A stretch of DNA of 36,180 nt, from assembly GCA_031274525.1 (NCBI GenBank), contig JAISQA010000028.1:1-36180 (forward strand). The letters are read 5' to 3'. This document shows positions 1 to 36,180 of this stretch, piece by piece. The translations under genes were made by a program, and so were the position numbers. This stretch comes from Candidatus Margulisiibacteriota bacterium (GTDB lineage: Bacteria > Margulisbacteria > Termititenacia > Termititenacales > Termititenacaceae). The first letter of the stretch is position 1; each line of letters opens with the position of its first letter. The notes below the pieces were generated by a model that had not been told where the DNA came from, made no database searches, and worked only from the letters and a program-made list of their open reading frames with translations.

Positions 1-767
1 GTGCCGCCGGAAATAGTATGCGTATGCGCGGCAAACTCGCTTAACGTACCGCCGGAAAGAGTATGCGTATGATCGCTCACGCTGGCCGCCGAACCGCTGG
101 AAAAAGTATGGCTGTGTGCTCCGCCAGTATTTATCGAAATGCCCGTGGTGCTGGAATTTACGCCATTAGTAGAACTGTATACATATGGACCATTAGAGAT
201 ATTGTTAGTGTCATTTCCTGACCTGGGTTCTGTGGTGCCGCTATAAAAACGCAGCGTATGACTGTGCCCCGGATCGGTAATGCCATGCCCATGCCCGCCG
301 CCGGACTCCACGGTACCGGTCACCGGATGTGTATGCGCACCGCCGGACGCCACAGTACCGGTCACCTGGTGCGTGTGCCCACCGCCAGACTCCACCGTGC
401 CGGTTACCGTATGGCTGTGCGCCCCGGAGCTGCTTACCGTCAGACCGCTTAGCGCATGACTATGCACCGGCAAATTACCCGTGGCCAAAGTCACGCTATT
501 GCTGCCGCCAGTGCCTCCTTTGGCCGTGCTGCCCATAATAAACTTATCCTGTAGATTCGGCGTCCGGCCCGCATCAGCATTGGCCTTGTTGCAGGCGTAC
601 CAGCCCGGTATGGTGTAGTTATCCGACCAGCCGGTTCCGTCATACATCAGGATCGTCCCCACCGGTAAAATAGTCATTATGCCTAAATTGTCTATACTCG
701 CCTGCAAACCATTCTTTAAATCAATAATATCCTGCGCCAGCATTGGCTGACCTTTAGCTATTACCAT
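1..767 (-). CDS. His-rich phage tail-collar-like protein (3' end outside window)
   Basis: This reading frame is open from ATG at 767 to the window edge (about 255 codons) and is absent from the ORF track because it is not closed. A site AAAGGGG sits about 8 nt before the ATG. The N-terminal 40 residues look helical. A tail-collar-like module follows (PVGTILMYDGTGW, then GWYAC, TPNLQDKFIMGS and a GGSNSVTLATGNLP stretch ending in HSH). The rest is a series of 14-residue repeats of the form GTVESGGGHTHQVT, with many HxH pairs. In phage T4 short and long tail fibres such HxH pairs bind metal in the receptor-binding tip. No other phage structural gene is visible. It diverges from an XRE regulator at 905, an arrangement repeated at 12.7-14.0 kb. 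It is either a tail-fibre-type surface binder or an orphan prophage remnant; the family call is firm, the role is inferred. Confidence 0.8.
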   Translation of the reverse strand, partial: MVIAKGQPMLAQDIIDLKNGLQASIDNLGIMTILPVGTILMYDGTGWSDNYTIPGWYACNKANADAGRTPNLQDKFIMGSTAKGGTGGSNSVTLATGNLPVHSHALSGLTVSSSGAHSHTVTGTVESGGGHTHQVTGTVASGGAHTHPVTGTVESGGGHGHGITDPGHSHTLRFYSGTTEPRSGNDTNNISNGPYVYSSTNGVNSSTTGISINTGGAHSHTFSSGSAASVSDHTHTLSGGTLSEFAAHTHTISGG

Positions 768-801
768 AAGATTTCCCCTTTCTATTATATATTCTCCGCT
801 T

Positions 802-807
802 ATTATA
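802..807 (-). promoter_or_regulatory. Extended -10 promoter of the collar-like gene
   Basis: On the minus strand the sequence reads TGTTATAAT, an extended -10 element. A candidate -35 (TTGCGT) lies about 16 nt upstream and falls inside the palindrome at 822-847. The predicted start gives a leader of about 28 nt that contains the AAAGGGG ribosome site. Confidence 0.55.
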
Positions 808-821
808 ACACATAATTAACC

Positions 822-847
822 AAACGCAATAAAATTTTATTGTGTTT
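822..847. promoter_or_regulatory. 26-bp palindromic operator-like site
   Basis: The core CAATAAAATTTTATTG is a perfect 16-bp palindrome. It extends to 13 bp per arm with one mismatched pair. It lies between the divergent collar-like gene and the XRE regulator and overlaps the presumed -35 of the former, so it is the natural candidate for the regulator's operator. This is an inference from position and symmetry. Confidence 0.55.
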
Positions 848-904
848 TGAAAATATGGAAATTATTCTGAATGGTTAAACTTTTATCTAAAATGGAGCAA
901 AAAA

Positions 905-1282
905 ATGGACCGAGAGATCACCGATAAAGACCTCAAAAATTTGATCAGCAAAAAATTAAACTGGCTGCATAAGCAACACAAGAAAACGCTGGAAGAAGCC
1001 GCCTTTAACTTGAAATTAGATTATGTTCAGTACTATATGCTGCTCAAGGGTTCCCGGCTGCCGCATCTGCTCACGCTGGTAAATATCAACAAAATTTACG
1101 GTCTGAGCATGGATTGGTGGTTCCATGATCTGGATAAATTGAAGCCCAAAGAGCAGAAAAAACTAAATAAAAAAATCACAGAATTTGAATTGATCAGCAG
1201 TTTCAATAAACTGGACGCTAACGCCCAAACCGTGGTGCTGCGCCTGCTCAAAAATTACCACAAAGAACGCAAGCACAAATAG
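905..1282 (+). CDS. XRE-type helix-turn-helix regulator
   Basis: This is a 125-residue, lysine-rich protein. Residues about 25-70 fit the XRE/Cro helix-turn-helix pattern (TLEEAAFNLKLDYVQYYML, then a GSRLPHLLTLVNI stretch, then YGLSMDWWF). The C-terminal 50 residues are a charged helical tail. A GGAG site precedes the ATG by 7 nt. It is divergent from the His-rich collar gene, with a long palindrome between them, so it probably controls that gene and itself. It ends one base before the convergent stop of the truncated priA, so it may mark the edge of inserted DNA. The sequence is AT-richer than the neighbouring housekeeping genes. Confidence 0.7.
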   Translation: MDREITDKDLKNLISKKLNWLHKQHKKTLEEAAFNLKLDYVQYYMLLKGSRLPHLLTLVNINKIYGLSMDWWFHDLDKLKPKEQKKLNKKITEFELISSFNKLDANAQTVVLRLLKNYHKERKHK

Positions 1283-1283
1283 T

Positions 1284-1577
1284 CTATTTCGGCGTGATCA
1301 GCTTCACCGCTGTTTCGGGAAAACATTTGTAATAATCAGCGATCCAGCCGACCAGCTCCACCAGATCCGCGCCAAAATTAGAACCGCCGCTGATCTTTTG
1401 CACGGGCAGAGTTTTGAACTCCGGCCTGGCCACAAAGCGCAGGATATAACCGGTATAGTTTTTACCGCGCAGGGTAACCTCCGCAGCACAGCCGATCTCC
1501 GCCGCGGCCTGTTCCCCGGCCGGCACAGCGTAAGTATAGATCTTTTGATTTACATATATTTCGGCAAAGTCTTTCAT
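1284..1577 (-). CDS. priA: PriA N-terminal domain only (truncated primosomal protein N')
   Basis: The 97 residues match the start of PriA: FAEIYVNQKIYTYAVPAG, a GCAAEVTLRGKNYTGYIL strand region, then LVGWIADYYKCFPETAVKLI. This is the 3'-DNA-end-binding (3'BD) domain of the replication-restart helicase. Full PriA is normally 700-800 residues, so the winged helix, helicase and zinc-binding parts are missing. The gene starts 3 bp after coaBC, the common gmk-rpoZ-coaBC-priA order, so this is the native priA position. The stop lies 1 bp from the convergent XRE gene. Either the gene was cut by arrival of the collar/XRE pair and is now a fragment, or a free 3'BD domain is retained. I favour truncation. 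Intact helicase motifs may lie elsewhere in the genome. Confidence 0.7.
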   Translation of the reverse strand: MKDFAEIYVNQKIYTYAVPAGEQAAAEIGCAAEVTLRGKNYTGYILRFVARPEFKTLPVQKISGGSNFGADLVELVGWIADYYKCFPETAVKLITPK

Positions 1578-1580
1578 CCG

Positions 1581-2747
1581 TCACCGGACGCGGCTGAAAT
1601 GCCGGCCGACTCTCTCGATAATTTTCTCCGCGGTCTGAGTTTTGGGCATTCTGTCCAGCGCTTCCGGCTGGTTTTGGCCGTCGAGCAAGACCACCGCCGA
1701 CTCCGCGCTGCCCAGCGCCGAAGTGTCGTTGGCCACCAGCAGATCGACTTTTTTGGCTTTCAGCTTGGCCGCGGCATTTTTGAGCAGGTCTGCGGATTCC
1801 AGCGCAAAGCCGACTATGTACTTATCTTTTTTCTGTCCGGCAAAATATTTCAGAATATCCTCGGTCTTCACCAGCTCGATAGTCAGTTTATCCTGCCCGG
1901 CTTTTATTTTATGCTTACTGACCGCCGCCGGCCGGTAATCCGACACCGCCGCGGCCATGATCAGCGCATCGGCCGCCGCAAAATTTTTAGCGATCTCGGC
2001 TTTAAGCCCCTGCACGCCGTCTACGGCCCCGGCATCTATATACACGACTTCCGCGCCGGCCTGCTCCGCGGCGGCTTTGAGCGCCAGCCCCATTCTGCCG
2101 GAGGAATTATTGGTCAGTGTCCGCACCGGATCCAGCGGCTCCCGCGTCCCGCCGCCGGTAATGATGAGCTTTTTCCCGCGCAGCGGAGGCGCAGCAGCGG
2201 GCGTATCCACCGCTCCTGTCAGCTTCTGGATCGCCGCCAGGATCACCTGATTGGCGGGATAACGCCCCGTGCCGGAAGTCCCGCAGGCCAGCGGCCCGCT
2301 CTCCGGCTCCAGCACCGTGCAGCCGTGTTTTCTTAATTTCTGGATATTTTCCTGAGTGAGCACATTTTCCCACATGCCGGTATTCATGGACGGCACCAGC
2401 AGTTTGGGACAGGCCGCCGCGAGAAAAGAAGCGGTCAGGATATTGTCCGCCAGACCATGGGCCAGTTTGGCGATAGTATTAGCCGTGGCCGGAGCCACGA
2501 CATAGAGCGCCGCGTCTTCCGCCAGCGCGATGTGCGGCACCGGCTCGCCGCCGGACGCGAACTGTTCGGAACAGACCGGATTACGGGAAAGCGCGCGAAA
2601 AGTAACCGGGGTGACAAATTTAGCCGCGGCTTCGGTCAGCACCACCTGCACCGTATAGCCACTTCTCTTGAGCAGACTGACCAGACCCGCGGCCTTATAA
2701 CAGGCGATACCGCCGGTTATTCCGACTATTATTTTCCGGCCGGCCAT
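1581..2747 (-). CDS. coaBC: CoaBC: phosphopantothenoylcysteine decarboxylase / phosphopantothenate-cysteine ligase
   Basis: This bifunctional coenzyme A enzyme has 388 residues, the usual length. It joins cysteine to 4'-phosphopantothenate and then decarboxylates the product. The N-terminal flavoprotein CoaC half (1-180) shows GITGGIACYKAAG, the active-site His in PHIALAED, PSMNTGMW, and the substrate-flap Cys in LACGTSGTGR. The CoaB half shows ITGGGTREPLDPVR, NNSSGRMG, AAAVSDYRP followed by KIKAG (the conserved lysine), and VGFALES. It lies between rpoZ and the priA fragment, with 6 bp and 3 bp gaps, so one transcript is expected. All key residues are present. Confidence 0.95.
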   Translation of the reverse strand: MAGRKIIVGITGGIACYKAAGLVSLLKRSGYTVQVVLTEAAAKFVTPVTFRALSRNPVCSEQFASGGEPVPHIALAEDAALYVVAPATANTIAKLAHGLADNILTASFLAAACPKLLVPSMNTGMWENVLTQENIQKLRKHGCTVLEPESGPLACGTSGTGRYPANQVILAAIQKLTGAVDTPAAAPPLRGKKLIITGGGTREPLDPVRTLTNNSSGRMGLALKAAAEQAGAEVVYIDAGAVDGVQGLKAEIAKNFAAADALIMAAAVSDYRPAAVSKHKIKAGQDKLTIELVKTEDILKYFAGQKKDKYIVGFALESADLLKNAAAKLKAKKVDLLVANDTSALGSAESAVVLLDGQNQPEALDRMPKTQTAEKIIERVGRHFSRVR

Positions 2748-2753
2748 GACATT

Positions 2754-3026
2754 TTACTTCTCTTTCTTTTTAGTCTTCTTGATGCTCTCGATGATCTTGA
2801 GGCCGGTCTCGGCCGGCGGTTCCGGCTCCTCGACCACTATCTCGGCCCGGATCTTATCGTCCATTATCTCGCCCAGCGCGACCAAAAGATCACTGTCTTC
2901 TTCCGTCCTCTCGACCTGCGGCACCGCGCCGTCCTTGAGCTGCCGCGCGCGCTTGGCCGCCACCACCGACAGCATAAAACGATTGTCCAGTTTCTTTAAG
3001 ACCTCTTCCAGCACTATTTCTTTCAT
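2754..3026 (-). CDS. rpoZ: RNA polymerase omega subunit
   Basis: This is a 90-residue protein that helps assemble the beta' subunit of RNA polymerase. LDNRFMLSVVAAKRARQL matches the conserved omega core, followed by an acidic middle and a lysine-rich tail. I start it at the internal ATG at 3026 (MKEIVLEEVL) because AGAAGGAGC lies 5 nt upstream; the longer ORF-track start at 3071 runs back into gmk. It sits directly between gmk and coaBC, the standard neighbours. Confidence 0.85.
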   Translation of the reverse strand: MKEIVLEEVLKKLDNRFMLSVVAAKRARQLKDGAVPQVERTEEDSDLLVALGEIMDDKIRAEIVVEEPEPPAETGLKIIESIKKTKKKEK

Positions 3027-3048
3027 GTTTGCTCCTTCTGGACAAAAA

Positions 3049-3630
3049 TTATTTGCCCTTGATTTCCGCATCGATTATTTTATTGAGCGCGCCGATGCAG
3101 GCGTTCAAATCCTCGTTCATTATCTGATAATCATAATTATCAGCCAGAGCCAGTTCCTGCCGCATTGTGGCCAGCCGGATGCCCATCGTCTCCGGCGTCT
3201 CCGAGCCTCTGGTCTGCATCCGCTTGACCAGCTCTTCCTCGCTCGGCGGCAGGACAAATATCGAACGCAGATCCGCAAATTTCTTTTTCAAATTTACGCC
3301 GCCCTGCACATCGACCTCAAACAGCACATTTTTGCCGGAAGCTAAAAGCTCCTGCACTTTGGCCCGGCTGGTGCCGTAATAATTGCGGTGCACCTGCGCG
3401 TATTCCAAAAATTCGTCGCGCGCGATCCGGGCCTCAAAATCCGGCCGGTCTATGAAATAATAATTCACGCCGTCCACTTCATCCGCCCGCGGCCGACGCG
3501 AGGTGTACGAAACAGAAATGACCAGATCGGCGCGCAGCCGCAGCAATTCCTGCACAACTGTGCCCTTGCCCACGCCCGATGGCCCGGATATGACAAAGAG
3601 CCTGCTTGCAGATTTTTTATTCCCCGACAT
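3049..3630 (-). CDS. gmk: Guanylate kinase
   Basis: Guanylate kinase phosphorylates GMP to GDP with ATP. The protein shows the P-loop GPSGVGKG, SVSYTSRRPRADEVDGVNYY (GMP-binding region), and FLEYAQVHRNYYGTS, FEVDVQGG and RGSET further on. With the ATG at 3630 it has 193 residues, typical of the family. The ORF-track start at 3654 is a TTG with no ribosome site. The ATG also lacks a clear ribosome site, but TGCTAAGAT, a good extended -10, lies 10 nt upstream, so a very short leader is likely. The gene also follows the pilin gene by about 25 bp, so read-through from the sigma54 pilin promoter is possible. Confidence 0.93.
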   Translation of the reverse strand: MSGNKKSASRLFVISGPSGVGKGTVVQELLRLRADLVISVSYTSRRPRADEVDGVNYYFIDRPDFEARIARDEFLEYAQVHRNYYGTSRAKVQELLASGKNVLFEVDVQGGVNLKKKFADLRSIFVLPPSEEELVKRMQTRGSETPETMGIRLATMRQELALADNYDYQIMNEDLNACIGALNKIIDAEIKGK

Positions 3631-3640
3631 AGGGGCTGTA

Positions 3641-3646
3641 ATCTTA
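3641..3646 (-). promoter_or_regulatory. Extended -10 just before gmk
   Basis: The minus strand reads TGCTAAGAT, with 10 nt to the gmk ATG. Predicted transcription would start about 3-4 nt before the ATG. It gives the housekeeping genes their own promoter inside the pilin transcription unit. Confidence 0.45.
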
Positions 3647-3655
3647 GCACACAAG

Positions 3656-4045
3656 TCAGCCGTTTGTTAACTCCAGCAGGACAGTGGCGCCGTCTTTTTT
3701 ATAAGCCGTCAGCGTATACTCGCCGAGCCCGGCATTGAGGCTGTAAATAATCCGCCCCGCCGTGTCCCCGGCCAGATAATCCCGCCCGGTAAAAGGATTG
3801 CGGTAGGGCTGCACAGCCATTATGCCGCTCAACTGCGCCAGCGGCAGAGCTTCGCCGGCGGGATAAAAATTATTATCCAGATAATAACCCTCCACCTCGG
3901 CTTGTACATTGTACAATAGTGTGCGCACCGCCGCTTCTCTGGCTCTGGTCTGCGCGCCGGCCAGATTGGGGATCAGCGCCGCGGAAAGCATGCCCATGAT
4001 CGCCAGCACCACCAGCAATTCCAGCAAAGAAAAACCTTTTTGCAT
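3656..4045 (-). CDS. Type IV pilin / pseudopilin-like protein
   Basis: The 129-residue product starts MQKGFSLLELLVVLAIMGML. This is a class III prepilin signal: cleavage after Gly4 leaves Phe1 and Glu5 in the mature protein, followed by one hydrophobic helix. The rest contains YYLDNNFYPAG, YRNPFTGRDY and Gly/Tyr-rich strands like the short GspG/ComGC group. I start at 4045 rather than 4096 because AGGAGGTG lies 6-7 nt upstream. A full sigma54 promoter match precedes it. The comM-gspF operon just upstream, also with a sigma54 site, points to a DNA-uptake or competence pilus, although a type II secretion role cannot be excluded. Confidence 0.88.
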   Translation of the reverse strand: MQKGFSLLELLVVLAIMGMLSAALIPNLAGAQTRAREAAVRTLLYNVQAEVEGYYLDNNFYPAGEALPLAQLSGIMAVQPYRNPFTGRDYLAGDTAGRIIYSLNAGLGEYTLTAYKKDGATVLLELTNG

Positions 4046-4098
4046 AAAACACCTCCTCTCCGGCCTATTTTTCACAATCAATCTAACGTATGACAATC

Positions 4099-4114
4099 AG
4101 CAAAAAATATGCCA
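4099..4114 (-). promoter_or_regulatory. Sigma-54 promoter of the pilin gene
   Basis: The minus strand reads TGGCATATTTTTTGCT, matching TGGCA-N6-TTGCW with correct -24/-12 spacing. Predicted transcription starts near 4088, leaving a 5' leader of about 43 nt with a strong ribosome site. The upstream side forms ATGCCAGGTGGCAT, a palindrome around the -24 element. Confidence 0.85.
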
Positions 4115-4255
4115 GGTGGCATAAAAAATTGATTTTTGCTTCCTGTCCCGCTTTATCCGGATCGCGCGCTGCCGGCGGCAGAACAGGCCGCGCCGGAACC
4201 GCTGCCTGCTTCAGCTGAAATTTACGGATTTATTACAGCTGCCGGCCGGTAATGT

Positions 4256-4261
4256 TATAAT
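4256..4261 (+). promoter_or_regulatory. Extended -10 placed for a leaderless start
   Basis: TGTTATAAT is followed by 6 nt and then the ATG at 4268. No ribosome site is present. Transcription starting 7 nt after the -10 would begin at the A of the ATG. Confidence 0.6.
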
Positions 4262-4267
4262 CTAACC

Positions 4268-4597
4268 ATGCGGAAAGTTTTAGGGCTTTTGTTGATTTTA
4301 CTCTGCTGCGGGCTGGCCGAAACCAGACTCGGCCGCTGGTATGTGGTCGTCAACGATAATTCGCCTTACGCCGCGGTGTCCGGCGACAAAACCCTCAGCA
4401 GACTGCCCAAAGACGCCGTTGTCCGCCTGATCAAAAACGAGACTATTGCCGAAACTATCGTTATCTTCCCGCTGCGGGTGCTTAAATTAATGGTCACGGT
4501 CGAGCCGCGCGGCAACTGGCTGGTCGAATACAACACGGAAAACCGCGGCTATATGTGGGACAGCGACCTGCAGCTCAGTTCCCGGCAAAATTATTAA
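4268..4597 (+). CDS. Small secreted SH3-like protein, unknown function
   Basis: The 109-residue product begins with a signal peptide (MRKVLGLLLILLCCGLAET). The rest reads as short strands ending GNWLVEYNTENRGYMWDSDL, like a bacterial SH3-type fold (WVEY...GYMW). There are two Cys in the signal region, but the lipobox is poor, so signal peptidase I cleavage is more likely. It converges on gspF with a 9-bp gap. No known partner is visible; its place beside the pilus genes may be chance. Translation is probably leaderless. Confidence 0.6.
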   Translation: MRKVLGLLLILLCCGLAETRLGRWYVVVNDNSPYAAVSGDKTLSRLPKDAVVRLIKNETIAETIVIFPLRVLKLMVTVEPRGNWLVEYNTENRGYMWDSDLQLSSRQNY

Positions 4598-4606
4598 GCC
4601 GCCCGC

Positions 4607-5512
4607 TTAAAACTCCAGTCCGGACAGGCTGAACAAAGGACGAAAAAAACTCCAGCTGATCAGCGCGATAACACCGCCGGCAAACAAAAGCAGCCCCGGC
4701 TCCAGCCAGAATAAAATGCCGTCGATTTTGCGCTGATAATTCTGCCGACAGGCATTCTGTAAATACTCCAGACCGCGGGAATAATTGGCTCCGCCGCCGA
4801 CGGTCAGGAGTTTTAATTCCGCGCGGCTGAAAACTTCCGCTCTGGCCAGCGCCTCGCCGACCGGCAGGCCTTTATTCAGATAAAAATAAATCCGCGCCAG
4901 TTCAGGCTGCGGATTGGCCGGCAGATATTCCGCCAGAAAATTGGCCAGTGGTATACCGGCGCGGTCTGTCAAAAGCAGCAGATTCAGCTGCTGGAGCGTA
5001 TTCTGCAGGCGTTTTAAGCCGGTGCGCTCCAGCAGCAGTCCAGACAGCGGCCGAACCGCACAGCCCGGCGCCACCACCAGACCTATAATCAGCCATTGCC
5101 AGAAGCGCGGACTCTGCCGGCCGCCCAGCTCCGCGGTCAGACCGTTAAACATGGGCAGCAGAAAAAATATGAAGCCCAGCAGCAGGAGCAGCGTAAAGAC
5201 CAGCGTCAGGACCGGATAGGCCGCCTTTTGCCGCAGGGCCTTCTGAAAACTTATTTTGTTTTTATAATACTCCAGCGCCAGCGCGATAAAATCCCGCAGC
5301 CGGCCGTTCAGCTCCGCCGTGCGCAGGATCAAGGCCATTTCCGGTTCCAGCTCCCAGACCGCGCTCCAGGCCTGTCCGCGCTGCAAACGCTGGCGGTAAC
5401 GGCAGCCCAGCTCGCTGGCCAGCAGCTCCAGTATCTCGCCGGGCTGATAACCGCAGCGCAAAAAAGCGTCCAGCTCTTCCAGCAGCTCCAGATTTTGCTT
5501 GAGTTCAGGCAT
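4607..5512 (-). CDS. GspF/PilC/ComGB-like inner-membrane platform protein
   Basis: The 301-residue protein is shaped like a T2SSF platform protein. A cytoplasmic helical domain (1-115, with CGYQPGEILELLASELG) leads to the first membrane helix pair (YPVLTLVFTLLLLLGFIFFLLPMF, then WLIIGLVVAPG). A second helical domain (GIPLANFLAEYLP ... LPVGEALARAEVF) and a last membrane helix (LLLFAGGVIALISWSFF) follow. It is shorter than typical GspF (about 400) and closer to ComGB. I start it at ATG 5512 because it overlaps the end of comM by 8 bp, a coupling arrangement; the longer track start lies deep in comM. It would anchor pilus assembly in the membrane. No assembly ATPase is in the window. Confidence 0.75.
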   Translation of the reverse strand: MPELKQNLELLEELDAFLRCGYQPGEILELLASELGCRYRQRLQRGQAWSAVWELEPEMALILRTAELNGRLRDFIALALEYYKNKISFQKALRQKAAYPVLTLVFTLLLLLGFIFFLLPMFNGLTAELGGRQSPRFWQWLIIGLVVAPGCAVRPLSGLLLERTGLKRLQNTLQQLNLLLLTDRAGIPLANFLAEYLPANPQPELARIYFYLNKGLPVGEALARAEVFSRAELKLLTVGGGANYSRGLEYLQNACRQNYQRKIDGILFWLEPGLLLFAGGVIALISWSFFRPLFSLSGLEF

Positions 5513-7037
5513 GCGGCACCCCCGGCAAAAAAGAGTTTTGTTTATACTGCAGGGCTTCGGCGATATGCTCGTCACGCACCTTATCCATGCCGCCTAAGTC
5601 CGCTATAGTCCGCGCGACCTTGAGCACCCGGTCGTAAGCGCGCGCGGACAGACCCAGCTTCTCCGCCGCCGCAGCGAGCAGCCGCCGCGCGGCGGCATCT
5701 ATACCGGCCAGTGACCGCAGGTCGGACGGACACAGCTGGGCGTTGGTATACAGACCGGAGCGCCCGGCAAAGCGGCTGAGCTGTCTGGCGCGCGCGGCCG
5801 TCACCCTCTGGCGGACCTGCGCCGAGGTCTCGCCGCCGGATTTTGCGGCCAGTTCACCGGCGCTCAAGGACGGCACTTCCACAAAAATATCTATTCTATC
5901 CAGAACCGGCCCGGACAATTTGCGCCAGTAATTAGCGATCTGCGGCGGCGAGCAGGAGCATTTTTTACTGGCGTCCAGCGCGTACCCGCAGGGACAGGGA
6001 TTGAGCGCCGCGGCCAGAATAAACCGTGCCGGATAGGTGACCGCCGTCAAAGCCCGCGAGATAGTGATCTCGCCGTCTTCCATAGGCTGGCGCAGGACTT
6101 CCAGCACCTGCCGGTCAAATTCCGGAAATTCATCCATAAATAAAACGCCCAGATGCGCCAGCGATATTTCACCGGGCCGGGGATTGTGCCCGCCGCCGGC
6201 TATGCCGGCCGCGCTGATCGTATGATGCGGCGCGCGGAACTGCCGGCAGCGCACCAGACCGCGGCGCAGCAGACCGGCCACGCTGTATATTCTGGACACT
6301 TCGATAGACTCCTCATAAGTTAATTCCGGCAGGATCGAGGGCAAACGCCGGATCAGCATCGTTTTACCGCAGCCGGGCGAACCAGCCAGCAGGACATTGT
6401 GGCCGCCGGCCGCCGCTATTTCCAGCGCGCGCTTGGCCAGCGGCTGCCCTTTGACTTCCGCAAAATCGCCGCTAAACGCCTGCTCCGCGGCGGTCTGTTC
6501 CGGCTGATAGGGGCTAAGCTCCGCCTTGCCGGACAGATAGGCCAGCGCCTCCGCCAGATCGCGCAGGGGAATTACCTTTAAATCCCTGAGCACAGCGGCC
6601 TCCTCCGCATTCTGCGGCGCGAGCAGCAGTTCCCGTATCCCGCGTCGGCACGCCTCTATAGCGATGGCCAGCACGCCGCGCACCGGCTTGATATCGCCGT
6701 TGAGCGACAGCTCGCCCAGAAAAAGTTTGTCGCGCAAAACCGCCGCGGGAAACAAACCGGCATTGGCCAGCATGCCGATCGCGATCGGCAGGTCAAAAGC
6801 CGGCCCTTCTTTGCGCAGATGCGCCGGCGCCAGATTGATCGTAAATTTACAAAACAAATCCACCGGGATCCGGGAATTTTTAATGGCAGACTCGATGCGC
6901 TCCTTGCTTTCTTTGACCGCGGCATCCGGCAGACCCACGATAGTGTGCCGCGGCAGGCCAAACATGGTATCCACCTCGACCCGCACCATTTGCGCTTCCA
7001 GACCCAGCACCGCCGCCGAATTAACTGTAGTTAACAT
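5505..7037 (-). CDS. comM: ComM/YifB family Mg-chelatase-like AAA ATPase
   Basis: This 510-residue protein is the full family length. The N-terminal ChlI-like domain (about 20-140) carries GLPRHTIVGLPDAAVKESKE and NLAPAHLRKEGPAFDLPIA. The AAA core carries Walker A GSPGCGKTM, FRAPHHTISAAGIAGGG, LFMDEFPEF, NPCPCGY and GPVLDRIDIFVEVP. The C-terminal lid has ARQLSRF and AYDRVLKVARTIADL. ComM is a helicase that extends recombination branches during natural transformation in Gram-negative bacteria. The ATG has AAGGAGG 5 nt upstream. A sigma54 promoter lies at 7166-7181. It overlaps gspF, so recombination and pilus functions are made together. Confidence 0.92.
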   Translation of the reverse strand: MLTTVNSAAVLGLEAQMVRVEVDTMFGLPRHTIVGLPDAAVKESKERIESAIKNSRIPVDLFCKFTINLAPAHLRKEGPAFDLPIAIGMLANAGLFPAAVLRDKLFLGELSLNGDIKPVRGVLAIAIEACRRGIRELLLAPQNAEEAAVLRDLKVIPLRDLAEALAYLSGKAELSPYQPEQTAAEQAFSGDFAEVKGQPLAKRALEIAAAGGHNVLLAGSPGCGKTMLIRRLPSILPELTYEESIEVSRIYSVAGLLRRGLVRCRQFRAPHHTISAAGIAGGGHNPRPGEISLAHLGVLFMDEFPEFDRQVLEVLRQPMEDGEITISRALTAVTYPARFILAAALNPCPCGYALDASKKCSCSPPQIANYWRKLSGPVLDRIDIFVEVPSLSAGELAAKSGGETSAQVRQRVTAARARQLSRFAGRSGLYTNAQLCPSDLRSLAGIDAAARRLLAAAAEKLGLSARAYDRVLKVARTIADLGGMDKVRDEHIAEALQYKQNSFLPGVPHA

Positions 7038-7051
7038 TTTTACCTCCTTGT

Positions 7052-7075
7052 GTATTACAAAATGTATTACAAAAC
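7052..7075. repeat. 24-nt repeat shared with the thiH 5' end
   Basis: Two 12-nt units (GTATTACAAAAT, GTATTACAAAAC) lie in the comM leader. The same 24 nt, with one mismatch and on the opposite strand, lie at 15069-15092 in the first codons of thiH. Confidence 0.7.
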
Positions 7076-7165
7076 CTTTGCGCGCAAGAGCGTGTCCTTT
7101 TTTGCCGCGCCAGCAATAACACCTCTATTGCCTCAAAGCACCGGTTTTGTTATATCTCCGAAAAA

Positions 7166-7181
7166 AGCAAAATTTATGCCA
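7166..7181 (-). promoter_or_regulatory. Sigma-54 promoter of comM-gspF
   Basis: The minus strand reads TGGCATAAATTTTGCT, matching TGGCA-N6-TTGCW with exact spacing. The -24 flank (CACCTGGCATA) is the same as at the pilin promoter. It predicts a leader of about 117 nt before comM. Confidence 0.8.
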
Positions 7182-7269
7182 GGTGGCGGTTGAGCGCCTG
7201 TTTTCTGGCGTGCCGGCAAATACCGGCGCGCGGCGTGCATTTTTGCTGGATTTTTAGTAAAGTGGCTTT

Positions 7270-8013
7270 ATGCATTTACTGCAGGCCGTAAGCGCCAGCT
7301 TTATAGTCAGCCTTATTTCTTTTGTCGGAGCGCTGGCTTTAGTGCTCAAAGCCAAATTTCTGCGGAAAATCCTGATCAGCATGGTCGCGTTCAGCGCCGG
7401 TTCGCTCATCGGCAGCGCTTTTTTGCATCTCATTCCCGAAACGCTGGCCCAAAACCCGGATTACCCGGCGGTGTTTTTTCGGGTCATGGCCGGCTTTACT
7501 TTTTTCTTCCTGCTGGAAAAAGTCTTTTACTGGCGGCACTGCCATGACGGACACTGCGCCGTGCACGCTTTTTCGTACCTCAATCTTTTCGGCGACGCCG
7601 CGCACAATTTTCTCGACGGCCTGATCATAGGCGGCAGTTTTTTTCTCGATCCGGCGGTCGGCTGGATCACCACGCTGACCATACTCACACACGAGATCCC
7701 GCAGGAGCTGGGCGACTTCGGCGTGCTGCTCTACGGCGGTTTAAGCAAACACCGGGCGCTGTTCTATAATTTTTTATCCGCGCTGACCGCGGTGGCCGGC
7801 ACGCTGCTGGGCTTTTTCTTTTCCGCGCGTTTTCAGGCTTTCACCGGCGCGCTCCTGCCTTTCACCGCCGGAGGCTTCATCTACATAGCCAGCTGCGACC
7901 TGATCCCGGAGCTGCACGAAGTCAAAGACCAGAAACAATCCCTGCTGACCATGCTGACTTTTATGCTGGGCCTCGCGCTGATGTCTGCCCTGACGTTCTG
8001 GCCGGCAGTTTAA
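7270..8013 (+). CDS. ZIP family divalent metal transporter
   Basis: The 247-residue membrane protein has about eight hydrophobic helices. The ZIP metal-path motifs are present: DAAHNFLDG in helix IV and THEIPQELGDF in helix V, with HLIPE earlier. A His/Cys-rich loop (HCHDGHCAVHAF) between helices III and IV is typical of the metal-binding loop. ZIP proteins move Zn2+, Fe2+ or similar ions into the cytoplasm; the ion cannot be told from sequence. No ribosome site is obvious before the ATG. It converges on the DUF4130 gene with a 4-bp overlap. A second ZIP of another subgroup lies at 25141. Confidence 0.9.
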   Translation: MHLLQAVSASFIVSLISFVGALALVLKAKFLRKILISMVAFSAGSLIGSAFLHLIPETLAQNPDYPAVFFRVMAGFTFFFLLEKVFYWRHCHDGHCAVHAFSYLNLFGDAAHNFLDGLIIGGSFFLDPAVGWITTLTILTHEIPQELGDFGVLLYGGLSKHRALFYNFLSALTAVAGTLLGFFFSARFQAFTGALLPFTAGGFIYIASCDLIPELHEVKDQKQSLLTMLTFMLGLALMSALTFWPAV

Positions 8014-8768
8014 TTTTTCTCCACCAAATACTTCCAGTACCGCCGGGGCATAAAATGTCTTTGCAATTTTAGATTTCTGCGCTCCTGAATGGCAATGTTT
8101 TTAAAAAATATTTTCCAGAGCTCCTGATAGCCCGGTTCCGCGGCGGAATACTGCTCCCGCGCGTTCTGAATATCCACAGCGGAAAAGACCCGCACTTCCC
8201 CCTGCCGGCAGACCAGCGCCATACTCCGCCGCGCGTCGTGGATGATCCAGCTCTGGCCGCCCAGCCGCGCGCGAAAATGCCCGGCCAGCAGCGGCAGCAC
8301 GCAGTGCTCCGGCTCTACCGCCCCGTAAAAACTGCCGTCTTTTAATTCCTGCAGCCGGAGCAGTCCTTTCAGCCGCTCGGCCTCGCGCGTGACTTTTTGC
8401 AGACAGGCTAAAGCCGCGCTGATGACCGGATCGGCATAATTGCCGTTCAGATCACGCCCGGCGGACAGGGTGTGCCTGATGTAAGCAAAGATAATTTTTT
8501 CTTTCCGCGGTTCGCCGGACAAATAACAATACTGGACTGTAGAAAAAACAGCTCCACCCAATTTTTTTAATCCGGCGCAGACTCTCTCCGCTTTAACCGT
8601 GTCCGTTGCTATATATTGCTCCGCCGCAAACAGGCTTTTGCAGTAATTATCTGCAGACGCAATTTCCGGCAAAATTTTTAAGCGGTACGCCTCAAAAACA
8701 CAGGTCAGCAGCCCCTCCAGACTGCCATCATACAAGAACACCGCGTCTCCGCCCGGCAGCCCTGTCAT
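8010..8768 (-). CDS. TIGR03915/DUF4130-type putative DNA repair protein
   Basis: The 252-residue protein shows the marks of this family: FLYDGSLEGLLTCVFEAY at the start and FFKNIAIQERRNLKLQRHFM, PRRYWKYLVE at the end. It is always found with a radical-SAM partner, and here the two overlap by 4 bp (ATGA). The family has been linked to uracil-DNA-glycosylase-like repair proteins, but the biochemical role is not established. The pair is known; the function remains a prediction. Confidence 0.85.
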   Translation of the reverse strand: MTGLPGGDAVFLYDGSLEGLLTCVFEAYRLKILPEIASADNYCKSLFAAEQYIATDTVKAERVCAGLKKLGGAVFSTVQYCYLSGEPRKEKIIFAYIRHTLSAGRDLNGNYADPVISAALACLQKVTREAERLKGLLRLQELKDGSFYGAVEPEHCVLPLLAGHFRARLGGQSWIIHDARRSMALVCRQGEVRVFSAVDIQNAREQYSAAEPGYQELWKIFFKNIAIQERRNLKLQRHFMPRRYWKYLVEKN

Positions 8769-10015
8769 GACACCAGCAAAGCCAGCTGTTCCTGACCCGG
8801 CAAAAAGTTTTTTTCAGCAGCTGTAAAAAAATGATACAGCGTGGCCGGGGCATAAGCGCGCACATCCTGCGGCAGACGGCCGGAACAGGTAATAAAATAC
8901 TGCGCGCGTTTAAGCACCACACCGATGCGTTTCAGGGCCGGCACATCCAGCGCATGAAAACGGCGGGACTGCACAATGCGCCGGGCGGAGCGCACGCCCA
9001 CGCCGGGGATACGCAGCAGCTCCGCGTATTGCGCCTGGTTAATTTCCACCGGGAAAAATTCCGGATGTCGCAAAGCCCAGGCGGTCTTGGGATCCAGCTT
9101 TTCATCCAAATCCGGATACTCCGGTGAGAGTATTTCTCCGGCCGTAAACCGGTAATAACGCAGCAGCCAATCGGCCTGATACAGACGGTGTTCGCGCAAA
9201 CGGACACTGCGGCTGCGCTCCGCGGCTGCGGCCGCGTCCCCGAGCAGCGCGGGCAGGCGGCTGTCGGTATTGACCGGCACATAGCCGGAATAATACACGC
9301 GGCTTAAATTTTTGGTCTGATACAGGCGTTCGGCCAGACCGACGATCTGCAAATCTTTTTCCGGGGTCGCGCCGACGATCAGCTGAGTGCTCTGCCCGGC
9401 GGCCGGACGCACGGCCCTAATGGTATCCATACTTTTATTTATCGCAGCCGGTTTTTTATCCGGCGCCAGCAGCTGTAAGCTCTGCGCCGTGGGCAATTCA
9501 ATATTGGTGCTCAGCCGGTCGGCATAACGGGCAGCCAGCCGGATCAACTCCGGCGCTGCGCCCGGCAGGACTTTCAGGTGAATATAACCGGCATAGCGCT
9601 GTTCCTCGCGCAGAGTCCGGGCCACCCGCACCAATTGCTCCATGGTATGGTCTGGATCGCGCATAATCCCCGAACTCAGGAAAAGCCCTTCTATATAATT
9701 GCGTCTGTAAAATTGAATGGTCAGGTCGCTCAACTCCCGCGGCGTAAATGCGGCGCGCGGTATGTCATTGCTCCGGCGGTTGGCGCAGTAGGCGCAGTCG
9801 TATATGCAATAATTCGTCAGCAATAATTTAAGCAGGGAAACACAGCGGCCGTCGTCCGACCAGCTGTGGCAGATACCGGCGGTCACTGTCGAGCCCGGCT
9901 GCGGCTGCCCGGCTCCGCCTGCTGTCCGCCCCGTCCGGGACACACCGCAGGAAGCGCAGGAAACATCGTATTTGGCCGCGCCGGAGAGTATTTTTATCTT
10001 TTCCTGAATGTCCAT
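8765..10015 (-). CDS. Radical-SAM protein, putative DNA modification/repair
   Basis: The 416-residue protein has the radical-SAM cluster motif CIYDCAYC (CxxxCxxC) around residue 80. Before it lie extra Cys residues (CASCGVSR) and DGRCVSLLKLLLTNY. The C-terminal third carries a helix-hairpin-helix DNA-binding motif (LLRIPGVGVRSARRIV). This is the TIGR03916-like partner of the DUF4130 protein. I start at ATG 10015 (MDIQEKIKILSG) instead of 10051: TGTTATGCT, an extended -10, stands 6 nt before it and there is no ribosome site, suggesting a leaderless mRNA. A set of AGAAC/GTTCT repeats lies just upstream. Confidence 0.87.
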   Translation of the reverse strand: MDIQEKIKILSGAAKYDVSCASCGVSRTGRTAGGAGQPQPGSTVTAGICHSWSDDGRCVSLLKLLLTNYCIYDCAYCANRRSNDIPRAAFTPRELSDLTIQFYRRNYIEGLFLSSGIMRDPDHTMEQLVRVARTLREEQRYAGYIHLKVLPGAAPELIRLAARYADRLSTNIELPTAQSLQLLAPDKKPAAINKSMDTIRAVRPAAGQSTQLIVGATPEKDLQIVGLAERLYQTKNLSRVYYSGYVPVNTDSRLPALLGDAAAAAERSRSVRLREHRLYQADWLLRYYRFTAGEILSPEYPDLDEKLDPKTAWALRHPEFFPVEINQAQYAELLRIPGVGVRSARRIVQSRRFHALDVPALKRIGVVLKRAQYFITCSGRLPQDVRAYAPATLYHFFTAAEKNFLPGQEQLALLVS

Positions 10016-10021
10016 TAACCC

Positions 10022-10027
10022 AGCATA
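10022..10027 (-). promoter_or_regulatory. Extended -10 for the radical-SAM/DUF4130 operon
   Basis: The minus strand reads TGTTATGCT followed by 6 nt and the ATG at 10015. TTGAAT lies 18 nt upstream as a possible -35. Confidence 0.5.
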
Positions 10028-10039
10028 ACATAATTCTTG

Positions 10040-10071
10040 AGAACAATTCAATCTGTTCTATAAACAGTTCT
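10040..10071. promoter_or_regulatory. AGAAC/GTTCT repeat cluster, operator-like
   Basis: AGAACA and TGTTCT form a perfect inverted repeat with an 8-nt spacer at 10040-10059. A further GTTCT follows at 10067. The cluster covers the -35 area of the DNA-repair operon and lies between two divergent genes. The half-sites resemble LexA-type half-sites (GAAC/GTTC), but spacing fits no standard LexA box, so SOS control is only a suggestion. Confidence 0.4.
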
Positions 10072-10122
10072 AATATTGTAAATCCTTGTGTTAAAACTGT
10101 CTTTTATGCTTTAATTAACGTT

Positions 10123-10839
10123 ATGGATGGGGCGGTAGCAGCAGCGCTGGTTATTTGTATGGTTTTTTTCACGAATCTTTCAATCAAACCCGCACCGGCG
10201 GCGGCTAAAAAAGCCTCACCGTTAACGCCCAGTGTACGCGCGCAGGTGGATACGTCAGTGCAGCCGGCCAGCGCCGTAACATATCAGGCCCCGGTTCCTG
10301 TGGCCACAGCGTCTGCGCCGCAGCCAGCGGCAGCGCCGGTCATACCAGCAGGGGTGCAGGCCGATCATTCCCCGCCGGCTTATCAATATCTTGACTACGA
10401 CCGCATGGAAGCGGTGATCCGCAGGTATAATAAAGATCTGTCGCAAAGTGACGCCAATCAGATCAAAATGGCGGTCAATCTATACAGCAAAGAAAAAGAT
10501 ATTGATCCGCGCTTGATCCTCGCCTTAATGGCCAGAGAGTCCGGTTTTAATCCCAACGCTGTTTCCTCAAGCGGAGCGATCGGCCTCGGCCAGATCATGC
10601 CTTTCAATTATACAGAGCTGGGTATCTCCAATCCCGGCGACATCAATCAAAACGTCAAAGGCACGATCTATTATTTAAAGCAAAAAATGGATGATTGGGC
10701 CGGGGACAGCAATCAGCTGGACCTGTCGCTGGCTTCGTATCTCAAAGGCAGCGGCGACATCCGGCGCGCCAACGGCCAATTTGACGAGCACACCAGAACA
10801 TATATTGAGGATATTCTAAAAATCCGCGCGTCGATCTAA
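10123..10839 (+). CDS. Lytic transglycosylase (SLT domain), membrane-anchored
   Basis: The 238-residue protein has an N-terminal signal/anchor helix (VAAALVICMVFFTNL), an Ala/Pro-rich linker (about 25-85), and a C-terminal SLT lysozyme-like domain. The catalytic Glu is in LMARESGFNPNAVSSSGAIG, followed by LGQIMP and SLASYLKG. It would cleave peptidoglycan between MurNAc and GlcNAc in the periplasm. A -10-like TTTAAT with TGC before it lies 7 nt ahead of the ATG, and there is no ribosome site. It converges on mutL with a 21-bp gap. Confidence 0.88.
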   Translation: MDGAVAAALVICMVFFTNLSIKPAPAAAKKASPLTPSVRAQVDTSVQPASAVTYQAPVPVATASAPQPAAAPVIPAGVQADHSPPAYQYLDYDRMEAVIRRYNKDLSQSDANQIKMAVNLYSKEKDIDPRLILALMARESGFNPNAVSSSGAIGLGQIMPFNYTELGISNPGDINQNVKGTIYYLKQKMDDWAGDSNQLDLSLASYLKGSGDIRRANGQFDEHTRTYIEDILKIRASI

Positions 10840-10860
10840 AGCTCCCGCTGCGCAGAACTC

Positions 10861-12669
10861 CTAGCGTTTGAAACGCCGCGCCAGTTCATCGCGCCCCAGA
10901 TAGGTAATGATCGGCCGACCATGCGGGCAGGTCTGGTAATTGGGCAAAGTCAGCAAATCATTGACCAGCGCGGTCATTTCCAGCATGGTCAAAATATCAC
11001 CGTCTTTGATCGCGGTCTTGCAGGCCAGCGTATAGAGCAGATAATCCTCGCGTTCCGGCAGAGCGCGCACGCCGGCCGACTCGCTCAGCTCTTCCAGCAG
11101 CTCTCTAAAAAATTGCTCGACCGGAATTTTCAGCTCGACCAGCGGAATAGCCCGCAGCAGCGCCGAACTGCCAAAATCCTGCCACTCAAAACCCAGCTGC
11201 CGCAAAGTTTCCGCATTTTCCAGCAGCGCTTTATTCAAGCTCTGGCCGATCTCGACATTTTTCGGCACCAGCAATAATTGTTTTTCTTTACGCCGCTCCG
11301 CTGTTTTTAAACGTTCATAAATAACCCGTTCGTGCGCGGCATGCTGGTCGATCAACAGGAGATCTTCGCCATCCAGAGCAATGATAAATAAACGATTGGC
11401 CTGACCGAGAATGTGCAGATTGTGCTGATTGCGGGCCGGCCAGATATCCGGCGGGGTCTGCGGCTGTAGCTGCGGGGACGGCGCCCCGGCTCCGACCGGT
11501 AAGCGCTCCGCCCCGGCAGAGGCCAAACTGTTATTGTATTGTAAATCCAGTTCCGGCGCGGCGTATGGCGGGTGGTACAGGGAGCGGGGTAAGGGCAGAG
11601 ACGCCGCCCCGGCCCCGCCCGGCGGCAGACCAGACTCCACAATGCCCCCCGCGCCGGTATCCGTATGATACGCTTTTTTGACCGCCGCGCGCACCGCCTC
11701 AAAAACCCGGTTGCTGGCGGCAAAACGCACTTCCCGTTTGGCCGGATGCACATTAACATCCACCTGATCGTAAGCGATATTAATAAACAAAACGACATAC
11801 GGATATTTCCCGCCGTAGACCAGATCCGAAACCGCCGCGTCCACCGCTTTATTTAAGAGTGGCGAGGAAATATACCGGTTATTGACAAAAAAATTCTGCC
11901 CCTGCCGCGAGCCGGAAACCACCGTCTGGTCAGAGACAAAGCCGCTGACCGCAAAATCTTCCAGCTCCAGATCGACTTTGCGCAGGGACTTCGCCACGCG
12001 CGCGCCATAGACCGAGCCGACCGCGTTGCGCAAAGCTATATCCAGATCCAGCGTCTGGCCGCCCTGCGTGCTCAAGACCGTTTCGCCGTCACTGAGCAAA
12101 GTGTAGGCCACATCCGCGCGGGACAGCATCAATTTGCTCAAATACTCCCGGATATGGCTTTTCTCGGTCTCGGCGGTTTTGAGGAATTTCAAACGGGCGG
12201 GAATAGTCGAAAAAAGCTCCTCGACAATAATCGTCGTGCCTTCCGGCGCCGGGACTTTGGCGATCTGCTCGGTCTGGCTCTGCTTGAGATACAGGCAGTA
12301 GCCGTGCGGCTCCGGCGCCCCCTGCGGCTTGGAAATAATCCGCATTCTGGACACCGAGGCTATGGACGGCAGGGCCTCGCCGCGAAAACCCATCGTGGTG
12401 ATCCGGAATAGATCTTCCTGCGTTTTGATCTTGCTGGTCGCGTGGCGCAGGATGCATTTTTCCAGGTCGGCTTTGTCCATGCCGCAGCCATTGTCCGTTA
12501 TTTTTATCAGACTTTTGCCGCCGTCAATTATTTCAATAACAATGCGCGTCGCCCCGGCGTCCAGCGCGTTCTCGACCAGCTCCTTGACCACGGACACCGG
12601 CCGCTCGATGACCTCGCCGGCGGCAATCTGGTTGATCAAATCCGGGGCCAATAACTGAATGGCAGACAT
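10861..12669 (-). CDS. mutL: DNA mismatch repair endonuclease MutL
   Basis: The 602-residue protein has the GHKL ATPase: IAAGEVIERPVSVVKELVEN, DNGCGM, RHATSKI, and TMGFRGEALPSIASVS. A long Pro/Gly-rich linker (about 335-420) leads to the C-terminal dimer domain. The endonuclease motif DQHAAHERVIYE and the later ACKTAIKD and CPHGRP motifs are present, so this is a nicking MutL as in bacteria without MutH. I start at ATG 12669 (MSAIQLLAPDLI); TGCTAAAAT lies 5 nt upstream and no ribosome site is seen. It follows the small XRE gene by 26 bp. mutS is not in the window. Confidence 0.95.
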   Translation of the reverse strand: MSAIQLLAPDLINQIAAGEVIERPVSVVKELVENALDAGATRIVIEIIDGGKSLIKITDNGCGMDKADLEKCILRHATSKIKTQEDLFRITTMGFRGEALPSIASVSRMRIISKPQGAPEPHGYCLYLKQSQTEQIAKVPAPEGTTIIVEELFSTIPARLKFLKTAETEKSHIREYLSKLMLSRADVAYTLLSDGETVLSTQGGQTLDLDIALRNAVGSVYGARVAKSLRKVDLELEDFAVSGFVSDQTVVSGSRQGQNFFVNNRYISSPLLNKAVDAAVSDLVYGGKYPYVVLFINIAYDQVDVNVHPAKREVRFAASNRVFEAVRAAVKKAYHTDTGAGGIVESGLPPGGAGAASLPLPRSLYHPPYAAPELDLQYNNSLASAGAERLPVGAGAPSPQLQPQTPPDIWPARNQHNLHILGQANRLFIIALDGEDLLLIDQHAAHERVIYERLKTAERRKEKQLLLVPKNVEIGQSLNKALLENAETLRQLGFEWQDFGSSALLRAIPLVELKIPVEQFFRELLEELSESAGVRALPEREDYLLYTLACKTAIKDGDILTMLEMTALVNDLLTLPNYQTCPHGRPIITYLGRDELARRFKR

Positions 12670-12674
12670 AAGCA

Positions 12675-12680
12675 ATTTTA
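12675..12680 (-). promoter_or_regulatory. Extended -10 directly before mutL
   Basis: The minus strand reads TGCTAAAAT, then 5 nt, then the ATG. It suggests a leaderless mutL transcript separate from the XRE gene. Confidence 0.55.
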
Positions 12681-12695
12681 GCACAAAGAGCGGGC

Positions 12696-12989
12696 TTACA
12701 AGTCTTTAATCTGCGCCTGTAATTTCCGCAGAGTTTTTAAAACTTCCGGCTTACCCTGCGGCCCGGCATTAAGCGGCTGGCCCGGCAGGAGAGAAACCGG
12801 TTTTATGCCCAGAGCCGCGGCAATTTTATAAAGAGCCCTGATAGTGAGATTACGCCGGCCATGTTCTATCTGGGAAAGATAAAAATAACTCAGGCCGGCC
12901 GCAAAAGCAATTTCTTCTAAAGAACTGCCCTGCTCCTGCCTGACCGCGCGAATTGTTTTCCCGATATGCTCCAGCAGTTCATCCGCCAT
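12696..12989 (-). CDS. Small XRE-type repressor-like regulator
   Basis: The 97-residue protein carries a clear HTH_3 domain (residues 8-63: IGKTIRAVRQEQGSSLEEIA, then LSYFYLSQIEHGRRNLTIRA and LYKIAAALGI). A ribosome site AAAGGGCG precedes the ATG by 6 nt. It is divergent from the complete His-rich collar gene, with 92 bp between them holding repeated AAACTATA-type boxes over the collar promoter. Binding there would control both genes. It lies just upstream of mutL but that gene seems to have its own promoter. Confidence 0.85.
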   Translation of the reverse strand: MADELLEHIGKTIRAVRQEQGSSLEEIAFAAGLSYFYLSQIEHGRRNLTIRALYKIAAALGIKPVSLLPGQPLNAGPQGKPEVLKTLRKLQAQIKDL

Positions 12990-13019
12990 AATTAACGCCC
13001 TTTTTATTTATTCTATGCG

Positions 13020-13049
13020 TTGACAAACTATAGTTGTATAAACTATAAT
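13020..13049 (+). promoter_or_regulatory. Sigma-70 promoter of the second collar-like gene
   Basis: TTGACA and TATAAT are separated by 18 nt, both perfect consensus boxes. This is the strongest sigma70-type promoter in the window. A ribosome site AGGGGG lies 7 nt before the ATG. Confidence 0.8.
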
Positions 13050-13065
13050 TTATGATATATAGTTT
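13026..13065. promoter_or_regulatory. Operator-like AACTATA repeats
   Basis: AACTATAGTT at 13026-13035 is a perfect palindrome within the spacer. AAACTATA (13040-13047) and TATAGTTT (13058-13065) form a second inverted repeat across the -10 and start point. A protein bound here would block the collar promoter; the divergent XRE protein is the obvious candidate. Confidence 0.65.
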
Positions 13066-13081
13066 GTGAGGGGGCAGTTAT

Positions 13082-13972
13082 ATGGCCAGTAATTACACAG
13101 GAAACTACACAGGAATAAGCGCCGGAGGGCAGATGAAGGCTGCGGATGTGACCGACGCTTTGAACAAAATGGAGAAAGTGGAATATAAAGTAACAGAGCT
13201 GAGTTCCAGTTCTACCGACACCCAGTATCCGTCGGCCAAAGCGGTGTATACCGGTCTGGCCGCCAAAGCCGCGGCCAGCGACGTGAGTGCTTTATCCGGC
13301 ACAGTGACCGCTTTACAAACGACGGTCAGCGGCTTGCAGGACAAGCTGCCCGCAGGCACTATCCTGATGTATGACGGCTCCGGCTGGGAAAATAATAAAA
13401 CTCTCGTCGGCTGGTATAAATGCGACGGCAACAACGGTACGCCCAATCTAACCAATCTGTTTATCCGGGGCGGAGCCAGCAGCGGCGGCAGTGGCGGAGC
13501 GGACAGTCAAAGCATAACTTTAACCACTGCCAATCTACCGGGCCACAGTCATAGCGTTACTGACGCGGGGCACAGTCATACAGTTACGGACAGCGGGCAT
13601 ACCCATACCGATTCCGGGCACTCCCATTCGCACACGCACGACACCCACACCGGATCAGTACAGGGATACGACGCAGGAAACACAAATATTTTTGGCAACG
13701 CCAGCGGAGTATTCTCTGCGAGCGGGAATGCCAATAGACAGCAATCCTCTGATGGCGGCGCCAGAGACGCTTATTACAAGCTGTCTCTTTCCGCCGGTCA
13801 TTCAACTGACTCTACTTCCGGCAAGGCGGCGATATCCAGCAACGCTACAGGCATCACAATTGACAGTAAAACCACCGGCATTTCTCTCGGCAATACCGGC
13901 TCCGGGGCGGCTTTCACCGTAAACACTGTCCCCGCTTATTATGCGCTGATTTATATTAAAAAAGTCGCGTAA
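13082..13972 (+). CDS. His-rich phage tail-collar-like protein (complete)
   Basis: The 296-residue protein has no signal peptide. Residues 1-95 form a helical stalk (VTDALNKMEKVEYKVTELSS, then a VSALSGTVTALQTTVSGLQD heptad-like segment), suggesting a trimeric coiled coil. A collar module follows (LPAGTILMYDGSGW, GWYKCDG, TPNLTNLFIRGG). Next comes a His-rich run of 7-9-residue units (GHSHSVTDA, GHSHTVTDS, GHTHTDS). The end, VPAYYALIYIKK, is the usual last strand of tail-collar proteins. It is the same family as the gene at 1-767 (LPxGTILMYDGxGW shared). No other phage genes flank it. Likely a receptor-binding or surface-binding fibre; export route unknown. Confidence 0.82.
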   Translation: MASNYTGNYTGISAGGQMKAADVTDALNKMEKVEYKVTELSSSSTDTQYPSAKAVYTGLAAKAAASDVSALSGTVTALQTTVSGLQDKLPAGTILMYDGSGWENNKTLVGWYKCDGNNGTPNLTNLFIRGGASSGGSGGADSQSITLTTANLPGHSHSVTDAGHSHTVTDSGHTHTDSGHSHSHTHDTHTGSVQGYDAGNTNIFGNASGVFSASGNANRQQSSDGGARDAYYKLSLSAGHSTDSTSGKAAISSNATGITIDSKTTGISLGNTGSGAAFTVNTVPAYYALIYIKKVA

Positions 13973-13989
13973 ACACACATCGCCGATCT

Positions 13990-14034
13990 AATTGTTTCAC
14001 AATCTCAGCTTAATTGGCTCATTTTGTAACAATT
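13990..14034. terminator. Imperfect hairpin between convergent genes
   Basis: AATTGTT and AACAATT with partly matching inner arms could pair across 45 nt between the collar gene and thiH. There is no T-run, so it is only a weak candidate for a two-way terminator. Confidence 0.25.
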
Positions 14035-14043
14035 AACGGCAGA

Positions 14044-15120
14044 CTAACCGGCCGCCAGACAACGCCAGTCCGTAAAAACCGGATCGAAACCCTGCCGCTC
14101 TAACATGGTCTTTATTGCATTGACCGGGCGCTCATCGTTAATTTCAAATTGACACTTCGACTCCGCCCGGTGTCCGGTATCCGCATAGCCGCCGACGGCC
14201 GTCGAAGAACCCGCAGAGATTTTGGTCACGCCGAAAGACACCGCCCGGTCGCGGAAAGCCGCGCTTTCTCTGGTCGAAAGATTGATGCCGACCCGCGGAA
14301 AAAGCAGGCGCGTGCAGCAGATAATTTTCACCATGTCCGCATCGCCCACCAGATAGCCGCTGTCGTCATAACCGCCCAATTTTTGCAGGCGCGGAAAAGA
14401 CAGGGCGTAATCCACGCCCGGAAATTCTTTTTCCAGACCCCGCAGATGGTCATAGAGCGCCAGTACATCCTGCCGCCAGTCACTCAAACCCAGCAGCGGC
14501 CCCAGCGTGATCTGGCGCAAACCGGCCTGCGCAGCACGCCGCGGCGTCTGATAACGGTAGTCATAATCTCTTTTGCGGCCGGCCGGGTGCAGCAGCTGAT
14601 AACGCTCCCGGTCATAAGTCTCCTGAAAGACCGTCATGCCGTCACAGCCGGCGGCACGGAGCCGGGCATATTCGGCTGTCTCCAGCGGGTAGACCTCTAT
14701 ACTGACGTTTGCGAAATACTTGCCGGCTATTTTTAGCGCCTGTTCCAGATATTCCGGCGGAGTATGCCGGCGCGACTCGCCGGTCAGGAGCAGCAAGCTC
14801 TGTATGCCGGTCTGCGCCAGAGCCCGGCACTCCCGCTCGATATCCGCCGCATCCAGTTTGAGCCGCGGAATAGCCCGGCCGGCGTGAAAGCCGCAGTACA
14901 CGCATTGATTGGCGCAATAATTGGACAGATACAGCGGCGCGTACAGGCTTATCGCCCGGCCAAAATACTGCCGGGTCAGGCTTTGCGCCTCCCGCGCCAG
15001 CTGCTCCAATAAGCCCGGATCAGAACTATTAAAAATGTCCAGAATTGCGGTATTGCTTATTGTATTACGTTTTGTAATACATTTTGTAATGCTTTTCGTA
15101 ATACTTTTTGTATTATTCAT
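14044..15120 (-). CDS. thiH: 2-iminoacetate synthase ThiH (radical SAM)
   Basis: The 358-residue protein makes dehydroglycine from tyrosine for the thiazole ring of thiamine. The cluster motif is CANQCVYCGF at about residue 70, LSNYCANQ before it. The family C-terminus QFEINDERPVNAIKTMLERQ, then FDPVFTDWR is intact. This is the anaerobic route (aerobes use ThiO). The first 25 residues (SITKSITKCITKRN) come from a 12-nt tandem repeat and are not part of the normal family. AGAGG lies 10 nt before the ATG. It is the last gene of the thiDE-thiG-thiH run, 159 bp after thiG. Confidence 0.92.
   Translation of the reverse strand: MNNTKSITKSITKCITKRNTISNTAILDIFNSSDPGLLEQLAREAQSLTRQYFGRAISLYAPLYLSNYCANQCVYCGFHAGRAIPRLKLDAADIERECRALAQTGIQSLLLLTGESRRHTPPEYLEQALKIAGKYFANVSIEVYPLETAEYARLRAAGCDGMTVFQETYDRERYQLLHPAGRKRDYDYRYQTPRRAAQAGLRQITLGPLLGLSDWRQDVLALYDHLRGLEKEFPGVDYALSFPRLQKLGGYDDSGYLVGDADMVKIICCTRLLFPRVGINLSTRESAAFRDRAVSFGVTKISAGSSTAVGGYADTGHRAESKCQFEINDERPVNAIKTMLERQGFDPVFTDWRCLAAG
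15060..15115. repeat. 12-nt tandem repeat inside the thiH start
   Basis: About four units of the type GCATTACAAAAT encode the SITK-type repeat at the ThiH N-terminus. Part of it (15069-15092) is nearly identical to the comM leader repeat. Units are 12 nt, so copy changes keep the reading frame. Confidence 0.65.
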
Positions 15121-15155
15121 TATGCTAATACCTCTATATTGTTCCGCAAATATCT

Positions 15156-15269
15156 TTACCGCTCACGCCTGAGGGCGTACTTGCCGCCGAGGAAGTCCGG
15201 CCAGCGAACAGAGCCGACCGGGTGAAGTTCATTGCGCAGACGCGCTACAGCAAGTAATATTCGCTCCAC
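15156..15269 (-). other. Gap between thiG and thiH with a 37-codon open frame
   Basis: The 159-bp gap holds a GTG-started frame of 37 codons (ERILLAVARLRNELHP...) without a ribosome site, and a small hairpin (ACGCC-CTCA-GGCGT) near 15165-15180. It does not resemble ThiS (no C-terminal GlyGly). No TPP riboswitch pattern was seen here or upstream of the operon. Probably non-coding. Confidence 0.25.
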
Positions 15270-15279
15270 ATAAATTCAG

Positions 15280-16053
15280 TCACTGTACATTATACAAAAA
15301 CCCTGTCAGCGGCGAAGAGGCCTGCGCCTGACCGGCCTGCACCTGACCGGCCAGATAGGCCGCACGTCCGGCCTGCACGGCCAGACTAAAAGCCCGCGCC
15401 ATTTCCACCGGGTTGTCCGCCAGAGCCACGGCGGTATTGACCAGCACGGCGTCATAACCCATTTCCATAGCCGCGGCGGCCTGCGAGGGCGCGCCGATAC
15501 CGGCGTCTACCACCAGCGGCACCCCGGTGATCTCCTGCCGCAGAACTTCCAGCAAATGTCTGGTCTGCAAACCCTGATTACTGCCGATCAGCGCACCCAG
15601 CGGCATTACCGCCGCCGCTCCAGCCCTGACCAGCGCGCGCGCCGCGTATAGATCGGGGCTCATGTACGGCAGGACGACAAAACCCTCCGCGGCTAATATC
15701 TCCGTAGCTTTGATCGTCTCCTGATTGTCGGGCAGGAGATATTTACTGTCGTTGATGATCTCGACTTTTATCCAGTCTCCAGCGCTGGCCGCCCGCGCCA
15801 TTCTGGCAAGGCGTACCGCTTCATCGGCATTGCGCGCGCCGGAAGTATTGACCAGCAGCTGGACATTTTTCGGCACAAAATTCAGGATATTTTCGGCGCC
15901 CTGCTTAATGTCCACGCGGCGCAGGGCCACGGTCACAACTTCCGTGCCGGACTGCTCAATAGTCTCGCGCATCGCCTGCTTACCGGCAAATTTGCCGGTG
16001 CCGAGAAAAAAGCGATTGGTTAATTTCCTGCCGCCGATAACCAGCTCATTCAT
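15280..16053 (-). CDS. thiG: Thiazole synthase ThiG
   Basis: The 257-residue TIM-barrel enzyme forms the thiazole phosphate of thiamine from DXP, dehydroglycine and ThiS-thiocarboxylate. [41 protein letters not shown], and the Lys of [10 protein letters not shown] (Schiff-base site) are present, as are [12 protein letters not shown] and [20 protein letters not shown] start at ATG 16053 because GGAGG lies 7 nt upstream; the track start at 16059 is too close to it. It overlaps the upstream fusion gene by 8 bp. The tail has an unusual Gln/Ala-rich insert ([17 protein letters not shown]). Confidence 0.95.
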
Positions 16054-17047
16054 GTCCATTCCTCCGGGCAGACCCGCAGGTCTGCCCTGCCTGCCTTTGT
16101 ATCATCTGCAAATATTCTCCTGTATCCTCTGCGCTCCTGACCACGCCGATAGTGTCCGCACCGGCCGCGATAACTTCGCCGACATTTTGTAAATTTATCC
16201 CGCCGATAGCCACGAAAGGCAGCTCAATATGCGCGGCGACTTCGCGGACATACTCCAGCCCCACCGGCTGGCGGCCGGGTTTGGTAGGAGTAGTCCAGAC
16301 CGGCCCGGCGGAAATATAATTCACGCCCAGCTCCACGGCCTGCCGCGCCTGCGCGAGATTGTGCGTCGTCCAGCCGATGATTTTCGCCGCGCCGATGATC
16401 TTCCGCACGGCAGACGGTTCGGTATCCTGCCCGATATGCACGCCGTCCGTATCCGCGCGCAGGCACAGTTCGGGATAATCATTTATGATCAGAACAAAAT
16501 CATATTTTTCTTTTAATTTTTTAACCGCTAAAAGTTTTTGATAAATAACCTCCTGCTCCGCTTCTTTATCGCGCAGCTGGACAATACGCGAGCCGTTTTT
16601 TACAGCCTCAATTAAAACCGCCGGATCAGCAGAAATAACATACACATCATGGTCAAAAGGTCTGACCAGCTGGATTTGGGCGGCAATAATTTTTTCTAAA
16701 TCATAAACTCTGTAACGCTGATCTTTTATGGCGCTGCCCCGCGCACAAAATTCTTCCAGTACCCGCAAAGCCTCCGCCGCGCGCTTGGCATTGGCCGCGA
16801 CTATCTGGCGCAGATCCGCCCGGCGGGGCACCGGTCTCTCTCTGGCCACATCCGCGTCCGAGCCACGGCTCCCGACCAGCAGAGCATCCGGAATATCGAC
16901 CAAATCTTTCAAGGAGTGGCGAATGGTTTTAATTTTGTCGGTTAATTGAATATCGTCCAGAATAAAGCGGCTGATATCCTCCAAGACCCGCAGACCTTCG
17001 CGGGCACGGTTGACATTGGCGTCCAGTAAACGCTGGATTTTCGGCAT
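16046..17047 (-). CDS. thiE: ThiD2-ThiE fusion: HMP-phosphate kinase-like domain plus thiamine-phosphate synthase
   Basis: The 333-residue protein has two parts. Residues 1-125 ([20 protein letters not shown], then FILDD and [14 protein letters not shown]) match the N-terminal ThiD2 domain often fused to ThiE and reported as a single-function HMP-P kinase. Residues 130-325 are ThiE, which joins HMP-PP and thiazole-P: [42 protein letters not shown] and AIGGI. The fusion supplies two consecutive pyrimidine steps. It heads the thiG-thiH operon. A TGTTAAAAT/TTATAT -10 region lies 5-10 nt before the ATG and there is no ribosome site. Confidence 0.9.
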
Positions 17048-17052
17048 AGTGC

Positions 17053-17063
17053 ATATAATTTTA
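17053..17063 (-). promoter_or_regulatory. -10 region of the thiamine operon
   Basis: The minus strand reads TGTTAAAATTATAT, giving two overlapping -10 candidates 10 and 5 nt before the ATG at 17047. Either gives a leader of 0-4 nt. No room remains for a TPP riboswitch between this and the ABC gene. Confidence 0.5.
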
Positions 17064-17123
17064 ACACATTCTCCGGGGATTTCAGGTTTATTTTGCCAGA
17101 CGCCGGATTATTTCTGGCCGGCA

Positions 17124-17870
17124 TTAACTGAGCCCGAGCAGCGCGGCAAAGTCCTCTTCCGGCAGGTCAAAAACTCTGGCCAGCAGGCCGGAGCGCAGAT
17201 GCTCCTCGGGAGCGCCGGAAATTATTTTACCTCTGTCCAGCACCAGCAGTTGTTCGCAAAACCGGCAGGCCAGCCGCAGGTCATGCAGCACCACAAGGAC
17301 TGTCCGGCCGCTGGCGGCCAGCCGCTGGAAATAACGCAGAATATCCAGCTGATGATGAATATCCAGATGATTGACCGGCTCATCCAGCAGCAGCACCGGA
17401 GTATCCTGCACCAGCGCGCGCGCGATCACCACCCGCTGGGTCTCGCCGCCGGAAAGAGTCCGGAGCCGCCGGCCGGCCAGCTCCGTCAGCTGAAGCTCCG
17501 CGGTGATTCTGGCAAGCAGTTCTTTTTCCCCGCGGCTCGGTCTCTGCCAAAACCAGTGATGATAGGGCGCGCGGCCGAGGCCGATCATTTCGCAGACCTT
17601 GAACTGCGGATTCAGGACATTGAGCTGCGTGACCACCGCCACTTTTCTGGCGCGCTCTCCGGGTTTTAATTTCGTCAGATCCTGGCCGTCCAGCAGCGCC
17701 CGGCCGCCGGGCCGCGGCTGATAAAATCCGCTCAGGAGCCGCAGGAGCGTCGTCTTGCCGCTGCCATTCGGCCCGACCACGCCGATAAACCGCCCGGAGG
17801 GAATAGGGAGCGTGACCGCGTCCAGCACCGTCTGCTTAAAAGCATATGAAACGTTTTCCAGCTGATACAT
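17124..17870 (-). CDS. FecE/BtuD-like ABC transporter ATPase without visible permease
   Basis: The 248-residue ATPase shows Walker A GPNGSGKTTLLRLLSGFY, signature LSGGETQRVVIARAL, Walker B PVLLLDEPVNHLD and the switch His in VVLHDLRLA. It resembles ATPases of iron-siderophore, heme or cobalamin importers. No membrane or binding protein of such a transporter lies nearby. Its ATG overlaps the stop of the barrel-like gene (TAATG), so the two are co-translated with the XRE-cupin regulator upstream. The partner permease must be encoded elsewhere, if it exists. Confidence 0.85.
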   Translation of the reverse strand: MYQLENVSYAFKQTVLDAVTLPIPSGRFIGVVGPNGSGKTTLLRLLSGFYQPRPGGRALLDGQDLTKLKPGERARKVAVVTQLNVLNPQFKVCEMIGLGRAPYHHWFWQRPSRGEKELLARITAELQLTELAGRRLRTLSGGETQRVVIARALVQDTPVLLLDEPVNHLDIHHQLDILRYFQRLAASGRTVLVVLHDLRLACRFCEQLLVLDRGKIISGAPEEHLRSGLLARVFDLPEEDFAALLGLS

Positions 17871-18634
17871 TATTTTTCCAGCAGTTCCAGCATTTTGCGG
17901 TTATCATCTTCCAGATTATCGCGCTGGGTGAGCAGGAAATCCCGCTCTTTCTGAATCCCGTCCTGCGGCCCCTCGACCAGAATTTTCTGATCATATTTGG
18001 CGATCAGCGTGTCGTACCGGCTGATCTGTTCATTATTGTACGCGATCTTGCGCCGCAAATATTCTTTGCGGGTGGTCACGCCTTCTTCCGGCGTCTGATG
18101 CCGCACCGGCGGAGGCGGAGGCAGGATTATCGCCCAGGCTAGAGACCAGGTGTCCGCGGTCAGACGGCTGTCCGGCTCATAGGCATTATTAATGGTCTGA
18201 TGACTGTATTCCAGATTGAGGCGGTTCCATTCATCCAGCCGGAAAGAATACCCCGCCAGAGCCTCGCTACAATAAACCCCGCGGGCGGTATACAGATATT
18301 TATCCGCAGTGACTTCTGTGTTGATCCAGCCCAAATTGTAGCCGAAATAAGGCGTCTTCGCGGCCAGCGTGTTCAAATAAAGCCGCAGCGCAGCGAGCAG
18401 ACCGCGCGTCCGGAAATTCCGTTCAGCGTCCAGCAGCGCGCCGGTCTGCGCGTATTTCAGGCCGAACTGCAGGCGGGAATAAGGATTGAGCGTGTACTCC
18501 ACAAAACCATTATTGGACGAAAACCGGAAATTCACATCATCATAAACGGTCTGCCCCAGACCAAAGCCGAACCGCGGCTCTCCCCCCAGCAGAGAAACAC
18601 AAAGAAGCGCGCCGACAATTAGCCTTTTATCCAT
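17870..18634 (-). CDS. Outer-membrane barrel-like protein with C-terminal coiled coil
   Basis: The 254-residue protein has a signal peptide (RLIVGALLCVSLLGGEPRFG). About 150 residues of alternating aromatic strands follow (FGFGLGQTVYDD, VEYTLNPYSRLQFGLKYAQ, NRLNLEYSHQTINNAY), as in small outer-membrane beta-barrels. A proline hinge (ILPPPPPVRH) leads to 70 residues of charged helix (RKEYLRRKIAYNNEQISRYD ... RDNLEDDNRKMLELLEK). I do not recognise the family. A barrel with a helical tail could reach into the periplasm. It overlaps the regulator by 16 bp and the ATPase by 1 bp. Confidence 0.65.
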   Translation of the reverse strand: MDKRLIVGALLCVSLLGGEPRFGFGLGQTVYDDVNFRFSSNNGFVEYTLNPYSRLQFGLKYAQTGALLDAERNFRTRGLLAALRLYLNTLAAKTPYFGYNLGWINTEVTADKYLYTARGVYCSEALAGYSFRLDEWNRLNLEYSHQTINNAYEPDSRLTADTWSLAWAIILPPPPPVRHQTPEEGVTTRKEYLRRKIAYNNEQISRYDTLIAKYDQKILVEGPQDGIQKERDFLLTQRDNLEDDNRKMLELLEK

Positions 18635-19146
18635 AATACCTTAACAGGCTGGCCGCTGGTGTTGCGGAAACTGTGCTCCGCGCTGGAATTAAAATAAATA
18701 TTATCGCCCTCCCGGATAGTATAGGTCTCGCCGTTAATTTTGATGTCCAGCTGGCCGGAAAGGATCAGCAAAAACTCCTCGCCGCGGCCGGACATTTCCC
18801 CGGAAGAGGCGTCCGGCTCCATGACCAGCAAAGCCGGTTCCAGCGTATTGTCAATATTGTCCGGCACCAGCCGCTTGATCGTGACCCGGGACAGCTTGTT
18901 CGAATCAAAACGATTTTTTACCAGCGGCGCGGCGCTCAAAGCCCCGGTATCGCTCTCGCCCAGCAGATAGGAGCTGGTCACGCCCAGCGCTCTGGCAATA
19001 TGCCGCAGCGATTCGACGGACGGCGCGGCCTTGCCCTGTTCAACCTGTGAAATGAAGCTCGGCGACACGCCGATGTCCTTGGCCAGCCGGCGTAAAGTAA
19101 TACTCTTTTGTTCTCTGGTCTCTCTTATTTTAGCGCCCAATTCCAT
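18619..19146 (-). CDS. XRE-cupin transcriptional regulator
   Basis: The 175-residue protein has an N-terminal HTH (KIRETREQKSITLRRLAKDI, VSPSFISQVEQGKAAPSVES, LRHIARALGV) and a C-terminal cupin sensor (EMSGRGEEFLLILSGQLDIK, YTIREGDNIYFNSSAEHSFR). Such proteins sense small ligands such as polyamines, amino acids or sugars. I start at 19146 (MELGAKIRETRE), which has GAGAGG about 10 nt upstream; the track start at 19179 sits at the promoter. It heads an operon with the barrel-like protein and the ABC ATPase. Confidence 0.85.
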   Translation of the reverse strand: MELGAKIRETREQKSITLRRLAKDIGVSPSFISQVEQGKAAPSVESLRHIARALGVTSSYLLGESDTGALSAAPLVKNRFDSNKLSRVTIKRLVPDNIDNTLEPALLVMEPDASSGEMSGRGEEFLLILSGQLDIKINGETYTIREGDNIYFNSSAEHSFRNTSGQPVKVLWIKG

Positions 19147-19179
19147 AACCGCACAACCTCTCTGTAGTAAATTAACCAT

Positions 19180-19185
19180 ATTTTA
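19180..19185 (-). promoter_or_regulatory. -10 box of the XRE-cupin operon
   Basis: The minus strand reads TAAAAT, placing the start near 19173 and giving a leader of about 27 nt with the ribosome site. Confidence 0.4.
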
Positions 19186-19269
19186 GAGGTAATTTATGCC
19201 TGCATCAAGTATCTATTAACTATTAAATTACACTTAACAAAATGGTGCAAAGCCAGGGACTTTTATTTT

Positions 19270-19407
19270 GCAACCTCTGCCAGAGTCCGCTCCCCTGTGA
19301 TAAGCCGCCCGCGGCGTAATAAACTCTGGCCTGTTTGCGCTAAAATCCTTCGCCGCAGGCAGCTGCGCAAAAAAGTATGGCCTAAAATATACTCCGGCAG
19401 AGGTTGC
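19270..19407. repeat. 138-bp element with terminal inverted repeats
   Basis: GCAACCTCTGCC at 19270 is repeated as its exact complement at 19396-19407. The match extends to 17 bp with one mismatch (arms end in AGAGT/ACTCC). The inside is GC-rich with small stems. It fills the space between two divergent genes. It may be a MITE-like element or a structured leader; there is no transposase. Confidence 0.55.
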
Positions 19408-19434
19408 ATTTTGCCGGTGGACGTTTGAGTATGT

Positions 19435-19440
19435 TAATAT
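19435..19440 (+). promoter_or_regulatory. Extended -10 before the ABC gene
   Basis: TGTTAATAT is followed by 6 nt and the ATG at 19447, without a ribosome site, as at 4256. Confidence 0.5.
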
Positions 19441-19446
19441 CAAGTC

Positions 19447-20286
19447 ATGGCGCCATTTTTACAGCTCCATAATGCTGTGGTACTGCGGGACAAGCGCTGC
19501 ATCCTCAATGTGCCTCAGCTGCAAATAGACACCGGTGAGCAGGTGGCCGTACTGGGACACAACGGTGCGGGCAAATCGACCCTGCTCAAATTATTATCCG
19601 GCGATATTCATCCTGTTTTCCAGAAACAGCCGCCGGTAAAATTATTCGGCGCGGCGCAGTGGGATCTGTTTGCCCTGCGGAACAAACTGGCGGTAATCTC
19701 TCCGGCCGTACAGGAGCAGTATCAGCAGCACGGCGAATGTACCGGGCTGGAAATTATCCTCTCCGGACTTTTTGGCAGCATCGGCCTGTACGCCAATCAC
19801 AGAACGACCGGCGAGCAAAAACAGTATGCCCGGCTGATCGGCGCCAAACTGGGTCTGCACGCGCTGCTGTCTAAATCTGTCCGCACCTTTTCCTCCGGAG
19901 AACTGCGGCGTTTCCTGATCGCCCGCGCGCTGATCAACGACCCGCAGCTCATTGTCCTTGATGAGCCGACGGTCTCGCTGGACATCAAAGCCCGCGCGCA
20001 GTTCCTCCAAAATATCCGCGGGCTGGCCGCGCAGGGGCACAGCGTGATCATGGTGACCCATCTGCTGGAAGAGATAATCCCGGAAATAAAACGTGTGATT
20101 ATCCTCAAGGCAGGCCAAATTTTTGCCGACGGGCCCAAAGACAGAATACTCAAAGCTCCTCTGCTCTCGGAAGCGTTTGAGCTGCCTCTCCGGGTGGAAA
20201 AACACGCCGACTATTATTATTTAAGACGGATCCGGATCAGTGCGGCCGCCAAAACTGCTGGAGCCGGGAAAAAACATCCGGTTTGA
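19447..20286 (+). CDS. ABC-type ATPase (YlmA/ModF-like)
   Basis: The 279-residue single ATPase has Walker A GHNGAGKSTLLKLLSG, signature FSSGELRRFLIARALI, Walker B LIVLDEPTVSLD and the His switch VIMVTHLLEE. It belongs to the YlmA/molybdate-type group of stand-alone ATPases. No permease gene is adjacent. Its last 50 bp overlap the end of the convergent unknown gene. A -10 box sits 6 nt before the ATG. Substrate is unknown; the call to ABC ATPase is firm. Confidence 0.85.
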   Translation: MAPFLQLHNAVVLRDKRCILNVPQLQIDTGEQVAVLGHNGAGKSTLLKLLSGDIHPVFQKQPPVKLFGAAQWDLFALRNKLAVISPAVQEQYQQHGECTGLEIILSGLFGSIGLYANHRTTGEQKQYARLIGAKLGLHALLSKSVRTFSSGELRRFLIARALINDPQLIVLDEPTVSLDIKARAQFLQNIRGLAAQGHSVIMVTHLLEEIIPEIKRVIILKAGQIFADGPKDRILKAPLLSEAFELPLRVEKHADYYYLRRIRISAAAKTAGAGKKHPV

Positions 20287-21025
20287 ACGGCAGCAGGAGC
20301 ATATTATACCAGTCCAGGCCCAGACGTATATTGGCCTCTCCTATTCTCTGCCGGAGACTTTTTATGCTGTCAGCCATCGCATCTGCCAGAAAATCATCGT
20401 CTTGCGTGGTGCCCAGCGGCATTTCTTCTGCCAGCCAGTAACGGAACACTAATTCATATATATCCCTGTACCGCCACACGATCTCCGGATGTTCAATATT
20501 AAAGCGGGGGATCTCCCCCGCCTCCGCCAAATTAATAATTTCCCTTTCGGCCGCCGCGCCCACCAGTTGCGGCGCAAACCCATAATTAAAACGGTAATTA
20601 ATGTTTATTCTTGCCAGCATACTATAAGTCAACTTGGTAAAGCCCACCCTCTGTCCGGGATAGCCGGAGACAGCGCCCACAGACAGCCCATAAAAATCAG
20701 AGTTACTGTCGCCAGGCAGGGCTTTCACCGCCGCCACTACATCTACATTCCGGCAAAGATAATCATAAGCATTGCTGCCGTCATCCTGCACTTTGAACCT
20801 GCACAGCAGGTCCCGCAAATCATGCGTCAGATTGGCGGTATGAAAACTAACCGCCGCATGGGTATAAGCCTGATTATATATTTCCAGACTGGACTTGCCG
20901 TCCAGGGCGTCATCTATTTCCAGCAGCGCATACTCACACGCCACAGGCTGGCGCGGGGTAAGTCCGCGGCGGATCTGCCGGGTAAACGGCACTGGCCTGT
21001 CTGCTACAAACTTACAGAAAATCAT
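20237..21025 (-). CDS. Unknown 262-residue protein
   Basis: I do not recognise this protein. It is soluble, acidic and rich in Tyr, Phe and Asn, with no signal peptide or membrane helix. Features include YNQAYTHAAVSFHTANLTHD, DYLCRNVDVVAAVKALPGDS and a helical C-terminus (DSIKSLRQRIGEANIRLGLD). The good codon use and convergent overlap with the ABC gene support a real gene. TATAAG lies 5 nt before the ATG, consistent with leaderless expression. It marks the last GC-typical gene before the AT-rich island. Confidence 0.6.
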   Translation of the reverse strand: MIFCKFVADRPVPFTRQIRRGLTPRQPVACEYALLEIDDALDGKSSLEIYNQAYTHAAVSFHTANLTHDLRDLLCRFKVQDDGSNAYDYLCRNVDVVAAVKALPGDSNSDFYGLSVGAVSGYPGQRVGFTKLTYSMLARININYRFNYGFAPQLVGAAAEREIINLAEAGEIPRFNIEHPEIVWRYRDIYELVFRYWLAEEMPLGTTQDDDFLADAMADSIKSLRQRIGEANIRLGLDWYNMLLLPFKPDVFSRLQQFWRPH

Positions 21026-21391
21026 ACTTACTTATATCGTAATCAGCCTGAAATCGTTGCAAAGTTTTTCTGAATAGGCATCTTACGGGCTATGCTCCTG
21101 GCTAAGCGCAAGCTGGCTGGCTAAATTAAATCGAAATAATCGCCAGCGTTTCTTTAACGGATGAATTTGAATCATTTACAAATATGAAGTGTTTGACAAT
21201 CTTCAAGCAACTGCATATTCCTTGCCTAAAACTAAAGATTTTAAACAATATGGAGATGATGTATATTATTATATTGGCAAAGAACGAAAGGCACGCTCGG
21301 TATAAACATCTAAAACGCAAAGGTATAAAATGTGATTTTTGGATTGTGAGAAAATATCTTGTAACAATAAAACATAAAAGGGATTACCAAT
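21026..21391 (+). other. AT-rich gap at the island's left edge with a coding remnant
   Basis: Base composition falls from about 21060 onward. One frame without an upstream start, 21170-21304, reads IIYKYEVFDNLQATAYSLPK, then DFKQYGDDVYYYIGKERKAR, a protein-like stretch closed by TAA. It looks like the 3' end of a decayed gene that I cannot identify. The track ORFs 21126-21320 (minus) and 21184-21417 (plus) are less protein-like. AAAAGGGAT about 9 nt before 21392 is a possible rtcB ribosome site. Confidence 0.4.
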
Positions 21392-22612
21392 ATGCTCGAG
21401 ATCACAGGCAAATATAATACAGCTAAGGTATATACAAATAACCTTGATGATTTTTCCAGAGAACAGATTGAGACTCTCTGTAACCAATCTTTTACGGCAG
21501 GGAGTCAAATACGCCTAATGCCAGATGTTCATGCGGGAGCAGGTTGTACTATCGGAACTACTATGACAATTACAGACAAAATAGTCCCTAATCTTGTTGG
21601 CGTGGACATTGGTTGTGGAATGGAAACGGTAGTGCTTAAAGCAGATAGCCTGGCTTCTCGTGATTTTGAGCCTGCCCGATTGGACACGCTAATTCATGAA
21701 CATATTCCTGGTGGAATGAATGTTCGTAAAGCACCTCATGAATTTGCTGAACAAATCGAGCTTGATAAAATTCGTTGTCCTGCTATTCATATTTCTAGAG
21801 CTAAATTAAGCATTGGAACTCTTGGCGGAGGAAATCATTTTATAGAAGCTGATAGAGACGATGAGAATAATTTATACATTGTTATTCATTCTGGCAGCAG
21901 GCATTTAGGCAAAGAGGTTGCCGATTATTATCAAACAGAAGCCTGGCACCAGCTTAACCACAATCGGAAGAAAGATATTACAGAGACGATTACCCGCTTG
22001 AAAGCTATTGGTCAACAGAAAAATATTCAAAATGAAGTTAAAAGACTAAAAGCGCAAACCATTGTAGATATTCCACCAGCGTTAGCGTATGTCAGCGAAG
22101 ATCTTTTTACTGACTATATAAACGATATGAAAATAACTCAGCAATTTGCCATGCTCAATCGTAAGGCAATGTTATCTGTAATTCTAGAGGGGTTGAATAT
22201 TGCCCAAAACGAAATAGAAAATTTTACTACTATTCATAATTACATTGATACGGAAGCAATGATCCTGCGTAAGGGTGCGGTATCTGCTAAGGCTGGCGAA
22301 AAGTTTATTATTCCTATCAATATGCGTGATGGCAGTTTGATTTGTGAAGGGCTAGGTAATCCAGATTGGAACTTTTCTGCTCCACATGGTGCAGGTCGCC
22401 TAATGAGCAGGAAGAAAGCTTTTGCAACCCTACAAATGGAAGAATTCAAAGAATCCATGACAGGAATTTATTCCACCTCTGTAAATGAAGCAACCCTGGA
22501 TGAAAGTCCAATGGCTTATAAAAATATGGATGATATTGTAACGAACATAATACCTACTGCTAAAATTCTGAAAATCATTAAGCCAATCTATAATTACAAA
22601 GCTGCAGAATAA
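21392..22612 (+). CDS. rtcB: RtcB family RNA ligase
   Basis: The 406-residue RNA ligase joins 2',3'-cyclic phosphate (or 3'-phosphate) ends to 5'-OH ends using GTP and Mn2+. Metal-site motifs GVDIGCGME, GGGNHFIEAD and VIHSGSRHLGKEV are present, and APHGAGRLMSRKKA holds the guanylylated His. The C-terminus (YSTSVNEATLDESPMAYKNM) is standard; the length is nearer the short RtcB2-like type than E. coli RtcB. It is much AT-richer than the flanking genes, so it was probably acquired. It is followed by a kinase and a Thg1-like gene, forming an RNA-repair cassette that could mend tRNAs cut by toxins or phage-response nucleases. Confidence 0.93.
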   Translation: MLEITGKYNTAKVYTNNLDDFSREQIETLCNQSFTAGSQIRLMPDVHAGAGCTIGTTMTITDKIVPNLVGVDIGCGMETVVLKADSLASRDFEPARLDTLIHEHIPGGMNVRKAPHEFAEQIELDKIRCPAIHISRAKLSIGTLGGGNHFIEADRDDENNLYIVIHSGSRHLGKEVADYYQTEAWHQLNHNRKKDITETITRLKAIGQQKNIQNEVKRLKAQTIVDIPPALAYVSEDLFTDYINDMKITQQFAMLNRKAMLSVILEGLNIAQNEIENFTTIHNYIDTEAMILRKGAVSAKAGEKFIIPINMRDGSLICEGLGNPDWNFSAPHGAGRLMSRKKAFATLQMEEFKESMTGIYSTSVNEATLDESPMAYKNMDDIVTNIIPTAKILKIIKPIYNYKAAE

Positions 22613-22761
22613 TGTCTGAACCAACAATAAAACAAAAGATCAAAAAACTTTTCAGAGATTATTGTTTAGATATATTTTCTTTTGGCTATACGCTAAAATT
22701 ACTAAATGGAAGCAATTATCTTTATAGGTATTCAAGCCAGCGGGAAGTCAACTTTTTATAA
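22612..22761 (+). CDS. Possible 49-codon ORF overlapping rtcB stop and the kinase start
   Basis: An ATG shares its A with the rtcB stop (TAATG) and opens 49 codons (MSEPTIKQKIKKLFRDYCLD...). It overlaps the kinase start in another frame. The coupling geometry is suggestive, but the peptide matches nothing I know. It may be a small protein or simply let ribosomes reach the kinase. Confidence 0.3.
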   Translation: MSEPTIKQKIKKLFRDYCLDIFSFGYTLKLLNGSNYLYRYSSQREVNFL

Positions 22762-23152
22762 AGAAAATTTCTTTAACACCCATGTCCGCATTAGTAATGA
22801 TTTATTAAAAACGAAACACCGAGAAGAATTATTATTGGAATACTGCAACTCTGCTCAAATGTCTTTTGTTTTAGACAATACAAATGTTACAAGACAAGTA
22901 CGAGCAAACTATATCAATATCATTAAACAAATGAAAATCCCAATTAGGGGATATTATTTCAAGTCTGATATAAAGCAGGCTTTACTCTGGAATAAAACCA
23001 GATATGGCAAAGAAGCAATCCCGGAAAAAGGAATTTTCAGCACTCATAAAAAGCTGGAACTTCCTAGTATAGCTGAGGGGTTCACAAATTTATTCTATGT
23101 GGAGATAGTTAATGGTAAATTTATTATAAAGGACTGGCAAAATGAAGTTTGA
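22706..23152 (+). CDS. P-loop polynucleotide-kinase-like protein
   Basis: The 148-residue AAA-type P-loop kinase starts MEAIIFIGIQASGKSTFY (Walker A GIQASGKST). SFVLDNTNVTRQVRANYINI and the Arg-rich lid region (LLWNKTRYGKEAIPEKGI) match small polynucleotide kinases of the T4 Pnk type. In an RtcB operon it would adjust RNA 5' or 3' ends before or after joining. CTAAAAT lies 6 nt before the ATG, hinting at an internal promoter. It overlaps the Thg1-like gene by 11 bp. Confidence 0.8.
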   Translation: MEAIIFIGIQASGKSTFYKENFFNTHVRISNDLLKTKHREELLLEYCNSAQMSFVLDNTNVTRQVRANYINIIKQMKIPIRGYYFKSDIKQALLWNKTRYGKEAIPEKGIFSTHKKLELPSIAEGFTNLFYVEIVNGKFIIKDWQNEV

Positions 23153-23738
23153 TGAATTAGACACACAAATGCGTGTCTATGAAACAACCAATGACATCCG
23201 TGTATTACAGGGAATGTATATGGTTGCCAGACTGGATGGTCGTAATTTTACAACACTAACCAAAGACAGCAAGAAATTTGAAGTTCCGTTTGATGAGAAA
23301 TTTTGCAATATAATGGTAACAACAACAGAACATTTAATGAATTGTGGATTTAAGGTTGTTTATGGATATACAGAAAGTGATGAAATATCGCTCTTATTTG
23401 ATATTGCCGATGATACATTTGGACGCAAGATTAGAAAGTATAATTCTATATTGGCTGGAGAAGCATCAGCTAAATTTAGCTTATTGCTGAATGATATGGC
23501 GGTCTTTGATTGCAGAATATGTCAGTTACCTAATATAGAAGTGAATAATCCATTAAATGCCGTCCTATCTTTATTGCCGCCAGTATTGATCAGACACTTA
23601 TCTTTTTTGATTTTTTCTTTGGTTTCCCGCAATACTTTGTCCACATTCGTGAACTCTGTGCCAAATCTTTCATTGAACTTCTCTATAATTACGGACAATG
23701 GATCGAATTGCTTTTCTTTTTTACCAGTACCGCCTTGA
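23142..23738 (+). pseudogene. Truncated Thg1-like 3'-5' RNA polymerase / tRNA(His) guanylyltransferase
   Basis: Residues 1-134 are Thg1-like: MYMVARLDGRNFTTLTKDS and YGYTESDEISLLFD hold the catalytic acidic residues, and LAGEASAKFS and VFDCRICQLPNIEV follow. Thg1 proteins add nucleotides to the 5' end of tRNAs and repair 5'-truncated tRNAs. After PNIEV (about 23543) the reading frame runs on into unrelated DNA, the complement of an hsdR fragment, so the second half, including the conserved WRQxDAxRNS region, is lost. The 199-codon ORF is therefore a chimera. It may be inactive, although the polymerase-like palm is mostly present. Confidence 0.8.
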
Positions 23739-24133
23739 GGGGGAGTCACTGTGCCAGTTTCATCCAGCAAAGATATTTGACCGCTGAATACTTTCTCAAT
23801 CTTGTAATACTCCAGCAGGATTTTATCATCCAGTTTAATTCCTGATATAGACTTCAAGCGTAAGAACTTACTGAGATACTTAGCATAGTCATAAAATTTC
23901 TGTAAGTCTTTATCGAATAATCTGACCACCTGAATAACAAAGGCATACATTCTGATAAAATTATTCAGGGCTTTGCGGATGGTTTCCTGCTCTTCTTCTT
24001 TCCTGGCATTGAACCGATCTACGGCAGGCTTAATAATGCTGGATAACATACCCAGCACATTCTTATCTTTTTGAGCCTCTTTAGAATAATAGAGCCTGGC
24101 ATAGCTTTCTATTGAAGAATGTTCAGCACATAG
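23522..24133 (-). pseudogene. hsdR: Type I restriction HsdR C-terminal fragment
   Basis: The frame is open from 24133 to 23522. The part from about 24118 to 23545 reads like the helical C-terminal region of HsdR: SKEAQKDKNVLGMLSSIIKP, FIRMYAFVIQVVRLFDKDLQ, KFYDYAKYLSKFL, and PLSVIIEKFNERFGTEFTNV. Helicase and nuclease parts are missing. Its 5' side stops at the tRNA-like repeat and its 3' side runs into the Thg1 fragment tail to tail. It is the relic of a type I restriction system, joined to the RNA-repair cassette by a deletion. Confidence 0.75.
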
Positions 24134-24157
24134 TCACTGCTGGCTCCCCGAGTAGGA
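24118..24157. repeat. Copy 1 of a 40-nt repeat holding the tRNA-Asn 3' end
   Basis: It matches 24221-24260 with two mismatches and contains TGGCTCCCCGAGTAGGA, the last 17 nt of the tRNA. After it the sequence departs (TTACTTCGCGCG). It looks like an attachment-site duplicate left by integration at the tRNA. Confidence 0.7.
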
Positions 24158-24220
24158 TTACTTCGCGCGCTACGCGCACTCGTCGTCCAACAGTGTAGAA
24201 CAAGTTGCCTTTGCCCGAAA

Positions 24221-24260
24221 AATGTTCAGCATATAGTTACTGCTGGCTCCCCGAGTAGGA
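24221..24260. repeat. Copy 2 of the 40-nt repeat (tRNA end plus downstream)
   Basis: This copy is joined to the intact tRNA-Asn. It covers the 3' 17 nt of the tRNA and 23 nt beyond. Confidence 0.7.
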
Positions 24261-24319
24261 CTCGAACCTACGACCCAATGATTAACAGTCATTTGCTCTA
24301 CCGACTGAGCTATCGGGGA
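24244..24319 (-). tRNA. tRNA-Asn (GTT)
   Basis: The minus strand gives TCCCCGATAGCTCAGTCGGT, an anticodon loop CTGTTAA (anticodon GUU), GGTTCGAGTCC, and TCGGGGAGCCA. Acceptor, D, anticodon and T stems all pair, and CCA is encoded. It is 76 nt with CCA. Its 3' end faces the AT-rich island, the usual side for integrated elements. Confidence 0.97.
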
Positions 24320-24472
24320 ATTAGCAATGCCTCACATTTTCAATTTTACATTGTAATTGTCCGGCTGGCAAATACCGCCGGTTTTACCCCTGCCCGCCCA
24401 AAACCGCGCCGGTATTCGCTCCGGGCGTTCCTGATCAGCGGTAAAATCCGCACCGCGGTCTGCGGTGTCCGG
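24320..24472. other. GC-rich gap with hairpins
   Basis: A strong hairpin (AATACCGCCGGTTTT against AAAACCGCGCCGGTATT) lies at 24371-24416, and CACCGC/GCGGTG pairs near 24452. There is no clear T-run. They may end the transcript of the secreted-protein gene. A short GGCAAATACCGGC-type stem also occurs near 7212-7230. Confidence 0.35.
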
Positions 24473-25015
24473 CTAAAAACCCCGCTCCGGCCGCCAGCCC
24501 GGCTCCCGGTCTTTGCCCCAGGGATATTTGCGCCAGCGCTTTAACACGTTCACTTTATTACCGTTCTCATCTATGTAGCTTTTGACCCAGATCCTGAAAC
24601 CGGCCGGCTTCTGCTTCAACAGGATACCGGTCAGTTTGGAGCTTTCGTCTTCATCAAAAAAAGAAAAAGTCGGCCGGGCGATCAGAATACGCCCCTCCTC
24701 CGGCAGAATGGGCTTATCCAGTTCATCATACAATTGCACCAGAAATTCGATGCTCTGCGGCGCAAAATCATGTTTAATTCTGGCTATGCGCATCGTAAAA
24801 TTATAAGGTTCATATTCGGTTCTGGCGCCCGCGCCGGCCAGGTCAAAAGCATAATCCAGCGCAATGTTCTCTATGGTCAGCGGCACAGTGTTGACATCCC
24901 ACTGGGCAATACCGTACAACTCATCGCCCCAAAGCGGCATCATCACAAACCGTTCAGCGCGCAATACGCCGGTCAAAAACAGCACGCTCCAAAACAAAAG
25001 CAGAATTTTACGCAT
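24473..25015 (-). CDS. Secreted protein of unknown function
   Basis: The 180-residue product has a signal peptide (MRKILLLFWSVLFLTGVLRA, then ER). The mature part has alternating strands (FVMMPLWGDELYGIAQWDVN, VPLTIENIALDYAFDLAG) and a tail rich in Lys, Trp and Pro (RWRKYPWGKDREPGWRPERG). I do not recognise the family. I start at 25015 because AGGAGGTG lies 6 nt upstream, the same leader style as the pilin gene. TGTTATAAT just upstream gives a promoter. Its genomic place next to tRNA-Asn and a ZIP transporter gives no clear role. Confidence 0.65.
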   Translation of the reverse strand: MRKILLLFWSVLFLTGVLRAERFVMMPLWGDELYGIAQWDVNTVPLTIENIALDYAFDLAGAGARTEYEPYNFTMRIARIKHDFAPQSIEFLVQLYDELDKPILPEEGRILIARPTFSFFDEDESSKLTGILLKQKPAGFRIWVKSYIDENGNKVNVLKRWRKYPWGKDREPGWRPERGF

Positions 25016-25140
25016 AAAGCACCTCCTCAGTACTATATTATAACAGGCCGCCCTGCTATTTTGGGTTATCGGCAAGAAGCCGCGGCCCCAAAACAATTAA
25101 GGCCGTAAACGCGGCCTGGCCCGCGTCTCCGGCTAAATTA

Positions 25141-25932
25141 TCAGCCCAGAGCCACATCCAGAATCATCATTATTAAAAAACCGCCCATCACCGCCAGCGT
25201 GCCCAGATTGGAATGTTCGCCTAAATGCGCTTCCGGGATCAATTCCTCCACGACCACATACAGCATCGCCCCCGCCGCAAAAGCCAGCAGCCACGGCATA
25301 TAGGGTGCGAGCAAGTCGGCCACCGACACCACCAGCAGGCCGAATACCGGCTCGACAAAGCCCGACAGGCAGCCCAGCAAAAAAGACTTTCCGGCCCGCA
25401 GTCCTTCCTGACGCAGCGGCAGAGCAACGGCGGCGCCTTCCGGAAAATTCTGGATGCCGATGCCCAGAGCCAGCGCCAGCGCGGACAGGTACAAAGCCGG
25501 TTCCCCGCCGTGCTGCGCCGCCAGCGCAAAAGCCAGCCCGACCGCCATGCCTTCCGGGATATTATGCAGGGTCACCGCAGAGACCAGCAAAGTCGTCCGC
25601 TTCAGCGCAGCCGGCACGCCCTCGCGCACGCCGGTGAAAGCGTGCAGATGCGGGATAAATTTATCCAGACCGTACAAAAAAAGCACGCCGAGGAACAAAC
25701 CGCCGGCGGCGGGCAGCCAGCTGATCTGTCCGGCCGCGGCTGTCTCTTCGATCGCCGGCAGCAGCAGGCCGAAAACCGCGGCGGCGATCATCACCCCGGC
25801 CGCAAAACCCAGGAACAAAGTCTGCATCGCCCGGCTCGTCCGCTTCTGAAAAAAGAAAACCATAGCGGAACCCAGACAGGTCATCAAAAATATAAATCCG
25901 GTGCCGCCGGCCGCCCACCAAAAATCGCGCAT
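25141..25932 (-). CDS. ZIP family metal transporter (GufA/ZupT-like)
   Basis: The 263-residue membrane protein has eight hydrophobic helices. The metal-path motifs VTLHNIPEGMAVGLA and GIQNFPEGAAVALPL in helices IV and V are typical of the GufA/ZupT group, and VVEELIPEAH closes helix VII. HLHAFTG stands in the loop before helix IV. It imports Zn2+ or related ions. GGGAG precedes the ATG by about 8 nt. It differs from the ZIP at 7270, which has the HNFLDG/HEIPQE type. Confidence 0.93.
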   Translation of the reverse strand: MRDFWWAAGGTGFIFLMTCLGSAMVFFFQKRTSRAMQTLFLGFAAGVMIAAAVFGLLLPAIEETAAAGQISWLPAAGGLFLGVLFLYGLDKFIPHLHAFTGVREGVPAALKRTTLLVSAVTLHNIPEGMAVGLAFALAAQHGGEPALYLSALALALGIGIQNFPEGAAVALPLRQEGLRAGKSFLLGCLSGFVEPVFGLLVVSVADLLAPYMPWLLAFAAGAMLYVVVEELIPEAHLGEHSNLGTLAVMGGFLIMMILDVALG

Positions 25933-26061
25933 AAATATTCTCCCGGACAGGTATTATACGCCGTTAAAACAGGCCGCGAAAGCCGCGCTGGTCGGCAGGA
26001 AAAAGCAAATAGCCGGCTGTAAATTCTATAAATCCGGCAATCCAAAAATTCTCGAAAGATG

Positions 26062-26067
26062 TATAAT
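26062..26067 (+). promoter_or_regulatory. Consensus -10 placed for a leaderless start
   Basis: TGTATAAT is followed by 6 nt and the ATG at 26074. This also argues for 26074 over the track start at 26059, which lies upstream of the -10. Confidence 0.6.
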
Positions 26068-26073
26068 CCTGTA

Positions 26074-26961
26074 ATGCAAAAGATTAGTTATCTCTGTCTG
26101 CTGGCCCTGTTCCTCTATGCCTGCGGCGTGGCGACCAGAGACACCGGCAGCGGCGCCGCGCAGGAACAGGCTCTCTGGGTTTTCACGGACAAAGGCTTGA
26201 GCGAAGGCCGTATTTCCAGCTGGACCAGAAATATCGGCCAATCCGCCCAAACTTTCCGCGGTTTGCCGCAGGACGCGCTGCGCAATGGACAGGGCTTATT
26301 TCTGGCCACGGACGCCGGGCTGTATGTCTCCACCGACAATGCCCGCGCTTTCAGCCTGCTCCTCACCGGCAATATCGCCAGTCTGGCCGCCGATCAAGAG
26401 CTGGTCTGGGCCGCCACGGAGCGGGGCTGTTTTGTTTCCACGGCCAACTGGCAGTTTGAATTGATCACTTCCGCGGACAGTTACCAAAAAATCATTTATC
26501 ACAACGACCGCCTTTATATTCTGGGCGGCGGCAGTCTGCAGGTCAGCACAGCTAACGGCTGGAGCGCCGCGGCTTATGTGAGCGGCAATATTCAGGATTT
26601 TAACTTTATCGCCAACCAGTTGTTTGTGCTGACCGGGGCAGGGCTGGTCACAGGCAGCGCGCCGCTGGAAATCCCGCTCAATCAGCCGGAGCGGCTATAT
26701 GTTTCGGGCAAACAGCTCTGGCTGGCCGGAGCAAAAGCGCTGGCCAAATCCACGGATAATGGCGCAACCTGGGCCGTCTATGACACCAATGTTAATTACG
26801 GCGGGGAAAAAGTCCGCGACCTGCTGGTTAATGGCTTGAATATTTATGCCGCCGCGGAAAACGGCCTCTGGTATTCACTCAACGGCGGCGAGAGCTGGAA
26901 AGTCCTGCGCAAACAGAACGGACTGCTCAGCAATTACACGGTGAAAACCCTGCTGCGCTAA
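26074..26961 (+). CDS. Lipoprotein with BNR/Ycf48-like repeats
   Basis: The 295-residue product starts MQKISYLCLLALFLYACGVA, a signal with lipobox LYAC. The rest is a propeller-like series of units, with GLFLATDAGLYVSTDNARAF, LVWAATERGCFVSTANW, AKSTDNGATWAVYD and GLWYSLNGGESWKVL, the last two matching the BNR Asp-box (SxDxGxTW). Such proteins bind glycans or help assemble complexes; the exact role is unknown. It would sit on a membrane facing the periplasm or outside. It converges on the RND gene. Confidence 0.75.
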   Translation: MQKISYLCLLALFLYACGVATRDTGSGAAQEQALWVFTDKGLSEGRISSWTRNIGQSAQTFRGLPQDALRNGQGLFLATDAGLYVSTDNARAFSLLLTGNIASLAADQELVWAATERGCFVSTANWQFELITSADSYQKIIYHNDRLYILGGGSLQVSTANGWSAAAYVSGNIQDFNFIANQLFVLTGAGLVTGSAPLEIPLNQPERLYVSGKQLWLAGAKALAKSTDNGATWAVYDTNVNYGGEKVRDLLVNGLNIYAAAENGLWYSLNGGESWKVLRKQNGLLSNYTVKTLLR

Positions 26962-26983
26962 TGGCCTTGCGCGCCAGCGCCGT

Positions 26984-29900
26984 TTATCCTTTTAAATCCT
27001 GCAGCAGCTTCTTTTGCCGGGCGCGTTTTCTCCGCCATTCGTCCCAGGTGTAATAAACCACCGGCACGATTATCAGCGTCAGTATCGTCGAGATTATCAG
27101 GCCGAAAAATATCACCGAAGCCATCGGCCGGAACATCATTGCGCCGGAATCGGAAAAATCCAGCCGCAGTTTCTTGAAATTGACGCCGATGCCAAACAGC
27201 AGCGGAAATAAGCCCAGCGCGGTCGTAAACGCGGTCAACAGCACCGGACGCAGCCGGACTTTGCAGGCCTCGATAATTGTCTGCTTGCGGTCTTCCGGAG
27301 TTTCGCCGCTGTCGGCGCCCTCGCGCTGCTTGAGCTGGACAAAATCCAGCAGCACAATGCCGTTATTGACCACAATGCCGGCCAGCGAGATCATGCCGAC
27401 CATCGCCAGCATGCCAAAAGGCTGATTGGTCACTTTCAGGCCGAAGACCATGCCGATAATCGAAAGCGCCACGGTAAGCATAATGATTATCGGCACATAA
27501 AAACAGTTAAACTGTGCCACCAGCACAATAACCACCAGCAGCAGGGCAATTTGCAGGGCTTTGCCTAAGAAACTAAAACTTTCCATCATCTCTTCCTGCT
27601 CGCCGGTATAGCGCACAACATAGCCGGGCGGCATTTGCATCTGGCCGATCTGCTGCTGAATATTTTGCATCGCCACGGCAGGCAGCGTCCCGGCCTCGGT
27701 CGCGGCCGTTACTTTCAGCACCCGGCTGTAATCCTCGCGCCGCACCGAATCCAAACCGGCGGACAGGTTAATCTTCGCCACTTTGGCCAGCGGCACGTGA
27801 TCGCCGGAGCTGGAAAGCAGGGTTAGATTGCGCAGGGTCTGGGTTGAAAGTTTTTCGCTCTCATCCAGTTTCACAACTATATCGTACTCGTCGTCGCCTT
27901 CGCGGTACTTGGCGGCAGTCGCGCCGTAAAAAGCCGTCCGCACTTCCATCGCCACCTGCGCCGGCGAAAAACCGTAGAGCGAGGCCTTGGTGCGGTCAAT
28001 AATGACGTGTATTTCCGGGCGTCCGGTCGAGAGATTATCCTTGATATTCACCACGCCGGGCGTGCCGCGCATTATGGATTTGATCTCATCGCCCAATCTG
28101 TCCAAAACCGTAAAATCATCGCCGGCCACGACTATGGAGATCTGCTCGCCCGTCTGCGGACCGTTAGCTTCGGTACTCACCACAATTTCCGCGCCGGGAA
28201 ATATGTCCACCTGCCGGCGTATATCATCAACGATCTGCAAGGGAGATATCGACAGCTGCCGCCGCTCTTTAAATTTGACCGACAGCCGGGCTACCGTCGC
28301 GTCGTCCGATCCGCTGCCGCCCATGCCGGAGCCTTTATTGCCGACATTGGCCACAAAACGGTCAATATTTTTAAGATTCTCGGCGGCCTGCAAAATGTTT
28401 TCCATTTTGGCGACTAATTCATTGGTCGTCTCGATATTCGTGCCGGGCGGCATTTGAATATCGATCACAAATCCATCCGGTTCAGTCACCGGAAACATTT
28501 CTTTGGGCATGGTGAACAAAAGAAATATGCTGGCCACAAACACCACTGCGGTCAGGCCGATAACTTTGCGGCGGTTGCTCATCGACCAGCGCAGACAGCG
28601 CTCATAAAAACCGTTCTTAAATTTTTCCAGCCAGTTATCCACGCGGTGCGGGATACTCAATTTTCCGGCCTCAGCGGCGCCTTCCTCCTCATGGCTGCGC
28701 AGAAAAGTCTGGCTGATGACCGGATTAAAAATGATCGCTGCGACAAAAGAGGCAAGCAGCCCCACCACCATGGTTACCGGCAGATAATGCAGCATATCCC
28801 CCACCATGCCCGGCCAGAAAGCCATAGGCAGATAGGCAGAAACCGTCGTCAAAGTAGAAGTCAAAACCGGCACCAGCACTTCCGCCGCGCCCTCCACCGT
28901 GGCAGTCCAGCGGTCTTTGCCGGCATTGAGCAGGCGGTAGATATTTTCCACGACCACGATAGCATTATCCACCAGCATGCCCAGCAGGATAGTCAAACTA
29001 ATCAAAACCACAAAGTTCAGCGTAAAGCCCAGCAGGCTGATCACGATAAAAGTCATCAGCATGGCCAGCGGAATAACCGTGGCGACGATCGCCGAATTAC
29101 GAAAACCCATAAAGAAATAAAGCACCACCACCACCAGGATCACGCTCAAAATCAAAGTATTTTCCATATTATCGACCTGCGACTCGATCATATCCGAAAG
29201 ATCATCGACAAGTTCAATCTGCGTGCCTTTGGGCAGACCTGGTTCGGCGTCTTTAATTATTTTCTTGACCTCATTAGCGACATTGATAATATTCGCGCCG
29301 GAACGTTTCTGCACGGTCAGCGTTACGGAATCTTTTTGGCCGGTGCGGGACATAGAGGTCTGTTTGCGGTTGGTGTCGCGCACATCGGCCACGTCCTTGA
29401 GCAGAATAGTCTGTCCGCCGAAAGTGCCCAGCACGGTATTACGGATATCCTCGACCGAATTGAATTCATTGGGTATGCGCAGCAGATAAGAACGAGTGCC
29501 AATGTCCAGCAGTCCGCCGGGTATATTGATATTGGCTGATTTGACCGCCTGCGAAAACTGATCGTAAGAAAAATTATAAGCCTTCAGCCGCGCCGGGTTG
29601 ACCACCACCTGTATCTCGCGGGTGTAGCCGCCGATCACGGTGACACTGGTCACGCCGTTTATACTCTCAAATTCATCTTTGAAATTATCGGCGATTTTTT
29701 TCAACCTGTTCAGGCCGTAATCGCCGGACAGCGAAATGGTCATGATCGGGAAATCATCAAAGCTGATCTCCGAGACTTCCGGCTCTTCGACATCTGCCGG
29801 CAATTCGCCGCGCGCCGCAGCTACTTTATCGCGGACTTTTTGCAAAGCGCTCTCGATCTCCACATCTGGATTAAACTCAATAAAAATTGCCGAATAAGAC

Positions 29901-30160
29901 TCGGCGGAAGTGCTTTGCAGCCGCTTAATGCCGCTGACGCCTTTGATCTTGTTTTCCAGCGGCCGGGTGACCAGACTTTCCATATCCTCCGGCGACACGC
30001 CCTGATAGACCGTCAGCACCAGCATATAGGGTATCTCCACCTGCGGAAAACTTTCGCGCGGCAGGTTGACATAAGCTGACCAGCCGGTCAAAAGGATGCC
30101 GATAAAAGCCAGCACCACCAGGCTCTTGTAATGCAGGAAAAATTCCACAAAACGTTTCAT
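26984..30160 (-). CDS. RND efflux pump, HAE1/AcrB type
   Basis: The 1058-residue inner-membrane pump has the 12-helix, two-large-loop layout of the family. It shows VNLPRESFPQVEIPYMLVLT at the start, ILLGMLVDNAIVVVENIYRL in helix 4 (one proton-relay Asp; the second is Asn, common in HAE1 relatives), and AGIVVNNGIVLLDF in helix 10. It exports drugs, dyes or other toxic compounds using proton flow. GAGGGG lies 6 nt before the ATG. It follows the adaptor gene by 33 bp and works with the TolC gene upstream. Confidence 0.95.
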   Translation of the reverse strand: MKRFVEFFLHYKSLVVLAFIGILLTGWSAYVNLPRESFPQVEIPYMLVLTVYQGVSPEDMESLVTRPLENKIKGVSGIKRLQSTSAESYSAIFIEFNPDVEIESALQKVRDKVAAARGELPADVEEPEVSEISFDDFPIMTISLSGDYGLNRLKKIADNFKDEFESINGVTSVTVIGGYTREIQVVVNPARLKAYNFSYDQFSQAVKSANINIPGGLLDIGTRSYLLRIPNEFNSVEDIRNTVLGTFGGQTILLKDVADVRDTNRKQTSMSRTGQKDSVTLTVQKRSGANIINVANEVKKIIKDAEPGLPKGTQIELVDDLSDMIESQVDNMENTLILSVILVVVVLYFFMGFRNSAIVATVIPLAMLMTFIVISLLGFTLNFVVLISLTILLGMLVDNAIVVVENIYRLLNAGKDRWTATVEGAAEVLVPVLTSTLTTVSAYLPMAFWPGMVGDMLHYLPVTMVVGLLASFVAAIIFNPVISQTFLRSHEEEGAAEAGKLSIPHRVDNWLEKFKNGFYERCLRWSMSNRRKVIGLTAVVFVASIFLLFTMPKEMFPVTEPDGFVIDIQMPPGTNIETTNELVAKMENILQAAENLKNIDRFVANVGNKGSGMGGSGSDDATVARLSVKFKERRQLSISPLQIVDDIRRQVDIFPGAEIVVSTEANGPQTGEQISIVVAGDDFTVLDRLGDEIKSIMRGTPGVVNIKDNLSTGRPEIHVIIDRTKASLYGFSPAQVAMEVRTAFYGATAAKYREGDDEYDIVVKLDESEKLSTQTLRNLTLLSSSGDHVPLAKVAKINLSAGLDSVRREDYSRVLKVTAATEAGTLPAVAMQNIQQQIGQMQMPPGYVVRYTGEQEEMMESFSFLGKALQIALLLVVIVLVAQFNCFYVPIIIMLTVALSIIGMVFGLKVTNQPFGMLAMVGMISLAGIVVNNGIVLLDFVQLKQREGADSGETPEDRKQTIIEACKVRLRPVLLTAFTTALGLFPLLFGIGVNFKKLRLDFSDSGAMMFRPMASVIFFGLIISTILTLIIVPVVYYTWDEWRRKRARQKKLLQDLKG

Positions 30161-30193
30161 AATTTACCCCTCGTTAATAAGCCGCGCCGCGCT

Positions 30194-31225
30194 TTAAGGC
30201 GCGACAATCTCCACTTCCTCGCCGTCCACCACGAAGTCCTGGCCCTGCGCCACTATCCGCTGACCGTAGGGCAGGCTGGATTGAATATATACTTGGTCGC
30301 CAAATTCGAAATTAACCGTCACCGGCGCAAAATGCACAATATTGCCGGTGGTGACCGCGTACAGTCCTCTTGTCTCGCCGCGCAGTACCAGACTGTCCAG
30401 CGGCACAACTTTGGCACGCTCATAACGCTCCAGCGTCAGGCTGGCCCGGCCGAACATACCGGGCTTGATCAAGCCCTGAGTGTTATCGATCTCGATGCGC
30501 ACTGGATAAGTGCCGCTCCGGTCGTCCGCCAGCGAGCCGACTCCGATCACTTTGCCCGGCCAGAGCCGGCCGGATAGATCATCCACCCGCACCGTAGCCT
30601 TTTGACCGGTCTTAATTTTGGACACGTCCTTATCCGTTACGCCGATGCGCATGATAATTTTGCTGTAATCCGCCAGCACGATCACGGTGGAGCCTTTGGG
30701 CGCCGAGTCACCGATATCGTAATTGATAAACGACACCACGCCGTCGCGCGGCGCGGTCAGCGTGCAGTCTTCCAGATTTTTCCGGGCCACATTGTAAAGC
30801 GCCTCCGCCTGTTTGTACTGGGAGTCCGCGGACTCATACTGCTGGAGCGAAATAACTGACTCATCATACAGGGCTTTCTGCCGCTGCAGCGAGGTCCGGG
30901 CCTGTTCATAAGCCGCCTCGGCCTGACGATACTGCGCCGCGTTGACCTCGGACTCCAGTCTGGCCAGTTCCTGTCCTTTGCGCACGGTCTGGCCCAGCTC
31001 CACGCTGATCGACTCGACAATACCGCCGGTATTGGTCTGAATATTCATCTTATACAGCGGCGTCAAGAGGCCCGGATACTCCTGCGTATTGACCGCCGGG
31101 GACGGCGCAAGGGCAAGCACCGCCACTTTGGTCAAACGAGGAGCAGGGGCCTCTTTGGGGCCGCCGCAGCCGAACAGCAGTAAAGCTGCTAGCAGTAATA
31201 TTAAAAATCTTTTCATAATATTCAT
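30194..31225 (-). CDS. RND periplasmic adaptor (membrane fusion) lipoprotein
   Basis: The 343-residue adaptor has a lipoprotein signal (MKRFLILLLAALLLFGCGG). The lipoyl-like half and the helical hairpin (VNAAQYRQAEAAYEQARTSL ... QQYESADSQYKQAEALYNVA) follow. The barrel and membrane-near domains close it (LTAPRDGVVSFINYDIGDSA, GQKATVRVDDLSGRLWPGKV, SLTLERYERAKVVPLDSLVL). It links the RND pump to TolC. GAGGGG is 8 nt before the ATG at 31225. A short heptamer repeat (CACTTCA) lies about 45 bp upstream. Confidence 0.93.
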   Translation of the reverse strand: MNIMKRFLILLLAALLLFGCGGPKEAPAPRLTKVAVLALAPSPAVNTQEYPGLLTPLYKMNIQTNTGGIVESISVELGQTVRKGQELARLESEVNAAQYRQAEAAYEQARTSLQRQKALYDESVISLQQYESADSQYKQAEALYNVARKNLEDCTLTAPRDGVVSFINYDIGDSAPKGSTVIVLADYSKIIMRIGVTDKDVSKIKTGQKATVRVDDLSGRLWPGKVIGVGSLADDRSGTYPVRIEIDNTQGLIKPGMFGRASLTLERYERAKVVPLDSLVLRGETRGLYAVTTGNIVHFAPVTVNFEFGDQVYIQSSLPYGQRIVAQGQDFVVDGEEVEIVAP

Positions 31226-31269
31226 ATTTATAACCCCTCTATTATTAGTTATTTACAACTCAAATGTTG

Positions 31270-31297
31270 CACTTCACACTTCACACTTCGCACTCCG
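31270..31297. repeat. Short heptamer repeat before the adaptor gene
   Basis: CACTTCA occurs twice, then CACTTCG and CACTCCG, in tandem 7-nt steps. It lies in the 147-bp gap between the tolC-like and adaptor genes. Confidence 0.55.
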
Positions 31298-31372
31298 GCT
31301 GCGCTCAGTACCCGCAGGCCACAGCCCCAAACACAACCCCACCGCCAACGGTTAACGCCGCGGCTACCTGCT

Positions 31373-32677
31373 CTATATTATTTTCTGCCCGGCCGCGTAA
31401 TTTAATCTGGCCGCGGCATACTCATAATCATACAAAGCCTTGATGAGATTGGTGGCGGAACTCTGCCGCTGGATCAAAGCGTCGTTGAGCTGCGTGCTGG
31501 TGCCGTTGCCGGACTCAAAGTTGATCTGAGCAATACGCAGGGATTCCGCGGCCAGCTGGTTTTGTTCGCGCGCGCCCAAAACAGTCTGGAGCTGCGCGCG
31601 CAGCTCATCCAGCGCGCTCTGGATCTCGATCAGGACGGCATTGCGCTGGATTTTCTCCTGCTCTGCATATTTATCCCGGTTGTTCGCTTTCTCGTGGATC
31701 TGGAACCAGTTGGCGCCGCCCGCAAAAAAGTTCCATTTGGCGCTGAGCGCCCAGGTTTCCGTGTCGCCGTCAGGGGACATCAGGGAAGCCGGGTCATATT
31801 CGCTGCTCTGTTTGGAATACACATAATAAAGCGCCGGCAGAGAGCTGCCCCAGGCATTGAGATAAGCGGCTTTGTTCAGCTCGACCGCCTCGTGGAAAGC
31901 CAGAAACGACGGCCGGAGCGCGTAAGCCTGCTCCGCCAGCTCGACCGCGTCCAAATTTTTGGTCAAAAACGTTTCGTCCACGGTCACGTTATAGGCCGCC
32001 AGCGCGGTATTCTGCGTGAGCGGCAGGCCAATCAGCGTATTCAGATTGTAACCGGCCGCGGCGGCAGCTTTGCCGGCGTTGGTCAGATTTTTCTGCGCTT
32101 CATACAGCTGAATACGCGCGTTCAAAAGCTCGCTGCGGGCGATCGTGCCGTTGTCAAACATCAGCTGAGCGTTGCGCGCGTAATGCTCTGTTTGCGCCGC
32201 CAGCTCCTGATTGAGCCGCAGCAATTCCCGGCTCATTTGCAGGTCAAAAAAAGCTTTTTTGACGGAAAGCACAAATTGTTCTTTGCTGTCCGCGTAAGTG
32301 TAATCCGCCAGTCTGCCGGACGACAGGGAAGCCTTGAGCGCCGCCAGACCATTGACGCTGAATAATAATTGCTGGGCGGACAGCTCTTTGATTTTGGTTC
32401 TGGTCTCATCCCCGCCCATGCCCAGTGCTACCATTTCCGGGCTGGACGGAGATTTACGCGTGGATTCCGTATAGCTGTAATTGAGCTGCGGCAGCACCTC
32501 GCCGTAACCCGCGAAAGACTGAGCGCGGCTGATCTCTTTGTCCTTATATATGACCCTGTACTGCGGGCTGTGCTGCAACGCGTAATCAATGGCGTTTTCC
32601 AGCGTAAACGTTTCGGCGCTTAAAACCAGACTGCCCAGCGCCAGCCAGCCAATTATTAGTTTATATTTATTTTGCAT
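31373..32677 (-). CDS. TolC-type outer-membrane efflux protein
   Basis: The 434-residue product has a signal peptide (LIIGWLALGSLVLSAETF). Two OEP repeats follow, with FTLENAIDYALQHSPQYRVI, YGEVLPQLNYSYTES, ELLNARIQLYEAQKNLTNAG and NYAAGQKII at the end. It forms the outer-membrane channel of the pump. I start at ATG 32677 because GGGGAAG lies just upstream. It comes after tetR and before the adaptor in one direction, so the four genes form one drug-efflux locus. Confidence 0.92.
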   Translation of the reverse strand: MQNKYKLIIGWLALGSLVLSAETFTLENAIDYALQHSPQYRVIYKDKEISRAQSFAGYGEVLPQLNYSYTESTRKSPSSPEMVALGMGGDETRTKIKELSAQQLLFSVNGLAALKASLSSGRLADYTYADSKEQFVLSVKKAFFDLQMSRELLRLNQELAAQTEHYARNAQLMFDNGTIARSELLNARIQLYEAQKNLTNAGKAAAAAGYNLNTLIGLPLTQNTALAAYNVTVDETFLTKNLDAVELAEQAYALRPSFLAFHEAVELNKAAYLNAWGSSLPALYYVYSKQSSEYDPASLMSPDGDTETWALSAKWNFFAGGANWFQIHEKANNRDKYAEQEKIQRNAVLIEIQSALDELRAQLQTVLGAREQNQLAAESLRIAQINFESGNGTSTQLNDALIQRQSSATNLIKALYDYEYAAARLNYAAGQKII

Positions 32678-32739
32678 CTTCTTCCCCAAACAGGCATACA
32701 TTCAATAATGCAGCCAGTGTAAAATTAAGCCTTTTTTAT

Positions 32740-33369
32740 TTATTTCAGCTGCATCGCCGACATAGACTGCGCATACAAATCCCCGCCCTGCCGCGCTTCG
32801 GGCGGCACATCAAAGGTAGCCTCCAGCGCCGAGCGAAATATTTCGGCCAGATCAAATTTACCGTCCCAAAAAACCCAGACCAGCAAGACGCCCATAAACT
32901 GCATCCCGGTCGCCACGGTCAGGGCCCGCGCCTCCGATTTATTGCGCACCTCGCCGGCATCCTGAGCCTTGCGGATAATGTCGATCTCGATCTCCAGCAT
33001 TTCGTGTTTATCTTTGACTGCCCCGTCCATGCACTGTATCGCTTTAATGCTGTGCAACCCGCGCAGGAAACTGGCGCCGCAGCCCATAACGAAATCTATC
33101 CGTTTTTTATACAGCAGCCAGAGCTGCTCAAAATGATTCGGCTCAGACAAAAGTATTTTAGACAGCTCCTGCATGGTCAAAGTCTTTTGCTCGCCGATAC
33201 AGGCCAGCAGCAGGGCTTCTTTGGATTCAAAATAATAATAGTAAGTATTCTTAGAAATACCCACCGTTTCACAGAGCTGTTCGATAGTTAAATCCTGATA
33301 CCCGGGGTCTTTGAATAATTTCAAAGCGGCATCTATGAGTTTCTGTTTGGTTTCTTTGTTGTTTTCCAT
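32740..33369 (-). CDS. TetR family regulator of the efflux locus
   Basis: The 209-residue protein has the TetR HTH (KQKLIDAALKLFKDPGYQDL, TIEQLCETVGISKNTYYYYF, ESKEALLLACIGEQ). The ligand domain ends in a variable helical tail. It heads the efflux locus and likely represses it until a drug binds. There is no ribosome site before the ATG (CTAACTATGG). A run of ten TGTTACC units lies 25 bp upstream, inside the presumed promoter region, so copy number may change its expression. Confidence 0.9.
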   Translation of the reverse strand: MENNKETKQKLIDAALKLFKDPGYQDLTIEQLCETVGISKNTYYYYFESKEALLLACIGEQKTLTMQELSKILLSEPNHFEQLWLLYKKRIDFVMGCGASFLRGLHSIKAIQCMDGAVKDKHEMLEIEIDIIRKAQDAGEVRNKSEARALTVATGMQFMGVLLVWVFWDGKFDLAEIFRSALEATFDVPPEARQGGDLYAQSMSAMQLK

Positions 33370-33393
33370 AGTTAGTACTTAGTAATACAAAAA

Positions 33394-33469
33394 TGTTACC
33401 TGTTACCTGTTACCTGTTACCTGTTACCTGTTACCTGTTACCTGTTACCTGTTACCTGTTACCTGTTAC
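33394..33469. repeat. (TGTTACC)n heptanucleotide tandem repeat
   Basis: Ten perfect TGTTACC units (33394-33463) plus a partial TGTTAC. It lies between hsp20 and tetR, 25 bp before the tetR ATG. Perfect unit identity suggests recent slippage; it is too short and spacer-less for a CRISPR. Confidence 0.95.
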
Positions 33470-33507
33470 AATTTTACCAGTATTCGGTAATAATGTCAAC
33501 AGCGATA

Positions 33508-33531
33508 AGGGACAGGCTTTTCGCCTGCCCC
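33508..33531 (-). terminator. GNRA-like hairpin after hsp20
   Basis: On the minus strand GGGGCAGGC-GAAAA-GCCTGTCCC pairs fully with one G-U, with a tetraloop-like cap. It lies about 50 bp after the hsp20 stop. The T-run is missing, so it may be an end stabiliser rather than a classic terminator. Confidence 0.4.
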
Positions 33532-33577
33532 TCTGGCTAATTTTTGGGCGCTGGAATAAAGGGTATCGGTACCAGCA

Positions 33578-33997
33578 TTATTTAATTTCTATTGTCCGCG
33601 CTTTTTTCCCGGCTTTTTTGGGCACGATCAATTTCAGCTCGCCGTTCTTAAATTCGGCTTTGACCGCGTCCGCATCGATATTCTGCCCCAGCGCGAAACG
33701 TCTTTCAAAACTGCCGTACTGCCTTTCCAGCCGGTAAAAGTTTTTCTGGTCAGTCTCTTTTTTGAAGCTCCGCTCACCGGCCAGCCGGAGCACATTGTCT
33801 TCATTTATTTCGATCTTGATGTCCTTCTGTTCCAGACCGGCCAGGTCGGCCTCGACATAAACATTGTCCTTATCCTCGTGAATATCGACCTTCGGATAAA
33901 AACCCCAGTTGTGTTCCGCGTGGCCGTCCAGCGGATTGTCAAAGAACCTTTCCAGCAAATCGCCAAAATCCCCTCTCCTGATTAAACCCGGTAACAT
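33578..33997 (-). CDS. Small heat-shock protein Hsp20
   Basis: The 139-residue alpha-crystallin-type chaperone has YPKVDIHEDKDNVYVEADLA, LEQKDIKIEINEDNVLRLAG, ERSFKKE, RRFALGQNIDADAVKAEFKN and GELKLIVPKKAG, then the C-terminal IEIK (IxI-type). It holds unfolding proteins. I start at ATG 33997 because AGGAG lies 8 nt upstream; the track start at 34006 touches the ribosome site. Upstream, 34035-34050, is a near-match to a sigma54 promoter. Confidence 0.93.
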   Translation of the reverse strand: MLPGLIRRGDFGDLLERFFDNPLDGHAEHNWGFYPKVDIHEDKDNVYVEADLAGLEQKDIKIEINEDNVLRLAGERSFKKETDQKNFYRLERQYGSFERRFALGQNIDADAVKAEFKNGELKLIVPKKAGKKARTIEIK

Positions 33998-34034
33998 ATT
34001 TACCATCTCCTTTCGTTGTGCTGTCCACTATATA

Positions 34035-34050
34035 AACAATTTTTATGCCA
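34035..34050 (-). promoter_or_regulatory. Weak sigma-54-like site before hsp20
   Basis: The minus strand reads TGGCATAAAAATTGTT. The -24 half and spacing match the three good sites, but the -12 GC is GT. It may be a weak site or a decayed one. Confidence 0.4.
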
Positions 34051-34175
34051 GGCTGACCGGACTGCGCGCAGGGCATACTGAATAAACGCCTCAATATCAG
34101 TTTTTTGGCGTTTCCTGCGGATTGGCGGCAATTCCGCGGCCAAAACAATGTATATTTTCTATACATGTAATTGTC

Positions 34176-34198
34176 AAAAAATTATACATAGTGTAAAA
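34176..34198 (+). promoter_or_regulatory. Sigma-70 promoter of the sigma54 activator
   Basis: TTGTCA is followed, after 17 nt, by TAAAAT, only 9 nt before the ATG at 34209. The leader would be 2-3 nt. No ribosome site is present. Confidence 0.6.
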
Positions 34199-34208
34199 TA
34201 TTTATACT

Positions 34209-35231
34209 ATGTCCAGAGGAAATTATCGTTTCGAGACCCTGCACAATGTGCCTGTCCCTTTGCGGATGATCGGCAATTCTCCGGCGCTGTATGCCCTTTT
34301 TCAGCAGATGAAGGCGGTTATTGACAGCGCGGTGCCCGTCCTGCTCGAAGGCGAGTCCGGCACGGGCAAAGAACTGGCCGCCCGGATCATTCATTATCAG
34401 AGCGGCCGCAAGGACAAGCCTTTCGTCGCGATCAACTGCGCGGCGCTGCCCGAAACGCTCATTGAGGCCGAGCTTTTCGGCTACGAAAAAGGCGCGTTCA
34501 CCGGCGCCGACCGCAGCAAGCCCGGCAAATTTGAAATAGCGCACCGGGGGACTATCTTCCTCGATGAGATCGGCGAAATGCCGCTGGGCCTGCAGACCAA
34601 ACTGCTGCGCGTCCTGCAAAACAAGCAGCTCTCCCGCCTCGGCTCCAACGAAATTATCGACATTGACGCGCGGGTTATTTCCGCCACCAACCGCAAGCTC
34701 ATCAATGAAGTCGCCGCGCAGAAGTTCCGCGAGGATCTGTATTACCGGCTGGCGGTGTTCCCGATCACCGTGCCGCCCCTGCGCGAGCGGGGGCAGGACA
34801 TTATCCTGCTGGCGGAATATTTTCTGCGCGAGGAAAATCTCAACGGCAAAAAACAAATAGCCGGATTTAGCGAGCAGGCCAGAGCCAGCATGCTGCATTA
34901 CAGCTGGCCGGGCAATATCCGCGAGCTGGAAAATATCGTCAAGCGCGCTTATCTCCTGAGCAGCGGACAGCTGATAGAACACACCGACCTGCTGTTCGGC
35001 AATCTCCTCAGCACGCCGGTGAACAGCGCCGCCGCTCCGGCTGCGTTCAGCGGGCGCACTCCGGTCAGCGAGCACAGCCGGATTGCCCCTGCGCCCGGCC
35101 CCCTGCCCGCGCTGGCCGAGATCGAAAAGAACGCTATTCTGGCACGGATAAAATATTTTAACGGCAATATCACGCAGGCCGCACGTTCGCTGGGGCTGAC
35201 CCGGGCGACAGTATACAAGAAAATAAAATAA
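34209..35231 (+). CDS. Sigma54-dependent activator without sensor domain (PspF-like)
   Basis: The 340-residue protein starts almost directly with the AAA+ domain: Walker A GESGTGKELAARIIH, the sigma54-contact loop GAFTGA, Walker B GTIFLDEIGEM, the arginine-finger region FREDLYYRLAVFPI, PPLRERGQDI and WPGNIRELENIVKRAYLL. The end is a Fis-type HTH (YFNGNITQAARSLGLTRATV). No receiver, PAS or GAF domain is present, so control must come from a partner protein or from its amount, as for PspF. It is encoded next to hsp20 and near the sigma54 promoter at 35813. The comM and pilin sigma54 sites about 27-30 kb away in the window are likely targets. Confidence 0.93.
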   Translation: MSRGNYRFETLHNVPVPLRMIGNSPALYALFQQMKAVIDSAVPVLLEGESGTGKELAARIIHYQSGRKDKPFVAINCAALPETLIEAELFGYEKGAFTGADRSKPGKFEIAHRGTIFLDEIGEMPLGLQTKLLRVLQNKQLSRLGSNEIIDIDARVISATNRKLINEVAAQKFREDLYYRLAVFPITVPPLRERGQDIILLAEYFLREENLNGKKQIAGFSEQARASMLHYSWPGNIRELENIVKRAYLLSSGQLIEHTDLLFGNLLSTPVNSAAAPAAFSGRTPVSEHSRIAPAPGPLPALAEIEKNAILARIKYFNGNITQAARSLGLTRATVYKKIK

Positions 35232-35252
35232 GGCAGCTCCCCCCTGGTGCTG
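35232..35252. terminator. Hairpin after the activator gene
   Basis: AGGCAGC and GCTGCCT pair across a short loop straight after the stop. The following run is A-rich rather than T-rich on the plus strand, so it is a weak terminator for this gene. Confidence 0.35.
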
Positions 35253-35298
35253 CCTCAAAAAAATTACAGAAATATTACCTCTGCTTTTACATCCTTAT

Positions 35299-35589
35299 CT
35301 ATTGAATATCCCGGCTGATTATTTTATCGGCCAGGCCCAGGATCTCGGCAGAAATGTCCGGATCGCCGGCCGCGGCTTCGACCAGAATCTCCGGCTTGCT
35401 CAAGCTGACACCGCTGGCTTCCAGCGCCGCCAGAATGACGTTCTGAATAATAGCGGCGGGTTTCGCGCAAACCGCCGGGGTTAAGCGCCCCTGCAGCAAT
35501 TCCTCAAAATGATTGATCTCCACAGGCATAGCGAGCACCGGCGCCAATTCCGTCTGTTCCTGCGGCTGAAATAATAGTTCGTTGTCCAT
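35299..35589 (-). CDS. Small unknown protein
   Basis: The 96-residue acidic protein has no signal peptide. Helix-like stretches are VCAKPAAIIQNVILAALEAS and ISAEILGLADKIISRDIQ. I do not recognise it. The very good ribosome site (GGGGAGGA, 6 nt before ATG) and coding-type base use support a real gene. It sits between the sigma54 activator and the Rpn-type gene, facing away from the latter. It could be an adaptor for the activator, but nothing in the sequence shows that. Confidence 0.55.
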   Translation of the reverse strand: MDNELLFQPQEQTELAPVLAMPVEINHFEELLQGRLTPAVCAKPAAIIQNVILAALEASGVSLSKPEILVEAAAGDPDISAEILGLADKIISRDIQ

Positions 35590-35714
35590 AAAAATCCTCC
35601 CCTTTTACAGCATAACTATCGAGCGTACAGCCTGAATACTTGCATCAAGTTTTTAGAATATATTAGGCCGGGGTATCGCCCCGGAGCGGGATAAATATAT
35701 CGGCCTGAGAGAAA

Positions 35715-35783
35715 GAGAGAAAGGGACAGATAAAATACCCAGTGCGCCGGCTCACTGACCGCTCTGCCCTGTCCCTTTCTCTC
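35715..35783. repeat. 15-bp perfect inverted repeat with nested stem
   Basis: GAGAGAAAGGGACAG at 35715 pairs with CTGTCCCTTTCTCTC at 35769-35783. A second stem CAGTG/CACTG lies inside the 39-nt loop. No T-run follows on either strand. It lies 30 bp before the sigma54 promoter, where activators bind, or may be a mobile-element trace. Confidence 0.65.
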
Positions 35784-35812
35784 AAAAGTAAAAATCCCAA
35801 AAAAATGCCAGT

Positions 35813-35828
35813 TGGCATATTTTTTGCA
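35813..35828 (+). promoter_or_regulatory. Sigma-54 promoter of the Rpn-type nuclease gene
   Basis: TGGCATATTTTTTGCA matches TGGCA-N6-TTGCW and equals the pilin promoter in 15 of 16 positions. The same ATGCCA-NN-TGGCAT palindrome surrounds the -24. Predicted start near 35840 leaves a 42-nt leader with AGGCAGG before the ATG. Confidence 0.85.
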
Positions 35829-35881
35829 TTTTAGGGTTTGTGCAGCTGGCATAAATTCTTTAAGAAAGGCAGGTAAAAAAT

Positions 35882-36180
35882 ATGGCAGAGAGGTTGAATC
35901 CGTTGAATGATTTTTTGTTCATGAAATATATGGGGGAGAAAGGGGACGAGACACAGCTTTTGTCATTTCTCAACGCTGTGTTAAAAAGAACCGGGCAGGA
36001 TAAATTGCAGAGTGTGGAAATTCTGGAAAACAAGACGCTGGCGGCGGAGACCATCGATGCGAAGACCGGTATTCTGGATATTCTGGCTGTTACGAACGAT
36101 GGCGCTAAAATAAATATCGAGGTGCAGCTCTGCAATCTCGGAGATATGGACAGGCGCAGTTTGTTTTACTGGAGCCGGGA
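35882..36180 (+). CDS. Rpn/PDDEXK_2 family nuclease (3' end outside window)
   Basis: The first 99 residues are visible. NPLNDFLFMKYMGEKGDETQ, LLSFLNAVLK, then GILDILAV and KINIEVQL are the hallmarks of the Rpn family (recombination-promoting nuclease, earlier called transposase). The Asp of LDILA and the Glu of IEVQ are the PD-(D/E)XK catalytic residues. E. coli Rpn proteins raise RecA-independent transfer of DNA. Here the gene has a sigma54 promoter like comM and the pilin gene, placing it in the possible DNA-uptake regulon. It is cut by the window edge. Confidence 0.88.
   Translation, partial: MAERLNPLNDFLFMKYMGEKGDETQLLSFLNAVLKRTGQDKLQSVEILENKTLAAETIDAKTGILDILAVTNDGAKINIEVQLCNLGDMDRRSLFYWSR

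Follow-up and report, generated by a model that had tools for sequence, protein, structure and literature searches.

Sigma-54-type promoters were found before a type IV pilin-like gene and before comM-gspF in a 36,180-nucleotide stretch of Margulisiibacteriota DNA (the window), and both sites likely belong to a sigma-54 competence regulon, as judged from sequence and conservation. All of the evidence is sequence, taken from draft genomes of uncultured organisms. The sites can be read directly, as can where they lie and how far they are conserved; what they imply for transcription is inferred.

Exact TGGCA-N6-TTGCW matches had been claimed before the pilin gene and comM-gspF in a preliminary description of the window, in the correct orientation and with a common -24 flank. 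Both claims held, with the TGGCN7TTGC core present at its set spacing, and the common flank is CCACCTGGCATA (Table 1). A third exact site in the window, before an Rpn-type nuclease gene, was missing from that description. The true start of the pilin is the ATG at 4045, which is preceded by the ribosome-binding site GGAGGTG and lies 53 nt downstream of the promoter site, and the promoter itself sits within the inverted repeat ATGCCA-CC-TGGCAT. The start of comM is 128 nt downstream of its sigma-54 site, and the gspF/comGB-like gene overlaps the comM end. Since the window copy of the Rpn gene is truncated by the contig end, the family identity was demonstrated on another copy in the genome (PF12784 5.2e-50, TIGR01784 1.3e-52).

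Table 1. Positions in the window of the promoters and genes under study.
Feature	Position	Strand	Evidence
Putative sigma-54 promoter of pilin, TGGCATATTTTTTGCT	4099..4114	-	exact TGGCA-N6-TTGCW on coding strand; function inferred from sequence
Type IV pilin-like gene, 129 aa	3656..4045	-	Pfam N_methyl 8.3e-08
Putative sigma-54 promoter of comM-gspF, TGGCATAAATTTTGCT	7166..7181	-	exact TGGCA-N6-TTGCW on coding strand; function inferred from sequence
comM, YifB-family Mg-chelatase-like AAA+ ATPase, 510 aa	5505..7037	-	TIGR00368 3.5e-172 and Pfam
gspF/comGB-like platform protein	4607..5515	-	Pfam T2SSF 1.2e-13
hsp20	33578..34006	-	PF00011 8.3e-23
Sigma-54-like promoter of hsp20 (TGGCATAAAAATTGTT; TGGCATNAAAATTGTT)	34035..34050	-	divergent from enhancer-binding protein
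Enhancer-binding protein without receiver domain; AAA+ with GAFTGA, Fis-type HTH	34209..35231	+	PF00158 2.1e-70, HTH_8
Putative sigma-54 promoter of Rpn-type gene, TGGCATATTTTTTGCA, within inverted repeat ATGCCAGTTGGCAT	35813..35828	+	pattern match
Rpn-family (PDDEXK_2) nuclease gene, 5' part, truncated by contig end	35882..36180	+	

Two other features of the window were observed. At 21392-23738, an RtcB-like ligase gene is grouped with a small kinase-like one and with a Thg1-like gene that appears broken after about 140 residues; this is a possible tRNA repair cluster. Phage-tail-collar-like, histidine-rich repeat proteins, as judged from translations, are scattered in the genome (window 13082-13972 and three other loci); for one of these loci, L113, the name DinD is tentative and carries no evidential weight.

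The source genome (1.6 Mb, 92 contigs), whose nearest named relative is Candidatus Margulisiibacteriota isolate Gx481_bin108, was scanned with the pattern TGGCA-N6-TTGCW, and the reversed pattern was used as the control. There were 27 exact matches versus one for the control. All 20 sites with a T after TGGCA were at gene starts, and the remaining seven exact matches, which lack this T, were within genes or away from plausible gene starts (Fisher p about 1e-6, with the division by T chosen after the data had been seen). Exact sites precede comEC (TIGR00361 1.4e-70), a 318-aa GspE/PilB/ComGA-like ATPase gene, ssb with an LPD13 gene, and an SGAT-serA operon, which continues with a prepilin peptidase gene and two pseudopilin-like ones. 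They also precede a GIY-YIG gene, BrnT-BrnA, a REP-type transposase (RAYT), an ORF6N gene and many Rpn/PDDEXK_2 genes. A near match with a variant -12 box, ACCTGGCATAAATCCTGCT, was located before pilN, an unnamed gene and the secretin. Further near matches were found before the divergent pair nadC and a LolA-like gene, before hrcA-dnaK (sigma-54-like ACCTGGCATAAGATATGCA; locus L110, 2155-3022), before additional Rpn and ORF6N copies, and before hsp20. The Rpn copies with the promoter number about 15 altogether, two of which are at contig ends. Pfam and NCBIfam profiles support the pilin, T2SSF and ComM identities. Hence, at the level of sequence, most parts of the DNA-uptake machine carry a sigma-54-type site. 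An exception is dprA, for which no site was found upstream in the six family genomes with a readable dprA upstream region. The site set also includes the non-competence genes Rpn, ORF6N, hrcA, hsp20 and nadC.

Several features of the repeated sites were noted in passing. The Rpn (PDDEXK_2) family is large and has a nearly identical sigma-54 promoter and leader, and the sister genus has expanded ORF6N likewise. At window 4097-4114 and at six other loci, an ATGCCA-N2-TGGCAT inverted repeat overlaps with the -24 box. In genus g2 there is a second TTGGCAAAAA box, which lies either just upstream in inverted orientation or about 30 nt downstream in direct orientation.

In 31 of the 42 promoters, a distance of 11, 12 or 13 nt separates the final base of the 16-mer and the start codon. 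Transcription by sigma-54 usually starts about 11 nt downstream of this final base. Because the observed spacing matches this distance, the mRNAs from these 31 promoters are predicted to be leaderless or nearly so, starting 0-3 nt before the start codon; this is inferred from the sequence, and the 5' ends are unmapped. The sites of pilin, ssb, Rpn and the window comM lie farther from the start codon, at 51-128 nt, and Shine-Dalgarno-like stretches are present there.

Conservation within the family was examined in eight genomes of two genera. The full site before comM is present in all eight. The comEC site is also present in 8/8; it is immediately upstream in the source genome and G001, and 170-800 bp upstream in the others, with an ORF6N gene between the sigma-54 promoter and comEC in G003 and G006. 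The ATPase site directly precedes the gene in the source genome and G001. In G002 and G005 it lies within 80-260 bp, and in G003 and G006 it is about 630 bp upstream, beyond an LPD3-domain ORF of 191-193 aa. The pilN site was found in the source genome, G002, G003 and G006, and the pilin site in the source genome, G001, G002 and G003; both are present in two genera. The site also occurs before GIY-YIG (G005), a transposase (G002 and G003) and many ORF6N copies. As a separate observation, ORF6N or LPD3-domain genes look inserted behind competence promoters at two loci each in G003 and G006.

Outside the family, the short ComGA-like ATPase gene has the site in six of seven cases (G014, G016, G019, G022, G024 and G027), from four families (f3, f5, f8 and f11), whereas none of the 11 long GspE/PilB paralogues and none of the four PilT-like genes does (Fisher p 9e-5 for short versus long and PilT paralogues). 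Nothing was found within 250 bp upstream of comM in other families, and a wider search revealed sites before yraN(UPF0102)-comM in six genomes (G011, G014, G016, G019, G024 and G027). The site precedes comEA-comEC in five genomes (G009, G011, G014, G019 and G027); the ComEA and UPF0102 identities were checked for these other-family loci. In the other-family DNA examined, 18 distinct site/start pairs have the 11-13 nt spacing, compared to 0 for the reversed pattern, and 17 of the 18 belong to the short ATPase, yraN-comM or comEA-comEC. Since the loci were fetched around these competence genes, the neighboring genes serve as the control.

The distribution has limits. No site was found before comM in G009, G022, G010 and more distant families, and none was seen before comEC in G016, G022 and G024 within the DNA regions examined. 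G017 and G020 represent two families without a site upstream of comEC; comM of G020 likewise has none, and no ComM was found in G017; none of the sites checked in these two genomes precedes a competence gene. ComM belongs to the YifB family and is present also in bacteria without known competence. Among 80 ComM loci from many phyla, which were picked by similarity ranking and are unevenly sampled, only the Margulisiibacteriota locus has a site within 600 bp; outside this phylum the count is 0/79.

In the mechanism that we propose, sigma-54 RNA polymerase would wait in the closed state at the -24/-12 promoters of scattered DNA-uptake genes. The members would be pilin, comM-gspF, the ComGA-like ATPase gene, pilN-secretin, the SGAT-serA-prepilin peptidase-pseudopilin operon, comEC and ssb, together with comEA-comEC and yraN-comM in other families. 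An ATP-driven enhancer-binding protein would open all of these promoters together, so that the uptake machine and ComM branch migration would be made simultaneously, and many of the mRNAs would be leaderless, with a 5' end 0-3 nt ahead of the start codon. Transcription by sigma-54, the joint switch and DNA import itself are inferred from sequence alone. That DNA uptake and recombination are jointly switched by sigma-54 had been suggested in the preliminary description, and absence of rpoN or lack of conservation in relatives would have refuted it. Since rpoN was found in the genome (TIGR02395 2.2e-95) and the sites are conserved, the inference survived both. In the scan of competence genes proposed there, sites were found for comEC, the PilB/ComGA-type ATPase, ssb, the prepilin-peptidase operon and, with its variant -12 box, the secretin operon, whereas dprA had none. 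The suggestion is thus supported at the sequence level and is broader than originally stated, with transcription and competence still inferred.

Three strong PF00158 enhancer-binding proteins were identified in the genome, namely C11, C12 and the window protein. C11 has a REC-AAA-HTH architecture and orthologues in G001-G006. C12 is REC-AAA and is present in G000, G001, G002, G003 and G006; its G002 orthologue, checked with Pfam, has no HTH, and it adjoins a pseudopilin-prepilin peptidase operon in G002 and G003. Orthologues of the window protein are 74-77% identical in G001-G005. The window protein was considered as the competence switch, and this is less likely because hsp20 is divergent from it and has a sigma-54-like site that is also present in G002 and G003, with a weaker version in G001; the protein more likely serves hsp20. 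No common 7-mer above shuffles was found as a shared upstream activator motif in the promoter upstream regions. None of the three proteins is tied to the competence promoters. Apart from the question of the switch, hsp20 and the receiver-less enhancer-binding protein (window 33578-35231) are kept in relatives and are perhaps a sigma-54 heat-shock unit like PspF/pspA.

Other explanations of the sites were weighed. The pilus and DNA-uptake genes could be merely one part of a general sigma-54 stress or envelope regulon that includes hsp20, hrcA-dnaK, Rpn nucleases and transposases. The sigma-54-like sites at hsp20 and hrcA, the Rpn copies with the site (at least 13, and two more at contig ends), and the presence of nadC and SGAT downstream of sites all speak for this view. 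However, in other families almost all sites with the start-codon spacing belong to the ComGA-like ATPase, yraN-comM and comEA-comEC, the paralogous pilus ATPases have no sites, and the -12 boxes of hsp20 and hrcA differ (TTGTT and TATGCA). We therefore consider a general stress regulon unlikely.

Still less support exists for the idea that an unknown regulator, whether repressor or activator, uses TGCCA-N2-TGGCA as its operator, with the -24/-12 likeness secondary. The inverted repeat does overlap the -24 box before the pilin, ssb, RAYT, GIY-YIG and Rpn genes, but -24/-12 sites without the repeat are found at comEC, pilB and SGAT and in other families, conservation extends to the TTGC of the -12 box, and the start codon lies where a sigma-54 start site would suit it; this reading appears very improbable. 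It could also be argued that the sites have no promoter function and are hitch-hiking sequence or dispersed repeats, as a long leader is common to the Rpn copies in the source genome and another leader is common to ORF6N, pilin, comEC and pilB in genus g2. Single-copy genes in five families, though, have sites with unrelated flanks and equal spacing, which all but rules out this possibility.

A sigma-54 competence regulon would be a known type of control with a new reach. In Ralstonia solanacearum, rpoN1 is needed for natural competence, which was explained through pilA and claimed by the authors as the first report (Ray et al. 2015, PMC4371752). The two systems are alike in the requirement of sigma-54 for transformation, which is inferred here, and in the -24/-12 site before the pilin gene. 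In Ralstonia, however, the effect is via pilA and type IV pili only, and comEC and comM are unreported as targets, whereas in Margulisiibacteriota the DNA channel, ComM, the ATPase, the secretin operon and ssb each have their own site. Control of pilA by PilR/RpoN likewise involves a -24/-12 promoter at the pilin, but the Margulisiibacteriota sites extend to DNA import and recombination genes, and their start-codon spacing predicts leaderless mRNAs. SigX/ComX and SigH of Firmicutes are similar in that one alternative sigma factor serves scattered late competence genes; unlike sigma-54, which requires ATP-driven activators, they are sigma-70-family factors with other promoters. The sigma-54 regulons of Francke et al. 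2011 (PMC3162934) and of Chlamydia (PMC7482065) share the promoter type. The words competence, comEC and DNA uptake are absent from the text of the former, and comEC appears solely in a reference title in the latter. The preliminary description had remarked that sigma-54 control of comM is seldom described. We found no report of sigma-54 control of comEC or comM in the literature searched, which links sigma-54 to competence only via pilA; publications outside it may differ.

A bolder reading is possible, and as a whole the evidence leaves us evenly divided on it. In much of Margulisiibacteriota, sigma-54 would be the competence sigma factor by ancestry and would act via leaderless mRNAs, and within one family its promoter would have been captured by Rpn nucleases, ORF6N and polyvalent-type genes and a REP-type transposase, which would then be made when foreign DNA enters. 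Rpn nucleases increase RecA-independent recombination in E. coli (PMC5350276), and a preprint described an anti-phage toxin-antitoxin function of Rpn (PMC10327210). The captured genes would be candidates for genes that exploit competence.

The switching of competence is understood for few lineages. The sites provide a sequence signature for locating competence genes, including unknown ones, and the predicted leaderless sigma-54 transcripts are a case open to testing. If the proposed regulon is real, DNA uptake in these uncultured bacteria would hinge on an ATP-driven activator, and therefore on a sensed signal.
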